This document shows, piece by piece, positions 1 through 64,000 of a DNA stretch of 64,000 bases (position 1 is the first letter of the stretch; every line of letters begins with the position of its first letter). The notes beneath the pieces are model-generated. The model was given only the letters and a program-made list of their open reading frames with translations. It ran no database searches and was not told where the DNA came from. The stretch is from Microcoleus sp. FACHB-672 (GTDB lineage Bacteria > Cyanobacteriota > Cyanobacteriia > Cyanobacteriales > Oscillatoriaceae). Position numbers and translations under genes: made by a program. Where the stretch lies: positions 310,001 to 374,000 of the forward strand of contig NZ_JACJOU010000007.1 in assembly GCF_014695725.1 (NCBI RefSeq), read 5' to 3'.

Positions 1-1195
1 TGCGGTATTCTATTTCGGCGCTGCCGGTTTTTAAAATTGTGGGAACATAGTTAGAAACTCGCTCACTGTCTTCTGGGTGAATTACTTCAAGCCAGAGTTG
101 ACGATTGTTATAAAATTCCCCCACGGGCCGGTTGTAAAGTGTCTCTGTGGCTGGGTTAAGGTAAAGCAGTTCAAAGGTTGTTGCTGAAATTGACCACACC
201 ACATCTTGAAGCGAGTTCATCAGGCTGCTGAGGCGCAATTTGCTCTCTCGCAGGGCTGTTTCTATGTGCTGGCGCTCGGCAATTTGGGTTTCTAGTTGCT
301 GGATAGTTTGCCTTAATTCGACGGTTCGTTCGCTAACTTTTTGAGCGAGGGCTGCGTTCATTTTGGCTACGGCAGCTTCTGTGCGCTTGCGCTCGGTTAT
401 ATCACGACCGACATAGACAAAATCTTCCAAGATTTCTAAGTCTGTTTGGATGGCTGAACCCGAAAAGGAGATAAAAATTTCTTCCCCTGCTTTGGTCTGA
501 CAAGTGACTTCTACATTCTGCAAAAATTCCCCTCTAGATAGGGTTGTTGCCGGCTGTAAAAATTCTCTAACTGATGTTGCTTCATTCTCGCTTTGCTGTT
601 CAGCTAGAATCATCGCAAGCGGCTGACCTATTAAGTCTTCTTCTCTATAGCCAAACAACTCTACGGTAGCTCGATTAACTTTTTTTATAATCCCACTTTG
701 ATTCACAACAAATAAAGCATCAGCCGTGGCTAATAAGATTTTTTCTAGATAAGATTTGGAGGCTGACAGTTGACTCAATAAAAGATAAGATTCGTTCTCT
801 CGCTGAACTAATGTTTGTTTTAAGACCATCCTTTCTGTAGAGTTTTCCATGAGGACGAGCAATCGATTTTTTGAAAATTTCTCGTCTTCATCCCTAATAA
901 CGAAAACATCTATATATAATGGAGAACTCGCTTCAACAGAGCGATCAATGCCTTTGAGTTCAAAAAGCTCTTGCTGCCCTTGAAGGATGGCACTCAGATA
1001 ATCTTCTATGCCAATCAGTTCGGGAAAGCCGGCGCGAACATCGTTTCCGAGGATGGCTTCATCGGGACGATCAGAAAAGTGTTTGGCTCCCTCAGATATT
1101 TCTATGATGCTGAAGCGTTCATCTACTACCACGTATTCCATCTGGTTGATGGCTGAGGGTTTATGGAAAATCTGATTTAAAACTTGGTATTTCAT
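1..1195 (-). CDS. PAS-domain sensor protein (C-terminus beyond left edge)
   Basis: The reading frame is open from an ATG at 1195 to the left edge, so only about 398 residues are visible. At least two PAS regions can be read: one around residues 145-270, followed by a PAC-like segment ending in VGRDITERKRTEA, then a coiled-coil helix (NAALAQKVSERTVELRQ), then a further PAS that runs into the edge (LSSLMNSLQDVVWSIS). PAS domains bind small ligands or sense redox state. A histidine kinase or GGDEF output would normally follow but is not visible, so the output is unknown. It lies 42 bases after the small GTPase gene on the same strand and is probably the last or a late gene of that four-gene operon, which suggests it shares a pathway with the GTPase. 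Confidence is high for a PAS sensor and low for the output type. Confidence 0.85.
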   Translation of the reverse strand, partial: MKYQVLNQIFHKPSAINQMEYVVVDERFSIIEISEGAKHFSDRPDEAILGNDVRAGFPELIGIEDYLSAILQGQQELFELKGIDRSVEASSPLYIDVFVIRDEDEKFSKNRLLVLMENSTERMVLKQTLVQRENESYLLLSQLSASKSYLEKILLATADALFVVNQSGIIKKVNRATVELFGYREEDLIGQPLAMILAEQQSENEATSVREFLQPATTLSRGEFLQNVEVTCQTKAGEEIFISFSGSAIQTDLEILEDFVYVGRDITERKRTEAAVAKMNAALAQKVSERTVELRQTIQQLETQIAERQHIETALRESKLRLSSLMNSLQDVVWSISATTFELLYLNPATETLYNRPVGEFYNNRQLWLEVIHPEDSERVSNYVPTILKTGSAEIEYR

Positions 1196-1237
1196 GAAGG
1201 CGTGGAGTTTTAGCGCTTGTTGGAAATCAAAGTTCAG

Positions 1238-1765
1238 TTACACCGGCTCTACCATTTTGTAAGCTAATTTTTGAAAGATTGCATCTACGTCTTTGCCAGT
1301 TTTTGCCGAAGTAGTATAGATGCCTAGTATTTCCTCTTGAGGGAGATCCTGAACAAGCTCAAAAAGTTTAGCCAGTTTGTCTTCGTCAACGAGGTCAGAT
1401 TTATTTAAAGCGATGATGGCAGAGCTTTTGGGGTTAACGGATGCAAAGAGCTGAAGATGCTCTGGAATTCGCTCAATGGTTTCTTGCCGGCTCACATCGG
1501 CAACGATTACCGCACCGCTAGATCCTTGTAAGTAACTTGGAGCAATCGCCTTAAATTTAGTATGCCCTTCTAAATCCCATATTAACATCTGTAAATCTAG
1601 CTTTTCCTGCTGCTTCACCTCAACCAGTTCAATATTTTTTCGAGAAATTTTAACGCCTACGGTTGAAAGGTACTGATCGCTAAACTGGCGATCAACAAAA
1701 CGACGAATTAAGCTGGTTTTTCCAACGCCAAAATCGCCGATTAAGCACATTTTTTTTGATATCAT
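1238..1765 (-). CDS. Ras/Rab-like small GTPase
   Basis: About 175 residues, the size of a lone G domain. All five G motifs are visible: P-loop GDFGVGKTS, switch I threonine in STVGVK, G3 WDLEGH, G4 NKSD and G5 TSAK. It should be a cytoplasmic GTP/GDP switch of the Ras/Rab-like bacterial class (Rup or MglA-related). There is no C-terminal prenylation or membrane motif. The G3 motif is odd: the Ras sequence is DTAGQ, but here it is DLEGH, with His at the catalytic Gln61 position and Glu at the Ala59 position. Intrinsic hydrolysis may therefore be altered, or partner-dependent. I chose the ATG at 1765; a GTG two codons upstream is possible. It sits 57 bases after the OmpA-domain gene and 42 before the PAS gene, so co-transcription is likely. 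Confidence 0.92.
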   Translation of the reverse strand: MISKKMCLIGDFGVGKTSLIRRFVDRQFSDQYLSTVGVKISRKNIELVEVKQQEKLDLQMLIWDLEGHTKFKAIAPSYLQGSSGAVIVADVSRQETIERIPEHLQLFASVNPKSSAIIALNKSDLVDEDKLAKLFELVQDLPQEEILGIYTTSAKTGKDVDAIFQKLAYKMVEPV

Positions 1766-1822
1766 TGACACATTCAGTTAATTTATCGACTGTCGTTGAC
1801 GTAGTTGCTCCGTTTGCAGCCA

Positions 1823-4519
1823 TCACTGACTGTTGATCTCTGTCGGTGTTGCCGGTTCAAACACCACGCATCTGCTTAATAGTAACGGTTGATTGGACTC
1901 GACACCCGCAGGGGGTTTTGGTTTCCCTATCGCTTGTAGTCGCTTGGGATCGACACCTTGACTCACAAGCGCATCTCGCACAGCTATCGCCCGTTGTCGT
2001 GCTAACTGCTGGTTTTTGGTTTGATTGCCAAGGGTATCACTATGACCTATTATCCTAAGGTTTTTCTGAGGGTATTGCTGTAAAAAACTTTTAATCTGGA
2101 TAATAGTTTTGAGATAGGCTGGGTTGAGTGCGGCAGATCCAGGCTCAAAGTAAATTCGGCTGGTAATCTGGAGGGGATTGAGCTGTATGGTGCTGATAAC
2201 AGATTGAACACCCGGAATTTGTTTGAGAGCTTGGACGATTTTCTGGGTGTCTGTTTTTTCCCTAACCGTTCCCTCTACTGTGACTTTACGTTCGGCATAT
2301 TTCGTTGAAATAGAAATGCCCTCCATCTGATTTAAAACATCTGTTGCTCGTTTCACTTCGGCAACGACTAATACTGGATCGGGAGGTACATCAACGGCAA
2401 TAATTTGATTATCTAACCTCAAGGTAGGAACTGCTGCTTTGGCAATTTGACCGGCTTTTTCCCGGAGTTCTTGATTAGGCAGTTTTCCTGTCAATTTCAG
2501 AGTTTTTCCCTCAGCATCGACGCTCAAACGATAAACCGCTAATTGTGGCGCGGAAGCTAAGGCTGAGCCGGCTTTTGCTTCAATGCTCCGTTCAATTTTG
2601 TTGCGGTAAAAAGAAATTCCCCAAGGCACTAAAATCAGGCTTAAAGCAAGTAAACCGATTCCTAGAAGGGCGCGGGGTTGTTTCGCCGGCAGCTTCTCTG
2701 CGGCAGAATTCATTAATGTTTCTAATAGTGCCGGTACTGGTTCTGGTATCGTTGCCGGATCGCCATTAAAAAATTCGATAGGCTGACCGTAATCTAAAAT
2801 GATAATGCTCAGGGTTTTTCGGATTTTTTCTATATATTTTTTGGAAGGATCTCCTTTAACAACTACGGCTAAATAGCAGTATCCTGCTACTTCTAAAATT
2901 ATTTTAGAGTCACCATATTCAATTTCATTAAGTTCAGAAATCTCTCCCGACTGAATAATACATTCATTCACAAAACTGCGGATAGCCGTTAACATCCCCG
3001 CCACCATTTCAGATTCTAATCTTTGATTGCCAGAATGCTGAACATCTGAAATAATCAGTCCGGATGTTTTGTGAATCAAGAAAATGGCTGGCACACTAAA
3101 CGGCAAAGCTTCCCGGAGGATTAATTCTGCCTCGGAGACTCCCTGCACTTTGGCACGGATTTTGCGCTGAACTCCTTCCACACTAAAAGAGTTTGAAACT
3201 TTTTCATTGATAGAGCGAATGGCTTCTCCCAGGTATCGTGTAATGGTGTTACCAATAACAGGATAAAGCGCATCTACCATGACATCGCGTTCCAGCCTAA
3301 TCTGTTCTTTAATGGCTCTACCCATTTCGGGTGCTAACGCTTCGGCAATTGCGTCTCGATCTAGCCGAATTTGCTGTTTAATCGCAATCGCAATTTCCGG
3401 AGCGATCGCATTAGCCATTTCTTCGGGAGAGTTCTTAATTTGTTGAGAAATTGCTCCCGGTAACAAATCGGCAATTGCCGCACTCATTGCGAGCTTATTT
3501 TGTTGGGTTCTATTTTTAATGACTTCATCAATAATTGGAACAATTGCCTGAATAACTTCCTCTTTAGAGTCCGAAATTTTGAGGCTAAGAATGTGAGCGA
3601 TCCAAGGCAGCAAAAGTTTCATTAGCTGTTCAGGATCGTAGAGCTGATGCTCAATATTTTCCAGTTTATCTTTAATTTTTGAAAGTTGATTGTGAACTCC
3701 CGGCAGTTCTGATTCAGTCAGTAGCTTTTTAAAATCTTCTATTTCCGTGAGTTGGGAGCCGAATAGAAGATTTTGCAAACTTTCAACAGGATTAACCGGC
3801 TCCTCTGATTCCTGTGCGGGGAGAGATTCTTCAGGAGTATGTTCAAGCTGCTGACGCTGATCTAGCCGATTTCGCCATTTTTCAAGTGTCGCGTCTAAAG
3901 CGGCAAAATTCGGTGACACCGGCACTGAAGATTCGGCAGGATTATCATCTTCTTGGTTGGCATCTAAATCTAGAATATCTGGTTCTGTCGGCGCTGCGGA
4001 TTTTGTTGGTTCTTTTTGTCCCACTGAGGGCAGCAACCAACTTTTTAATCCTTCTATGGTGGCATTTAGATCAGCGATATCTGCCTGTGCCGGTGTTGAA
4101 AATTCAGCAACATTTTTATCCTCGTGGTTGCTCTCTAAATTCTCTGGCTCTGGCTGTGCCGGCGCTTCTGGTTTTGATGCCGGCAGCAGCAACCAACTTT
4201 TTAAGTCTTCGATACTACCATTTAAATCTGCTACATCTGGCTGATGCAAACCTGACATTTCCGGTAAGTTTTCTAGCAGTGGAGGCTGAGGGGTGACATT
4301 TGCCAAAGGCTCAGCCTCCGCAACTTTACCGTTGGAATCATTTTGGGATGAAAGGGTTTCAGCAACGGGTTTTTCATCTGAATCAATGATGTTGAGTTCC
4401 ATCAAAAGATCCAGCAACACTTCAAGCTGAGCTTCTGAATCTTCTGGTAACTGAACAGATTCAGAAACCAACCCATCCGGCTGTTCCCTACTTCCTAAAT
4501 TTTCTTCCGATAAAGCCAT
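1823..4519 (-). CDS. Large single-pass membrane protein with alpha/beta sensor-like region, BON-like repeats and C-terminal OmpA domain
   Basis: 898 residues. The first 240 residues are acidic and Pro/Glu-rich, with three copies of a short helix motif (DLNxxIExLKSWLLP, the last degenerate). A predicted helical region follows, with repeats of the type IAxAIKQQIRLDRDAIAEALAPE (about residues 280-440). About residues 450-580 form an alpha/beta domain (AIFLIHKTSGLIISD onward) resembling roadblock or longin-like folds; this is a structural guess. One transmembrane helix lies near 614-636 (LLGIGLLALSLILVPWGISF). Two BON-like repeats follow, then an OmpA-C peptidoglycan-binding domain near 785-890 (IIGHSDTLGNQ, LARQRAIAVRDAL). 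The N-terminal part would be cytoplasmic and the OmpA part periplasmic. Being next to a small GTPase, it may anchor or regulate GTPase signalling at the cell wall; that is inference. Confidence 0.85.
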   Translation of the reverse strand: MALSEENLGSREQPDGLVSESVQLPEDSEAQLEVLLDLLMELNIIDSDEKPVAETLSSQNDSNGKVAEAEPLANVTPQPPLLENLPEMSGLHQPDVADLNGSIEDLKSWLLLPASKPEAPAQPEPENLESNHEDKNVAEFSTPAQADIADLNATIEGLKSWLLPSVGQKEPTKSAAPTEPDILDLDANQEDDNPAESSVPVSPNFAALDATLEKWRNRLDQRQQLEHTPEESLPAQESEEPVNPVESLQNLLFGSQLTEIEDFKKLLTESELPGVHNQLSKIKDKLENIEHQLYDPEQLMKLLLPWIAHILSLKISDSKEEVIQAIVPIIDEVIKNRTQQNKLAMSAAIADLLPGAISQQIKNSPEEMANAIAPEIAIAIKQQIRLDRDAIAEALAPEMGRAIKEQIRLERDVMVDALYPVIGNTITRYLGEAIRSINEKVSNSFSVEGVQRKIRAKVQGVSEAELILREALPFSVPAIFLIHKTSGLIISDVQHSGNQRLESEMVAGMLTAIRSFVNECIIQSGEISELNEIEYGDSKIILEVAGYCYLAVVVKGDPSKKYIEKIRKTLSIIILDYGQPIEFFNGDPATIPEPVPALLETLMNSAAEKLPAKQPRALLGIGLLALSLILVPWGISFYRNKIERSIEAKAGSALASAPQLAVYRLSVDAEGKTLKLTGKLPNQELREKAGQIAKAAVPTLRLDNQIIAVDVPPDPVLVVAEVKRATDVLNQMEGISISTKYAERKVTVEGTVREKTDTQKIVQALKQIPGVQSVISTIQLNPLQITSRIYFEPGSAALNPAYLKTIIQIKSFLQQYPQKNLRIIGHSDTLGNQTKNQQLARQRAIAVRDALVSQGVDPKRLQAIGKPKPPAGVESNQPLLLSRCVVFEPATPTEINSQ

Positions 4520-4582
4520 GATCTGCTAATCCATAAAATCAAGCTACTTTCAGTGCTGACTCTGAGTAAGTCTTGGAATTTT

Positions 4583-5191
4583 CTATTGGTTATGGGTTGG
4601 TTCAATCAACCGCACATCCGTATACATATTCGTATCAGCAGCTTCTTTAAGCTCAGGGACAAACTCTGTACCTTTTATCCGCATCCCCAGCTCAAACAAA
4701 ACTTCTGCCATGTCATCTCTGGAAACCTTGACATCTCGCAGCAAAGATAGACGTTTGTCTAGCTCATCAAAAACTTGATTTCTGAGATTGCGAACTTCGT
4801 CTTGAAGCCTGTCTCTGGTTTGTGAAAGATCATCACGCATGGAACTTGTTTGTTTATCAACCGATTCATCAAGTGCTTCCAAGTGATTGGAAAACTTGCG
4901 ATTAATCCGGTCGATTTGCTGACGAAGATCGGCGCTTTCTTCTTGGGTGCTTAAATTAACAGACTTAAGTTTTTTCTCAAAAGAATCAACAGCCGCTCGA
5001 ACTTCTGTGGAAAGAACACTTTTAACCTGCTCAGCATAATCGTGCATTTCTTGCTGGAGCAGTGATAATTCAGTTTCTATTTTTTCAAAGCGATTGTTAT
5101 AATCTCGCAACTGAGCGCCGAAGATGATATCGCGTATCTGATCGATATTCCCCAGCCTTTCACGCATTTCCTCTTTTGTAATTTCAGCCAT
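4583..5191 (-). CDS. Coiled-coil protein of unknown function, first gene of the GTPase operon
   Basis: About 202 residues, highly charged and almost entirely helical, with long heptad-like stretches (FEKIETELSLLQQEMHDYAE; LSQTRDRLQDEVRNLRNQVF) indicating a coiled coil. There is no signal peptide or membrane segment. The N-terminus reads MAEITKEEMRERLGNIDQIRDIIFGAQ. The start at 5191 has an AGAGG five bases upstream; an earlier in-frame codon at 5212 is less likely. It precedes the OmpA-domain gene by 63 bases on the same strand. A cytoplasmic scaffold or polymer-forming partner of the membrane protein and GTPase is plausible, but the function is unknown. Confidence 0.85.
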   Translation of the reverse strand: MAEITKEEMRERLGNIDQIRDIIFGAQLRDYNNRFEKIETELSLLQQEMHDYAEQVKSVLSTEVRAAVDSFEKKLKSVNLSTQEESADLRQQIDRINRKFSNHLEALDESVDKQTSSMRDDLSQTRDRLQDEVRNLRNQVFDELDKRLSLLRDVKVSRDDMAEVLFELGMRIKGTEFVPELKEAADTNMYTDVRLIEPTHNQ

Positions 5192-5477
5192 GTTTGCCTC
5201 TGTTAATTGCAAAAATTCTCACTTAATTCTATTGTGTCACGTTTCTGTTTGGATGTTAAAGCTCGGTTTGGGGAGGCAATCGATCCACAGAAAACCGGAG
5301 GAAAGGAGGATAGGGTAATCGGCAGGTTACTTTTGTTAACGAGTACGAGAAATTTAATATTGGCTCGCCTTTTGGGTGGGTAAGGCGGTGCCGGCAATCG
5401 TGATTTAAGCGCTGAGGGGACAGAGACAGGGCTACAATAGGAGCAAATCGTTGCGAGAGAAGCAATCTGTAACGCCC

Positions 5478-6962
5478 ATGACCACAGCTGCATCGGTTAA
5501 AACTCAGTACGAAGCGATTATCGGGCTGGAAACCCATTGTCAGCTTAGTACCAAAACTAAGATTTTTTCCAGTTCCTCGACGGAATTTGGAGCACCTCCC
5601 AACACAAATATTGATCCAATTTGCATGGGAATGCCCGGGGTGTTGCCTGTACTGAATCAGAAGGTGCTTGAATATGCCGTGAAAACCGGCTTGGCGCTTA
5701 ACTGCGAAATTGCTAAGTACAGCAAATTTGACCGGAAGCAGTATTTTTACCCAGATTTGCCGAAGAACTATCAGATATCTCAATACGACTTGCCGATTGC
5801 AGAGCATGGCTGGTTAGAGATTGAGCTGGTGGATGAGGAAGGCAATGGCAGACGCAAGCGCATTGGTATCACGCGCCTGCACATGGAAGAAGATGCCGGC
5901 AAGTTAGTGCACGCCGGCAGCGAACGTCTGTCGGGTTCGACTTACTCGTTGGTGGATTACAATCGAGCCGGTATTCCTTTGGTTGAAATTGTCTCAGAAC
6001 CCGATATTCGTTCTGGGCAAGAGGCGGCTGAATACGCGCAAGAATTGCAGCGGATTGTGCGCTATCTTGGCGTCAGCGATGGCAATATGCAAGAAGGTTC
6101 CCTGCGCTGTGATGTGAATATCTCTGTTCGTCCGGTTGGACAAGAGAAGTTTGGCACGAAGGTGGAAATTAAAAATATGAACTCCTTCAGTGCAATTGCG
6201 CGGGCGATTGATTATGAAATTGAGCGGCAAATTGCAGCCGTCGAAGCCGGTGAGCGAATTTATCAAGAAACGCGGCTTTGGGAAGAAGGCGCTCAGCGCA
6301 CAATTAGTATGCGCTTGAAGGAAGGTTCTAGCGATTACCGCTATTTCCCAGAACCGGATTTATCTCCGATTGAAGTATCAACGAAACAGTTAGAGCAGTG
6401 GAAATCTGAGTTGCCCCAGTTGCCGGCGCACAAACGCCACCACTACGAAACTGAATTGGGGCTTTCTGCTTACGATGCGCGGGTGCTGACGGAGGACCGG
6501 CAGGTGGCAGAATATTTTGAGCAGGCGGTGGATGCCGGCGCGAATGCCAAGCAAGCGGCTAACTGGATTATGGGGGATATTGTCGCTTACCTGAAAACGG
6601 AAAAACTCGGCATTGCAGAAATTCCCCTCACACCGGCAAGTTTAGGCGAACTGATTTCCCTGATCGAAGCTGGCACGATTAGCGGCAAGATGGCGAAGGA
6701 TCTGCTGCCAGAGTTGCTAACAAACGGCGGATCTGCCAAGGAATTGGTGGAAAGCAAGGGAATGAGCCAAATTTCCGACACCGGCGCTTTGGAAACCATG
6801 ATTGATGAAGTGCTGGCGGCGAATCCCAAGGAACTGGAACAATATCGTGCCGGTAAAACGAAACTGCTGGGCTTTTTTGTCGGACAGGTGATGAAACAAA
6901 CTGGGGGACGCGCCGATCCTAAGCTCACCAACCAACTGCTGGCGCGTAAGTTGAACGCTTAG
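5478..6962 (+). CDS. gatB: Aspartyl/glutamyl-tRNA amidotransferase subunit B
   Basis: About 494 residues, normal for GatB. With GatA and GatC it converts Glu-tRNA(Gln) to Gln-tRNA(Gln), the route used by cyanobacteria. Recognisable features are the N-terminal [20 protein letters not shown], the [16 protein letters not shown] segment, EDAGKLVH, the conserved RCDVNISV and KNMNSF motifs, and the C-terminal YqeY-like tail ending [16 protein letters not shown] chose ATG 5478, where family homology begins. A TTG at 5451, with an AGGAG seven bases upstream, would add nine residues. gatA lies about 45 kb away at 50129-51589, so the genes are not an operon; gatC is not in the window. Confidence 0.97.
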
Positions 6963-6990
6963 GAACTGAAAAACTGAGCGCTGTGATCGG

Positions 6991-7018
6991 AAAAGGTGGT
7001 TCATGACCACCTTTTTTT
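6991..7018 (+). terminator. Intrinsic terminator after gatB
   Basis: A 10-bp perfect stem (AAAAGGTGGT at 6991-7000 with ACCACCTTTT at 7006-7015), a five-base loop and a continuing T run. It begins 28 bases after the gatB stop codon. Confidence 0.85.
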
Positions 7019-7103
7019 GTAGTTTCTTTACAACTTTTCTTGAGGGGTTTGACCCCTCACCCTCAAGATGCTATCTTGTGATAAGTAGATGCACCCTGAT
7101 GGC

Positions 7104-7136
7104 AGGGAGAGTCCCCCAAGGCTCTCCCTTTTTTTT
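7104..7136 (+). terminator. Second hairpin with T tract downstream of gatB
   Basis: An eight-base-pair stem AGGGAGAG / CTCTCCCT around a ten-base loop, followed by seven or more T residues. It may be a back-up terminator, or the end of a short transcript in the gatB-argJ gap. I see no gene between the two terminators. Confidence 0.6.
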
Positions 7137-7141
7137 GTTTT

Positions 7142-7180
7142 GGGCATGGGGCATGGGGCATAGGGCATGGGGCATGGGGG
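7142..7180. repeat. STRR heptamer array (GGGGCAT type)
   Basis: Four to five imperfect tandem copies of GGGGCAT, one with a TAGGG variant. The same short repeat recurs at five other intergenic places in the window. This is the short tandemly repeated repetitive sequence type known from cyanobacteria; no function is visible. Confidence 0.75.
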
Positions 7181-7388
7181 AGAGTTTTGCTAAGCCGGCA
7201 AAAGGATTTTTTTAGTACCTTAATTCATTGAAACTCGAAATTTTATATCTGGCGAATTGTTTTTTGTGGATGCGGCGATATTTTTTTTGAGGACGCGCTG
7301 CCGGTAAGATAGTTCCACTCACACATTCAATTCCCACTCGCCTGATATAATCGCCTCTCAGTCGGGCTAAAGAGGGTTGGGAGAAACT

Positions 7389-8630
7389 ATGGCAGAGTGG
7401 CAGGAAATTAGCGGTGGAGTGACGGCACCTAGAGGGTATCGGGCAGCAGGAATTGCAGCGGGCTTAAAGCCTTCGGGTGCGCCGGATTTGGCGTTAATTG
7501 TGTCTGAGGGAGATGCGATTGCGGCTGGGGTGTTTACCACTTCTCAAGTGCGGGCGGCGTGTGTGGATTACTGCCGGCAACGTTTGCAAGCCAAAGCCAG
7601 TGCTAGAGCAATTTTATGTAATGCCGGTCAAGCCAACGCTGCCACCGGCGAACAAGGTTGGCTGGATGCGATAGAAAGTGCAATGTTGTTGGCACAAGAA
7701 CTGAATATTGCCTCCGACACGATTTTGCTGGCATCCACCGGCGTGATCGGGCAACGAATTAAAATGGACGGCTTGCGGGCGGGAATTCCCAACTTAGTAG
7801 CGGCTGCTTCAACAGATGGAGGCGATGCTGCGGCTAAGGCGATCTGCACCACGGATTTAGTGCCAAAATCAATCGCCTTCGAGACACAGTTTGGAGATCG
7901 CACAGTCCGAATGGGTGGAATGTGCAAAGGATCAGGCATGATTCATCCCAACATGGCGACGCTGCTGGCGTTTATTACTTGCGATGCCGCTGTTTCGTCT
8001 CATCTTTGGCACGATATGTTAAGCCGTGCCGCAGATAAAAGTTTTAATCAAATTACCGTTGATGGTGATACGAGTACAAATGACACGTTAATCGCTTTCG
8101 CAAATGGGCAATCTCGGACGCCGGCGATTACAGAACCCGGTGCAGAGGCGGACAAATTAGAGGCGATGCTGACGGCAATTTGTCAGTATTTAGCCAAGGC
8201 AATTGCACGGGATGGAGAGGGGGCAACCTGCTTGGTTGAAGTGCAAGTTTCCGGTGCAAAAGATGAAGCGGCGGCACGTCAAATTGCCAAAACGATTGTC
8301 GGTTCCTCTTTGGTCAAGTCTGCAATTTTTGGACGCGATCCAAATTGGGGACGAATTGCAGCAGCCGCAGGACGTGCCGGCGTGCCCTTTGAGCAAGAAG
8401 ATCTCCGCATTCAGTTAGGGGATTTCTTATTAATGGAAAACGGTCAACCTTTGCCATTTGATCGGGCGGCGGCGAGTAATTATATGAAACAAGCCGCTGC
8501 GGGGGCGTATTTGAAAGAAGATACGGTTTTAATTTCCGTGAATGTGGGAAATGGAGCCGGTTTTGGGACTGCTTGGGGATGTGATTTAAGTTATGACTAT
8601 GTGAAGATTAACGCCGAATATACGACTTAA
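7389..8630 (+). CDS. argJ: Arginine biosynthesis bifunctional protein ArgJ (ornithine acetyltransferase / N-acetylglutamate synthase)
   Basis: About 413 residues, full length. It transfers acetyl from N-acetylornithine to glutamate, giving ornithine and N-acetylglutamate in the cyclic arginine pathway, and belongs to the N-terminal nucleophile family. The self-cleavage site is visible in KGSGMIHPNMATLLAF: Thr191 becomes the N-terminal nucleophile of the beta chain. The preceding STGVIG oxyanion motif (Thr117-Gly118) and the C-terminal FGRDPNWGRI are also typical. I chose ATG 7389 (MAEWQEISGGVTAPRG); a TTG at 7377 is a less likely alternative. It stands alone, with no other arg gene nearby. 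Confidence 0.97.
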   Translation: MAEWQEISGGVTAPRGYRAAGIAAGLKPSGAPDLALIVSEGDAIAAGVFTTSQVRAACVDYCRQRLQAKASARAILCNAGQANAATGEQGWLDAIESAMLLAQELNIASDTILLASTGVIGQRIKMDGLRAGIPNLVAAASTDGGDAAAKAICTTDLVPKSIAFETQFGDRTVRMGGMCKGSGMIHPNMATLLAFITCDAAVSSHLWHDMLSRAADKSFNQITVDGDTSTNDTLIAFANGQSRTPAITEPGAEADKLEAMLTAICQYLAKAIARDGEGATCLVEVQVSGAKDEAAARQIAKTIVGSSLVKSAIFGRDPNWGRIAAAAGRAGVPFEQEDLRIQLGDFLLMENGQPLPFDRAAASNYMKQAAAGAYLKEDTVLISVNVGNGAGFGTAWGCDLSYDYVKINAEYTT

Positions 8631-8671
8631 GCGGAAATCGAATAGCAATTGAAAATTGCTGGCGCTACGCT

Positions 8672-8759
8672 ATCGCGGCTACACAAACCCAGTCTGCCGG
8701 CGCGGACTAAGTCAACCTCTTAAGCCGGCAGAAACAGGTTTTGTCAGCCTAGCCGCGAT
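8672..8759. repeat. Intergenic imperfect inverted repeat
   Basis: Arms ATCGCGGCT (8672-8680) and AGCCGCGAT (8751-8759) are exact complements. Partial pairing continues inward (ACACAAACC against GGTTTTGTC; TGCCGG against CCGGCA). It lies between argJ and the PEP-CTERM gene. It may be a dispersed palindromic repeat or a small non-autonomous element; no target duplication or coding capacity is evident. The rest of 8631-8923 holds no gene I can support. Confidence 0.5.
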
Positions 8760-8884
8760 TTTAAATAACCCAATTATTATTCTCCTTGCGCTGCGATCTA
8801 TACGTTTGTTAGACAAACAAAATTGCGTAGCCCGAAATTACCGACTTATAAAGTTTTCTCTTCAATCGGCTTTATCGGATATTC

Positions 8885-8905
8885 ATGATCTTTAAAGATC
8901 ATTTT
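8885..8905 (+). terminator. Possible terminator hairpin downstream of argJ
   Basis: Perfect palindrome ATGATCTTTAAAGATCAT followed by TTT on the plus strand. It is 18 bases from the end of the convergent PEP-CTERM gene, so it could serve either side. AT-rich and short, hence only moderate confidence. Confidence 0.4.
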
Positions 8906-8923
8906 GCCCTCGCCAACTTCTTT

Positions 8924-9634
8924 CTAGGAATTCGACTTTGCCGGCGCGGTTAAGCCAGAGGAACGGGAAGAAAAGTTCTTTCTCTTTAACAGCCAGCCGG
9001 CACCCAAAAGACCCAGCGCAAAAACAGTATTCGGTTCCGGTACGGAACGCAATGCGTAGCTCACATTTCCCGCTCCGCTCAGCCCGGGATCACCTAACAA
9101 GTCGTCCCAACCGAAATAGTAGTTAAATGATGAAGATCCTTGTCTATTAGCAAACATTGACCACCAACCATCCTGATTCTCATAGTTAAACGCATCGAAA
9201 GTAGAAAATGCAAAACGAACCAGCTCACCTCCTCGCGGAGTCAGTTGTATGTTTCCAAACTCATCTTCAACCACTTCACCGCCGTCAAATTCTAAAGGAA
9301 GCGAATAGGGAAGGCTCCGTCCGTCATAGCGAACGTCACTCTTTGTATAGGTTCTATTCTGCCCTTGTTGTTGGAATGCTGTATTGGCAAAGTCAAAATT
9401 GAATTCGGTCACGTCAAAATAAGGCTCTAGTGGTTCACCGGCTGCTGAGGTTGCTGTGTCATCGTAGCTGAAAAAGCCATTGTACTGATTGCCGCTTAAG
9501 TGTCCACTCGTTATATCCACAGTGAAATCATAGGTGATGATGGCGGCTTCGGCAGGGGTAACTTCGAGGGCAAATAAACTCAAAGCGGTGCCGGCGGTGG
9601 CAATTGCTAATTTTTGGTATAGGTTCGTAAACAT
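8924..9634 (-). CDS. Secreted PEP-CTERM sorting-domain protein
   Basis: 236 residues. The N-terminal signal peptide ends near VTPAEAAIITYDFTVD. The C-terminus has the exosortase sorting signal: VPEPNT, then a hydrophobic helix (VFALGLLGAGWLL), then the basic KRK. The mature part is beta-rich and resembles the extracellular PEP-CTERM proteins whose body begins with YDFTVD and carries GNQYNGFFSYDD. It should be exported and processed by exosortase, then released or attached at the cell surface. No exosortase gene is in the window. The ligand or function is unknown. Confidence 0.9.
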   Translation of the reverse strand: MFTNLYQKLAIATAGTALSLFALEVTPAEAAIITYDFTVDITSGHLSGNQYNGFFSYDDTATSAAGEPLEPYFDVTEFNFDFANTAFQQQGQNRTYTKSDVRYDGRSLPYSLPLEFDGGEVVEDEFGNIQLTPRGGELVRFAFSTFDAFNYENQDGWWSMFANRQGSSSFNYYFGWDDLLGDPGLSGAGNVSYALRSVPEPNTVFALGLLGAGWLLKRKNFSSRSSGLTAPAKSNS

Positions 9635-10010
9635 TTTTTTCTACTTTAGGGTGCAGGGTGATGGGTTTGAGGTCTATTGACGGCTAAGGGTTTTTACGCT
9701 AGCGAGCGAGTTTAACTTAATTCTCTCAATATATGCCTGTATATTTACGGAAGTTTCATTAAAACTTCACAAAGTTTGGGGCTAAATGTAAAGTTTGTGC
9801 AAACAAGCTCTGCTATTAGAGTGGGTGTAGCGGAAAATTTCAAGGGAAATATTGACTGCCGGCTACAGAAACGCGTTTTGTTGCAAATTGTTATTTGGAC
9901 GATTCAAGAAGTGCCGGCGAAAACGAATTTCTAACGGGTCATGTGGAAAAATGAGGCGAAGTTATAGCCGATGCTATAGCTGAACAGTTTTTTAGAATTT
10001 TATTGAATCA
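9635..10010. other. 376-base gap without a gene
   Basis: Divergent spacer between the PEP-CTERM gene and the ion permease; it must hold both promoters. I see no convincing ORF, RNA gene or strong hairpin. It is AT-rich around 9715-9800. Confidence 0.5.
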
Positions 10011-11204
10011 ATGTATTTAAAAGTCTTCCAATCTACCGTATTGGCGCTGACTTACTTGGGGTTAGGATTAGGATACATCCCTAGCCTACGCCTGAACCGC
10101 ACCGGCATTGCTTTAATCGGAGCCGGCTTTACCGTTGCTTTGGGTGTTTTGAACCTTAAAGAAGCGTGGCTTGCCATCGATCCCGGCATTATCATCTTCT
10201 TATTAAGCATGATGATTGTGAATGCCGGTCTGGCTGGATCGGGTTTTTTTCAATTAGCTTTAGTATTCCTCTCGCGTCACACCGGCAGTCCTTTTGCGCT
10301 ATTAGTCGCACTCACTTTCAGCAGCGGTTTCCTATCTGCGTTGTTCCTCAATGACACGATTGCAATCCTCTTCACGCCGCGAACTTTGACACTGACGAGA
10401 TCGCTCGGACTTAACCCAATTCCCTATCTTCTCGCATTAGCCGGCGCAACAAACCTGGGTTCTGTGGCAACCATCAGTGGAAACCCGCAAAACTTGGTAA
10501 TCGGTTCTTTTTCTGGCATCAGTTATTTAGCTTTTGCCAAAGCGCTGACTCCTGTAGCACTGCTCAGTTTGCTTGTTCAAATCGGTTGGTTATGGTGGCT
10601 TTACCCGGAAGTGCGTTCACTTAAACCTTACGAATCCCCTTTGCCGATAACGCACCGGCTGTTTAAACCTTTATTGATAAAAAGCCTTTTGGTAACTGTT
10701 GGACTGTTAACAGCATTCCTTGCCGGCTTCCCCTTAGCCGAATCTGCCTGGGTTGCCGGCAGTCTCTTATTGCTCTCTCGCCGGGTGAAGACACAGCGGT
10801 TCTTGGCTGCGGTAGACTGGAACCTCTTGGTGATGTTTGCCGGTTTATTTATCATCACTGAGGCAACGCAGCGGCTGGGTTTATTAAATTGGTTTACGGG
10901 TTTTATCGATACTCCGGCTGGTTTGCTAGGCGTGACAGTGCTGTTGTCGAACCTGATTTCCAATGTGCCGGCGGTGCTGGTTTTGCAACCGCTTATCCCC
11001 CAGCAGGATACGTCTGCTTGGTTGTTGCTAGCTGCCGGCTCGACGCTTGCCGGCAATCTAACTTTGTTGGGATCGGTAGCGAATCTGATTGTTGCTGAGG
11101 TTGCTAGCCGGCAAGGTTATCAGCTGTCGTTTTGGGATCACTTGCGGTTTGGTTTGCCGCTAACGCTGCTAACATTGGTTTTGGCTTATTTTTGGCTCAA
11201 TTAA
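10011..11204 (+). CDS. SLC13/ArsB-NhaD superfamily ion permease
   Basis: 397 residues, hydrophobic throughout with about 10-11 membrane helices. Family signatures include LFLNDTIAILFTPRTL, the NLGSVATISGNPQNLVIG loop and the late SNLISNVPAVLVLQPL segment, typical of ArsB/NhaD/SLC13-type transporters in which an asparagine-rich re-entrant loop binds the substrate. The substrate (arsenite, sodium/proton, or a dicarboxylate or sulfate-type anion) cannot be read from sequence. No arsR, arsC or arsH neighbour supports an arsenic role. It is a distant relative of the permease at 37717-39054 but only 397 residues long. It acts in the inner membrane. Confidence 0.85.
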   Translation: MYLKVFQSTVLALTYLGLGLGYIPSLRLNRTGIALIGAGFTVALGVLNLKEAWLAIDPGIIIFLLSMMIVNAGLAGSGFFQLALVFLSRHTGSPFALLVALTFSSGFLSALFLNDTIAILFTPRTLTLTRSLGLNPIPYLLALAGATNLGSVATISGNPQNLVIGSFSGISYLAFAKALTPVALLSLLVQIGWLWWLYPEVRSLKPYESPLPITHRLFKPLLIKSLLVTVGLLTAFLAGFPLAESAWVAGSLLLLSRRVKTQRFLAAVDWNLLVMFAGLFIITEATQRLGLLNWFTGFIDTPAGLLGVTVLLSNLISNVPAVLVLQPLIPQQDTSAWLLLAAGSTLAGNLTLLGSVANLIVAEVASRQGYQLSFWDHLRFGLPLTLLTLVLAYFWLN

Positions 11205-11396
11205 ATTGTAGGTACAATTTAGACTTGCCCAGAATTAATGAAGAGAGGGTGAGCGCTTCCTCTAGCAGGGGAGAATGGATCGAGTCATAATGGTTTGGAT
11301 GGAATGTCACAATTATTATTTTGTTTAAGTTTTTAATTATGGAGTTGGGTTTGAGTTCAGTGTTAAATTCTAGAAAAGTTCAGTGGGCGCATTTTG

Positions 11397-12230
11397 ATGT
11401 GGAATTCAATTAAAGAGTTTGGTAAGCGTTATTATGTATTATTATTTGTTTCTTTATTAATTTGCACCGCTTTGTTTTATGGCTGTACAATTGGTTTTAT
11501 AAATAAAAATGTTTGCGATCTCTGGCTTAGAGATTTTTTGTTAAATATAAATGCTGAAATTATTGGAATATTATTAGTTTTATTTTTAGTGAATAGAACG
11601 GTAAAAGCTAACAAAGAAAATGAACGCAAGAAATTTAGAGAAATTGCTTTTAGGCCGTTAAAAAGGGTTTTTTATAAACAAGTTATTTTGTTTTTTAATA
11701 TGTTTAAAGCCTCGATAGAGATGCAACCTTCTAAACCTTACGAAAAATTGGAAAATTTATTTGATGAAACCTACTTCTATGAATTGGGATTTTTAGACCT
11801 TCTGAAACCGGCTCCTATTTTAACATCGCGTGGCGAAGAAATGGACTGGCTGGATTACCTTTATACAGAGTGTACCAGTCTGAGTTTAGCTTTAGGGAAA
11901 GTCGTAGACAGATACTCCTATTACTTGGATTCAGAAATCGTTGATTTAATGGAAGAAGTGGCAGATGCCGGCTTTATTCGGTTTATTTCATCCATTCGAG
12001 AAGCGAAGCAATGGCATGAAATTAGTATTATTCGAGGGGATTTACTGTCGGAGTGCCAAACCTTACTTAAGGAATATACAAGTTCGGTGATGAAACTGAT
12101 AGATTTATATAATCAGAGTGTCGAAACGGAAAGACAAATTACAATAGATAAAAGTCAATGGAGGGAATGGTGGGGCAATAATGTTAGGCCGCGAATTGGA
12201 GATAGTCGCATCGAAATTGCTGGAGAATAA
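11397..12230 (+). CDS. Membrane protein of unknown function with two N-terminal helices
   Basis: 277 residues. Two hydrophobic helices near residues 13-32 and 48-70 (YVLLFVSLLICTALFYGC and IIGILLVLFLVN) are followed by a long, charged, helical cytoplasmic domain rich in Lys/Glu/Tyr. There is no enzyme motif that I recognise. The gene is clearly more AT-rich than its neighbours (runs of TTTTT and TTATTATT), which may reflect transfer or weak selection. I chose ATG 11397; the TTG just before it is also in frame. No operon partner: 192 bases separate it from the upstream permease gene and 202 from the downstream ABC genes. Confidence 0.75.
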   Translation: MWNSIKEFGKRYYVLLFVSLLICTALFYGCTIGFINKNVCDLWLRDFLLNINAEIIGILLVLFLVNRTVKANKENERKKFREIAFRPLKRVFYKQVILFFNMFKASIEMQPSKPYEKLENLFDETYFYELGFLDLLKPAPILTSRGEEMDWLDYLYTECTSLSLALGKVVDRYSYYLDSEIVDLMEEVADAGFIRFISSIREAKQWHEISIIRGDLLSECQTLLKEYTSSVMKLIDLYNQSVETERQITIDKSQWREWWGNNVRPRIGDSRIEIAGE

Positions 12231-12432
12231 GAGTTTCCAATCGTCTATTCAAATATTAAAATTTGAGGTAAAAATCAATAATCACTAATTTATTTATCCA
12301 ATAGACCATTAATTCATCTGTGGATGCCTGACGGCAGGCTATCATTAATAGCTGCGAATAGAAATCATTTTTGTAAGAAGTTTGATCAGCAATTTCATGC
12401 AAGTCTACAGAAAAATAGGGTAACAGATTGGT

Positions 12433-13434
12433 ATGTCTATTATCGTGGCTGAAGACCTGAGCAAAGTCTACCCCGTGGCAGTGAAAGAACCCGGATTAAA
12501 AGGAACTCTGAACCACTTTCTGCGCCGCACTTACCGAATGGTGGAGGCAGTTCGGAAAGTTTCATTTGAAATTGAAGCCGGCGAAGTGGTGGGATTTTTA
12601 GGGGCAAATGGTGCCGGTAAAACCACGACGCTGAAAATGCTCACCGGCTTAATTCATCCATCTGCCGGCACAGTGCACGTTGCCGGCATGGTTCCTTTCC
12701 AACGCGATGCCTCCTTTTTGCAACAAATTACCTTAGTGATGGGGCAAAAGCAGCAGTTGATCTGGGATCTGCCGGCACTTGACTCGCTGAAAATAAACGC
12801 AGCAGTCTATGGCATTTCTGATAAAGAATACCGCTTGCGTCTGGGAGAACTTACGGAAATGCTCTCCCTGCAAGGCAAACTCAACCAGCCGGTGCGAAAA
12901 CTTTCTCTTGGGGAACGGATGAAAGCTGAGTTAATGGCGGCACTGCTTCACCGGCCTCAAGTGTTATTCTTAGACGAACCGACGCTGGGACTAGATGTAA
13001 ACGCTCAAGTCAGTGTGCGACAATTCCTGCGCGAATATAACCAGCGTTATCAGGCAACAATACTGCTGACAAGTCATTACATGGCAGATATCACAGCCTT
13101 GTGCCGGCGCGTCTTGCTGATTCACGAGGGGCAACTGGTTTATGATGGCAGTCTCGATGGACTTTTAGATCGTTTTGCGCCGTATCGGGAAGTGCAGGTA
13201 GAACTTGCTCATCCGCTGCCGGTGGAAACCATGCAAGCAACCTCTATGCTATCTTCCTACGGTGAATTGGAATCAGTTGAAGGGCAGTCCGTGCGTCTCC
13301 TAGTAAAGCGCGAAGAACTCACAACGAGTGTTGCCAGAATTTTAGCTGAGTTAGAAGTGCTAGATTTAACCGTTACCGATCCACCTATTGAAGAAGTAAT
13401 TGGCAGAGTTTTTCGCACCGGAAAAGTCACCTAA
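12433..13434 (+). CDS. ABC-2 type transporter ATP-binding protein
   Basis: 333 residues. Walker A is GANGAGKTT, Walker B is VLFLDEPTLGLD, and the H-loop is TSHYM. The signature is LSLGERMKAEL rather than LSGGQ, a form often seen in ABC-2 exporters of this subgroup. The residues after about 240 are a C-terminal regulatory extension. It should power an exporter together with the permease encoded 35 bases downstream. The cargo is not evident. The spacing suggests translation from one mRNA. Confidence 0.92.
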   Translation: MSIIVAEDLSKVYPVAVKEPGLKGTLNHFLRRTYRMVEAVRKVSFEIEAGEVVGFLGANGAGKTTTLKMLTGLIHPSAGTVHVAGMVPFQRDASFLQQITLVMGQKQQLIWDLPALDSLKINAAVYGISDKEYRLRLGELTEMLSLQGKLNQPVRKLSLGERMKAELMAALLHRPQVLFLDEPTLGLDVNAQVSVRQFLREYNQRYQATILLTSHYMADITALCRRVLLIHEGQLVYDGSLDGLLDRFAPYREVQVELAHPLPVETMQATSMLSSYGELESVEGQSVRLLVKREELTTSVARILAELEVLDLTVTDPPIEEVIGRVFRTGKVT

Positions 13435-13469
13435 TTTTTAATTCAAATTTTTCCCTCATCCCATTTCTC

Positions 13470-14258
13470 ATGAATAAAGCCATCAGAACTGCTAAAACTT
13501 TGCTAGTTTCCTACTACGCCTATATGCTCGAATATCGAGCAGAATTATTTTTATGGGCGCTATCTGGATCTTTGCCATTTATCCTAATGGGAATTTGGAT
13601 GAAAGCTTCTCAGAGTGGGAACTTTGGGTTACAGCCGGTGGATTTCGCTCGCTACTTTCTAGCAGCTTTTATTGTCCGGCAAACAAATGTAGTTTGGGTC
13701 ATTTTTGAGTTTGAGAAAGAAGTCGTGCAGGGAAAGCTTTCTCCGCGACTTTTGCAACCGCTTGATCCAGTTTGGCACCACGTTGCTGGTCATATTTCTG
13801 AGCGATTTGCCCGTTTGCCATTTATTTTTGGGCTAGTCTTACTGTTTTTTGCCCTCTATCCACAATCGTTTTGGATACCAAATCCTGGACGATTTTTACT
13901 ATTCTGGCTCGTTATTGTTTTTGCCTTTATCTTGCGCTTTCTGATCCAATACACCTTTGCTTTATTTGCTTTTTGGATAGAGAGAGCAACGGCAATTGAG
14001 CAATTCTGGTATTTGTTTTACCTGTTTTTTTCCGGCATGATTGCTCCTTTAGAAATGTTTCCAGAATCGGTGCGCCAAGTTGTGCAGTGGACGCCCTTTC
14101 CCTATTTGGTGCATTTTCCCGCTGCGATACTGGTAGGGTTGCCGGTGGATGTAGTTGGTGGGTTGTTAGTGATGCTGGGTTGGACAATTGTATTTTTTAT
14201 CTGCAACCGCTGGTTATGGCGTCGAGGTTTGAAGCATTATTCGGGAATGGGTGCTTAA
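13470..14258 (+). CDS. ABC-2 family transporter permease
   Basis: 262 residues with about six membrane helices (for example FLLFWLVIVFAFILRFLIQYTFALFAFW and VVGGLLVMLGWTIVFFICNRWLW). The EQFWYLFYLFFSGMIAPLEMFPESVRQVVQWTPFPYLVHFP segment is typical of ABC-2 permeases. It pairs with the upstream ATPase. Systems of this subgroup often have two permease genes in tandem; only one is present here because the next gene runs in the opposite direction, so it may act as a homodimer or use a partner encoded elsewhere. Confidence 0.9.
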   Translation: MNKAIRTAKTLLVSYYAYMLEYRAELFLWALSGSLPFILMGIWMKASQSGNFGLQPVDFARYFLAAFIVRQTNVVWVIFEFEKEVVQGKLSPRLLQPLDPVWHHVAGHISERFARLPFIFGLVLLFFALYPQSFWIPNPGRFLLFWLVIVFAFILRFLIQYTFALFAFWIERATAIEQFWYLFYLFFSGMIAPLEMFPESVRQVVQWTPFPYLVHFPAAILVGLPVDVVGGLLVMLGWTIVFFICNRWLWRRGLKHYSGMGA

Positions 14259-14280
14259 AAAATTGCCCCAAATTTGCCAA

Positions 14281-15147
14281 CTAAGGCTCAACAATTTGTT
14301 GATTTTCACCTTGCGTAACTAACCAGGTTTCTAAGTCAGTGATCGCAGCAAAATCTAACAGTAACTCACTCAATTCTTCTAATTGCTCCAAGGAAAGCCG
14401 GTGCAAAGACTCTTGTAACTCACGAGAAACGGAACCAAACCGGCGAGTGAGTTGGCGCACAATCATAGTTAACGCTTCCTGTTTTCGCCCTTGTGCTAGT
14501 ATCTCGTGATACCAGGGAGATTCTGATAATATTGCCATATCCCACCTCATTATTTGTTGAACTAAAGCGCTGTCTAATACAAACGTAGCAAAAAATGCCA
14601 GGAGCGTTTCTAACTGGTTCAGTTGCTCATCGGCGCGGAGGGTTTGCAAAGCGCGTCGCACGGTAGATTCCTCAGCACCCCCGCGCAACACTGGTACAAA
14701 TGGCAGCAGGGTTTTAATAGATTGTTGAAAGGCGATTTCAACATCCACTTCCCAAAGATTGATCACGCGATAGTCTTGACGCGCCTGTAAGCCGGCAAAC
14801 TCTGATTCATAACGAGTAGGAATTGCCACATTCCTCTCTTGTAAAATATTAACTAATACCGGATAAGCCGGCAGATTATATTTTTCCTCTGCCAGTGCTG
14901 CATAAGCCCGCACTCGCTTAGGCATTTCTGGCTTATAACGCAATTGTAATTCGTTCAGTAGCGGAAATTCCCCATGTTCAGGAGTGTAAGCTCGTACCAA
15001 GACATCACTCTCGCGGCGAACCCACTGAAAGTCTGAACTAATGATATCTCGCACTTCCACATCGGGAAACTGTGTCACCCATCGCACCCAACTTTCAGGC
15101 GCGAGGCTAATTAAACGTTTGCTGCCAATATCTGCCGGCTCAGTCAT
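14281..15147 (-). CDS. Rpn-family PD-(D/E)XK nuclease/transposase-like protein with C-terminal DUF4351
   Basis: 288 residues. The N-terminal half has the Rpn-like nuclease layout: ISSDFQWVRRESDVLVRAYT, then FPLLNELQLRYKPEMPKRVRAYAAL, where Glu and Gln fit the EXQ catalytic position. The C-terminus matches the DUF4351 pattern (IVRQLTRRFGSVSRELQESLHRLSLEQLEELSELLLDFAAITDLETWL). Proteins of this type are abundant in filamentous cyanobacteria and are often annotated as putative transposases, though no insertion-sequence ends are visible. Its end is 23 bases from the convergent ABC permease gene. Confidence 0.85.
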   Translation of the reverse strand: MTEPADIGSKRLISLAPESWVRWVTQFPDVEVRDIISSDFQWVRRESDVLVRAYTPEHGEFPLLNELQLRYKPEMPKRVRAYAALAEEKYNLPAYPVLVNILQERNVAIPTRYESEFAGLQARQDYRVINLWEVDVEIAFQQSIKTLLPFVPVLRGGAEESTVRRALQTLRADEQLNQLETLLAFFATFVLDSALVQQIMRWDMAILSESPWYHEILAQGRKQEALTMIVRQLTRRFGSVSRELQESLHRLSLEQLEELSELLLDFAAITDLETWLVTQGENQQIVEP

Positions 15148-15356
15148 AGACGCGTTATATTGCGTTCCTCAATAGGATGGCTAAAGGTTGTTTAGACTAG
15201 CTTAGAACGATAGGGAGAACTCACCCAGGGTTTCACATCTCACTCAGTTGGCATTCCTCAGCTATGGCGATATTTTGTCAATTTGCGGTATTTTTGAACC
15301 CAAAATGCAAAAACAAAATGGGGATCATTCCAAGACTGCATAACAATCTATATTTA

Positions 15357-15370
15357 GTAACAATAGCTAC
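15357..15370 (+). promoter_or_regulatory. NtcA box upstream of nirB
   Basis: GTAACAATAGCTAC is a perfect GTA-N8-TAC match. A -10-like TATATC begins 20 bases downstream at 15391, close to the roughly 22-base spacing of NtcA-activated promoters, and the nirB start codon is 66 bases further on. NtcA is the cyanobacterial nitrogen regulator that activates nitrate and nitrite assimilation genes when ammonium is scarce, so both the site and its position fit the function of the downstream genes. Confidence 0.8.
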
Positions 15371-15436
15371 AAAATAACATGGGAATTCTTTATATCTCTA
15401 ATTAGGATAACTGAGATATAGGCGTTGAAAAATTTA

Positions 15437-17980
15437 ATGACAGCCAAAAAGAACCTCGTTGTTATCGGCAATGGTATGGTCGGTCACAAATTCCTAGAGC
15501 TGATGGTTGCAAAAGGAGCGACACAGCAATGGAATATAATTACATTCTGCGAAGAACCTCGTGTTGCTTACGATCGCGTTAACCTCAGTGGCTTTTTCTC
15601 TGGGAAAACTGCGGGTGATTTAACGTTAGTTGAACCTGGGTTTTATCAAGAAAACGGAATTGAAATTCACATTGGCGATAAAGCAGTTGCGATTAATCGG
15701 GAACAAAAAACCGTCTCTTCAGCTAATGGGTTAGAAGTTCCCTACGACAAAATCGTTCTCGCCACCGGCTCTTATCCTTTTGTGCCGCCGATTAAAGGTA
15801 ATGACGCGAAAGGTACATTTGTTTACCGGACCATTGATGATCTGGAAGCAATGTATGAATACGCCAAAAACTGCACCGTTGGCGTAGTCGTTGGGGGCGG
15901 TTTATTAGGATTGGAATGTGCAAATGCCCTGAAAAACATGGGGTTAAAAACCCATGTTGTTGAGTTTGCGCCCCGCTTGATGCCGGTGCAAATTGATGAA
16001 GCCGGTGGTGCAATTCTCCGCAGCAAAATCGAAGCGTTAGAAGTATCGGTTCACCCCAACAAAGCCACGACAGAAATTCTCAATGAAAATGGCAAAGTTT
16101 CTAAAATGCTGTTTGCAGATGGCGGCGAGTTAGAAACCGACATGATTGTTTTTTCTGCCGGCATTCGTCCCCGCGATGACATTGCCAGAAACTGCGGAAT
16201 TGCCGTGGGCGAACGTGGCGGGATTATTATCAATGATTACTGTCAAACGTCCGATCCAGACATTTATGCGGTAGGAGAATGCGCCCTTTATCAAAATCGA
16301 ATTTACGGATTAGTCGCCCCCGGCTATACGATGGCAGGCGTCGCAGCGGATATCCTGAGCAATACAGCGACGAGTACCTTTACCGGCGCGGATATGTCCA
16401 CCAAACTCAAGTTATTGGGAGTGGATGTAGCAAGTTTCGGGGATGCCTTTGCCAAAACTGCCGGTGCTAAAGAAATCGCCATCACAGATACGGTTCAAGG
16501 TGTTTATAAAAAGCTGGTTTTAAATGAGGATGGCAGCCGGCTTTTAGGGGGAATTCTCATTGGAGATGCTTCCGCCTATGGCACTTTGCTGCAATTTGTC
16601 CAAAATGGGATTGCCTTGCCTCCCTATCCCGAAGATTTGTTAATGCCACCACGGGAAGGCAAGCCGGCATCTGCGGCAATGGGAGTCGAAAGTTTGCCGG
16701 ATTCGGCGCAAATTTGCTCCTGCAATAATGTTACAAAAGGGCAGATTTGTAGCGCCATCCGCGAGGGCAACCTCACCGATGTGCCGACTGTGAAAAAATG
16801 CACAAAAGCCGGCACCGGCTGCGGCGGTTGCGTGCCATTGGTAACGGATATTCTCAAGTCTGAGATGAAGAAAGCCGGTTTGGTTGTCAAAAATCATCTC
16901 TGCGAACATTTTGCCTATTCCCGCCAGGAACTGTATCATTTAGTGCGAGTTCATAAAATTCAAACCTTTGATGAGTTAATTCAACAGCACGGCAGCGGTT
17001 TAGGATGTGAGATTTGTAAGCCGACTGTCTCTTCTATGCTTGCTTCTACTTGGAATGAGCATATTTTAAAAACTCCCCACGTCAGTTTGCAAGATACGAA
17101 TGATTACTATCTTGCTAACATTCAGCGGGATGGAACGTATTCAGTTGTCCCGCGAGTACCCGGCGGGGAAATTACACCCGATCAGCTAATTGTTATCGGA
17201 AAAGTTGCCAAAGAATTTGGGCTTTATACCAAGATTACTGGCGGGCAGCGGATTGATTTATTCGGGGCGCGTGTGGATCAATTGCCCCAAATTTGGAAGC
17301 AATTGATAGATGCCGGCTTTGAATCAGGACACGCTTATGGAAAAGCACTCCGTACCGTAAAATCTTGCGTGGGAAGTACCTGGTGCCGGTTTGGCGTACA
17401 GGATTCTACAAGTTTGGCGATTGAAGTCGAATTGCGCTATCGAGGTTTACGTGCCCCCCACAAATTAAAATCTGCCGTTTCCGGTTGCACCCGCGAATGT
17501 GCAGAAGCGCAAAGCAAAGATTTTGGCATTATTGCAACAGAAAATGGTTGGAATTTGTACGTGTGTGGCAATGGTGGCATGAAGCCCCAACACGCCGTTT
17601 TACTAGCAGCGGATATTGACAAAGAAACGCTGATTAAGTATCTGGATCGCTTCTTAGTTTTCTACATCCGTACTGCTGATCGACTGGAACGCACGGCAAC
17701 TTGGTTTAACAAACTTGAAGGCGGGATTGAATACCTGAAACAAGTAATTATTGAAGATTCCCTTGGCATTGGTGCTGAGTTGGAAGAACAGATGGAACAC
17801 CTTGTCAGCACTTATCAATGTGAGTGGAAGGCAACCATTGAAGATCCAGAAAAAGTACAGCGGTTCCGGCATTTTGTTAATACGGATGAGCCAGATCCAA
17901 GTCTGCAATATGTAGATGAACGCGGGCAAAAACGCCCAGCTAAGGAACACGAGAAAACTTTAGTGGGTGCTGCTGAATAA
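15437..17980 (+). CDS. nirB: Nitrite reductase [NAD(P)H] large subunit
   Basis: About 847 residues, full length for NirB. Domains in order: FAD/NAD(P)-binding pyridine nucleotide-disulfide oxidoreductase (VVIGNGMVGHKF; VGVVVGGGLLGLECA; IYAVGECALY), BFD-like [2Fe-2S] regions (CSCNNVTKGQI, then CTKAGTGCGGC, and CEICKPT), and the nitrite/sulfite reductase domain. Siroheme-[4Fe-4S] ligands are C644-x5-C650 and C684-x3-C688. It reduces nitrite to ammonium with NAD(P)H. Most cyanobacteria use ferredoxin-dependent NirA instead, so this is an unusual choice. I chose ATG 15437; a TTG at 15425 is in frame. nirD follows by 76 bases. An NtcA box lies upstream. Confidence 0.96.
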   Translation: MTAKKNLVVIGNGMVGHKFLELMVAKGATQQWNIITFCEEPRVAYDRVNLSGFFSGKTAGDLTLVEPGFYQENGIEIHIGDKAVAINREQKTVSSANGLEVPYDKIVLATGSYPFVPPIKGNDAKGTFVYRTIDDLEAMYEYAKNCTVGVVVGGGLLGLECANALKNMGLKTHVVEFAPRLMPVQIDEAGGAILRSKIEALEVSVHPNKATTEILNENGKVSKMLFADGGELETDMIVFSAGIRPRDDIARNCGIAVGERGGIIINDYCQTSDPDIYAVGECALYQNRIYGLVAPGYTMAGVAADILSNTATSTFTGADMSTKLKLLGVDVASFGDAFAKTAGAKEIAITDTVQGVYKKLVLNEDGSRLLGGILIGDASAYGTLLQFVQNGIALPPYPEDLLMPPREGKPASAAMGVESLPDSAQICSCNNVTKGQICSAIREGNLTDVPTVKKCTKAGTGCGGCVPLVTDILKSEMKKAGLVVKNHLCEHFAYSRQELYHLVRVHKIQTFDELIQQHGSGLGCEICKPTVSSMLASTWNEHILKTPHVSLQDTNDYYLANIQRDGTYSVVPRVPGGEITPDQLIVIGKVAKEFGLYTKITGGQRIDLFGARVDQLPQIWKQLIDAGFESGHAYGKALRTVKSCVGSTWCRFGVQDSTSLAIEVELRYRGLRAPHKLKSAVSGCTRECAEAQSKDFGIIATENGWNLYVCGNGGMKPQHAVLLAADIDKETLIKYLDRFLVFYIRTADRLERTATWFNKLEGGIEYLKQVIIEDSLGIGAELEEQMEHLVSTYQCEWKATIEDPEKVQRFRHFVNTDEPDPSLQYVDERGQKRPAKEHEKTLVGAAE

Positions 17981-18056
17981 GTTGCCCGTGTGGTGCCGGT
18001 AAGATGCCGGCATTACAAAAACATCGTTAACCAGAAATCAATAGGGAGAAAAGAAA

Positions 18057-18416
18057 GTGGTTCAAGCTTTACCAGTTCGTGAGAAAGTTACCCAATGGAT
18101 TGATGTCTGTCCAGTGTCAGCAATTATACCCAATACAGGAGTTTGTGCCCTAGTTGAAGGTAAACAAGTCGCGGTTTTTCGGATAGGAAATGGTTCGGAA
18201 GTTTATGCACTCGGTAACTACGATCCGTTTAGCAAAGCCCATGTTTTATCGCGGGGAATTGTAGGTGATCGTAAGGGTGTTAAAAAAGTTGCTTCACCGA
18301 TTTACAAGCAAAACTTCAATTTAGCGACAGGGCAATGTTTAGATGATGAAACGGTGAAGGTGCCGGCCTTCCCTGCCAGAGTTGTTGATGAGCGCGTGCA
18401 GGTAGCAATCGGTTAA
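18057..18416 (+). CDS. nirD: Nitrite reductase [NAD(P)H] small subunit
   Basis: 119 residues, GTG start with GGGAG 8-10 bases upstream. NirD has a Rieske-like fold without the Rieske ligands; here the segment YALGNYDPFSKAHVLSRGIVGD holds the typical NirD replacement for the first ligand pair. It partners NirB in assimilatory nitrite reduction and is co-transcribed with it. A terminator follows at 18454. Confidence 0.95.
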   Translation: MVQALPVREKVTQWIDVCPVSAIIPNTGVCALVEGKQVAVFRIGNGSEVYALGNYDPFSKAHVLSRGIVGDRKGVKKVASPIYKQNFNLATGQCLDDETVKVPAFPARVVDERVQVAIG

Positions 18417-18453
18417 AGTTGCGGTGATTTATCGTTGCCATAGAGCCAGAAGC

Positions 18454-18482
18454 CCGGTTTCTTGAAGAAATCGGTTTTTTTT
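18454..18482 (+). terminator. Terminator of the nirBD operon
   Basis: CCGGTTTCTT pairs with AAGAAATCGG, leaving a very tight loop, and is followed by eight or more T residues. It lies 38 bases after the nirD stop. Confidence 0.75.
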
Positions 18483-18639
18483 GTATCTATCCAAATCTAC
18501 AAATGGACTTTCCTTGCTTAATCGGAGAGTTATTCTTATAACCTTAAACCGACAACCTCAAAATCGTTAAATATCACCCGGAAAACACCGTTTAAACTTA
18601 GATTAGGAAGAGGTTTGTGCAACAGAGGCAAATTAGAGA

Positions 18640-19245
18640 ATGGCGACGACTCAAGCAAAAGCAAATTGGACAGCACGCAGAACCAACAAATGCCGGCTCA
18701 AACTTTTAAGCCTAACAACCGCCGTCGTAACATTAGCTGCTATCACCTTTATTGACAAAGCCGGCGCGAATAGCCGGCAAAGCGCAACCACAGTGCCGGT
18801 GCACTCTCTCACACTGCAAGCGCGACAACAGACAAGCTCGGCGCTACTAAAAGAAGGAGAAAACTTGGTGAGGCGAGGAGAAGTCAAACGCGCACTCTCC
18901 GTTTATGCTGAAGCCGAAATACTTAACTCCCCACTCCCGGTTTCTGCCGGCGACTGGAACACCCTGTGCTGGTTTGGCAGCCTCTGGGGTCAAGCAGCGG
19001 ATGTGATAGATGCCTGTAACAAGGCTATAGAGCTTGCACCCAAACAAGAAGAGTTCCGGGACAGCCGGGGTCTTGCACGGGCGCTTAGCGGCGATATTGA
19101 GGGTGCTATTGAAGATTTTCAGGTATTTGTAGACACGACGGAAGACCAAAGTCGCAAATACCAACGCCAAAGTTGGATCAATTCCCTGCGCCGGGGTCAA
19201 AACCCCTTCACCCCTGAACAAATAAAACAGCTATTTGTTGACTAA
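18640..19245 (+). CDS. Exported TPR-repeat protein
   Basis: 201 residues. A basic N-terminus and a hydrophobic helix (LLSLTTAVVTLAAITFI) suggest a signal peptide or membrane anchor. Residues about 70-170 hold two to three TPR units (ALLKEGENLVRRGEVKRALSVYAEAE; WGQAADVIDACNKAIELAPKQEEFRDSRGLARALSGDIEGAIEDFQVFV). TPRs mediate protein contacts; partners are unknown. The GC-rich codon use and multiple TGCCGG words match the surroundings. Confidence 0.8.
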   Translation: MATTQAKANWTARRTNKCRLKLLSLTTAVVTLAAITFIDKAGANSRQSATTVPVHSLTLQARQQTSSALLKEGENLVRRGEVKRALSVYAEAEILNSPLPVSAGDWNTLCWFGSLWGQAADVIDACNKAIELAPKQEEFRDSRGLARALSGDIEGAIEDFQVFVDTTEDQSRKYQRQSWINSLRRGQNPFTPEQIKQLFVD

Positions 19246-19379
19246 ATAAAATGGTCAGCGATCAATCGTCAGCCGTCAGCCGCGCATCACAGCCGGCACC
19301 TGACAACTGATCGCTGAACAAAGTGAGAGCCTCTAGCAACGCTGCCAGAGGGCACTCAGTAACAGTGAACAGGTTGCCG

Positions 19380-19865
19380 TTATGACATAGCCTGAGCGAT
19401 GTAGTCGAAGTAAGGGGCGGCTTCAGCGGCGTCTTCTTGGCTAAGCAGTGCTAGGGCTGCTTCTTTCAAGCAGCGGATGGATTCAGCCATACCAGGCACA
19501 GGAACACCCAGAGAGTTGTACATTTCCCGCACGCCAATGATCCCAATTTTTTCAATCGGTTCTTGGTCACCGGCAAGTATCCCGTAGGTAATTAGACGCA
19601 GATACCAGCCATAATCACGCAAACAAAGCGCCCGCTGACGCTGTCCGTAAGCATTACCGCCCGGAGAAATAAAGTCTGGGCGTTTCTGCCAAAGCCGTTT
19701 ACTTGCTTGTTCTACAATTTTCTTTTCATTTTCTGCCAGTGTGCTGGCGATGCGAACCCGCTGTTCGCCGGTTTGAAAGAATTGTGTAATGCTCTTAAGT
19801 TCGCCGGTGCTTGGATAACGAAGCTCGTCGTCCGCTTGGAGAATAACTTGGCTAACTACGCTCAT
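19380..19865 (-). CDS. apcD: Allophycocyanin alpha-B subunit
   Basis: 161 residues, the exact size of an allophycocyanin subunit. The N-terminus [26 protein letters not shown] and the chromophore region with Cys81 ([19 protein letters not shown]) are clear; Cys81 binds phycocyanobilin. The gene differs from the core alpha subunit and fits the ApcD terminal emitter, which funnels phycobilisome energy, mostly to photosystem I. It is monocistronic, as usual for apcD. Confidence is high for the family and good for the D type. Confidence 0.92.
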
Positions 19866-19966
19866 GGTTATTACTGCAGTCTCAGAAGATCATTAAGTAG
19901 TTTATCGATTCTGAGGGACACAAATAAAGAGTGCTCATAACAAGTTGCAATTAGAAACGTAAGTTT

Positions 19967-20016
19967 GGGCATTGGGGGTTGGGATTGGGGATGGGGCATT
20001 GGGCATTGGGCATTGG
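19967..20016. repeat. STRR array (GGGCATT / GGGATTG types)
   Basis: Seven-base repeats of GGGCATT with GGGATTG and GGGGATG variants, between apcD and rlmD. Related to the GGGGCAT arrays elsewhere in the window. The rest of the 285-base gap shows nothing else. Confidence 0.7.
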
Positions 20017-20150
20017 AAAATTACGGTTAAAGCCGCAATTTGAGGTCAGTTGTCAATTATGAGTAGTCAGTTGTCGGGGTTCATGGATAGGGTAAGGATA
20101 AGCGGGAACCGTGAACCGGCCAGATCGCAATTAACAACTCGCAACTGACA

Positions 20151-21530
20151 ATGGACAAATTAGAGCAGACCGTTGACAAACGATGGCAACAGGGTGAATT
20201 GGTAGAAGTGGCCATCACAGATTTAAGTGACACCGGCGAAGGAGTCGGTCGATTTGACGGGCGCGTGGTATTTGTGCCCGATACCGTTCCCGGAGATCGC
20301 CTCCTCGCCCGACTGGTGCAAGTCAAGCCCCAATATGCCACCGGCAAAACCCACGAACTTCTCGAATCTTCCCCCCACCGGATTCGCCCTAGCTGCATTG
20401 TGGCGGATAAATGCGGCGGCTGTCAGTGGCAGCATATCGATTACTCGTACCAGTTAGAAGCCAAACGCAATCAGGTTATTCAAGCTTTAGAACGCATTGG
20501 GGGAATTTCTCTACCGCCGGTTGAGCCGGTGTTGGCCCCACCGGCAGCCTTGGGGTATCGCAACAAAGCCACCTATCCCTTGGGAATGTCATCAACTGGT
20601 AACGTACAGGCCGGCTACTACCAAAAAAATAGCCACCGGCTGGTTAACCTCAACCGCTGTCCCATTCAAGATGACCGCTTAGATCCACTGCTCGCAGAAG
20701 TCAAACAGGACATTCAGCGGCAAGGGTGGCGGGTGTATGACGAAAAGTATCACCGGGGAGAAGTGCGTCACCTCTCGCTGCGGATCGGTCGCCGGACAGG
20801 TGAGATTTTACTGACTTTGGTGGCAAGAACCGGCGAATTAGCGGAAATTGAGGCCCAAGCGCAGGTGTGGCTGAAGCGTTACCCGCAACTGGTGGGAGTT
20901 TGCCTGAATATCAACCCAGCCAAAACCAACGCTATTTTTGGCAAAGAAACCCACTGTATCGCCGGCCTTCCTTATATACACGAGGAATTTGCTGGTTTGC
21001 AGTTCCAACTGCGGGCGGATACCTTCTTCCAGGTGAATACAGAGGCAGCAGAGGCGCTGTTAGAGGCAATGGTCAATCAGCTGGATTTACAAGGCGATGA
21101 GGTGGTGGTCGATGCTTACTGCGGAATTGGCACCTTTACGTTGCCCCTGGCGAAGCGAGTGCGGGAAGCAATTGGTTTGGAAATGCAGCCGGCGGCAGTC
21201 GAGCAAGCCCAGCTTAATGCCCAACTGAATAACTTGACAAATGTAAGTTTTCGTGATGGAGAAGTTGAGACTTTACTGCCCCAATTGGGAGTCAAACCCG
21301 ATATTGTTCTAATTGACCCGCCGCGCAAGGGATGTGATCGCACTGTTCTGGAAACGCTGGTACAGATTCAACCGGAACGCATTGTTTATGTCAGTTGCAA
21401 ACCGGCAACTCTGGCGCGTGATCTCAAGTTTCTTTGCAATGCCGGTGGCTATCGTTTAACCCGCGTACAGCCGGCAGACTTTTTCCCCCAAACCTCACAC
21501 GTTGAATGTGCGGCTTTTTTAGTGCGCTGA
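20151..21530 (+). CDS. rlmD: 23S rRNA (uracil-5-)-methyltransferase RlmD family
   Basis: 459 residues. An N-terminal TRAM domain (VEVAITDLSDTGEGVGRFDGRVVFV) is followed by [4Fe-4S] ligands C82, C88, C91 and probably the Cys in LNRCPIQ. The C-terminal SAM-dependent methyltransferase domain carries VVVDAYCGIGTFTLPLA, DPPRKGCD and the catalytic Cys in VSCKPATLARD. It makes 5-methyluridine in 23S rRNA (RlmD-type); RlmC-type or dual specificity cannot be excluded by sequence alone. Stands alone. Confidence 0.93.
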   Translation: MDKLEQTVDKRWQQGELVEVAITDLSDTGEGVGRFDGRVVFVPDTVPGDRLLARLVQVKPQYATGKTHELLESSPHRIRPSCIVADKCGGCQWQHIDYSYQLEAKRNQVIQALERIGGISLPPVEPVLAPPAALGYRNKATYPLGMSSTGNVQAGYYQKNSHRLVNLNRCPIQDDRLDPLLAEVKQDIQRQGWRVYDEKYHRGEVRHLSLRIGRRTGEILLTLVARTGELAEIEAQAQVWLKRYPQLVGVCLNINPAKTNAIFGKETHCIAGLPYIHEEFAGLQFQLRADTFFQVNTEAAEALLEAMVNQLDLQGDEVVVDAYCGIGTFTLPLAKRVREAIGLEMQPAAVEQAQLNAQLNNLTNVSFRDGEVETLLPQLGVKPDIVLIDPPRKGCDRTVLETLVQIQPERIVYVSCKPATLARDLKFLCNAGGYRLTRVQPADFFPQTSHVECAAFLVR

Positions 21531-21835
21531 GTCAGTTGATACTGAGTTGCGCTCAAATCGGATTTAGTGGCAGCCGGGATTAAGGGATTAGGGGATTGCT
21601 GAATACGGCCCGATGAGTAAATGAGCACCCTTATTTGCTGATTTGTGTGGCCAACAAAAGTTCTTGATCCTTCTCCCTCTCCCCCTCTTTCCCCTCATTA
21701 CCTCACAATTTTTATGTGGATCAGCTGAGGATGCCTCAGTGAGTAGAATTCTCTCGACAATTTTAGGGGGGTTATCTGCACCGGATGTTTGCCGGCAAAT
21801 TTGTCACTATTAAAGAGTAAGTGGAGGGTAACTAA
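21531..21835. other. 305-base gap without a gene
   Basis: Contains a pyrimidine-rich stretch near 21665-21700 (CTCCCTCTCCCCCTC type) and presumably the promoter of the DUF1232 gene. No ORF, RNA gene or strong hairpin was found. Confidence 0.5.
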
Positions 21836-22150
21836 ATGAACTTCTCAATTCAATCGCTCTACACCTGGTATCGCAGCACGATTCGCAATCCCAAGTATCG
21901 CTGGTGGCTTATTCTCGGCACAGCCGCTTATTTATTCAGCCCGATTGATATTGCCCCAGATTTTCTGCCCATTGTCGGACAAATTGACGATCTTGCCCTG
22001 GTGACGTTGCTCGTTTCCGAAGTGTCCCAACTGTTGATTGATCGCTACAAAGCTCGTAATGGCGAGAATCCGACTGAAACGGCTTCAGCCGGCGAAACTT
22101 CAACTGCCGGTGCCGGCACCATTGATGTCGATGCTGCAACCATTAAATAG
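21836..22150 (+). CDS. DUF1232 (YkvA-like) small membrane protein
   Basis: 104 residues. The DUF1232 core is clear: PKYRWWLILGTAAYLFSPIDIAPDFLPIVGQIDDLALVTLLVSEVSQLL, with the SPIDxxPDxxPxxGxxDD signature. It should be membrane-associated through the central hydrophobic segment. The C-terminal 30 residues are Ala/Gly/Thr-rich and disordered. A GGAGGG lies 7 bases before the ATG. The biochemical role of the family is not established. Confidence 0.9.
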   Translation: MNFSIQSLYTWYRSTIRNPKYRWWLILGTAAYLFSPIDIAPDFLPIVGQIDDLALVTLLVSEVSQLLIDRYKARNGENPTETASAGETSTAGAGTIDVDAATIK

Positions 22151-22855
22151 TTGGCAACAAAACTTCAAAGCCGGCAAGTTTGTTAACAAGGGTCAAATCA
22201 CCATAGTCTGTCGAAACCCGTTTTCTTCTCGGAAATGGGTTTCTTTTATGGGAAATTTAACGAAAAAGAGTACCATCTTACGAGGATTTATGCAAGGCGT
22301 TATTTCGGCAGCCATTGTTTTATTATCCATCCGTGACTAAACAGGAGCAATAAGGGCAAGCCGGCAGAAGTTTTTCACCCATTGCCTCAAAAGAAGGCCA
22401 AGCAGTAGCAACTGGGATATTTCTAAAGCGCTTATATCCAGTAAAACCCCCTTAAGGAAGAGATTTTTAGGCTGCCGTCCTGTTTCATTGGCTACAAAAA
22501 GTTATCAAATAAAAGAAATATTAATTTAATTTGCAATAAATTTCCGCAATTACACGTCTTCAGCTAGTCGCCCCCTCACCAAGTTTGTTAAAGGGTGTGA
22601 AGCACTCTGAGAAAAGTTGGGTGCTAGGCTAAAGCCCATCTCATTTGCGATTCTATGGGAACAAATTAAAATTCTCTCCCCCTCGCCCACTCTCTCCCTG
22701 AATCCGGGCAGAAAAATTTAGTGGAGTGCAAGCTTATTGTGAGGCGAGTTTGGTGGTACTTTTAAAATTGCCATTATTTTAATAGAGTATGTTAGCCGGA
22801 GATTTGACGGGATTGCCCGTATTACTTCCAAGCTTAAGCCTCTCGGTGTTTGTCT
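22151..22855. other. 705-base gap with a terminator and one doubtful tiny ORF
   Basis: Holds the terminator at 22213-22247 and, directly after it, a 30-codon ORF (22248-22340, MGNLTKKSTILRGFMQG onward) with a hydrophobic tail but no ribosome site or homology that I recognise. The remainder is non-coding and should include the lpxD promoter. Confidence 0.5.
22213..22247 (+). terminator. Terminator after the DUF1232 gene
   Basis: A 13-bp stem, GAAACCCGTTTTC (22213-22225) with GGAAATGGGTTTC (22231-22243), including two G-T pairs, a five-base loop and TTTT. Confidence 0.8.
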
Positions 22856-23929
22856 ATGCCTCAATACCCATCTATGAAATTTAGCGAACTGGTAGAAAAA
22901 CTTGGTGAAGCTGCCGGTAAAAATAGCCTGACGTCTACAAGTGACGATCTGGAAATTATAGGGGTGGCACAGATTGAGGAGGCAACCGCCAGTACCATCA
23001 GTTATATAGAAGGGGCAAAATATGCCTCCCAGTTGGAAAAAACAGCAGCGAGTGCTGTAATTTTATCGATGGATGATGCCCTACAAGCCAAAGCAAACCA
23101 ACGGGGTATTGCTTGGATTGCCGGCCATAATCCGCGATTGTTGTTTGCCCAAACGATCGCATTATTCTACCAACCTTTTCAGCCGGCACCAGAAATTCAT
23201 CCCACTGCCGTGATTCATCCTTCCGCCGAAATTGGCGCGAAAGTCTACATCGGTGCTCATGTAGTTATTCAAGCCGGCGCGAAGATTGGCAACGGCGTGT
23301 GCATTCATCCAAATGTGGTAATTTATCCCGAAGTCCAAATCGGTGATCGCACAGTTTTACACGCGAACTGCACCATTCAAGAACGCACGCTAATCGGCGC
23401 AAATTGTGTGATTCACAGTGGTTCAGTGATTGGTAGTGAGGGGTTTGGTTTTGTGCCAACACCATCAGGTTGGTTCAAAATGGAGCAATCAGGCCGCACA
23501 ATCTTAGAAGATGGTGTAGAGGTTGGGTGTAATTCTAATATTGACCGACCGGCTGTCGGAGAAACACGGATTGGTCGCAACACAAAAATTGACAATTTGG
23601 TACAAATTGGTCATGGCTGTAAAGTCGGCACAAATTGTGCAATATCCGGTCAAGTTGGGCTTGCCGGCGGTGTCAAACTAGGCAACAATGTCATCTTGGC
23701 CGGCCAAGTGGGGATAGTGAATCAAGTAAAAATAGGAGATGGGGCGATTGCATCAGCCCAATCAGGAATTCATACCGATGTTCCTGCCGGCGAGATATAC
23801 TCTGGGACGCCGGCTGTTCCTCATAAGTTATTTTTGAAGGCTTCCGCTATTTCCGCTCGCCTGCCGGAAATTTATCAATCTATTAAGCAAATTCAGCGCT
23901 ACTTTAAAAACTCCCGCAACAATCTCTAA
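22856..23929 (+). CDS. lpxD: UDP-3-O-acylglucosamine N-acyltransferase
   Basis: About 357 residues. The N-terminal uridine-binding domain ([13 protein letters not shown] onward; [11 protein letters not shown]) is followed by a left-handed beta-helix of hexapeptide repeats ([32 protein letters not shown]) and a C-terminal helix. The catalytic His is H253 in [15 protein letters not shown]. It adds the N-linked acyl chain in lipid A synthesis at the cytoplasmic face of the inner membrane. Possible starts are ATG 22856 and ATG 22874, the latter giving the more typical MKFSELV N-terminus. No other lpx gene is adjacent. Confidence 0.94.
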
Positions 23930-24501
23930 GCGCTGCTGGCAAATTTCTAATGTTTCGGCAATTGCTGGCGCGTTGAGTACGCTTATTTATGGGTGCTACA
24001 TTCCAGCGGCAGATTGTTCGTCGGTATTTAAAATCACGCGTCCAGTTGAGCAAGAACGCTTGCATTTGTGCGGAAAATTTCGCCCACTGGTAAGCGCAAT
24101 CATCCGCTGTGAATGCTGTAGGAAGGCGCACACTACATAAGAGGCGCTTGCCGGTTCAAGGTTGAGGTGAAACGAATTCTTTCTCATCTCCTCATCTGTC
24201 CCTCTGTTGTCGGCGATCTGTTTAGGACAACTCTCTATTTCTTCGGACAGATGACTCTACAGATCGGCTTTCACCTGTTTTTTGTTATCGAACCTGGATG
24301 TGAACACGGTTAAATTTTAGCTGATAGAAGGGTTAAACCTTAACAGGGTAATCTCTGCTACCCCCCTCATGATGTTCACTTTCTACCTGATGGTAAAAAT
24401 AATTTTTACAATTGAGAGATTTAAGGATATATTTTTTATAGAGTCCAGATAACCTCAGACTCGATTTGCTAGCCAAAAAATTAAAGGGTATTTACGAGGC
24501 G
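23930..24501. other. 572-base gap, leader of the cyAbrB gene
   Basis: No gene can be supported. The stretch 23930-24190 has weak minus-strand coding-like character without recognisable homology. The last 200 bases are AT-rich and carry a perfect NtcA-type box at 24348-24361. Confidence 0.45.
24348..24361 (+). promoter_or_regulatory. Candidate NtcA box upstream of cyAbrB
   Basis: GTAATCTCTGCTAC fits GTA-N8-TAC exactly and lies 140 bases before the start codon. No well-placed TANNNT -10 follows at the ideal spacing. Such boxes are expected about 16 times by chance in 64 kb, so the support is position only. Confidence 0.4.
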
Positions 24502-24927
24502 ATGACAGAAACTGCAACAGCTCCACTTACCGGAAAGGCACTGCTTCAAAAGGTAAAAGAACTCTCACATTTACCGAGGCGAGAAACCGCAAAGCGCTGC
24601 GGGTACTATACCGTCACAAAAAATAGCCAAACCCGCGTCAATCTCACAGATTTCTATGACGCTGTGTTGGCCGCAAGGGGAATTCCTTTAAGCCCAGAAG
24701 GAGCTAAAGATGGCCGGGGTCGCGAACCGACGTATCGCGTGAGTGTCCACAAAAATGGACAAATTGTGATCGGTTCTACCTACACAGAAGCGATGGGATT
24801 AAAGCCTGGGGATGAATTTGAAATCAAGCTCGGCTACAAACATATTCATCTGATCCAGGTGGATTCTAATAAGAATGGCTCCCTGAAAGATGAAGACGAT
24901 GAGGAGGATGAAGACGACGAGGAGTAA
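24502..24927 (+). CDS. cyAbrB-type transcriptional regulator
   Basis: 141 residues. The N-terminal half (TGKALLQKVKELSHLPRRETAKRCGYYTV) and the AbrB-like beta segment YRVSVHKNGQIVIGSTYTEAMGLKPGDEFEIKLGYKHIHLIQV are typical of cyanobacterial AbrB proteins, which carry the AbrB fold at the C-terminal rather than N-terminal side. They act as global regulators of carbon/nitrogen balance, hydrogenase and bicarbonate genes. The tail is very acidic (DEDDEEDEDDEE). I chose ATG 24502 (MTETATAPLTGKALL); an upstream in-frame TTG at 24466 gives an atypical N-terminus. I cannot decide cleanly between the cyAbrB1 and cyAbrB2 types. Confidence 0.92.
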   Translation: MTETATAPLTGKALLQKVKELSHLPRRETAKRCGYYTVTKNSQTRVNLTDFYDAVLAARGIPLSPEGAKDGRGREPTYRVSVHKNGQIVIGSTYTEAMGLKPGDEFEIKLGYKHIHLIQVDSNKNGSLKDEDDEEDEDDEE

Positions 24928-25079
24928 GCCGGGCCGGCAAAGATCCCTACAACTGAATAAGGATCTAAAAAACAAGCGTCAATGAGCTAGTATCTGCATT
25001 TCTAGCTCATGCTTATGCTTGACTCCTGGTAATTTCTGATCCAGTAACCAGCCCGTTCCTTTTATGGTTCGCTGTCAAA

Positions 25080-25901
25080 ATGTTTGTGCCAATAAAAGAG
25101 GCAACTGCATTAATTAAGGTGATGGCTTTTTTCTTCACCTGGGCGGGCTTCTGGTTGCCGATAGCCATTCCTCTGGCAATTGTTTTGAAGTGGCACCCCC
25201 AAAAGCCAATGTCGGTCGCTCAAAAGCTGCCTTTAATGGCTTCGCTTTACCTGATAGCTCCACTAATTGTGTGGGGGGCTGTCGGCATCGAAAACGTGCC
25301 ATTTTCCAATTACGGCCTAGCTTGGGAACCTTCTGTGTTAGTTCACTTAGCGCTAGGTTTTGGATTGGGAGTTTTCAGCTTAGCTATTCTGTTTGGTTTG
25401 CAATGGGCGCTAGGCTGGATTTCTTGGCAACCGGCAGACATTTCTAAGTTGGCTTCTGCACTACTGCCCACCCTGTTGTTAGGACTGTGGGTGGGTGGAA
25501 CTGAAGAGTTAATCTTTCGCGGATTCCTGCTAAACCAGCTGCTACAAGACTACTCAATCTGGGTGGCGGCAGCAATTTCTAGCGTGATTTTTGCCATCCT
25601 CCACCTGGTTTGGGAAGTTCGAGAGACTCTACCCCAACTGCCCGGACTGTGGCTGCTGGGGATGGTTTTGGTGCTAGCACGCGCTTGTGATGGCGGCAGC
25701 TTGGGTTTAGCATGGGGACTTCATGCCGGCTGGATCTGGGCGATTGCCAGCCTGGATACAGCCGAGCTAATGACCTACACTGGCACCGTACCCGCCTGGA
25801 TAACCGGCTTAGGGAAAAAACCCTTAGCCGGTGGCGTTGGCATCCTCTTGTTATTAGCTACCAGCTCACTACTTTGGTTAGTGCTGAGTCCTGAGTTGTG
25901 A
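25080..25901 (+). CDS. CPBP-family intramembrane metalloprotease
   Basis: 273 residues with about seven to eight membrane helices. The CPBP/Abi motifs are present: EELIFRGFLLNQLL near residue 142 (EExxxR), AILHLVWE, and HAGWIW with the later His. Such proteins are homologous to CAAX prenyl proteases (Rce1) and cleave within the membrane; cyanobacterial substrates are unknown. It starts 152 bases after the cyAbrB gene and may be transcribed separately. Confidence 0.9.
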   Translation: MFVPIKEATALIKVMAFFFTWAGFWLPIAIPLAIVLKWHPQKPMSVAQKLPLMASLYLIAPLIVWGAVGIENVPFSNYGLAWEPSVLVHLALGFGLGVFSLAILFGLQWALGWISWQPADISKLASALLPTLLLGLWVGGTEELIFRGFLLNQLLQDYSIWVAAAISSVIFAILHLVWEVRETLPQLPGLWLLGMVLVLARACDGGSLGLAWGLHAGWIWAIASLDTAELMTYTGTVPAWITGLGKKPLAGGVGILLLLATSSLLWLVLSPEL

Positions 25902-25930
25902 GTGCTCAGTGCAGAGTCGGACAGTGCCCA

Positions 25931-25986
25931 ATGCCCATACCTTTAGGTTGGCACAGCCATGCCCATACCTTTAGGTTGGCACAGCC
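25931..25986. repeat. 28-base direct repeat, two copies
   Basis: Two exact head-to-tail copies at 25931-25958 and 25959-25986, each containing CATACCTTTAGGTTGGC. A related single copy occurs at 59481-59508. Both loci are fused to GGGGCAT-type arrays. Confidence 0.8.
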
Positions 25987-26020
25987 TTGCCCCATGCCCA
26001 ATTCCCCATGCCCCATGCCC
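25987..26020. repeat. STRR array, complementary orientation (ATGCCCC)
   Basis: Imperfect ATGCCCC/ATGCCCA heptamers immediately after the 28-base direct repeats, ending four bases before the cobL stop codon. Confidence 0.7.
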
Positions 26021-26024
26021 AAAT

Positions 26025-27365
26025 TCAACGTCGGCTCACTGTTACAATCGTCACGGGATTGAGGGGTGATAAGCGGGTTAGTTGGCCGCCAATTGGCACC
26101 GAACGGGATAGCTGTACTTGTAGCAGCCGATGACTCCAATCGCGTTCGCGCCGCATCCGCTCATTCACCCAAATTAAAGCGTCGTTAAGATGCTCTAGCG
26201 TTGCTAAAGCCAGCACCATCACCCCACCAGCCTTTAACTGACCCCCGCAAACGCCTAGAATTTGACGCAATTGGCCCCCTGTGCCGCCGATAAAAATTCG
26301 GTCAGGTGCCGGCAGGCGATAGAGAATTTCTGGGGCGCTGCCGTTAATAGACACAACATTTGTTACACCCAACCGGCGGCAATTTTGCTCAATTAAAGTG
26401 GTGCCGACAGCGGTTTTTTCAATTGCATAAATTTGAGTGTTCGGGCACAAACGAGCCATTTCAATTGACACAGAACCTGTGCCGGCACCCACATCCCAAA
26501 TCGTTTGAGCCGATTGTAGAGCTAATTCCCCCAGTACCAAAATGCGAACTTCTCGCTTTGTCATCAGTCCTGGGCGATCATTAAAGCTGACAAATGTGTG
26601 GTCTGGTAAGCCTAATATTGGCAGACTTTTCACGTCCACTTTCCCTTGAGCGAAATTAGGCCGGCGCAGTAAGACAACCACATTTAGCGGTTCAAAATGC
26701 TGTTGCTGCAAACGCGCCAGTTCTGCCGGATCTAGAGCCGGCCAACCCTGAACCCGTTCGTTTGCACCCCCTAAATTTTCACACACCCATAACTCATAGC
26801 TGCTGGGCAAATCTAGAGATAGCAGCAGGCGTGCAATAGCAGATGGGTTGTGAGTTCCATCCGTCAGCACCGCAATTTTCTCAACACCTTGGCGCAGCGC
26901 TTCGAGCAATTCATCCACAGAACGCCCGTGAGCACTAATTACACGCGCATCCTGCCACGGCACCTTCAGCCGGTTAAAAGCTAACTGAACAGAACTTAAA
27001 TGTGGGTGAAATATTAGCTTGTCTGCCGGCAATTCTTCTAGCAGTAAGCGTCCCAAACCAAAAAAGAGCGGATCGCCAGAAACCAACACCACGATTTGTG
27101 TAGGCGGGGAAACTACAGAAGAGAAGTCAGCCGTTATATTTTCCTCAACACTTTCTGGTTGTTCGCTAGACAGCCGTTTGCGAATATCACGAATTACCAG
27201 ATTTAAATCTCCAATAACCAGGCGTTCTGCCTGATGGTTTGGGAAATAACCTAAGTGCCGCTCACTCCCCACCAGCAGCGTCGCCTTCTCCACCAGATGC
27301 TGGACTGACAGAGTCAGTCCAGCTACCCCATCCAAGCCAATTCCAACAACGTGTACAAGCACCAT
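26025..27365 (-). CDS. cobL: Precorrin-6Y C5,15-methyltransferase (CbiE-CbiT fusion)
   Basis: 446 residues. The N-terminal CbiE-type tetrapyrrole methylase (VHVVGIGLDGVAGLTLSVQHLVEKATLLVGSERHL; VLVSGDPLFFGLG) covers about residues 1-215. The C-terminal CbiT-type class I methyltransferase follows (LVLGELALQSAQTIWDVGAGTGSVSIEMARLCPNTQIYAIE). The fused enzyme methylates C5 and C15 of the corrin ring and decarboxylates the C12 acetate in cobalamin synthesis. No other cob gene or cobalamin riboswitch is nearby. Confidence 0.93.
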   Translation of the reverse strand: MVLVHVVGIGLDGVAGLTLSVQHLVEKATLLVGSERHLGYFPNHQAERLVIGDLNLVIRDIRKRLSSEQPESVEENITADFSSVVSPPTQIVVLVSGDPLFFGLGRLLLEELPADKLIFHPHLSSVQLAFNRLKVPWQDARVISAHGRSVDELLEALRQGVEKIAVLTDGTHNPSAIARLLLSLDLPSSYELWVCENLGGANERVQGWPALDPAELARLQQQHFEPLNVVVLLRRPNFAQGKVDVKSLPILGLPDHTFVSFNDRPGLMTKREVRILVLGELALQSAQTIWDVGAGTGSVSIEMARLCPNTQIYAIEKTAVGTTLIEQNCRRLGVTNVVSINGSAPEILYRLPAPDRIFIGGTGGQLRQILGVCGGQLKAGGVMVLALATLEHLNDALIWVNERMRRERDWSHRLLQVQLSRSVPIGGQLTRLSPLNPVTIVTVSRR

Positions 27366-27460
27366 AACATCAGCTAATAAGCATTAAAATTTCCGCGTCA
27401 GAGGAGAGAGTGGGGAGCGGGAGAAAGGATGCTCATTATCCTACCAGTTGCCGGCGCATT

Positions 27461-27498
27461 GGGCATGGGGAATGGGGCATGGGGCATGGGGCATGGGA
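27461..27498. repeat. STRR heptamer array (GGGGCAT type)
   Basis: About five GGGGCAT copies with one AATGGGG variant, between cobL and the DUF255 gene. Nothing else is apparent in this 181-base gap, apart from a short tandem CCTTAGC / CCTAGCC series at 27530-27555 that runs into the end of the DUF255 gene. Confidence 0.75.
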
Positions 27499-27546
27499 TG
27501 AAGGTGACCGCTGCATTTCTTGCACCTAGCCCTTAGCCCTTAGCTC

Positions 27547-29628
27547 CTAGCCCCTAATTTGGCTTTGCTGTAGCTGTTCCCACAGTTGGTCTTGGCTGCG
27601 CGCCGGCTCTTTACAGGTTAAGCCCTGGCAAACAAGTCCAGCGATGCCTGCCGGCAAATCAGTCTGTTGGTGATAAACGGCACAAGGCAAATACTGAGCG
27701 TTTAGAGACGCAATAGAGTCACCGGCTGTGCGAATTAAGGTGTGATTTTGATACCAGTCGAGAGCCGTAAATAAGCTGGGACACGCTTGGGGTGAGCGGT
27801 TCATGATGCTGCTAAACGCCTGCAGCGTTTGCTCGGCTTTGTCGAGATATTCCAGGTTTTCGCTCAGCAGGGAGAGGCGAACTAAGTTGGCAATGGCGAT
27901 GCCGTTGGCTGCCGGTGTTGCGTTATCTGCATAACTGCGTTCACGAACCAATAATTCTTGACTGGAATCGTTCGGTGTATTGTAATAACCTCCCAGTTCA
28001 ATACTCCAGAAAAATTCGTCAAATTCTTCTTGAACTTTGAGGGCGTTTTCTAACCAGAACTTGGCAATCGGCAATTGTGCGACTTCTTCACGATTCCCCA
28101 TTCCCAGCGCAGCTTGATGCAGATCGAGCAAAGCTTTGATAAACAGGGCGTAATCTTCGGATTGTGCCATGACTGCCGACTGGCCATCGTAATTGAGCCG
28201 GTAGAAGCGCCCCTCAACCCATTGATGATCGAGGATGAATTGGGTGGCTTTTATGGCGAGTTGTAGGTATTCTGGCTGTTGAAGGATGGCACCGGCTCTG
28301 GCTAAACCTGAAATCATTAGGCTGTTCCAGGCGACAATCATTTTGGTATCGGTAACTGCCGGAATGCGACCCGGCCAGTTGAGGGTTTTGGCTTCTAGGT
28401 TATTCCGGGCTGGGGGAAAGGTTTCCAGAGAAGCCGGTGATCCGCCGTAGCGGCCTGCAAAGAGTTTTGCGAGGGCAGTTTCGACTGTGTGACTCAGTTT
28501 GCCGGCATCGCGTCTTTGCAAGACGTTGCGCCCTTCAAAATTGCCGCCGGCAGTTACGGTAAAGTGCTGTTGTAGTTCTGCGAGTTCTTCGCGGGTAAGC
28601 AACTGTTCGAGTTCGTTGAAACTCCAAACGTAAAAGTCGCCCTCCTCCGGTTCTACAGCATTTTGATCTGCAAAGCTGTCGGCATCTTGGGCGGCATAGA
28701 AATAACCTGCCGGCGCAGTCATTTCTCGCTTCAGCCATTGCACTGTGCCGGCGATCGCACGTTCAAAGGCCGGTTCTTGGATGCCCGCACTCCACAAATT
28801 CGCCAGATATTCCACAATCTGACCGTTATCGTAAAGCATTTTCTCGAAGTGAGGCACCGTCCAAGTCGGGTCAACGGTATAGCGGTGAAATCCGCCGGCA
28901 ACGTGGTCGTAAATGCCTCCTAAAGCCAAATCTAGCCCGCGTTGCGTGCAAACTTGTTTGGCGTCAGATTTGGAGTCAAAATTAAACCGAACCCCTCGCA
29001 GCACTAACTCTGCGTAAGGAATCATCGGGAAACTTGGCCCAGGATGTTTGGAAGCAATAACAGCCGTATTGGTTTCTAAACCCTTGTGCAACAAATCCTC
29101 ACTCAGTTGAGATGCCGGCAACACAGCAGACTGTTGCAGGTTCTCTAACATCTCTTCTTTTACTGAGCGTAATTTGGCTTTATCTACGTCATAAAACCGG
29201 CGAATTGCCTGTAATACTTGCAAAAATCCGGGGCGTCCGTAGCGGGGTTCTACGGGGAAGTAGGTGCCGCCGTAAAAGGGTACGAGTTCATCAGGGGTGA
29301 GAAAGACATTGAGGGGCCAACCTCCTTGACCCGACATCATCTGTAACGCTTGCATATACAAACTGTCGATATCTGGGCGTTCTTCGCGATCAACTTTAAT
29401 CGGAAGGAAATTGGCATTCATGTACTGTGCGATCGCATTGTCTGAAAAGGCTTCTCCTTCCATGACCGTGCACCAGTGGCAGCTAGAGTATCCAATGGAT
29501 AGGAAAACGGGTTTATTGTCGCGGCGGGCAGTTTCTAGGGCTTCGTCACTCCAGGGCCACCAATCGATTGGATTTTCAGCGTGTTTGCGGAGGTAAAGGC
29601 TTTGGGTTTGGGCGAGGCGATTTGACAT
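27547..29628 (-). CDS. Thioredoxin-domain protein, DUF255/YyaL (SPATA20) family
   Basis: 693 residues, the normal size for the family. The N-terminal thioredoxin-like domain begins [29 protein letters not shown] and has the redox motif SSCHWCTVM near residues 48-56; most relatives read [18 protein letters not shown] and [14 protein letters not shown] follow. The rest is a six-hairpin-like alpha/alpha barrel resembling N-acylglucosamine epimerase or glycosidase folds. The physiological role is not established. Monocistronic. Confidence 0.9.
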
Positions 29629-29740
29629 AGTAAATAATGGCTAGAACTCAACAGATGCGTGGTTGCAATTTTGTCAGTCTAGCGTGAGTGCCGGCACCCT
29701 CACCTACTGCCGGCGATGGATGAATCATTGATACATTAAA

Positions 29741-29787
29741 ACAGCAAGAAGACTGAACGGACGCCCTCGCTTCAGTCTTCTTGCTGT
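29741..29787 (-). terminator. Strong terminator between two leftward genes
   Basis: A 17-bp perfect stem (29741-29757 with 29771-29787) around a 13-base loop. Read leftward, it is followed by TTTTAAT, placing it after the 269-aa gene at 29806. A TTTT also follows on the plus strand after an interruption. Confidence 0.85.
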
Positions 29788-29805
29788 CTGTTTTAGTCGG
29801 CTGCT

Positions 29806-30615
29806 TTAGAGGTTTTCTTGAACTGCGCCTCGAATTAAAGCCCGATCCCCCTCAAATTTTATGTCGTTTATTTTTAATCTTCCTAGAGAAAGTTCCAGGT
29901 TGATTTTTTGATTGAGTTGCTCTTGAGGAATTCCTAACTTTTGAGAAAGTTCTGAGAGCGTCATGCTCAAGTTTCCGACTTTGACTTTTGTATTATCATC
30001 AAACTTGAGCGTTCCCTGCTCTAGGCTTGGTTTTCCTTCAAGTGCAAGATAAACTTGCCGATTTTCCATAAACGGAAATGTTTGAATCGCCTTGTTAAAG
30101 GCAGTTCGTTCACCGGCAGCAAGTTGATCAGTCGGAATTTGTGAAATATTTAGGACAACGCCGGCTTCGATTGCTCCATTTTTTATCGTAGTCTTAAACC
30201 CTTCAGCGGATTCTAACAAAGGACTCGATCGAGCGTTTTCGACGAGATTAGAAACAACCAGCGTATTAAACTCGGTTGCATCAAGATTAATTGCTACGCT
30301 GTCTGGATCGAAAGTTTTGCCGGCAGCGGCATTTGCACTTCCAACAATGGGCTGCGTATTAAAAGGCGAGTCATTTTTAGGTTCTTCAAGAACCGGCTGA
30401 CTTTCTTTGGAAACTAGATAAGCATCTATTTTTCCTTCCAGTTGAGTTTTTGCTTCTTTAACTTCTTCTGGATTTTTGAAGTTTATCAGATTCGGGGAAG
30501 CTTGGGCTTGTTGCGTGTACCATTCCGGAAGATTTGTAAATTGCTGCCACTGGTAATAAACGATGCCGACGACACCAATACTTAAAGATAAAATTATCAG
30601 GCTAACTTTTTTCAC
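29806..30615 (-). CDS. Conserved-type exported or anchored protein of unknown function
   Basis: 269 residues, GTG start. The N-terminus KKVSLIILSLSIGVVGIVYYQW is a signal anchor, so the bulk is periplasmic. It has a low-complexity linker near residues 70-105 and a C-terminal mixed alpha/beta region with alternating hydrophobic strands (VYLALEGKPSLEQGTLKFDDNTKVKVGNLSMTLSEL). I do not recognise a named family. It is followed by a strong terminator and stands alone. Confidence 0.75.
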   Translation of the reverse strand: MKKVSLIILSLSIGVVGIVYYQWQQFTNLPEWYTQQAQASPNLINFKNPEEVKEAKTQLEGKIDAYLVSKESQPVLEEPKNDSPFNTQPIVGSANAAAGKTFDPDSVAINLDATEFNTLVVSNLVENARSSPLLESAEGFKTTIKNGAIEAGVVLNISQIPTDQLAAGERTAFNKAIQTFPFMENRQVYLALEGKPSLEQGTLKFDDNTKVKVGNLSMTLSELSQKLGIPQEQLNQKINLELSLGRLKINDIKFEGDRALIRGAVQENL

Positions 30616-30879
30616 GGCTTATTCTTTGTGTAGAAAGGAGTGCAATAAAATCCACCCTGATCGGCTACCTCAGCTATGATAGACTATTTTTATAAGATTC
30701 CGGTTCCCAGGGCTGAGTGGGGCTGACTGTTTAATTTTATGGAGAAAATATAGTGCCTGCCTTTAAAAATAAATGATAACTTTCACAGGTTTTATTAGTA
30801 AAATCAATTTTTATCAGCATCCCTCATAAGAAGTAGATTTTATACACAGATGCAGGTGCAACAAAGATTTAGCCGATTG

Positions 30880-31575
30880 TTACAGCGGACGCAACATTTC
30901 AGAAATCGTGAAGATATCAGCGGGAAATGCGAGCGATGAAATAGTGGAATGTTCCGGTAAAACTACCTCGCTTTGATAACCATCTTGAGCCGGCTCTCGA
31001 AAAACATGAAGCTGCCGGTTATTCACATCTAAAACCCAATAATCCGCAATACCAGACTTGGCATAGCTTTTGGCTTTCGTCTCGCAATCTGATTTGACAG
31101 TAGTATCTGCTATTTCAACGATTAAATAAATTTCTGAGGGCGTGGGATGATGATCGCCATAACGTAGCGCATCTCCAACGACGACGGCAATATCTGGTTC
31201 TGGTTCGGATAAATCATTTAACTGTATAGGCAGTTGCACTCTTACTAAAACCTGCGCTTCTAAGCGCTTCTCCAGCAACTTTTCTGTTAGCGTGACTGCC
31301 GTAGCGTGGGCGGTTCCCTGTGGACTCATCTTGGTAATTATTTGTCCTTCAATTAATTCGACACGTTCATTGGGTTGCAAAATTCCAACTTCTGCCATGC
31401 GATAGTATTCTGCAACAGTCCAAAGGCGAGGTTCGGCATTTGTATATTTCAGTAAAACTTGCCCTTCAAGCAGTTCGACGCGTTCATCTGGCTGCAAAAT
31501 TCCAACTTCTGCCATGCGATGATAGTCATGGACTGTAAAAAGACGAAGTGCTAAAGGTGTTTCTGTTGTCTGCAT
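30880..31575 (-). CDS. Uma2-family endonuclease (DUF820) with duplicated N-terminal segment
   Basis: About 231 residues from ATG 31575. The core has the Uma2 PD-(D/E)XK layout: VELIEGQIITKMSPQGTAHA, LSEPEPDIAVVVGD, EIYLIVEIADTTVKSD, KAKSYAKSGIADYWVLDV. The N-terminal element (F/W-TVxxYxRMAEVGILQPxERVELxEGQ) is present twice, 39 codons apart. The DNA is identical over 28 bases at 31376-31403 and 31493-31520, so this is a recent in-frame duplication. Uma2 proteins are very abundant in filamentous cyanobacteria, with unknown roles. It begins 5 bases after the upstream permease gene ends. Confidence 0.88.
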   Translation of the reverse strand: MQTTETPLALRLFTVHDYHRMAEVGILQPDERVELLEGQVLLKYTNAEPRLWTVAEYYRMAEVGILQPNERVELIEGQIITKMSPQGTAHATAVTLTEKLLEKRLEAQVLVRVQLPIQLNDLSEPEPDIAVVVGDALRYGDHHPTPSEIYLIVEIADTTVKSDCETKAKSYAKSGIADYWVLDVNNRQLHVFREPAQDGYQSEVVLPEHSTISSLAFPADIFTISEMLRPL

Positions 31576-31579
31576 TGTT

Positions 31580-32605
31580 TTAGTACCGAATTCGTGGATC
31601 GATATAGGCGTTGAGAATATCAATTACAATGCTAGCAATTACCACAATGCCGGCAAAAAACACGACAACGCCTTGAACAGTGGGGTAATCTCGCAAAGAA
31701 ATTGCTTCATAAAGACGGTTTGCTAATCCCGGCCAAGAGAAAGTAACTTCGGTCAAAATTGCCCCACCTAATAGGGATGCTAACGTTAATCCCAACACTG
31801 TAATAACTGGAATTAGGGCATTTTTTAGGGCGTGAGCAACGAGGATGCGAAATTCTGGAATTCCTCTTGCTCTTGCTGCTTCTACATAATCTGATCGCAG
31901 GGTTTGCTTGAGGTTGACGCGCACAATTCGCTCAAAAATGCCGCTGATGAGAATGCCTAAAGTAAGGCAAGGTAGGGTGAGATAGTGCAAGGCTGTGAAA
32001 AACTGAATGAGATTGCCACTTAGGAGACTGTCAATTGTGTAAATGCCGGTGGGACCGGCCGGCACCGGCACTGTTAAAGGAAAGCGCGTTCCTAAGGGAA
32101 ACCAGCCCAATTGCACGGCGAAAATGAGCTGTAATAGCATCCCCACCCAAAAGGCAGGAACTGAGTAGGTAATGATGCCAAACAGTCGGCCACCGGCATC
32201 GAGAGGGGTGTTGGGACGCGAAGCTGATATCATCCCAACTCCAATTCCCACGACGAGTGCGATCGCCATACTAAAAATGGCTAATTCTACTGTGGCTGGG
32301 AAGTAAGATTGAATAATGTCCCACACTTTTTGTCCACGACTTGTAAGAGAAGTTCCCAAATCAAACCGCAGCAGATTTCCCATGTAATTTAGGTATTGCT
32401 GCCACAAAGGGCCGGCTAAACCGAGTTGTTCTCGCATCGCCTCTTTGACCGCTTGTGGGGCTTTTGGGCCTAAAATAGCATCCACTGGATCGCCGGGAGT
32501 TGCACGTAGGAGCAAAAATACTAGAGAGGTAATTGTCCACAGCATCAAGGGTGCTAAAAGGATGCGGGTAACGATGTAGTATTGCAGTGCTTTGGAACGG
32601 GACAT
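31580..32605 (-). CDS. DppB/OppB-type ABC transporter permease
   Basis: 341 residues with about six membrane helices. Signatures are LLRATPGDPVDAILGPKAPQ after the first helix, FDLGTSLTSRGQKVWDIIQSYFPAT, and the EAA-like loop YVEAARARGIPEFRILVAHALKNALIPVITVLG. It forms half of an oligopeptide, dipeptide or nickel-type importer. Two candidate binding proteins lie directly upstream on the same strand, but no second permease (DppC) or ATPase is in the cluster, so those must be encoded elsewhere. Confidence 0.92.
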   Translation of the reverse strand: MSRSKALQYYIVTRILLAPLMLWTITSLVFLLLRATPGDPVDAILGPKAPQAVKEAMREQLGLAGPLWQQYLNYMGNLLRFDLGTSLTSRGQKVWDIIQSYFPATVELAIFSMAIALVVGIGVGMISASRPNTPLDAGGRLFGIITYSVPAFWVGMLLQLIFAVQLGWFPLGTRFPLTVPVPAGPTGIYTIDSLLSGNLIQFFTALHYLTLPCLTLGILISGIFERIVRVNLKQTLRSDYVEAARARGIPEFRILVAHALKNALIPVITVLGLTLASLLGGAILTEVTFSWPGLANRLYEAISLRDYPTVQGVVVFFAGIVVIASIVIDILNAYIDPRIRY

Positions 32606-32728
32606 TGGGAATTTTTGATTTTAGATTGGGGTTAATGATTCAGACAATAGTAGGGGCAGGTTTAGTAGAAATGCTTTTTAGGCCGGCAGATATTTTCTAG
32701 ACAAAACCCGCCCCTACCTGGGGAAAAA

Positions 32729-34378
32729 CTATTTCTTGATTGTCCAGAAAGGAACTCTTTGAGTCGGTTCTAAGCGAAGTCCCTCAATGCCTTTTTGAGC
32801 AAACAAGTATTCTTTACCTTCCCATAAGGGGATAAAAGGTACATCTTTGGCGAGAATATCTTGCAGTTCGCTAAAGATTTTTTGACGAGCTTGTGGGTTT
32901 TGTTCCTGACGTTGCTTGTCAATTAATTCGTTAACTCGTTCGTTGTAGTAGAACGAGCCTTGAGCTTTCGTTGAGCCGTCCTCACAACCTGTTGCTGCTG
33001 ACCCTTTCACACAATCCATGAACGGTTGAATGTAGTTATCAGGATCTAAAAAGTCGGGACTCCAATCTAGCAAAAACATGGGATAGATGCCTTTATCTAG
33101 ATTTTGGTAGGCAGTGGTGGATTCAACACTTTTCAGATCAATTTCCATCACGCCGCCTAATTTTTGCTGAACTGCCGCTTTGATCGTACTGGCGGCTAAT
33201 CCATCCGTGGTTAAGTTAGAGCGATACCAAAGCTCTAATCTTAGTGGGTTGCTTCTAGAGTAACCGGCTTTTGTAAGAGCTTCGTGAGCTTTAACCGCAT
33301 TGCCATCGCCATATTGGTCTTTAAAAACCGGCTTATAGGCATCTGGTAAGGTGAGAGGCACTAAACTGTGAAGCGGTTCGACTTGACCCCGAAAGACTCG
33401 CTCTTGCAACTGAGTTCGGTCAATAATTGCAGCGAGTGCTTGCCGCACTGCCACATTGTCTAATGGCTTTTCTTTGATGTTAAGGGTTAAGTAATAAATC
33501 CCATTACTGCGTCCCTCTAGCACCTGCCAACCGCCAGAACCGGCTTGCTTTTGTAAATCGGCAATTTGATCGAGATCGAGCGATTGGAAGGCAACATCCA
33601 CTGCGCGGGTGCGAAATCCATTGTACAAATTTGATGGACTTGTATAGCGTTGAATATCAATTCCTTTATTCGCCGGCTTCTCGCCCCAATACCGATCAAA
33701 AGCGTCTAATTTGATTGTCTCATTACTATAGTTAAGGGCTAATTGGTAAGGGCCGGTGCCAACAAATTTATCGCTAAATTTCCCCGCTCCAATTTCATAG
33801 GCTTTTGGCGATACTGCACAAGCTCCAAAAAATGTTAATAAATCGGGAAAGGCGGCAAAGGGTTTTTTCAACTTGATGGTTAATTCATACTCGCCGGTTG
33901 CCGCGACAGAATCCACCGTATCTGATAGCAATACGGAGGGGCTACCTTGGTTTTCAATAAACCGCTTGAGTGAAAACTCCATCGCTGCGGCATTGAAGGG
34001 TTCGCCATCGTGGAAAACGACACCCTGACGCAGGGGAATGGTGTAGGTTAAACCATCTTTACTAATTTTGGGCAACTCTGTGGCGAGTTGAGGTTTGAGA
34101 TCGGTGGTTCCCGACTCGTAGGTATAGAGGCGATCACCAAGGTTGTGAAGCAAGGTGGCGGCAGCAACTTCATAGGCATCAGCGGGGTCTAACGTGCGGA
34201 TCTTGGCGGTTGTGCCAATGCTAATGCGACCTGTATTGGTGCCGGTGTTTGCTGGGGTTGTTGACTGTTTTTGTCCGCAACTGACGGCGAGAAAACAGCA
34301 AATACAGAATAAACTAAGGAATTTTCCCATGAACCGCCACTGGCGTTGGGCAAACTTTGCGAGATATTTGTGCGACAT
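32729..34378 (-). CDS. Family 5 extracellular solute-binding lipoprotein (DppA/OppA type), copy 1
   Basis: About 549 residues. A lipoprotein signal peptide (FLSLFCICCFLAVSCGQ) gives a lipid-modified Cys. The SBP_bac_5 signature is clear (LATELPKISKDGLTYTIPLRQGVVFHDGEPFNAAAMEFSLKRF). It should capture peptides or related ligands in the periplasm. I chose ATG 34378 by alignment with the adjacent paralogue; ATG 34330 and a start at 34429 are alternatives. It is a tandem duplicate of the next gene and precedes the DppB-like permease by 123 bases. Confidence 0.9.
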   Translation of the reverse strand: MSHKYLAKFAQRQWRFMGKFLSLFCICCFLAVSCGQKQSTTPANTGTNTGRISIGTTAKIRTLDPADAYEVAAATLLHNLGDRLYTYESGTTDLKPQLATELPKISKDGLTYTIPLRQGVVFHDGEPFNAAAMEFSLKRFIENQGSPSVLLSDTVDSVAATGEYELTIKLKKPFAAFPDLLTFFGACAVSPKAYEIGAGKFSDKFVGTGPYQLALNYSNETIKLDAFDRYWGEKPANKGIDIQRYTSPSNLYNGFRTRAVDVAFQSLDLDQIADLQKQAGSGGWQVLEGRSNGIYYLTLNIKEKPLDNVAVRQALAAIIDRTQLQERVFRGQVEPLHSLVPLTLPDAYKPVFKDQYGDGNAVKAHEALTKAGYSRSNPLRLELWYRSNLTTDGLAASTIKAAVQQKLGGVMEIDLKSVESTTAYQNLDKGIYPMFLLDWSPDFLDPDNYIQPFMDCVKGSAATGCEDGSTKAQGSFYYNERVNELIDKQRQEQNPQARQKIFSELQDILAKDVPFIPLWEGKEYLFAQKGIEGLRLEPTQRVPFWTIKK

Positions 34379-34464
34379 TTCCCTAAAACCTATGCCTTGG
34401 AGTCTGAAGTCTAGTCGATAGTACGACATTCAGCAATCTCTGAGCTTATCAGCTTTTAGTTTTC

Positions 34465-36108
34465 CTAATTAGCTGAGGATTTGCGAATTGTCCACAGGGG
34501 TAACTGCTGAGTGGGATCGAGATGGATGCCGGTGATGCCTTTCTGGACAAAGGCGTAATCTTTGTTCTGCCAGAGAGGGATGTACGGGACATCTTGGGCG
34601 ATGATGTCCTGAATTTGGCTAAAAATTGCTTTGCGCCTTGGGGGGTTAAGTTCTTTTCGCTCTTGATCAATCAGCTGGTTGATGCGGTTGCTGTAATAAA
34701 ATGAACCGAGGGTTTGACTGCTTCCTAACCGGCAGCCGGCTTTGGGTGTGCCTTGGCTACAGGAAAGAAAGGGCTGAATGTAATTATCGGCGTCAAAAAA
34801 ATCTGGAAACCAGTCGAGTAAAAAGGTTTGGTAGATACCTTTTTCTAAGTTACTGAAAGCGGTTGCAGATTCTACGCTGTTGATTTCTAGTTGCAACCGT
34901 CCACCAAGTTGTTGTTGGGCAATTGCTTTCAGGGTGCCGGCAACCCTTGCTCTGATATTGGATTGAGAAGGATACCAAATTTCAAGTTTTAGGGGTTTTT
35001 CTGGGGTGTAACCGGCTTTTTGCAGCAGTTGTTTGGCTTTGGCGCTATCTGTGTCTCCGTAGCGTTCTTTAAAGGCTGGTTTGTGAACGTCAAACGTGGT
35101 GGGAATCATACTGTAAAGCGGTTCTGACTGTCCGTAACGGACACGATCAATCAGTAATTGCCGGTCAACAATTGCAGTGATCGCTTGTCTGATTTCTGGG
35201 TTATTTAAAGGCGGTTTGCTGGTGTTGAGTACCCAGTAGCTAACATAATTTCCTGGGGCGCTGATCGTCTGCCAACCTTGAGCCGGCGACTGCTTTTCTA
35301 AACTTTGAATTTGTTCGCTGTCGAGTTCTTGATAAGCGATATCGACTGCGCCGGTTGTAAATGCACTATAAAGATTGGCGGGACTGGTGAAAAATTGCAC
35401 GTCAACGCCTTGGTTGGCCGGTTTTTCTCCCCAATATTGCTCAAAAATATCTAATTTAAGGGAATCAGTCCCATAATTAACTAATTTATAAGGGCCGGTG
35501 CCGGCAAAGGTATCTGGCTTGAATTTGCCGGCACCCATTTCATAAGTTTTGGGGGAAACAGCACAAAGTCCGCTAAAGGTCAAGAGTGAGGGAAAGGCGG
35601 CAAACGGTTTTTTCAGTTGAATGGTTAATTCATACTCGCCGGTGGCTCGCACCGAGTCTACAATGTCTGCAAGCAAGGCTGAGGGGTTGCCCTGATTGTC
35701 CATGAACCGTTGCAGGGAAAATGCCATTGTTTTGGCGTCGAAGGGTGTGCCATCGTGGAAAACAACGCCTTTACGCACCGGCACGCGATAGGTTAAACCG
35801 TCTTTGCTAATTTTGGGTAAGGCTGTGGCGAGTTGCGGTTGAATCTCGGTTGTGCCCGGTTTGTAGGTGTAGAGGCGTTCGCCGAGGTTGCTGATCCAAG
35901 TGCTTGCTGCCTGTTCGTAGGCATCCGCGGGATCAATTGTGCGAATTTTTAAGGTTGTGCCGATGCTAATGCGCTGATTGCCGGCATTGGGTGTTCGATC
36001 TGCCGGTTTTTGAGTACAACTAAGAATGAGAAAACAGCAAATGCAGAATAAACAGAGGAATTGTCCAATTTGCTGCCACGGCTGGATCGATAGGCGTTGC
36101 CGGTTCAT
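34465..36108 (-). CDS. Family 5 extracellular solute-binding lipoprotein (DppA/OppA type), copy 2
   Basis: 547 residues, closely similar along its length to the gene downstream (identical stretches such as LPKISKDGLTY and ELTIQLKKPFAAFP, or near-identical). The lipobox is LILSCTQ. The ligand-contact loops differ between the copies (for example SNGIYYLTLNIKEKPLDN against GNYVSYWVLNTSKPPLNN), which suggests different ligand preference. It is the first gene of the leftward cluster of two binding proteins, one permease and Uma2. Confidence 0.9.
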   Translation of the reverse strand: MNRQRLSIQPWQQIGQFLCLFCICCFLILSCTQKPADRTPNAGNQRISIGTTLKIRTIDPADAYEQAASTWISNLGERLYTYKPGTTEIQPQLATALPKISKDGLTYRVPVRKGVVFHDGTPFDAKTMAFSLQRFMDNQGNPSALLADIVDSVRATGEYELTIQLKKPFAAFPSLLTFSGLCAVSPKTYEMGAGKFKPDTFAGTGPYKLVNYGTDSLKLDIFEQYWGEKPANQGVDVQFFTSPANLYSAFTTGAVDIAYQELDSEQIQSLEKQSPAQGWQTISAPGNYVSYWVLNTSKPPLNNPEIRQAITAIVDRQLLIDRVRYGQSEPLYSMIPTTFDVHKPAFKERYGDTDSAKAKQLLQKAGYTPEKPLKLEIWYPSQSNIRARVAGTLKAIAQQQLGGRLQLEINSVESATAFSNLEKGIYQTFLLDWFPDFFDADNYIQPFLSCSQGTPKAGCRLGSSQTLGSFYYSNRINQLIDQERKELNPPRRKAIFSQIQDIIAQDVPYIPLWQNKDYAFVQKGITGIHLDPTQQLPLWTIRKSSAN

Positions 36109-36357
36109 GGCGAAAGTGCCTTAATATTTGAGCGTTCACATTTAATCTTTACAATCTCACGAACCTATGCCACAAGTTGTAACTGCGAGGCATATTACCA
36201 TAGTTCATATTCTTGAAATCTATCCTTGGGAAGATTGAGAGTCAATACCATGTCAATGTAGATGTAGAGTAGATGCAAAGGTGGTTGGAGGATGCCGATT
36301 AGTCTAAATCTTCTAACAACCTGAAGCTTAAAAACTTACAAACTTGGAGAAGTCTCT

Positions 36358-36708
36358 ATGCAATCTATGCGCTTCAACCTACCTGTACGGCGTCTGTTTA
36401 GTGCTTTGATGGCCGTCTGCATTTGCGCTTTGATGTTCGTTTCCACCGCCTTCCCGGCTTTTGCCAACACCAGCAGCCCTACAAAAGGGGAAGATAAACT
36501 GTTAGGAATTGAGCGGAAGTCGCAAGAAGTGACTCTCTCAGACCCTTACTCGCTGGAAAAAACCCAGACCGAAGCAAATAAGGGTATCAATGAAGTTCAG
36601 GGAGATGCCGATCTTGACAAGATGATCACCCCTGAGAATACCACTGCTACCTCTGTTGAGGAGCAAGCGAAGAACTTTTTAGAAAAGGTCGTTGGTAAAG
36701 ACGACTAA
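36358..36708 (+). CDS. Small secreted protein of the cyanobacterial low-temperature-induced type
   Basis: 116 residues. The signal peptide ends near AFPAFA-NTSS. The mature part is about 80 residues, charged, and carries SLEKTQTEANKGINEVQGDADLDKMI and an amphipathic C-terminus. This pattern resembles small cyanobacterial proteins that databases label low-temperature-induced; I recall the pattern but cannot verify it here. GGAG lies about 10 bases before the ATG. A role in membrane or envelope stress is plausible but not demonstrated. Confidence 0.75.
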   Translation: MQSMRFNLPVRRLFSALMAVCICALMFVSTAFPAFANTSSPTKGEDKLLGIERKSQEVTLSDPYSLEKTQTEANKGINEVQGDADLDKMITPENTTATSVEEQAKNFLEKVVGKDD

Positions 36709-37110
36709 TCGTAATCTGTGCCGATTTTGTTAAAAATCTATACCAACTGAATTGAATCAGGTTTGGTAAACGTAACTAGAGCGCTAAGCAGTCAACAGGA
36801 GGTTTAAGCTAAGACTGTTAAGCAGCGGCACAAGTAGAGCCGGACGACACTGATTAGCGAAGCAGATCGGTATGAAAACCCCGACCTCAACGAAGCAGGT
36901 CGGGGATATTCATTTTTAATGATAAATAGGCAAATTTTAAATTGTTTAAACCGGCAGATTCTAGCTTGGATTTAACTGATCAAACTTATTCATTGATTTT
37001 TAAATAAACCGAATTGCCTGAATCAGGAGTTGCCGGCAGGGTTCACTTCATCACAACCTTGACTGAAGTTAACCAAAATGATAAAATTCATTTAGTTAAT
37101 TCACATCTTG
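36709..37110. other. Gene-free stretch before the first c-di-AMP riboswitch
   Basis: No ORF can be supported. The only clear element is the hairpin at 36879-36912. The stretch 36910-37110 is AT-rich and probably contains the promoter for the riboswitch-led permease gene. Confidence 0.5.
36879..36912 (+). terminator. Hairpin/terminator, possibly end of a small RNA
   Basis: Nine-base stem CCCCGACCT (36879-36887) and AGGTCGGGG (36897-36905), then an AT-rich tail. It is 170 bases past the preceding gene. It could end that mRNA or an independent small RNA spanning about 36730-36912; no promoter can be assigned. Confidence 0.6.
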
Positions 37111-37279
37111 TCAGCCTAATCCATTTTAGTTAACTTCAAGCAAAATTTACTTGAAGCCTAATAATGGAGCGGAGGAACCAAAAACCTTCTTTGGGGCTTA
37201 TCTTCTTGGGAAAACAGAAGAAGGGCACCTCTCAGCCCTAGCCCGTCAGCTAACTTCGCAGGCAATGAGAGGGGACTGA
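37111..37279 (+). promoter_or_regulatory. c-di-AMP riboswitch (ydaO/yuaA class) 1, upstream of NhaD-like permease
   Basis: The conserved blocks occur in order: CCTAATCC near the 5' end, GGAGCGGAGGAACCAA, TTTGGGGCTTATC, and CCCTAGCCCGTCAGCTAAC followed by TTCGCAGGC. These match the ydaO/yuaA consensus. The closing stem is TCAG-CCT (37111-37117) with AGG-GGA-CTGA (37270-37279). About 437 bases separate it from the permease start; a weak hairpin with TTTT at 37358-37387 may be the expression platform. In known examples c-di-AMP binding turns the downstream gene off. Confidence 0.9.
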
Positions 37280-37716
37280 AGAGACAGCATTTTTCCATCA
37301 AAAGTGGTCTGATCTCATCAGCTTCCCCGGCGCATTCCGGTGCGCTCAAATAAACTTAACATCCCCTCAAGAGCGAGCGGATGTTTTGCATAATTATCGG
37401 CTTTGAGCCAGGGAGGCTTTATGAGGTTTTATAGCATAGTCTTTAAGAGCTGTAGCCGCTGTAACTGTGTGGAGTGTAATAGAAATTTGCCCTGTGCTCT
37501 TGCGCGGCATTTGATTGTAAGACCAGCTAACAAATTTAATCGTTACCATCCTTGTTAGCATCAATCTTCAATCTTAATACCTACTGGCAAGCCGGCAACT
37601 AAAAATACTCGCGTTGCTCACAGGGCTACATCGCTTATGGGTTCTTTTCCAGATTGAAACTTGATACGGCAGAGAAATCGCTCCAGTCTGTTAAACCCAA
37701 CTTACTATTTAGCTCA
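37280..37716. other. Long leader between riboswitch 1 and the permease gene
   Basis: 437 bases with no supported gene. Two hairpins are visible: GCGCA...TGCGC at about 37331-37345 and AACATCC (37358-37364) with GGATGTT (37379-37385) followed by TT. The second is a candidate intrinsic terminator controlled by the aptamer. An upstream TTG at 37654 would extend the permease by 21 residues. Confidence 0.45.
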
Positions 37717-39054
37717 ATGGAAAACTGGCAAGCTATTGTCGCCACAGTAACCTTTATCAGCGTAATTTTCTTAATTATGACTGAGTGGTTGCACCTAGTG
37801 ATTGCAGCTTTTTTGGGGGCATTAATCCTGGTGTTTACCCACATCATGACTTTAAACGAAGCGATCGGCTATATCAGCCGCAGTCACGCAACATTGGGTT
37901 TATTCTTCGGAGTCATGGTACTGGTGCGAGCATTTGAGCCGACTAAAATCTTTGAATACTTAGGGACTCAAATAGTTATCTTGGCTCAAGGAAAAGGCAA
38001 GCGACTTTTGCTTGCCATTGTCGGCATTACAACCCCCATTTGTGCAGTTTTACCCAATGCCACAACCGTGATGCTGCTTGCGCCTTTACTGCCGCCAATG
38101 GCAGCAGAAATAGGCGTTGATTTTGTTCCTTTACTGATTCTGATGGTGTTTGTGGCTAACAGCGCGGGACTGCTGACACTTGTTGGCGATCCTGCGACGT
38201 TTATTGTAGGTGATGCCGTCAATATTAGCTTTGTAGATTATCTACTCCAATTAAGTTTTGGTGGAATTCTGGCAATCGGAACGATCTTAATCATGCTACC
38301 GTGGTTATTTCCCAAAACTTGGCGCAAAGAATTGGATAATTTGGAGGAATTACCCCATCCTCAAATTAATCACCCCCGAATTTTAGCAGTAGGGGCTTTA
38401 ATTGTCGCCTTTGTTTTAGTGTTCTTTGTTGTAGGAGAATCGCTCCCGATACCCATCTCACCGGCAACCGTTGCCTTATTAGGAGCGGCTTTAGCTTTGC
38501 TTCTCGCTCATCACAGCAACATTGATTCTGTCAACAATATATTGCGGGATGTAGACTGGAGTACCTTAATATTTTTTATGTGTACCTTTGTTCTGATAGG
38601 CGGACTGGAAAAAACAGGGGTCATCAAAGGTTTGTCTGGGGTACTCGCCGTGATACTGGGAAAAAATATTGCCTTAGGTTCACTGTTTCTCCTATTTTTC
38701 GTGGGTTTACTGTCCAGTGTGATCCCCAATATTCCGCTTGTGGTGGCAATGGTGCCATTACTTAAACAATACGTTGTCAATATTGGTTTAGCAGCCCCAG
38801 AAGTGCTAGATCCTAACTTTCAGGGGCAGTTTCCCCCTGTGGTTCTTCCGTTGTTTTATGCCATGATGTTTGGCGCAACTTTGGGAGGAAATGGAACCCT
38901 AGTCGGCGCTTCTTCTAATATCGTCGCGGCGGGGGTTTCAGAGCTGCACGGACGCCGGATTTCATTTAAAACGTTTCTGCGTTACGGCATCCCAGTAATG
39001 GCGATGCAATTGCTAGTTGCTGCTTTGTATATGACGTTTCGATTTCTAATTTAA
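37717..39054 (+). CDS. NhaD/ArsB-type ion transporter (SLC13 superfamily) under c-di-AMP riboswitch
   Basis: About 445 residues with 11-12 membrane helices. Signatures are SHATLGLFFGVMVLVRAFEPTKIFEYLG, the re-entrant loop AVLPNATTVMLLAPLLPPM, VGDPATFIVGDAV, SVIPNIPLVVAMVPL and GATLGGNGTLVGASSNIVAAG. These fit the NhaD/ArsB group, which moves sodium/protons or oxyanions. No arsenic genes are nearby. Since c-di-AMP governs potassium and osmotic balance in other bacteria, a cation/proton or ion-balance role is favoured, but this is inference. I chose ATG 37717 (MENWQAIVATVTF). Confidence 0.88.
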   Translation: MENWQAIVATVTFISVIFLIMTEWLHLVIAAFLGALILVFTHIMTLNEAIGYISRSHATLGLFFGVMVLVRAFEPTKIFEYLGTQIVILAQGKGKRLLLAIVGITTPICAVLPNATTVMLLAPLLPPMAAEIGVDFVPLLILMVFVANSAGLLTLVGDPATFIVGDAVNISFVDYLLQLSFGGILAIGTILIMLPWLFPKTWRKELDNLEELPHPQINHPRILAVGALIVAFVLVFFVVGESLPIPISPATVALLGAALALLLAHHSNIDSVNNILRDVDWSTLIFFMCTFVLIGGLEKTGVIKGLSGVLAVILGKNIALGSLFLLFFVGLLSSVIPNIPLVVAMVPLLKQYVVNIGLAAPEVLDPNFQGQFPPVVLPLFYAMMFGATLGGNGTLVGASSNIVAAGVSELHGRRISFKTFLRYGIPVMAMQLLVAALYMTFRFLI

Positions 39055-39113
39055 GTAAAGATTGAATAGATTTACTCCTCAAGGGAGATTAATTATTCAA
39101 AAGTCTGTGTTCT

Positions 39114-39127
39114 GTAAACTGCTATAC
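39114..39127 (+). promoter_or_regulatory. Candidate NtcA box upstream of the ABC operon
   Basis: GTAAACTGCTATAC is an exact GTA-N8-TAC, 60 bases before riboswitch 2. A TACACT at 39162 could be the -10, but the spacing of 34 bases is longer than usual. If real, it would add nitrogen control to c-di-AMP control. Confidence 0.4.
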
Positions 39128-39186
39128 AAAAAGGTGGATTGACGAATTGGAATTCTAAAGCTACACTTAAAAAAATCTAATAAGTA

Positions 39187-39354
39187 AAGTCAGCCTAATC
39201 CAAAGTTTTATCTAATCAACGGATGAAATCGGAGCGGAGGAACCAATTCATGGGGCTTATCTCTATCTCTTATTATTCTTAAAAAGAGGCATCGAGAAGG
39301 GCATCTCTCAGCCCTAGCCCGTCAGCTAACTTCGCAGGCACTGAGAGGAGACTT
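39187..39354 (+). promoter_or_regulatory. c-di-AMP riboswitch (ydaO/yuaA class) 2, upstream of the nitrate/bicarbonate-family ABC operon
   Basis: Has CCTAATCC, GGAGCGGAGGAACCAA, ATGGGGCTTATC and CCCTAGCCCGTCAGCTAAC then TTCGCAGGC, in consensus order. The closing stem is AAGT-CAG-CCT (39187-39196) with AGG-AG-ACTT (39346-39354). The outer pairs differ from riboswitch 1 yet still pair, which supports a real structure. The remaining leader to the start codon is about 149 bases. Confidence 0.9.
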
Positions 39355-39503
39355 AGGAAAGTAATGAACAGTGAACAGTGAGCGATGAAGCGCCAGATTT
39401 GGGATTTATCATACATAGTTCATAATTCATAGTTCCGAAGTGTCTCCGGTTGGTATGGGTCTGTCTTGTTGTACCTACCCCTGGCTCTGAGGAGTTTTTT
39501 TAT

Positions 39504-40352
39504 ATGGCAATTCAGTTGAATTTGTCGATGATTGCGGTGGCTGGACAAGCCACTTGGAAACGGGCTAAACCTATGATTGTCCGGGATGTGGTGTTACTCC
39601 CGGCAGCCGGATTTTTAGGAATTATTGTGCTGTGGTGGATTGTGGCTTTGTTCCACAAGGAATTAATTCCCACACCCCCTCAAGCACTGGCCGCAAATTG
39701 GGATTACATTACTCATCCATTTTATAAGCGCGGCCCAGGAGATTTAGGCATTGGTTGGTTATTAATTGCCAGTATCCGCCGGGTTTTACTCGGCTTTGGT
39801 TTAGGCGCTCTGGTTGCCATCCCACTCGGTTTTTTGATTGGGATGTCCAAAAAAGCAATGATGGCGCTCAATCCGCTTGTTCAAATCTTCAAGCCAGTGT
39901 CACCGCTTGCTTGGCTGCCGATTGCCTTAGCGATCTTTAACTTGGCCGAGCCATCCTCAATCTTTGTGATATTTATCACCTCTTTGTGGCCAACAATTAT
40001 TAACACTGCCCTTGGTGTTTCTAGCGTTTCCAAAGATTATTTGGATGTGGCGCGGGTGTTAGAAATGCCGCGCTGGCGACGGATTACTAAAATTATCTGG
40101 CCGGCAAGTTTGCCTTATATTTTCACCGGCTTGCGAATTAGCTTAGGGATTGCGTGGCTGGTGATCGTTGCGGTGGAAATGCTCACCGGCGGCATTGGTA
40201 TTGGCTTTTTCGTGTGGGATGAATGGAGCCGGCTGAATTTAAGTTCTGTATTTCTCGCCATTCTGGTTATTGGATTAACCGGACTTCTCTTAGACTGGGC
40301 GGTTGGCAAAATAGAGGAATTGATCACGCACCGTCCCTCACGCAGCACCTAA
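39504..40352 (+). CDS. ABC transporter permease, nitrate/sulfonate/bicarbonate (NrtB/CmpB/SsuC) family
   Basis: About 282 residues with six helices. The N-terminal MAIQLNLSM is followed by DVVLLPAAGFLGIIVLWWIVALFHKELIPTPPQAL, and the EAA motif is SVSKDYLDVARVLEMPRWRRITKIIWPASLPYIFTGLRISLGIAWLVIVAVEML, characteristic of the NrtB/CmpB group. GAGGAG lies 9 bases before ATG 39504; an in-frame start at 39450 is less likely. First gene of the operon behind riboswitch 2, followed by the binding protein and the ATPase. Confidence 0.93.
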   Translation: MAIQLNLSMIAVAGQATWKRAKPMIVRDVVLLPAAGFLGIIVLWWIVALFHKELIPTPPQALAANWDYITHPFYKRGPGDLGIGWLLIASIRRVLLGFGLGALVAIPLGFLIGMSKKAMMALNPLVQIFKPVSPLAWLPIALAIFNLAEPSSIFVIFITSLWPTIINTALGVSSVSKDYLDVARVLEMPRWRRITKIIWPASLPYIFTGLRISLGIAWLVIVAVEMLTGGIGIGFFVWDEWSRLNLSSVFLAILVIGLTGLLLDWAVGKIEELITHRPSRST

Positions 40353-40482
40353 ACGTAAACCGTCATTGTTAATAATTTTCAGCAAGTAGCGATTAGCTTA
40401 TTGCTGTCAGCAATCAGTGGCAAAAAATAATTGAAAGCTGACAAAACAGTAATCGCTGTGAAAGCGAGGATGAGACTGAAAT

Positions 40483-41928
40483 ATGAGTGATATCTCCCCA
40501 AAAGACTGGAGTCGGCGCGAGTTTTTGACAGGAATGGGTGCAGCGGCAGCGGGAATGGCGCTTTCTTCTTGTGCCATTAGTGGTGATCGTTCTGCCAAAG
40601 GACTCACCGAAGAAGCCTTGGAAATTAAACCAGTCGTCGATCCCAAAACCCTAGAAAAACCCAATCTCACCGTTGGATATGTGCCGGTGAACGACTGCGC
40701 CCCCTTTGCGATCGCCTGGAAAAAAGGGCTTTTCCGCAAGTATGGTTTAAACGTCACACTTAACCGCGAAGCCAGTTGGGCAACCTCTCGTGATGGCGTG
40801 ATTTTTGGCCGAACGGATGCCGCACCCGTTGTGTCTGGTGCTGTTACGAACGCCCGAATTGGAGCGGAAGGCGCACGTCACGCTCCCCTGTGTGCCGGCA
40901 TGACGATTCACCGGCACGGCAATGCCATGACGATGAACCGGAAAATGTGGGATTTTGGGTTGCGTCCTTGGTACGAATACAATGGCGACTTGGAAGCATT
41001 CGGCAAACAATTTAGAGCTTATTTTGAAAGCCAGTCAACAGAAAATAGAGTCTGGGCTGTTGTGCTGAGTTCTTCTATTTACGAATACTTTATCCGCTAT
41101 TTATCAGCGGCTGCCGGTATCGATCCGCTGAAAGAATTTCGCGTGATTATTGTTCCCCCGCCGCAAATGGTAACAAACGTGCGAATTGGGGCAATGCAAG
41201 CTTACATGGTGGCAGAACCCTGGAACACACGAGCCATTTACGAAAAAGCAACGAATGGGGATCAGGGAATTGGTTTTACCTTTGCTCAAGGTAAAGAAAT
41301 TTGGCTGGGACATCCAGATAGGCTGCTGGGAGTCATGGAATCTTTCATCGAAAAGTACCCTAAAACTTATCGTTCGCTGCTCAAGGCGATGATTGAAGCC
41401 TGCCAGTATTGCGGTGATCCCAACAATGGCGACGAAGTGGCAAAACTGCTGACAGAACGCTCTTTTACTGGCGCAAAACCGAAAACTGGGCCAGTTGATA
41501 AATTCACGCGACCGGCAATTGTAGGGGACTATAATTATGGTGGGTTTGATGGCAAAGAGCGGATTGTGAAATCACCGGACACCACAGTATTTTTTAACAT
41601 TCCCCCTAACATTCCTCAACAACCCGGAGAACACTCCACGTTTATGTGGCGTTCTCGAAGTATCTGGTTAATGACTCAAGCCGCTCGCTGGGGACAAATT
41701 AAACAGGTTCCCAAAAATGCGGAAGAACTAGCCAGCAAAGGCTGGAGATCAGATATTTATCGGGAGGTAGCGGCAGAGTTGGGAATTCCCTGCCCAAAAG
41801 ATGATTATAAGGTCGAACCCCCAGAGGTGTTTATCGATAAGAAAGGCTTCGACCCTAGCGATCCGGTGGGCTATCTCAACAGTTTTGAAATTAGAGCAAA
41901 TCGCCCCCAATCTTTGTTCATGTCTTAG
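40483..41928 (+). CDS. ABC transporter substrate-binding lipoprotein, NrtA/CmpA family
   Basis: 481 residues. The N-terminus combines a twin-arginine motif (SRREFLTG, R11-R12) and a lipobox ending in Cys30 (MALSSC). The NrtA/CmpA signatures are LTVGYVPVNDCAPFAIAWKKGLFRKYGLNVTL, REASWATSRDGVIFG, and AYMVAEPWNTRAIYE. Length and layout fit the nitrate/bicarbonate-binding proteins rather than the shorter SsuA type. The ligand cannot be decided: nitrate, bicarbonate, nitrite or another small anion is possible. Usual operons of this family (nrtABCD, cmpABCD) also have a fused ATPase-binding protein, absent here. Confidence 0.9.
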   Translation: MSDISPKDWSRREFLTGMGAAAAGMALSSCAISGDRSAKGLTEEALEIKPVVDPKTLEKPNLTVGYVPVNDCAPFAIAWKKGLFRKYGLNVTLNREASWATSRDGVIFGRTDAAPVVSGAVTNARIGAEGARHAPLCAGMTIHRHGNAMTMNRKMWDFGLRPWYEYNGDLEAFGKQFRAYFESQSTENRVWAVVLSSSIYEYFIRYLSAAAGIDPLKEFRVIIVPPPQMVTNVRIGAMQAYMVAEPWNTRAIYEKATNGDQGIGFTFAQGKEIWLGHPDRLLGVMESFIEKYPKTYRSLLKAMIEACQYCGDPNNGDEVAKLLTERSFTGAKPKTGPVDKFTRPAIVGDYNYGGFDGKERIVKSPDTTVFFNIPPNIPQQPGEHSTFMWRSRSIWLMTQAARWGQIKQVPKNAEELASKGWRSDIYREVAAELGIPCPKDDYKVEPPEVFIDKKGFDPSDPVGYLNSFEIRANRPQSLFMS

Positions 41929-42079
41929 CTGGGAGTTGGGAATGGCTAAGCTTTAATCATTATCTTTTCTGCACAAGATAGTTAATTTTTTGGATTTTTG
42001 ACCGCAGATACACGCAGATAAACTCACAGGCCGATAGAGCAGTGATAAGCGCTGAAAACGAGAAATCAGGAGTAAGGTT

Positions 42080-42919
42080 ATGACGAAATCTAGTTCTTTT
42101 CCAATGGGTGCTAATGAGAAAAGTGTTCGCAATGCGGGATTTTTAGAAATTGAAAACATCGTCAAAAGTTACACCAATCCGAATGGCGAGGAGACGGTGG
42201 TTTTAGATGGTGTCAACCTTACGGTTGGTGAGGATGAATATATTTCTGTTATTGGTCATTCGGGTTGTGGTAAATCAACCCTACTGAAAATGGTTGCCGG
42301 CTTGGAAAAACCGACTTCCGGCTCGGTGCGGCTGGATGGCAAAGAAATCCGTAAACCGGGCGCAGAGCGCATGATGGTCTTTCAACACTATGGACTGCTG
42401 CCGTGGTTGACGGTGCGCGAAAATATCCGGCTTGCGGTTGATGAAGTGTTAAAAAAAGCCAATCGTGCGGAAAAAATTAGCATTGTTAATGAACATCTAG
42501 CTATGGTGAACTTAACACCAGCCGCTGAGAAATATCCTGATGAAATTTCTGGGGGGATGAAACAGCGCGTCGGAATTGCACGAGCTTTGGCAACTCGCCC
42601 CAAAATGCTGTTAATGGATGAACCATTTGGAGCACTCGACGCATTGACGAGGGGCAAATTGCAAAAACAGGTACTTGATATTTGGGAAACCCAGCGGCAG
42701 GCTGTGATGATGATCACACACGATGTTGATGAAGCGATCTATATGTCTGATCGCATTGTGATGATGACAAATGGGCCGGCTGCGACAATTGGCGAAATTT
42801 TAGACGTTCCTTTCGCGCATCCACGAGATCGCCATGAATTGCGAGAATCTAAGGAATATTATGAACTGCGAAATCATGCTTTAGATTTCTTAGATCGCTA
42901 CTTTAATCAAGAAGAGTAG
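42080..42919 (+). CDS. ABC transporter ATP-binding protein, NrtD/CmpD family
   Basis: 279 residues. Walker A GHSGCGKST, Q-loop MVFQHYGLLPWLTV, signature ISGGMKQRVGIARALA, Walker B MLLMDEPFGALD and H-loop ITHDVDEAI are all present. The closest pattern is NrtD/CmpD/CynD. It completes a permease/binding protein/ATPase importer that would need only this ATPase as a homodimer. CAGGAGTAAGG precedes the ATG. Riboswitch 3 begins 32 bases after the stop codon, so the downstream stress gene has its own control. Confidence 0.93.
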   Translation: MTKSSSFPMGANEKSVRNAGFLEIENIVKSYTNPNGEETVVLDGVNLTVGEDEYISVIGHSGCGKSTLLKMVAGLEKPTSGSVRLDGKEIRKPGAERMMVFQHYGLLPWLTVRENIRLAVDEVLKKANRAEKISIVNEHLAMVNLTPAAEKYPDEISGGMKQRVGIARALATRPKMLLMDEPFGALDALTRGKLQKQVLDIWETQRQAVMMITHDVDEAIYMSDRIVMMTNGPAATIGEILDVPFAHPRDRHELRESKEYYELRNHALDFLDRYFNQEE

Positions 42920-42950
42920 ATTACACTAGGGTTAGGTTCATTTATTGAGT

Positions 42951-43100
42951 GGGTAGCCTAATCCAATCCAGACTGACATTTTATGCCGGTCAGGCTGGGA
43001 TATGGAACGGAGGAACCAATTTTTGGGGCTAATCTTACGAGAGAGACACCTTCCAGTCTTAGCCCGTCAGCTAACTCCGTCGGCAATGGGAGGAGCACCC
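42951..43100 (+). promoter_or_regulatory. c-di-AMP riboswitch (ydaO/yuaA class) 3, upstream of the universal stress protein
   Basis: Has CCTAATCC, GGAACGGAGGAACCAA, TTTGGGGCTAATC and TCTTAGCCCGTCAGCTAAC then TCCGTCGGC. The closing stem is GGGT-AG-CCT (42951-42959) with AGG-AGC-ACCC (43091-43100). It is the most diverged of the three (CTCCGTCGGC in place of CTTCGCAGGC), so it is not a fresh copy. About 133 bases remain to the start codon. Confidence 0.88.
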
Positions 43101-43233
43101 TAGACTTTGGCTTTTATAGCAGTTGTCATGGGAATCTCCTTGAGGATGTCACTGCAAATACACAGAAGAAGTGGCTATCCGTTCTTAACCCACCTCTCAT
43201 CCGTTATCCATTGATTTGAGAGAGGTTTAAGCT

Positions 43234-43986
43234 GTGAAGATCAAGCCAATGTTAGCGCGTCTAGAAAGCGCAATGGGCCGTCATGATTTAGTGGAACAAA
43301 TGGTTTTGCTGGCAGAACCGGCTTCTTCACATTCTCATTCAGAAAAATCTTCTGCAAAACCAATGAATTTGGTGGTTGGTTATAATAGCTCACCCAGAAG
43401 TCAAACAGCTCTAGACCTCACCTTGTGGATCGCCCACCAAACTCGTTTAGTCAGTCGCAAAAAAGTGACTGTTCAAGTTGTTTACGTTGTTGATGAAAAG
43501 ACAAACGCTCGGGGTTTAGATATTTTTAGCTTACCGGGGGCCGGCAGTTCATCAAAATCGCAAATTCCCTCAGAACTTTCAAAAGCACCGGCATTTAGTG
43601 CCAGTGCTGTTTTAGCTCAACCCGAAGTTAAAGCATTAGCCGCAAATGCGCGAATGACATCTGTAGATCGGCGCAACTACAAAACACTGCTCTCACCAAG
43701 CAATCAATTTGAGCAAGCCGATAAAATTTTATGGCAAGCCCGCTGCTTGGCTGAAGAATGGCGGGGTTCTTTTACGGCGCATCTGCGGTTTGGCTGCGTG
43801 GCGGAGGAACTGAGAAAAGTGGTGGAATCAGAAGCAGCGGATGTACTGTTTTTAGGGTGTCATTCTGCCGATCATCCGATTATCCGAAAACTCGGCGCTA
43901 AATTTCCGTGTTCCGTCTTGGGGATTCCATCGGCGTTGTGTTCGGAGGAAAAATGTAGTTTTTCATCAGAATTCAGCGCTATTTAA
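43234..43986 (+). CDS. Universal stress protein (UspA family)
   Basis: 250 residues, GTG start with GAGAGG about eight bases upstream. The core Usp alpha/beta pattern is visible: MNLVVGYNSSPRSQTALDLTLWIAHQTRL, VTVQVVYVVDE, and late WRGSFTAHLRFGCVAEELRKVVESEAADVLFLGCHS followed by PCSVLGIP. A linker of about 70 residues separates the halves of the fold. The usual ATP-binding G-2x-G-9x-G(S/T) loop is not evident, so it may be a non-ATP-binding type. It lies directly behind c-di-AMP riboswitch 3. Usp proteins act in stress and ion or osmotic responses. Confidence 0.85.
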   Translation: MKIKPMLARLESAMGRHDLVEQMVLLAEPASSHSHSEKSSAKPMNLVVGYNSSPRSQTALDLTLWIAHQTRLVSRKKVTVQVVYVVDEKTNARGLDIFSLPGAGSSSKSQIPSELSKAPAFSASAVLAQPEVKALAANARMTSVDRRNYKTLLSPSNQFEQADKILWQARCLAEEWRGSFTAHLRFGCVAEELRKVVESEAADVLFLGCHSADHPIIRKLGAKFPCSVLGIPSALCSEEKCSFSSEFSAI

Positions 43987-44071
43987 GGGGGAATTTGTGG
44001 CTAAGAAATTCTCACAAATATGAGGTTAAGCGGTTAGATTGCAGTGCTGCCGGCAGTGGCTAGAGTAACGG

Positions 44072-45217
44072 CTAAATGAGTTGCTTCTGAAATGCCTGAT
44101 AAGCCTCAATAATTGCTTGCATATTGGCTTTTGCACCGGCAGCGTTATTCACATCAGGGTGATACTGCTTCACTAAGCGCCGGTAAGCGTCCTTAACCTC
44201 TTCCAAAGCTGCACCTTGATTAACGCCTAAAACTTCCCACCATTCCCCACATAAATACGCTTCTGGGTTGTGTTCACTTCTCTTAACGTTTGTACGCCAA
44301 ATTTTCAGCGTGCCGGTGTCCCCACCACTGACTAAAATTTGCCCATCTGGACTAATCGCAACCGGATTGCAACCGGGAAGCGTGCCGGTGAGGCTGCCGG
44401 TGGCTACATCCCAGAAGTTCATTATACCATCCCTGCTGCCACTCACAAGCGTTTGACCGTTAGGACTGAAGGCCACAGAATAAACTGCATCCGAGTGTCC
44501 TGTTAGGGTTTGCAAGGGCAATCCTTGCGCTTTTTCATCCGCGCCGGCTTGCAGATTCCACAGCTTAATGGTGGTATCTCCACTTCCACTGGCAAACATC
44601 TTTCCATCTGGACTAATCGCAACCGAAAAAACCCAATCTGAATGCTCGACAATTGCCTGGGTTTGTTGATAATTTTTTAAGTCCCATAGCCTAATTGTTT
44701 GATCGGCACTCCCACTAATTAGGGTTTGTCCACTTGGATCGATTGCTAGACAGGAAACCGTATTTAAATGTCCATTGAGAATCCGAATTAGTTTGCCGGT
44801 CTCCAAATTCCAAAGCCTGATTGTTTTATCCGCGCTTCCACTCACCAAAGTTTTTTGATCAGGACTAAAAGCAAGGGAATAAACAAAACTTGAATGGCTA
44901 TAAGGCGTGTTTAAATAATAAAAACTTCTGAGTAATCCTCTTTTAGGCAAATTCCAGCTTGTAATTTTTTTGTTGAAGTCACCCGCAACCAATATTTGTG
45001 AATCGGGACTAATGGCAACTGAATAAACCTCTTTGGAATGCCCAAAAAATGTATAAAGCGGTTGTCCTGTTTTGAGATCCCACAACTTGACGGTTTTATC
45101 GTCGCTGGCGCTGGCAAGAATTTGACCATCAGCACTCATCGCAACAGAATTGATGGTAGCGCTGTGCCCTTTAAGGATATTCACACATTTCCATAACTGA
45201 GCCGGCTGAGGGTTCAT
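44072..45217 (-). CDS. WD40 propeller fused to a C-terminal J domain
   Basis: About 381 residues from ATG 45217; a TTG three codons upstream is possible. Seven WD repeats can be counted by their ends (KLWDL, TSWNL, RLWNL, RLWDL, KLWNL, NFWDV, KIWRT), forming one complete propeller. Residues from about 325 form a J domain: WWEVLGVNQGAALEEVKDAYRRLVKQYHPDVNNAAGAKANMQAIIEAYQAF, with the essential HPD. It should recruit DnaK to proteins bound by the propeller. Cytoplasmic. There is no dnaK or grpE neighbour. Confidence 0.92.
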   Translation of the reverse strand: MNPQPAQLWKCVNILKGHSATINSVAMSADGQILASASDDKTVKLWDLKTGQPLYTFFGHSKEVYSVAISPDSQILVAGDFNKKITSWNLPKRGLLRSFYYLNTPYSHSSFVYSLAFSPDQKTLVSGSADKTIRLWNLETGKLIRILNGHLNTVSCLAIDPSGQTLISGSADQTIRLWDLKNYQQTQAIVEHSDWVFSVAISPDGKMFASGSGDTTIKLWNLQAGADEKAQGLPLQTLTGHSDAVYSVAFSPNGQTLVSGSRDGIMNFWDVATGSLTGTLPGCNPVAISPDGQILVSGGDTGTLKIWRTNVKRSEHNPEAYLCGEWWEVLGVNQGAALEEVKDAYRRLVKQYHPDVNNAAGAKANMQAIIEAYQAFQKQLI

Positions 45218-45364
45218 AGATGCCAATTCTACTGTAGTCTCAGGATTGATTAATGCGCTGCGCGTTCGCCTGGAAAGTTCTAAACATAACTATCTCATAC
45301 CGAGTTACATTTAGATGTGTGAGTAGAGGCTATACGTCACTATAGTTATGAAGCCAGCTCGGTG

Positions 45365-48300
45365 TCAATTACAATTCACAGAATTCACGCTGGCTGTGAA
45401 CCCAGCATCCTGAAGCCTCTTGATAAATAATTCGCAATCTTGCACTCGAAATTCTGGGCCAAAACGAACGAATTTACGCCGTTCTCCAGATATTATCATT
45501 GCTATCACCGGCACATTTTCCTTGTTGGTTTCCCCTGAGTAATCCCCCCAAATTACTTTTAAGTTATCTAATTTTTGAGTTTCTTTCACTTGATCTAACG
45601 TTAGTTCTAGCATCACGATTTGATCCGGCACCATCGATTCTTCCTCCTCTCCAACAGGCTCTAAGTCTTCCTTAACAGGCTCTGCTTTATCAACAATTAG
45701 CTGGGGTTTCTCGTCCTTATCCTTGCGCTCGACTTTTCCGAATAAAACTAAGGGGTTTTCTACACTTAAGAATGAATGAATTTGTTCATAAGTATCTGGA
45801 AAAACCACGGCTTCTGCTTGACCTTCCAAATCTTCTAATTGCAGAAATGCCATCATGCGATTGTCTTTTTTTGTCGTAATCTTTTTAACTTCTGTTAGCA
45901 TCACAATCACACTGACTTTTTTCCCTCGCTTTTCCTCAAGTTGACCAAGCGTAATTGGAGCAGGATCAAGTTTTTGGCCAGCTTTTAGAGCAGCTTTAAG
46001 GGGATGATCGGATACATATAAGCCTAGCAATTCTTTTTCAAATTGCAACTTTTCCTTCTGACTGTAATTAGGAACCGGCGGCGCTTTGGGCGCGGATTCA
46101 AATCCGTTATCAGTTGCTACCGTTCCCAAAAGATCGAATAAATTGCCCTGTCCACTATCTCGATCTTTGGCGCGATCTTGTGCCCAAGCCATCACCAGCT
46201 TCATGTCTTCAACTAATTGCTGCCGGTTTGGGTTAATATTGTCAAAAGCCCCACATTTAATTAAGGCTTCTAAAGCGCGGCTGTTAACCGTGCGCTGATC
46301 GACGCGATCACACAGATCAGCTAAGGATTTAAACGCCCCTCCCCGTTCCCGCGCTTCTAATATATACTTAATCGCCCCCTCTCCTACGCTTTTCACTGCC
46401 GAGAGTCCGAACAAAATCTTTCCTTGTGCCGGCGTAAATTCCATCTCAGAGCGATTAACATCGGGCGGTTCCACAGCAATATTCATACTTGCACAATTTG
46501 CCAAGTATTTTTTCACTTTATCTTGATCTCCGCTGTTTGCCGTCAGCAGCGCTGCCATGTATTCAACTTTAAAATTAGCTTTTAAATAAGCCGTTTGATA
46601 GGTAACATAAGCATAGGCAGTTGAATGGGATTTATTAAAGCAATATTCAGCGAACTTAAGCATTTGATCGAACAATTGTTCGGCAATTCTAGCTTTAATT
46701 CCCTTCTTGGTTGCCCCATCAATAAAAGTTTCTCGCTGCTTCTGCATTTCCTCTGCCTTCTTTTTCCCCATCGCGCGGCGCAATAAGTCAGCTTGCCCCA
46801 AAGAATAGCCGGCTAAATCTTGAGCAACTTTCATAATTTGCTCTTGATAAACCAGCACTGCATAAGTTTCTTGCAGGATGGGTTCTAATAAATGATGCTC
46901 ATATTGAATCTCTTCTCGCCCATGCTTGCGATCAATAAATTTAGGAATCAAACCGGCATCGAGTGGCCCTGGCCGGTAAAGCGCTAAAATTGAAGAAATA
47001 TCTTCAATACTAGATGGCTTTAAGTCTCTCACAACCTGTCGCATTCCCGATGATTCTAATTGAAAAATTCCTTCCAGTTCTCCTTGTTCTAAAGTTTTAT
47101 AAGTCTTCAGAATATCTTGGGGAATTTTTCGAGTTTCTCCTTTAGAGAATATTTGCTGAAATTTTCTTTCTTCACGGGGTAACTGATCGGGATCAAGATC
47201 AATATTCTGTGTTTTCTTAATCAAATCGACAGCTTTTTGGATCATCGTTAAATTTTTCAGACCGAGAAAGTCCATTTTCAACAGTCCGAGTGAATCCAAA
47301 TCTTCCATGAAATACTGAGTAATCACCGATCCATCATTATTCTTTTGTAGCGGGACAATTTCATCTAAGGGTTCAGAGGAAATCACCACACCGGCAGCAT
47401 GAACTCCAAAGGTTTTATTCGTTCCTTCAATGCGGATCGCCATATCAAGCCACTGACGCGCCGTTACTTGATTTCCGGTTTCTTGAATTTCATAAACAGC
47501 ATTTTCATAAGCTTCTTTAAATTCTGGTGCCGGGGTGCGATCTGAAATCATCACCTTAAGCTTTTCTGGCTTACCCCGCGCCACCGGAATTAACTTAGCC
47601 ATTCTGTCTGTATCTCCGTAGGGAATTCCTAATACTCTCCCGACATCTTTCAAGACAGCTTTAGATGTCATGCGGTTAAATGTAATAATTTGCGCCACCC
47701 GATCTGCGCCATATTTCTCTGTGACGTATTGAATCACTTCATCTCGTCTTTCGATGCAGAAATCTGTATCAATATCTGGCATAGATTTACGTTCCGGGTT
47801 CAAAAATCGCTCGAATAGCAATCCGTGATGCACCGGATCAATGTTTGTAATTCTTAAGGCATAGGCTACCAGAGAACCTGCCGCACTTCCTCTTCCAGGG
47901 CCAACCGGAATTCCCCGATCTCTGGCAAATTTAATATAATCCCAAACCACTAAAAAATAAGTTGAAAATCCCATTTTTTGGAGCATTTTCAACTCATACT
48001 CTAGCCGTTCTTTATAAACCGGCTTAATTTCAGCGTTGGATTTAGCGCCCATGCGTTCTCGCAGTCCTTCCCAAGTTTTCTCCTCCACATAAGTATCAGC
48101 GGTGTGTTCTGGAGGAATAGGATAGTTAGGAAGGCGAGGCTCACCCATAATGTTATATGGGTCAACTTTTTCGGCAACTTCTAAGGTGTTGGCAATCGCT
48201 TCTTTAATCACCTCATCGGGCAGATGATCGCGAAATAGCATTGCCATTTCTTCAGCGGATTTTAGATATTCTGTGCCACTGTAGCGCAGGCGTTTGTCTT

Positions 48301-48994
48301 CGATAATTTTCCTGCCGGTTTGAATACAAAGCAGCGCATCGTGAGCTTCAACGTCGTAGCAAGAAATAAAGTGCGAGTCATTGGTCGCAACAATTTTTAT
48401 ATCTAACTCTCGCGAAATTTTGACAATTTCAACATTAACAATTCGGTCTTCTGGAGAACCGTGATCTTGAATTTCTAGATAGTAATCTTCCCCAAATACC
48501 TCTTTATACCACTTGGCAACACTCCGAGCGATATCAAGCCGGCCTTGGAGAATTGCTTGCGGCACTTCGCCACCTAAACAAGCACTGGTGACAATTAAAC
48601 CTTCATGGTATTTTTCCAATAAGTCTTTATTAATACAAGGACGGGCAAAAATTCCTTTTCCTTGAAATCCTTGAAGGTGAGAAATTGTTGTAATTTTAAC
48701 TAAATTTTTATAACCTTGAGTATTTTTTGCTAAAACAACTTGGTGATATTTCCGGCATCGCTTCGGTGTGTCTAGCGGTTCGTTGATCACATACATTTCA
48801 TTGCCAATAATTGGCTTAATATTTTTGCCGCGACAGACTTTGATTAACTCAATCGCGCCATACATCACGCCGTGATCGGTGAGGGCAATCGCCGGCATTC
48901 CTAATTCAAGTGCTCTATCTATTAACTGGGGCAACTGGCTAGCACCATCGAGCAAGCTATAATCACTGTGAATATGCAAACCGACAAAAGACAT
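45365..48994 (-). CDS. dnaE: DNA polymerase III alpha subunit, uninterrupted
   Basis: 1209 residues, the full replicative polymerase. The PHP domain ([29 protein letters not shown]) is followed by the polymerase core with [22 protein letters not shown] and the catalytic aspartates in [19 protein letters not shown], then the HhH and OB-fold region ([13 protein letters not shown]). In many cyanobacteria DnaE is split by an intein between the residues matching FAEY and CFNKSHS. Here [23 protein letters not shown] is continuous, with Cys785 at codon 46642-46640, so there is no split intein. ATG 48994. Confidence 0.97.
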
Positions 48995-49146
48995 AAATAC
49001 TCCCGATTTTAAATTTTATATTTTAATCAGATTTAGGCAGATTGAATGGCAAAGCGTTACCAGATGAGCTGGCAGCGTGCTGGTCGGACAATACATGGTT
49101 TTAATTGTAGATAAAGCGCTTACTTAATGCTGTTAAATTATGTAGC

Positions 49147-50046
49147 TTAAGGTTTCACCGGCTCTTGCTGCTGTCGGGCTTTCGCCTGTTCAATAAACCG
49201 GCGAACCGTTTGAATATAGGGATCGCCGCTAATTGTGGCCACATTGTTGTGATCGCCTGCCGGCACCAAAAATAGCTGTTTCGGTTCATTTGCAGCCGCA
49301 AATAGCTGTTGGCTCATTGTGTATGGGGTCACCTCATCCGATGTGCCGTGAATAAACAGCACCGGCATCTGCAATTTTCCCACCTTAGCAATCGAATTAA
49401 ACTGCTGATGCAGTAACAAATCCACCGGAAACACCCGAAACACCCCGTAGCGATAATCTACCATCGCCCGCATCGAAGTAAACGAGCCTTCCACAATTAA
49501 CGCACCGGCATCTGGATGCCGCGTCGCTAGCTCAATTCCTATGGCACCTCCGAGAGAATGTCCATAGAGGAAAATTTCCCTAGGATTCACCCTCCTTTCA
49601 TTCACCAAGTAATTCCAAGCCGTTTCCACATCTTGATAAACCTGGGCTTCCGAGGGAAAACTACCTTTACTGAGACCATATCCCCGATAATCAATCAGCA
49701 GCACACTGAAACCCATCTGGTGAAAGCGATTGGCATGATTGACATTCGCGCCAACATTAATACCATTGCCATGCAGATATAGCACAACGCCGGCAGCATC
49801 ACCGGCAGCCGGTATCCACCACCCATGTATGCGTTCAACTGTGCCGGCACCAGATTTCACCGGCAGCCAGACATCTTCATAGGCCATTTGCAAAGCTGCC
49901 GGCGTCTTTTCTATCACCGCTGAAGGAAAAAAGATAAATCGCGTTTGCCGCAGCCACAGGTACAGGCAAGCCCCTGCGTATGCGATGATCAACACCGCCA
50001 TAAGAGTTTGGAGAAACTTGATAAACAATCGCACAGAAGTGGGCAT
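49147..50046 (-). CDS. Membrane-anchored alpha/beta hydrolase
   Basis: 299 residues. An N-terminal hydrophobic helix (LMAVLIIAYAGACLYLWL) anchors it, so the catalytic domain is probably periplasmic. Motifs: oxyanion region LYLHGNG, nucleophile GHSLGG, acid D in HGTSDEVTP and a late His in GDHNNV. It resembles the ABHD13/BEM46-like group. The substrate is unknown. It ends just before the gap to dnaE and follows gatA on the same strand by 82 bases. Confidence 0.9.
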   Translation of the reverse strand: MPTSVRLFIKFLQTLMAVLIIAYAGACLYLWLRQTRFIFFPSAVIEKTPAALQMAYEDVWLPVKSGAGTVERIHGWWIPAAGDAAGVVLYLHGNGINVGANVNHANRFHQMGFSVLLIDYRGYGLSKGSFPSEAQVYQDVETAWNYLVNERRVNPREIFLYGHSLGGAIGIELATRHPDAGALIVEGSFTSMRAMVDYRYGVFRVFPVDLLLHQQFNSIAKVGKLQMPVLFIHGTSDEVTPYTMSQQLFAAANEPKQLFLVPAGDHNNVATISGDPYIQTVRRFIEQAKARQQQEPVKP

Positions 50047-50128
50047 CAGAAACGAAATGACATCGGACGCAAAACATCGAAAACAGAAAATTATGGGCGC
50101 AATACATTGCGCCCCTCGCCCTTTGTTC

Positions 50129-51589
50129 CTAGTCCAACACCGGCTTCCGTAGATGCCATTCCGTGCTTTGTTCGTAGGCGTAGGCTACTTCAAACAGCGT
50201 CGGTTCTTGCAAGGCATTACCAATCAGTTGCAAGCCAATGGGCATACCATCATCATCAAAACCGCACGGTAAACTTAATGCCGGCAACCCCGCCAAATTC
50301 ACTGGGATCGTCATCAAATCCGACAGGTACATACTGATGGGATCGTCAGTTTTTTCACCCGCCTTAAATGCCGTTGAAGGTGCGGTTGGCGTTACCAGCA
50401 CATCCACTTGAGCAAACGCGCGATCAAAGTCTTGTTTAATCAGCGTGCGGACTTTTTGAGCTTTGAGATAGTAGGCATCGTAATAGCCGGCAGACAGCGC
50501 ATAGGTGCCAATCATAATTCGGCGCTTCACTTCTGTCCCAAAGCCTTGGGCGCGAGTTTGAGCATACATCGAGAGTAGATTATCCGCATCTGGCACCCGC
50601 AAGCCATATTTAACGCCATCGTAACGGGCGAGATTGGCCGATGCTTCCGAAGGCGCGATGATGTAATAAGTGGGCAACCCATAGCGGAATCGCGGGCAGG
50701 AAATCACTTGAATTTCCGCGCCTAAATGTTGCAGTTGCTCAATGGCTTTCGTCACAGCCCTTTCCACCACCGGGTCTAAACCTTCCCCAAAGGTTTCTTT
50801 AATCACCCCAATTCGGCGCTGACCTCTGGGCCTTAAGTTGGGTTGCAGGGCTTTCACGTAGTTGGGGATCGGGACGTTTAGACTGGTGGAATCTTTCGGA
50901 TCGTAGCCGGCCATCCCATTCAGCAAAATCGCCGCATCTTCCACGCTTCGGCCAAATGGCCCAATTTGATCCAGGGAAGACGCATAAGCCACCAAGCCAT
51001 AACGAGAAACCAACCCGTAAGTCGGTTTCATTCCCACCACCCCGCAAAAAGCAGCCGGTTGCCGGATTGAACCGCCGGTATCTGAGCCGGTGGCCACCAC
51101 GCACTCGTCTGCGGCTACCGCTGCGGCTGAACCTCCAGATGATCCACCGGGAACGCGTTCTAAATCCCACGGGTTAGATGTTTGCTGATAGGCAGAAGTC
51201 TCCGTAGAACTGCCCATCGCAAACTCATCCATGTTAGTTTTGCCCACCATCACCGCGCCGGCGTCTGCCAGTTTTTGCGTCACGGTAGACTCGTAGGGCG
51301 GCACAAAGTTTTCTAGAATTCGCGAACCGCAGGTGGTGGGAATCCCCTGCGTACACATATTGTCTTTAATCGCAATTGGGATGCCGGCTAACAGCCCAAT
51401 TTGCTCGCCGGCGGCTATTTTTGCATCCACCTGGCGAGCCTGCTCCAAAGCTTTTTCCTCCGTCACGCACAGGAAGCTATGGAGTTTCGGCTCCAGCTGC
51501 GTAATGCGATCCAAGGCTTCCTTGGTAATTTCCACAGCAGAGCGTTCTTTGCGGACAAGTTGTTTGTGCAACTCGCGGATGGATGCCAT
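50129..51589 (-). CDS. gatA: Aspartyl/glutamyl-tRNA amidotransferase subunit A
   Basis: 486 residues. The amidase signature triad Lys / cis-Ser / Ser is visible: Lys in [12 protein letters not shown] and the two serines in [38 protein letters not shown]. It releases ammonia from glutamine and passes it to GatB (5478-6962) to amidate Glu-tRNA(Gln). ATG 51589. Confidence 0.97.
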
Positions 51590-51890
51590 GTTGTACCTTC
51601 ACTGACTCAACTTTCAGACCCTTAGCCAATATAGCTGGCAATCTGTACCTGCTGCACAGCGCTTTTGACTAAAGGCTGCTGCCGGCAAGACAATGCGTCT
51701 TTCTATATCACACTCTGTTAAATTTTTGTTAAAAACTCCCATCAAAGAAAAAAAGGCCGGCATCGACTCATTTTCAGGCAGATTTTTGACAATTAAGGTT
51801 CAAAAAGGGTTAATTGCATCTACAGTCAACAAGAGATTTAGTACAATCTCTTTTCTGAGTATCTATGTGTTCTGTGTGTGAGGATAAACT
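51590..51890. other. 301-base gap between divergent gatA and the PAD gene
   Basis: AT-rich from 51700 on, with no supported ORF. Should contain the promoters of both genes. A GAGG lies 8 bases upstream of the PAD start. Confidence 0.5.
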
Positions 51891-53762
51891 ATGCACCGGC
51901 TGCGGTCTTGGGTAATCGCCATAACGAGTGCATTAGGCATGGTAGGCAGCATGGAGTTAATGTACACTCCCCTATCCATTGCCCCCCCCGAATCTTGTTC
52001 ATCGAGCGTAGTGTCGTCATCTACTAAGTCTGTTCCTCAAAACAGCCAAGGCAGTGCCCGCCCCCAGACCAATCGATGCGCTTACGGGTTAGATTACGCT
52101 TTATACTCGAAATCGCCCCAACCGAAGAGTCTGTTGCAGCCCTATCAAACGCTTTCACAAGCGCTGCAAACGACAGAAACTCGCATTGAGCGAAACAGCT
52201 TTAGTGTTTACGGCGACACTAACCGTGATGGAAAGGTGGACGACAATGACTTCAGGATTCGGCAACCTTGGTCTTGGGATGCCGGTGCGCTCATGTTATT
52301 TAACAACGACGATGATGACCGCAACGCAATCCCTGATTGGCAAGATAATATCGTTAACGGCGACAACGATGTAGAGGATCTGGCCAAAATCCACTTAAAG
52401 TTAGGCGAAGACTTTGCCGACAGTCAATTGTTACTGGTTGCCGACGAAAAAGCCCGTCCCTATATCAATATTTTTCAAAAAACTGATAAAGGATGGCAGC
52501 CGGTAGATTTAAACGGATCAAAGCCTATCACCTACAGCAGTGATATTTTACTTGGGGTTGAGGCAAAACAATTTGCCAACCGCAACTGGAACGGTTTAGT
52601 CAACTTAAAAACGGTAGCTACAAACAAAGGCAAAGTCGTTGCTGAAGATTCCATCCAAATGCGCGTAGCACCGTGGATTATGTTGCCAAATACCGCAAAA
52701 GTTACTGAATTATATGTCAGTGATCGCGGCATCGGCAATCGTGAATTTATTTCTCAGCTTAAAACCGGCGTTGAAGCGACCGGCGCTAAGGTTAATGTTA
52801 TTGCCGGTGGTACGGCTTGGAAGCAAGACACAATGGAAATTGGCTATGTTCAATTCCCCAAACAGTCGTCCCTACAAAATTTTAACGTTGTGCTTAACGG
52901 AAATCGAGGCGGGAGCATGGACTATTATCCGCGATCCTTGCTCAGTCGTGATTTCGGTTGGTTTGAAATGGGAAAACCCCGACGCTTGGACGCTCTTAAT
53001 CAGTGGACAGATTGGTTCGGCAACTTGGAGGTAACACCTCCCATTCCTGGCTATCCCCACGGGCGAATTTATTATGGCAATGCCGGCACTGTCGCCTTTC
53101 ATCCAGAGGTGGTGGATTTCTTAACTGCCCAGGAAATTCAAGGGCCGCCGGTGGATATCGATACGTCTTGGTTAATGATCCGCCATGTTGACGAAATTAT
53201 TAGTTTTATTCCTACACCGTCTGGAAAACCTCTGATGATGATTGTTAGCCCAGAGGAAGGTGTAAATTTGCTCAAAGAACTCAACAGTAAAGGCTATGGA
53301 AATGAACTCATGAATCGCGGTTTGAGTACGCAAACAACGGTGAGTGGAGCGCTCAATAACAAGAATTTAATCGAACACAATCTCAAGCTACAAAGTCAGC
53401 ATCTTAACCCAATTATCGCCAAGCTGAAACAGGAATTTAATCTCTCAGACGACCAGATTGTTCGCATTCCTGCAATGTATGGTTATGGTGGCTATTCTTG
53501 GTGGCCTAATATGGTGAATTCGGTGGCGGTGAATGGTCAGATTATGGCGTCAAATCCACGCGGGGCGATTGTTAATGGCAGAGATTACACTCAGGAGGCA
53601 TTTCGCCAACGCGTAGCGCGTTCTGCGCTTAAAGTTTATTTTTTGGAAGATTTGTATTATCAAGAACTCAGGGGCAATACGCACTGTGCGACAAATACGC
53701 GGCGCAAAGGCTTAGATACGCCGTTTTGGTCTACTTTGCCGGCTTGGCTGTCTCAGCGTTAA
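51891..53762 (+). CDS. Secreted protein-arginine (peptidylarginine) deiminase, PAD family
   Basis: 623 residues. An N-terminal signal-like helix (RSWVIAITSALGMVGSMELM) suggests export. The central PAD-M-like domain has acidic calcium-type loops (GDTNRDGKVDDNDF, LMLFNNDDDDRNAIPDWQDN; about residues 107-150). The PAD-C domain begins at PWIMLPNT and holds the whole active site by comparison with human PAD4 (Asp350, His471, Asp473, Cys645): Asp313 in WKQDTMEIGY, His432 and Asp434 in RHVDEIISF, Cys599 in THCATNTRR. Other shared blocks are FGNLEVTPPI, GRIYYG and PNMVNS. It should convert protein arginine to citrulline. The bacterial porphyromonad PPAD is a different fold. Monocistronic. Confidence 0.93.
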   Translation: MHRLRSWVIAITSALGMVGSMELMYTPLSIAPPESCSSSVVSSSTKSVPQNSQGSARPQTNRCAYGLDYALYSKSPQPKSLLQPYQTLSQALQTTETRIERNSFSVYGDTNRDGKVDDNDFRIRQPWSWDAGALMLFNNDDDDRNAIPDWQDNIVNGDNDVEDLAKIHLKLGEDFADSQLLLVADEKARPYINIFQKTDKGWQPVDLNGSKPITYSSDILLGVEAKQFANRNWNGLVNLKTVATNKGKVVAEDSIQMRVAPWIMLPNTAKVTELYVSDRGIGNREFISQLKTGVEATGAKVNVIAGGTAWKQDTMEIGYVQFPKQSSLQNFNVVLNGNRGGSMDYYPRSLLSRDFGWFEMGKPRRLDALNQWTDWFGNLEVTPPIPGYPHGRIYYGNAGTVAFHPEVVDFLTAQEIQGPPVDIDTSWLMIRHVDEIISFIPTPSGKPLMMIVSPEEGVNLLKELNSKGYGNELMNRGLSTQTTVSGALNNKNLIEHNLKLQSQHLNPIIAKLKQEFNLSDDQIVRIPAMYGYGGYSWWPNMVNSVAVNGQIMASNPRGAIVNGRDYTQEAFRQRVARSALKVYFLEDLYYQELRGNTHCATNTRRKGLDTPFWSTLPAWLSQR

Positions 53763-53767
53763 TTTTG

Positions 53768-53813
53768 GGAGTGCCGATGATGTTAAATGCCGGCACTCCT
53801 TAAGTGGATTTTG
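53768..53813 (+). terminator. Hairpin after the PAD gene
   Basis: Nine-base stem GGAGTGCCG (53768-53776) with CGGCACTCC (53791-53799), then TTAAGTGGATTTTG. The T tract is weak. Confidence 0.55.
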
Positions 53814-53869
53814 TTGATTTTATGCGAAGGAGTTTTTTTGCTTTATTAGTGCCGGCAAGTATAAACAGA

Positions 53870-53921
53870 AGTTGGCAATAGTCTACTGTAGGGCATCCGC
53901 AGATGTAGACTATCGCCAACT
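53870..53921. terminator. Strong bidirectional terminator hairpin
   Basis: A 17-bp stem (53870-53886 with 53905-53921) with one mismatch and an 18-base loop, between the convergent PAD and old-yellow-enzyme genes. Confidence 0.75.
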
Positions 53922-53955
53922 ATTTTGAGATTTTGGGGTTTTTGCACCAGGTTAA

Positions 53956-55053
53956 TTAACCGGCTTGTAATGCGAGTGCCGGATAATCGATATACCCTTT
54001 TTCTGTGCCGCCATAGAAAGTTGACGGATCTGGCTCGTTTAAAGATGCGTTTAACCGGAAGCGTTCAGGCAAATCGGGATTTGCAATGAAGAGTCTGCCG
54101 AATGAAATCAAGTCAGCGCCGCCGGCAGCAATCAGTTCATCTGCTGCTTGCTGATCGAAGCCGCCATTTGTCATCAAAATGCCTTTGTAAATCGAGCGGA
54201 AATAGCTTGTGGGGACAACCTTTCCTCCATGCCGGGTATCGGATTCAGTGCCCTCGATTAAGTGGAGATAAGCCAAATTAAAACGATTCAATGCCTCTAC
54301 TAAATAGCCAAAGGTTGCCTCTGGATTCGAGTCGTGCATATCGTTGAAGGTACTGCTGGGTGAAAGTCGAATTCCGACACGATTCGCCCCCCACACCTTC
54401 ACAACGGCTTCTGTGACTTCCAACTGTAGACGGGCGCGATTTTCAATAGAACCGCCATATTCATCTGTGCGCTTGTTTGTGCCATCGCGAAGGAATTGAT
54501 CCAGCAAATAGCCATTTGCACCGTGGATCTCAACGCCATCAAAGCCGGCAGCGAGAGCATTTTCAGCGCCTTGGCGATACTGCTCAATAATTCCTGGTAT
54601 CTCGTCTATTTCTAAAGCGCGAGGTGTGACAAACGGCTGCGATCCTGAAAAAGTCATTGCCTCACCGGCTGGTTTGACGGCGGAAGGGGCAACCGGCAGC
54701 GCTGCATCAGGTTGCAGCAATGGGTGAGAAATGCGCCCAACGTGCCACAGTTGCAAAAAGATTCGCCCGCCATGTTTATGAACTTCATCTGTCACCAGCC
54801 GCCATCCTTCTACCTGTTCGGATGAGTGAATTCCTGGCGTGAGTGGATACCCCTGTCCTTGTGGCGAAACTTGGGTTGCCTCGGAGATGATCAGGCCGGC
54901 TGATGCTCTTTGTACATAATAGGTTACATTCATTGGCCCTGGCACATTGCCATCACCGGCACGGTTGCGCGTCAGGGGTGCCATCACGAGCCGGTTCGGT
55001 AGTGTGTATGCGCCAACTTGAATAGGTGAGAGTAGATTAACGTTTGTACTCAT
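53956..55053 (-). CDS. Alkene reductase, old yellow enzyme / NemA family
   Basis: About 365 residues. FMN-dependent TIM-barrel oxidoreductase: LPNRLVMAPLTRNRA at the N-terminus, FLQLWHVGRISHP, the substrate-proton-donor block HGANGYLLDQFLRDGTNKRTDEYGGSIENRAR, and ISFGRLFIANPDLPER. It reduces activated alkenes and reactive electrophiles with NAD(P)H. I chose ATG 55053 (MSTNVNLLSPIQ). Thioredoxin and a NemR-like regulator lie upstream on the same strand, recalling the E. coli nemRA arrangement. Confidence 0.93.
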   Translation of the reverse strand: MSTNVNLLSPIQVGAYTLPNRLVMAPLTRNRAGDGNVPGPMNVTYYVQRASAGLIISEATQVSPQGQGYPLTPGIHSSEQVEGWRLVTDEVHKHGGRIFLQLWHVGRISHPLLQPDAALPVAPSAVKPAGEAMTFSGSQPFVTPRALEIDEIPGIIEQYRQGAENALAAGFDGVEIHGANGYLLDQFLRDGTNKRTDEYGGSIENRARLQLEVTEAVVKVWGANRVGIRLSPSSTFNDMHDSNPEATFGYLVEALNRFNLAYLHLIEGTESDTRHGGKVVPTSYFRSIYKGILMTNGGFDQQAADELIAAGGADLISFGRLFIANPDLPERFRLNASLNEPDPSTFYGGTEKGYIDYPALALQAG

Positions 55054-55180
55054 GGGTTCAGTCTCCATTAATTAACAGTATTCAGGCTTGTTTCTAAATC
55101 GCCTAATCTTCTAAGTCTGGCTGCTTTCTGGCTGCTTTTTTTTAAACAGAATAAGTTTAGGCGACTTCTTCATCGGTTGT

Positions 55181-55522
55181 CTAGTTTTTCTCGATCAACG
55201 CATTTAGTTTTGCAGCCAGGGCTTGTTCTGTTACTACACCAACCATCCGATCAGCAACTAAGCCATTTTTGAAAAAAACAAGTGTTGGAATTGAGCGGAT
55301 TTCATAATCATTGGCAATCTTCTCGGACTCGTCAACATTCAATTTTCCCACTTTGGCTTGGCCGGCAAATCGGGTAGCCATTGTTTCAATGGTGGGTCCT
55401 ATGAGCCGGCATGGGCCGCACCAAGGTGCCCAGAAATCTACTAAAGTGAGTTCTTGGCTTTCGATCACTTCACTTTGGAAGTTTTCGTCTGTGAGTTTAA
55501 TCGATTTGCTATTGCCTGCCAT
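55181..55522 (-). CDS. trxA: Thioredoxin
   Basis: 113 residues from ATG 55522, which has GGAG eight bases upstream; earlier in-frame ATG codons at 55597 and 55540 would add an atypical extension. The redox centre is FWAPWCGPCRLIGP, the cis-proline region RSIPTLVFFKNG. Disulfide reductase of the m/TrxA kind. It has its own operator-like palindrome 89 bases upstream and is followed by the alkene reductase gene 127 bases downstream. Confidence 0.95.
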   Translation of the reverse strand: MAGNSKSIKLTDENFQSEVIESQELTLVDFWAPWCGPCRLIGPTIETMATRFAGQAKVGKLNVDESEKIANDYEIRSIPTLVFFKNGLVADRMVGVVTEQALAAKLNALIEKN

Positions 55523-55610
55523 GATTTTTACTCCGTTCATAGTAATGAAATTTGGAAAATTAAAACAGCCAGGTTCAAGATTTACAAGATCAATCAAGTT
55601 TGCATAAAAT

Positions 55611-55622
55611 TAGACCAGTCTA
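55611..55622. promoter_or_regulatory. NemR-type operator upstream of trxA
   Basis: Perfect palindrome TAGACCAGTCTA, followed by CTA. The 13-base core GACCAGTCTACTA is repeated exactly, in reverse complement, just before the tetR gene. E. coli NemR recognises TAGACC-N4-GGTCTA, whose half-site is the same TAGACC. Confidence 0.7.
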
Positions 55623-55669
55623 CTACAAATTTTTCAAGTAAAGTTTTGACTGATTTCATAATTAATCAG

Positions 55670-56254
55670 TCAACCTTTGAGAGTTGATTCAAACACAATC
55701 TGGATGAAAGCTTCTAAGGGAGCGATAGTTTTGGTAACTTTGGCTCGGAGAATCGCTCCTTCCCAACTGTTTAACAGGAATTCTGCTAAGTCGTGAGGGT
55801 TAAGATCAGAAGGGATTTCACCGGCTTCTTGAGCTTCGTACAAGCATTTGGCAAAGCGCTCTCGCCAATGACTGAGAATTTCTTCCAGTCGTGAGCGAAA
55901 AATTTCGCTTTGATCGGCAAGTTCTTGGCTTAAATTACCAATTAGACAACCGTTACGGCACTGCCGAGACTCGAAGCGCTTACAGCTTTCCTCGAAGTGC
56001 CGGCGCAGGCGCGAAAGTGGTGTCAGGGTTTGATCTTCCAAACAGCGTTCTAAAGTGGCCTGATAAGCTTGCGCGTAGTTCTCAAGCACTTGAAGACCAA
56101 AATCTTCTTTGCTTTTGAAGTAATAGTAGAACGAGCCTTTCGGCACGCCGGCTGTTTGCAAAATCTCCTGAATGCCGGTGTGGTTAAAGCCTTTTTCTAG
56201 AATGATCCGTGTGCCGATCTCAAGAAGCGTTGTTTTGGTTGTTTCTTTGCCCAT
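55670..56254 (-). CDS. TetR-family regulator resembling the redox sensor NemR
   Basis: About 194 residues from ATG 56254. The N-terminal HTH reads LEIGTRIILEKGFNHTGIQEILQTAGVPKGSFYYYFKSKEDFG. The C-terminal domain aligns with E. coli NemR: RNGCLIGNLSQELAD against SGCLTVKLS, giving Cys103 for NemR Cys106, and LRAKVTKTIAPLE against LQAKISRSFEPLE, giving Lys172 for Lys175. In NemR these two residues sense hypochlorite and electrophiles. It precedes trxA and the alkene reductase and should repress them and itself. Confidence 0.9.
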   Translation of the reverse strand: MGKETTKTTLLEIGTRIILEKGFNHTGIQEILQTAGVPKGSFYYYFKSKEDFGLQVLENYAQAYQATLERCLEDQTLTPLSRLRRHFEESCKRFESRQCRNGCLIGNLSQELADQSEIFRSRLEEILSHWRERFAKCLYEAQEAGEIPSDLNPHDLAEFLLNSWEGAILRAKVTKTIAPLEAFIQIVFESTLKG

Positions 56255-56265
56255 GTTTAATATAG

Positions 56266-56280
56266 TAGACTGGTCGTCTA
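56266..56280. promoter_or_regulatory. Auto-operator upstream of the NemR-like gene
   Basis: TAGACTGGTCGTCTA, inverted arms TAGAC/GTCTA, 12 bases before the start codon, consistent with self-repression. It contains the reverse complement of the core shared with the trxA operator. Confidence 0.7.
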
Positions 56281-56470
56281 TAAATGTCAAGGATTAGGGG
56301 TGCTATCTGTATCGTTGCTGATTTAGCCGGGTTTACCGCCCTTAAGAGATGAGGAAATTAAAGACGGTTTCAGCAGTTATGAGAAAATCTTGCCGGTGTG
56401 GGAGTTGTTGTGTTTGCTAAAACTGGGGTGAGGATATCCGAAGCGGGCGATATTTTGCAATAATTAAGAA

Positions 56471-57298
56471 ATGATTGAACTGCATTGTCACACAACCTAT
56501 TCTGACGGCACACTCACACCTGGAGAACTTGTTGCTGCTGCGGTGAAAGCTGGAGTGGTTGCGCTAGCAATTACCGATCACGATACGGTATCGGGTTGGG
56601 ATGAAGCGTTGGCTGCTGCCCAGCCGCATTCTTTAGAAATTGTACCCGGAGTAGAATTAAGCACGGTTCACAATGACCGTTCTCTGCACATTTTGGGCTT
56701 TTATCCAGATGCCAAAAAGTTACGGGGTGATCTGCAGGATCGTGTGGAAGGACGGAAACGCCGCGCCGCCCAAATGGTGGAGAAGTTAGCTGAATTAGGC
56801 TATCACATCGAGTTGCCGGATATGGGAGAGGGAATGGCACCAGGACGCCCTCATATTGCAACAGCAATGGTAAATGCCGGCTACGTGCACTCGAGTCGTG
56901 AGGCGTTTGATCGTTGGCTGGCTGATGGTAAACCGGCTTGCGTTGAGTATGAAAAGTTTTCAATCGTTGAAGGCATTGCTTTGTTACGCCGCAGCGGAGG
57001 GGTGCCGGTGTGGGCACATCCCTATTTATTCCGAGGCGGTACAGTTGAGCCGGTGTTAGAGGAGATGGTGGCAGCCGGTTTGATGGGGGTTGAAGTTTAC
57101 CATCCTACCCACTCTCCCTCACAAGTTGATAATTTAAAGAAACTCTGTGCTGAGCATAATTTACTGATGACCGGCGGCAGTGATTATCATGGCCCTTGTG
57201 ATTTGAAAGGAAAAGAGGCCATCCGCCTGAATATGCTCAATTTGCCGCTGGATTTGTTGGAACCGATTAAACAAGCCGCGCTTGATTTAAGGGATTAG
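56471..57298 (+). CDS. PHP-domain phosphoesterase (RNase AM / YciV family)
   Basis: 275 residues. Metal-binding PHP motifs are ELHCHTTYSDGTLTPGELVAAA, AITDHDTVSGWDEA, GVELST, RPHIA, VPVWAHPY and TGGSDYHG. The family includes 5'-3' exonuclease/3',5'-nucleoside bisphosphate phosphatases (RNase AM, TrpH-like). Cytoplasmic and monocistronic. Confidence 0.9.
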   Translation: MIELHCHTTYSDGTLTPGELVAAAVKAGVVALAITDHDTVSGWDEALAAAQPHSLEIVPGVELSTVHNDRSLHILGFYPDAKKLRGDLQDRVEGRKRRAAQMVEKLAELGYHIELPDMGEGMAPGRPHIATAMVNAGYVHSSREAFDRWLADGKPACVEYEKFSIVEGIALLRRSGGVPVWAHPYLFRGGTVEPVLEEMVAAGLMGVEVYHPTHSPSQVDNLKKLCAEHNLLMTGGSDYHGPCDLKGKEAIRLNMLNLPLDLLEPIKQAALDLRD

Positions 57299-57340
57299 GG
57301 GCATGGGGCATGGGGCATGGGGCATGGGGCATGGGGCATT
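57299..57340. repeat. STRR heptamer array (GGGGCAT), six copies
   Basis: Six perfect GGGGCAT units begin at the stop codon of the PHP gene. This is the cleanest array in the window. It lies between convergent genes. Confidence 0.85.
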
Positions 57341-57414
57341 TATTTCACCCCATCTCCCCCTCGCCCCATCTCCCCCTCTTAAACTGGGGAGACAAATGCC
57401 TAAGTCCTATGATG

Positions 57415-58734
<1,320 letters not shown>

Positions 58735-58992
58735 TCATTGAAACTCCAATTTGCACCCGAATGAGCGCTGGTGGAGTCTTTTTGGGCGAAATCCGTGTCT
58801 TTAGCAAGCTTCAACAATCTTTTTGCCCAATCGTTAGAATACCGACTAAATAGACTTCTGTTGGTTGATATTAAAGAAGTCTATGAATTTTGCCGGTCTT
58901 TATTTTTACCAACCGGCCTGAATTGGCGATCTGCCATAGAGCCGGTGGCGTGCCGGTAGAATGGGACATAGTTAACAAATTTGGAGTTGGCC

Positions 58993-59433
58993 ATGCGATT
59001 GCTACACACAATGCTGAGAGTCGGCAACCTAGAAAAATCCCTCGACTTCTACTGCAACGTCTTAGGCATGAAGTTACTGCGCCAAAAAGACTATCCGGGC
59101 GGCAAATTTACCCTCGCCTTTGTCGGCTACGGCGATGAGTCTGACACAGCCGTCTTGGAATTGACTCATAACTGGGGCGTTGAGCAGTATAACTTAGGCG
59201 ACGCCTACGGTCATATTGCACTGGGCGTGGATGACATTTACGCCACCTGCGAGCAAATCAAAGCCGGCGGAGGGAAAGTCACCCGCGAACCTGGGCCAAT
59301 GAAGCATGGTTCTACAGTCATTGCCTTTATTGAAGATCCAGATGGTTACAAAGTCGAACTCATCCAGCTAAGCAGCCATAGCTCAGCCGGCAAGCAAGAA
59401 GAAGCCACACCACAGCCGGCAAGCCTGGGCTAG
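58993..59433 (+). CDS. gloA: Lactoylglutathione lyase (glyoxalase I)
   Basis: 146 residues. Metal ligands lie at the same positions as in the nickel-type E. coli enzyme: His5 (MRLLH), Glu56 (AVLEL), His74 (AYGHI) and Glu122 (YKVEL). It detoxifies methylglyoxal with glutathione. The C-terminal 20 residues are an Ala/Gln-rich tail. I chose ATG 58993; a TTG at 58981 is in frame. In E. coli gloA is in the nemRA operon; here it is 3-5 kb away, behind enolase, and has no visible NemR box. Confidence 0.95.
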
Positions 59434-59463
59434 GAGCTAAAGGGACTAGGGTAGGGAGTGAAA

Positions 59464-59520
59464 ATGCCCAATCCCCAATCCCCATACCTTTAGGTTGGCG
59501 AAGCCTTGCCCCATGCCCCC
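59464..59520. repeat. Composite repeat: ATGCCC-type heptamers plus one copy of the 28-base element
   Basis: 59481-59508 matches the 28-base unit at 25931 with a few changes (GCGAAGCC for GCACAGCC) and is flanked by CCCCAAT/CCCCATGC heptamers. Confidence 0.75.
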
Positions 59521-59573
59521 TAGGTTAAATAAGAGCGACAGGCAAAAGACCGCTTTAGTGTGAGGAGTACAAT

Positions 59574-61202
59574 GTGAAACACGCTGATTGGCAGCTCCCC
59601 TCTCTGGGAGTAGTCGTCATGCTGAGTCAGATGCTGCCGGCATTTGCAGAATCTGCTGTGCCGGTGAAAAAAGCCGGTTTACAATCTATCCCAACTGTTG
59701 CTGAGTCTATTTCTTTTGAAATTAAAGAAAGCGGGCCGGTAAATGAAGAAATTCCCACCTCTGAATTTCCAAATTCCCAAATGCCGGCTCTCATTGAGAG
59801 TGCAGATCAGGAATCGATGGCCCAAGTCACTTCTGTAGAGCAGCTAGCTGACGTTCAACCGACAGATTGGGCTTATCAGGCTTTGAAATCCTTGATTGAG
59901 CGCTACGGCATCAGCTTGGGTTATCCTGACGCGACGTTTCGTGGCAATCAATCGATGACGCGATATGAATTTGCGGCGGCTTTAGAGGCTGTGCTGGAGA
60001 AGATTAAACCCCTGCTTGTCTCTGAGCAAGAGGTGCTGCAAGAAGACATCGTGACGCTGGAAAGACTGCAAAGAGACTTTGCCCAGGCTTTAGCCCAACT
60101 GCGAAACCGCTTGGATAATATTACCGCGCGGACAACAGAACTTGAGGAACGCCGGGTTTCCGCTACGACTAAGATGGCGGGTGAATTTATTTCAACGCCA
60201 ACGTTTGGCAGGGATGCTGCCGCAACAGTAGTCTCTCGGTTGCGGCTGAACCTGCTCACCGACTGGCGAGAAACCGGCGGTTTTTTAACCACTCAGTTAG
60301 AAATGGGTTCCGGGGGAGGAGATGCCATCAGCCGTGCTCAAAATGAGGGGCTAAATTTGCTGGGCAGCACCGGCTCGTTTGCGGGTGCCGGCGGACTTGA
60401 TTATGTCGGGGTAGATGAATCTGTCCGCTTACGCAAGCTTTACTTCACATTTGAGCCTTTGTCAAATGTTTCTCTGACGGTTGGCGCAAAAATGTCGCCC
60501 AGAGATTTTATTGATCGCAACCGATTTGCCAATAATGAAGCCGTTGATTTTAATTCCAGCTTTTTTCTGAATAATCCTTTAATTGTACAGAATCAGATTG
60601 ACCGGCCTGGGGGTGCCGGTGCGGCGATTAATTGGAACCTTAAAGGCACTCCTTTTCGTGTGAATGCCCTCTACATTGCCACAGATGCCGGCGATCCAGA
60701 CGCGGCAGATGGGGGGTTTTTTGAAGATCGCAACCAAGGCAGCCTCGAGCTACAATACTCCCCTAACCCAAGTTTAGCTGTGCGGTTGCAATACACCAGT
60801 GCTGCAATTAATAACACCGATATTAATGCGTTTGGCGTTAATGGAGAATGGGCTTACAACTCTCAACTTGCTGTGTTTGGTCGCCTCGGTTTTAGCAGCT
60901 ACACCGGCTTTAATACCGAACTCGACAGAGACTTGGATGCACATCCCTGGACTTGGGCGGTGGGGGTGACGCTGCGGAATGCGCCGCTTCCGGGAACGCT
61001 TGCCGGTGTAGCGATCGGCCAGCCATTTATTACCGGCAGTGTCGGTGATGCAACACAAACTAATTTTGAGGCGTTTTACAATCTCTTGCTGAGTGACAAT
61101 ATTAGTGTGACCCCAGCTTTGCTAGCGGCGTGGAATGCTGACAATGACAGCGATAACGGATTAACTTGGCAATTCGCACTTCGCACCGTGATTTCGTTTT
61201 AG
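59574..61202 (+). CDS. SLH-domain outer membrane porin (OprB / iron-uptake porin type)
   Basis: 542 residues, GTG start with GAGGAG six bases upstream. A signal peptide ends near MLPAFAES. An SLH domain follows at about 90-145 (LADVQPTDWAYQALKSLIERYGISLGYPDATFRGNQSMTRYEFAAAL), then a coiled coil (about 160-200, ALAQLRNRLDNITARTTELEERR), then a beta-barrel domain ending in Phe (FALRTVISF). It is the usual cyanobacterial outer-membrane channel, permeable to inorganic ions; the SLH domain ties it to peptidoglycan. Monocistronic. Confidence 0.93.
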   Translation: MKHADWQLPSLGVVVMLSQMLPAFAESAVPVKKAGLQSIPTVAESISFEIKESGPVNEEIPTSEFPNSQMPALIESADQESMAQVTSVEQLADVQPTDWAYQALKSLIERYGISLGYPDATFRGNQSMTRYEFAAALEAVLEKIKPLLVSEQEVLQEDIVTLERLQRDFAQALAQLRNRLDNITARTTELEERRVSATTKMAGEFISTPTFGRDAAATVVSRLRLNLLTDWRETGGFLTTQLEMGSGGGDAISRAQNEGLNLLGSTGSFAGAGGLDYVGVDESVRLRKLYFTFEPLSNVSLTVGAKMSPRDFIDRNRFANNEAVDFNSSFFLNNPLIVQNQIDRPGGAGAAINWNLKGTPFRVNALYIATDAGDPDAADGGFFEDRNQGSLELQYSPNPSLAVRLQYTSAAINNTDINAFGVNGEWAYNSQLAVFGRLGFSSYTGFNTELDRDLDAHPWTWAVGVTLRNAPLPGTLAGVAIGQPFITGSVGDATQTNFEAFYNLLLSDNISVTPALLAAWNADNDSDNGLTWQFALRTVISF

Positions 61203-61294
61203 TTGTCTACAGTCCGTTGTCCCTTTGTAACCGAATGCTGAGCGATCTCAATAGAACCTGACAATTGACCTCTGACCTCTGAGCCTGACAAATA

Positions 61295-64000
61295 ATGCAG
61301 CCAACTGATTCGACAAAATTTACCGATAAAGCCTGGGAAGCCGTTGTTAAATCCCAAGAAGTTGCCCGTCGCTTCCAGAATCAGCAGCTGGAGGTAGAGC
61401 ACGTCGTCACTGCACTACTGGAACAACCCGAAGGACTTGCACCTCGGATTTTGAGTCGCGCCGGCGTCAATACTGAGCAACTGGTACAGCAATTAAAAGC
61501 TTTTGCTCAGCGCCAGCCAAAGGTCGCTAAAGTTGAGCAACTGTACTTGGGACGCGGCTTAGACATCTTATTAGACAAAGCTGAAGAGGCTCGCCAAGCT
61601 TTGCAGGATGAGTATATCTCGATTGAACATATACTGCTGAGCTTAGCCGATGACGAGCGTGTAGGCCGGCGGCTGCTGAAAACTTTCAATTGCGACCGCG
61701 CATCGCTGGAAACGGCGATTAAAGCAACCCGAGGCACCGCTAAGGTTCAAGATCAAACCCCGGAAAACAGTTACGAAGCTCTGGAAAAATACGGGCGAGA
61801 CTTGACAGAACAGGCAAAAGGTGGCAAGCTTGACCCCGTTATTGGGCGGGATGAAGAAATTCGCCGCGTTATCCAAGTTCTTTCTCGCCGCATGAAGAAT
61901 AACCCGGTGCTAATTGGAGAGCCTGGGGTAGGAAAAACGGCCATTGCAGAAGCGTTAGCCCAACGAATTATTAACGGCGATGTACCGGAATCTTTGAAAA
62001 ATCGGCGGCTGATCGCTCTGGATATGGGCAGCTTGATTGCCGGCGCAAAATACCGGGGGGAATTTGAGGAGCGCCTGCGAGCGGTGCTGCGGGAAGTCAT
62101 GGGATCTGACGGGCTAATTGTGCTGTTTATTGATGAGTTGCACACGGTTGTCGGTGCCGGCGCAAATAGTCAAGGTTCGATGGATGCCGGCAACTTGCTC
62201 AAACCGATGCTGGCACGCGGAGAATTGCGCTGCATTGGGGCAACAACCCTGGATGAATACCGCAAATATATCGAAAAAGATGCCGCCCTAGAGCGCCGGT
62301 TTCAACAGGTATTAGTCGATCAACCCACCGTCGAAGATACGATTTCTATCCTGCGGGGACTGAAAGAGCGTTATGAAATTCACCATCAAGTAAAAATCCT
62401 CGACTCCGCTCTGGTTGCGGCTGCCACCCTGTCTGCACGCTATATTGCTGACCGATTTTTGCCCGATAAAGCGATTGACTTGGTGGATGAGGCGGCGGCG
62501 AAGTTGAAGATGGAAATCACCTCGAAACCAGAAGAACTCGAAGGTGTAGATCGCCGGCTCATGCAACTACAGATGGAAAAACTTTCCCTAGAAGCAGAGC
62601 AGGCAAGCCGAGCAGCCGGTGAGCAGAGAAGTCGAAGTGCCGGTGAGCGGTTGGAGCGTATCGAACGAGAAATTACCAATTTAAAAGCAAAACAGCAGCA
62701 CCTGAATTCCCAGTGGCAAGGCGAGAAGCAGATTTTGCAAGCAATCAACACTCTGAAGGAAGAAGAAGATCAGCTCCGGGTGAAAATAGAACGGGCAGAG
62801 CGTAATTATGATCTCAATACAGCCGCGCAGCTAAAATATGGGCGCTTAGAGGTTTTGCAGCGAGATCGTGAAGCCAAGGAAGCGGAACTGTTGAAACTGC
62901 AATCTCAAGGCTCGACGCTGCTACGGGAACAAGTCACAGAAGCCGATATTGCGGAAATTGTCGCAAAATGGACCGGCATTCCCGTTAATCGGCTGCTAGA
63001 GTCGGAACGGCGGAAATTGCTGCAATTAGAATCTCAATTGCACCAGCGGGTAATCGGGCAGCAGGAAGCCGTAGAAGCTGTTTCAGCGGCAATTCGTCGC
63101 GCTCGTTCCGGCATGAAAGATCCCGGTCGTCCGATTGGTTCCTTCTTGTTTATGGGGCCAACGGGGGTGGGTAAAACCGAGCTAGCAAGGGCATTAGCCC
63201 AGTCTCTTTTTGATAGCGAAGAATCCCTTGTGCGGATTGATATGTCGGAGTACATGGAGAAGCACGCGGTTTCACGCTTGGTGGGTGCGCCTCCGGGATA
63301 TGTAGGTTATGAAGAAGGGGGTCAACTTTCGGAAGCAATTCGCCGGCATCCTTATTCGGTACTGCTGCTGGATGAGGTGGAGAAGGCTCACCCCGATGTG
63401 TTTAATATTTTGTTGCAGGTGTTGGATGATGGGCGAATTACGGATTCTCAAGGCCGGCTCGTAGATTTTCGCAATACAGTGATTGTGATGACGAGTAACA
63501 TCGGCAGCGATCGCATTTTCGAGGCGCTGGGAGAAAAGCAACAGGCAGAAAACGGGCGTCAGGAAAAGTTATCGATCCAAAATCCCAAAAAGTCCAAATC
63601 TAAAAATCAAGATCCAGAGGAGGAGATGCGGAAAGGCGTAATGCAGTCATTGCGCGGTCATTTTCGCCCAGAATTTTTGAATCGGGTTGATGATATTATC
63701 CTGTTCCATCCCCTTAACCGCGCAGAATTGCGTCAAATTGTCGGCATTCAAATTAAACGCATTGAGCAACTTTTGGCGGATCAAAAAATTAGCTTCCACT
63801 TGATGAGCGCCGCCCAAGATTATCTAGCAGATGCCGGCTACGATCCGGTGTATGGTGCACGTCCTCTGAAGCGAGCAATTCAGCGAGAGGTGGAAAATCC
63901 AATTGCGACAAAGCTGTTGGAAAATACCTTTGTTGCCGGCGACACAATTGTGATTAATTGTGTGGATCGAACTTTAACTTTTACTCATAAAATGCCGGGG
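61295..64000 (+). CDS. clpB: ATP-dependent disaggregase ClpB (C-terminus just beyond right edge)
   Basis: 902 residues are visible and the frame is open at the edge. N-terminal Clp repeat domain ([30 protein letters not shown]), first AAA+ domain with Walker [16 protein letters not shown] and [13 protein letters not shown], a coiled-coil middle domain (about 410-540), and second AAA+ domain with [43 protein letters not shown] and the sensor region. A Lys/Gln-rich insert of some 25 residues near 747-775 ([14 protein letters not shown], then [13 protein letters not shown]) lies before the [12 protein letters not shown] motif. It works with DnaK to resolubilise aggregates. Confidence 0.96.

Follow-up and report, generated by a model that had tools for sequence, protein, structure and literature searches.

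Three clustered c-di-AMP riboswitch aptamers with an additional RNA stem in Microcoleus sp. FACHB-672, and a candidate start-site-hiding switch before an Nrt-type importer

Aptamers and genes of the locus

The analysed window is a 64,000-nt stretch of Microcoleus sp. FACHB-672 (GCF_014695725.1, NZ_JACJOU010000007.1, positions 310,001-374,000, forward strand). A cmscan search of the whole window at gathering thresholds returned three matches, each to the ydaO/yuaA (c-di-AMP) family RF00379, which has a gathering score of 38, and each on the + strand (Table 1). All three are full length with respect to the model (1-134) and retain intact core letters. Thus, this covariance-model search bears out the proposal of the preliminary description that three c-di-AMP riboswitches lie within 6 kb, and judged by sequence the elements are genuine ydaO/yuaA-class aptamers. 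Cyanobacteria are known to carry this class (Nelson et al. 2013, cited by PMC5986932). A search of the 6.37-Mb genome of this strain (E <= 0.001) returned the same three copies and no further RF00379 match, and the genome encodes one diadenylate-cyclase (DAC) match (133.4 bits) in an open frame, a predicted enzyme.

Table 1. Riboswitch elements and genes in the window
Feature	Position	Strand	Details
c-di-AMP riboswitch aptamer 1	37107..37279	+	P0 5' strand to P0 3' strand; RF00379 match 37145-37278, 78.5 bits
Aptamer 1 P1	37114-37117 / 37260-37263	+	GCCT / AGGC
Aptamer 1 long P2	37120-37125 / 37163-37168	+	TCCATT / AATGGA
Aptamer 1 P7	37228-37233 / 37267-37272	+	CCTCTC / GAGAGG
Copy 1 switch hairpin	37271..37328	+	tail GGGGACTGA (37271-37279) with TCAGCTTCCCC (37318-37328); ViennaRNA fold
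Copy 1 leader SD and ATG	37410..37423	+	AGGGAGG 37410-37416, ATG 37421-37423; short non-conserved ORF; predicted masked when tail held
ArsB/NhaD-type permease (CitMHS)	37717..39054	+	PF03600 201.6 bits, PF02040 50 bits (Pfam)
c-di-AMP riboswitch aptamer 2	39186..39355	+	RF00379 match 39182-39355, 72.9 bits
Aptamer 2 P0	39187-39191 / 39350-39354	+	AAGTC / GACTT
Aptamer 2 P7	39304-39309 / 39343-39348	+	TCTCTC / GAGAGG
Copy 2 downstream strand	39438..39447	+	AAGTGTCTCC; complementary to tail, can pair SD region (folds)
ABC permease gene SD region	39487..39494	+	CTGAGGAG; gene start 39504
ABC permease, NrtB type	39504..40352	+	TIGR01183 230.5 bits, cut-off 209.05 (NCBIfam)
Substrate-binding protein, NMT1_2 family	40483..41928	+	Pfam; PDB matches
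ABC ATPase, NrtC/D type	42080..42919	+	TIGR01184 365.9 bits, cut-off 291.8 (NCBIfam)
c-di-AMP riboswitch aptamer 3	42949..43100	+	RF00379 match 42974-43100, 62.2 bits
Aptamer 3 P0	42951-42954 / 43097-43100	+	GGGT / ACCC; two bases off usual register
Aptamer 3 P7	43049-43054 / 43088-43093	+	CCTTCC / GGGAGG
Copy 3 downstream strand	43130..43139	+	GGGAATCTCC; pairs tail GGAGCACCC; class-wide pattern
SD-masking hairpin	43192..43226	+	ACCTCTC 43192-43198 / GAGAGAGGT 43218-43226; fold of copy 3
Universal stress (Usp) domain protein	43234..43986	+	PF00582 28.9 bits, cut-off 24 (Pfam)

The downstream genes were also identified correctly in that description: Pfam and NCBIfam matches show an NhaD/ArsB permease, a nitrate/bicarbonate-family ABC importer and a universal stress protein. 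The importer resembles NrtABCD/CmpABCD in that its permease and ATPase pass TIGR01183 and TIGR01184, and its substrate-binding protein is related to NrtA, CmpA and the C-terminal domain of NrtC/CmpC (PDB matches). It differs from these systems in having a single ATPase gene.

The gene after copy 1, whose start was chosen by relatives, encodes an ArsB/NhaD-type ion permease, and the ion is possibly chloride. We take slr0753 of Synechocystis to be a member of the same superfamily. The slr0753 riboswitch is reported to be c-di-AMP dependent (PMC10117731), and both this paper and PMC9896922 regard the gene as putatively serving chloride efflux; according to PMC8670252, Slr0753 was not seen in a salt proteome. 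One switch is named in PMC10117731, whereas in the window three are clustered, together with an Nrt-type importer and a Usp gene.

An additional closing stem in the cyanobacterial aptamers

The window copies match the ydaO/yuaA model over its full length and share its core blocks, P1 and P7; they differ from the prototype by an added covarying helix, P0, and, in copies 1 and 3, by a long P2. P1 is formed by a 5' GCC(T) with (A)GGC, and P7 by GAGAGG with the P6 loop CCTCTC; the P1 and P7 pseudoknot was located in all three copies. Across 151 distinct sequences P7 was 95.7% paired, with a covariation of 0.423 compared to 0.272 after shuffling (0/300 shuffles reach it).

P0 is a 4-bp helix outside P1 and P7, which covaries over 141 distinct sequences. 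Its positions were paired in 84, 88, 80 and 85% of these, and covariation over the six columns was 0.449 versus 0.223 with shuffled partners, a value reached by none of 500 shuffles. Eight slid registers gave at most 0.215. Landmarks were placed in all but four of the 172 aptamers surveyed below (L106.0, L135.0, L178.0 and L186.0), and one of the remaining 168 (L058.0, without a clear 5' end) was left out of the P0 analysis. In the ABC-permease class taken by itself the P0 covariation was weak (reached by 9/500 shuffles, and the fraction paired by 41/500). At the same register P0 was absent from the 63 non-cyanobacterial aptamers among the matches listed (0.34 paired, both observed and shuffled), which come from 80 loci among 119 stretches found, with 67 of 82 sites used, and were classed as non-cyanobacterial by record title. 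The aptamers therefore appear to represent a variant particular to cyanobacteria, set apart by an additional closing stem.

A closing stem had been described for each copy, and each copy has one, but the TCAG/CTGA pairing given for copy 1 lies in a different register; in the conserved register this copy forms only GTC/GAC (3 bp). Copy 2 (5 bp) falls in the conserved P0 register, and the 4-bp stem of copy 3 lies two bases 3' of it. A common inner CCT/AGG pairing proved wrong, as these letters belong to the P1 and P7 partners given above; both this pairing and the TCAG/CTGA register were dropped since the P0, P1 and P7 registers covary instead. Covariation of the closing stems, thin when drawn from three window copies, holds over the 141 sequences. 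Copies 1 and 3 most likely begin where the preliminary description placed them, upstream of the Rfam 5' ends, judging from conservation in relatives: GCCTAATCC at 37114 and 42956 is followed by the long P2 hairpin.

The lineage-specific outer stem and the P2 insert might indicate that the aptamers now recognise a different ligand or no longer bind one at all. We regard this as very improbable, since they score 24-40 bits above the cut-off with the core letters intact and a verified cyanobacterial c-di-AMP riboswitch is reported upstream of slr0753 (PMC10117731).

A three-unit regulon in the lineage

The survey of the phylum gave 172 aptamers from 111 genomes; four, one each from G129, G233, G390 and G406, score below the gathering threshold. 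Of the 172 aptamers, 154 lie within 1.9 kb upstream of one of the units found here, a count which includes units present merely as fragments. Among the 111 genomes the triple cluster was found in this genus only, and the two genus mates in the search for relatives both retain it. The unit order varies, being permease-ABC-Usp in the family of the window (f1) and ABC-Usp-permease in eight regions, all from one other family (f6).

Gene-order accident, with no common physiological programme behind it, could also place RF00379 copies close together: just one match occurs in 59 of the 111 genomes, the 52 genomes with at least two matches have a pair within 10 kb in only half of the cases (26/52), and the triple cluster is confined to one genus. 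Yet the three units reappear, arranged differently, in the two families and carry 154 of the 172 aptamers, and we consider mere accident quite unlikely. The earlier proposal of a physically clustered c-di-AMP regulon is supported by this association, by the conservation in genus mates and by the three copies being all that were found in the genome. The three units would thus account for all of the c-di-AMP riboswitch regulon detected in this strain, and form a regulon of its lineage.

The switches had also been called independent, which holds only in part. When same-genome pairs and pairs more than 97% identical were left out, the nearest neighbour of an aptamer was of the same target class for 41/43 Usp and 50/59 ABC-permease aptamers, in agreement with this view, but ArsB/NhaD-class aptamers often grouped with ABC ones (14/42).

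In cyanobacteria, c-di-AMP has been tied to osmotic, salt and day-night physiology, with few effectors known (PMC5986932, PMC10117731), and ydaO regulons have been called osmoregulatory (PMC3766115). The three-unit regulon offers a compact, testable list of c-di-AMP targets, linking this nucleotide to ion and Nrt-type transport.

Competing helices in the leaders

In folds of the ABC-class leaders, three segments, namely the 3' tail of the aptamer, a strand downstream of it and the Shine-Dalgarno (SD) region, pair in mutually exclusive helices. Because ViennaRNA does not model pseudoknots, holding of the tail was imposed as a constraint. The computations used 85 distinct leaders (51 ABC, one per genome, and 34 Usp) of 102, excluding those without a recognised start, identical to another or outside 90-420 nt; the leaders are related, so the counts are not independent. 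With the tail held, the calculated energy needed to open the SD/start region increased from 5.62 to 10.64 kcal/mol in the ABC class, compared to +0.21 for control masks and +0.80 for a shuffled middle. The rise exceeded 0.5 in 50 of 51 leaders, and one (L075.0) went the opposite way. In 43/51 the strand masking the SD is, within 8 nt, the strand pairing the tail. In copy 2 the cost rose from 4.17 to 7.5 kcal/mol, and the 9-mer score of its tail and strand was by itself not special (p 0.24).

The rise in 50 of 51 leaders predicts a translational OFF switch, and the three-strand competition behind it is, as modelled here, newly seen in this analysis. When c-di-AMP is bound, the copy 2 tail (GAGAGGAGACTT) would be held in P7 and P0, and the freed downstream strand would pair with the SD region, repressing translation. 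Without c-di-AMP, the tail would capture the downstream strand in a long hairpin, leaving the start site open. The competing helices, like the aptamer identity, P0/P7 covariation and gene association, were computed directly; we infer the ligand response and switching direction. Copies 1 and 3 may share the first half of this mechanism, possibly with a different output.

The Bacillus prototype, B. subtilis ydaO, acts by transcription termination (PMC9960051), and the window switches might do the same instead of hiding a start site; by eye, a terminator-like hairpin followed by TGTTTTG (about 37358-37388) is visible in the leader of copy 1 and kept in several relatives of its family. However, the U-run after the copy 1 hairpin is short, and ABC-class leaders show a strong and specific SD/strand competition, with start codons 93-164 nt (median 114) after P1 (51 leaders). 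We regard termination as an unlikely alternative, though a more plausible one than accidental clustering. Translational OFF control has been described for the nlpC c-di-AMP riboswitch of Corynebacterium glutamicum, called the first for the class in PMC9960051. The ABC-class leaders resemble it in their predicted control and differ from the ydaO/yuaA prototype in this predicted translational-type platform; nlpC, in turn, is a cell-wall gene of an actinobacterium, and the CTCC:GGAG pairing suggested there is simpler than the three-strand competition. The ABC-leader model supplies a concrete translational switch for a class mostly described as termination-acting.

Together, the analysis suggests three sensors that share an extra RNA stem and an importer leader that hides the ribosome start site. 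We consider it probable that the elements are genuine RF00379 switches of the P0 variant, that they form the whole detected regulon and that copy 2 most likely acts by translational repression. Evenly balanced in our judgement is a wider reading, that a c-di-AMP riboswitch architecture of their own arose in Cyanobacteria, with a dedicated ion/anion-transport and stress regulon, and that the ABC leader was copied or fused before the permease gene. The outer P0 3' strand would then be shared by exclusive states, one in which P7/P0 is formed and the freed strand sequesters the SD, the other with an anti-sequestor hairpin and an open SD. The ABC leader would have moved with its start site, of which a decayed ABC-permease start would survive as a relic before the permease gene.

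In the copy 1 leader, the switch hairpin is kept in the f1 alignment (9-mer score not special by itself, p 0.14), and computed masking of the leader SD with the tail held occurred in 7/7 family leaders tested out of eight (L177.0, without the AGGGAGG motif, was left out). The ORF starting at 37421 (45 codons) is not conserved, with 11 codons in one genus mate, as read from the alignment, and another start in other relatives, and we therefore do not count it as a coding gene. For the start of the permease gene itself, the opening cost increased by just 1.1 (21/38 above 0.5), and across the ArsB/NhaD class overall a tail:downstream helix was unsupported (12.26 vs 11.6).

In copy 3, the tail:strand 9-mer pairing is weak (score 11, p 0.22), and the SD-masking hairpin precedes the GTG start; other Usp leaders carry similar letters. 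With the tail held, the opening cost in Usp leaders rose by just 1.42 (shuffled middles 0.66), with 23/34 up by more than 0.5 and 3/34 falling. Invasion of the SD hairpin by the 5' P0 strand was rejected as a Usp mechanism: masking this strand only changed the cost from 7.67 to 7.96 (control masks 7.78), with 16/34 leaders up by more than 0.5. Masking the whole aptamer raised the cost to 10.3, with an increase in 30/34 leaders, and hence some part of the aptamer may compete.

The riboswitch cluster and its genes

The window had been described in a preliminary way as holding three c-di-AMP riboswitches, and this naming proved correct: cmscan of the whole 64-kb window at gathering thresholds returned three matches, every one to RF00379 and 24-40 bits above the cut-off. 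The gene targets proposed for them were recovered as well. Copy 1 is followed by an ArsB/NhaD-type permease gene, copy 2 by genes for an NrtB-type permease, an NMT1_2 binding protein and an NrtC/D-type ATPase, and copy 3 by a gene for a Usp-domain protein. The solved structures nearest to the NMT1_2 protein are the C-terminal domains of CmpC/NrtC, followed by NrtA and CmpA. A whole-genome search (E <= 0.001; 6.37 Mb, 99.84% complete) gave no fourth RF00379 match, and the genome has one diadenylate-cyclase domain. The cluster is real, and richer than first stated.

Positions of the riboswitches and neighbouring features in the window
Feature	Position	Strand	Most likely aptamer 5' end, at GCCTAATCC	Basis
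Copy 1, RF00379	37145-37278		37114	cmscan, gathering threshold
Copy 2, RF00379	39182-39355		39193	cmscan, gathering threshold
Copy 3, RF00379	42974-43100		42956	cmscan, gathering threshold
Hairpin followed by TGTTTTG, copy 1 leader	37358-37388
AGGGAGG, copy 1 leader	37410-37416
AGGGAGG and following short ORF, copy 1 leader	37410-37558
Two adjoining genes	32729-36108	-

The two adjoining genes encode similar proteins of 566 and 547 aa, which by eye resemble solute-binding lipoproteins and are perhaps a tandem duplicate.

Previously, c-di-AMP riboswitches have been verified in cyanobacteria, and slr0753, a putative chloride efflux gene, was placed under the control of one of them, according to the available sections of a review (PMC10117731). 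A 2013 survey, as cited in excerpts of PMC5986932 and PMC4284465, linked cyanobacterial switches to osmoprotectants. The riboswitch class and part of its regulon are therefore already known. Within the open-licence literature, no paper was found on c-di-AMP riboswitches and nitrate transport; a search combining switches, Usp and Nostoc gave PMC5986932 alone, in whose accessible text the sole mention of Usp is in the reference list. The accessible passages of the same literature held no earlier description of the outer stem P0, a three-strand platform or the triple cluster.

The regulon across the phylum

RF00379 is present in 93 of 386 genomes sampled from the phylum and in 37 of 60 relatives (36 above the cut-off). 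The pooled set comprised 172 aptamers from 111 genomes, including four below the gathering score, and targets were assigned by comparing downstream frames with five window proteins (within 1.9 kb, >80 bits, fragments included). On this basis, an ABC unit lies downstream of 68 aptamers, a Usp gene of 44 and a permease gene of 42, leaving 18 with none of the three units. At four loci from other genomes (L120, L194, L158 and L106) the aptamer precedes a fragment of the ABC unit (an ATPase piece, or a short permease or binding-protein piece), and these are apparently decaying copies.

Among the exceptions, nine proteins behind eight aptamers were scanned, revealing two P-type cation ATPases, two GT4 glycosyltransferases, two Na+/H+-exchanger proteins with a Usp domain, one ExoD, one abhydrolase and one protein with a sub-threshold DUF937 match. 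The exchangers (L152 and L144) unite the transport and stress-protein themes in a single gene; L080, whose gene length and aptamer score equal those of L152, is probably a further locus of this kind. We presume that the glycosyltransferases are perhaps sucrose-phosphate synthases. They belong to L126 and L191, whose genes, like those of L164, L170 and L173, have approximately 424-433 codons; the latter three were grouped by length and position alone.

At least two aptamers occur in 52 genomes, in 26 of which a pair lies within 10 kb. The permease-ABC-Usp triple with one switch per unit was found here and in each of the two genus mates covered by the search, and the order ABC-Usp-permease with two switches in eight regions, all of family f6.

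By aptamer identity, the nearest neighbour belongs to the same class for Usp aptamers in 41/43 cases, for ABC-permease aptamers in 50/59 and for permease aptamers in 23/42, with 14 of the last 42 closest to an ABC-permease aptamer. At locus L053 (1-1135), the stretch separating the riboswitch from the permease gene contains the decayed N-terminus of an ABC permease (19/46 identical, E 3e-11 in a single comparison). The start in the copy 1 leader that follows AGGGAGG may likewise be a relic of an ABC-permease start.

Aptamer anatomy and the outer stem P0

Copies 1 and 3 have a long P2 insert, and the start given by Rfam lies within it. P7 joins GAGAGG of the tail (the aptamer 3' end) to the P6 loop; across 151 distinct sequences 95.7% of its cells are paired, and its covariation is 0.423 versus 0.272 with shuffled partners (0/300 shuffles reach the observed value).

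Covarying closing stems had been proposed from the three copies. An outer helix, P0, which lies outside P1, does covary over 141 distinct sequences, but within the window it is full only in copy 2, lying two bases off register in copy 3 and having 3 bp in copy 1. P0 joins x-2..x-5 with t+10..t+13, where x is the first base of GCC and t the first base after GGC; its four positions are paired in 84, 88, 80 and 85%. The six-column mean covariation is 0.449, against 0.223 with shuffled partners (0/500 reach it) and at most 0.215 in eight slid registers. By class, shuffles reached the observed paired fraction and covariation in 0/500 and 0/500 for Usp and for "other" aptamers, 0/500 and 5/500 for permease leaders, and 41/500 and 9/500 for ABC-permease leaders, whose letters are nearly invariant. 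P0 was not found in 63 non-cyanobacterial aptamers, all with the exact CCGTCAGCTAACYYCG block (0.34 paired vs 0.34 shuffled; 13 other registers, 0.30-0.41). The tail letters of the searched phylum also occur in aptamers of four cyanobacterial records (Cuspidothrix, Leptolyngbyaceae, Geminocystis and Laspinema); one of these aptamers is of Usp type and the other three are of ABC/permease type.

Predicted tail pairing and Shine-Dalgarno masking in the leaders

Complementarity of the tail (t+7..t+15) to a downstream leader strand scored 15.97 in ABC-permease leaders (shuffled tails 11.88, tails of other leaders 11.72) and 16.95 in Usp leaders (10.26 and 12.73). Permease leaders lack such support, because their own tails (12.26) score about the same as shuffled (11.6) or other tails (11.1). 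Individually, the window copies are not special (p 0.14, 0.24 and 0.22 for copies 1, 2 and 3).

In ABC leaders, the strand complementary to the tail would also be able to pair with the Shine-Dalgarno (SD) region. When the tail was forced unpaired, as though occupied in P7/P0, the computed cost of opening SD and start rose from 5.62 to 10.64 kcal/mol, by >0.5 in 50 of 51 leaders (the exception is L075.0). Control masks of equal length elsewhere shifted it by 0.21, and shuffling the leader middle reduced the rise to 0.80. The held-state SD partner lies <=8 nt from the free-state tail partner in 43 of the 51. Copy 2 goes from 4.17 to 7.5, and its two genus mates from 4.97 to 5.99 and from 4.97 to 9.53. 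According to the accessible part of PMC9960051, translational action was unshown before the C. glutamicum nlpC case.

For Usp leaders as a class, the model does not argue convincingly for SD masking by a held tail. The opening cost rises from 9.21 to 10.63 (>0.5 in 23/34; control masks -1.45; middle shuffled +0.66), and in copy 3 from 10.3 to 14.9. In the two Usp folds examined, the leader's own SD hairpin masks the start in both states, and letters resembling this hairpin occur in many Usp leaders.

Holding the tail raises the cost at the permease gene's own start by a mean of only 1.1 (38 leaders). At AGGGAGG in the copy 1 leader the cost goes from 8.1 to 18.8, and the effect appears in 7/7 family leaders tested; the motif is kept in seven of eight, the eighth being without it. 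The ORF that follows (45 codons here) is non-conserved, with an ATG in several relatives. The hairpin upstream of it looks terminator-like by eye, and several family relatives keep it with altered stem letters.
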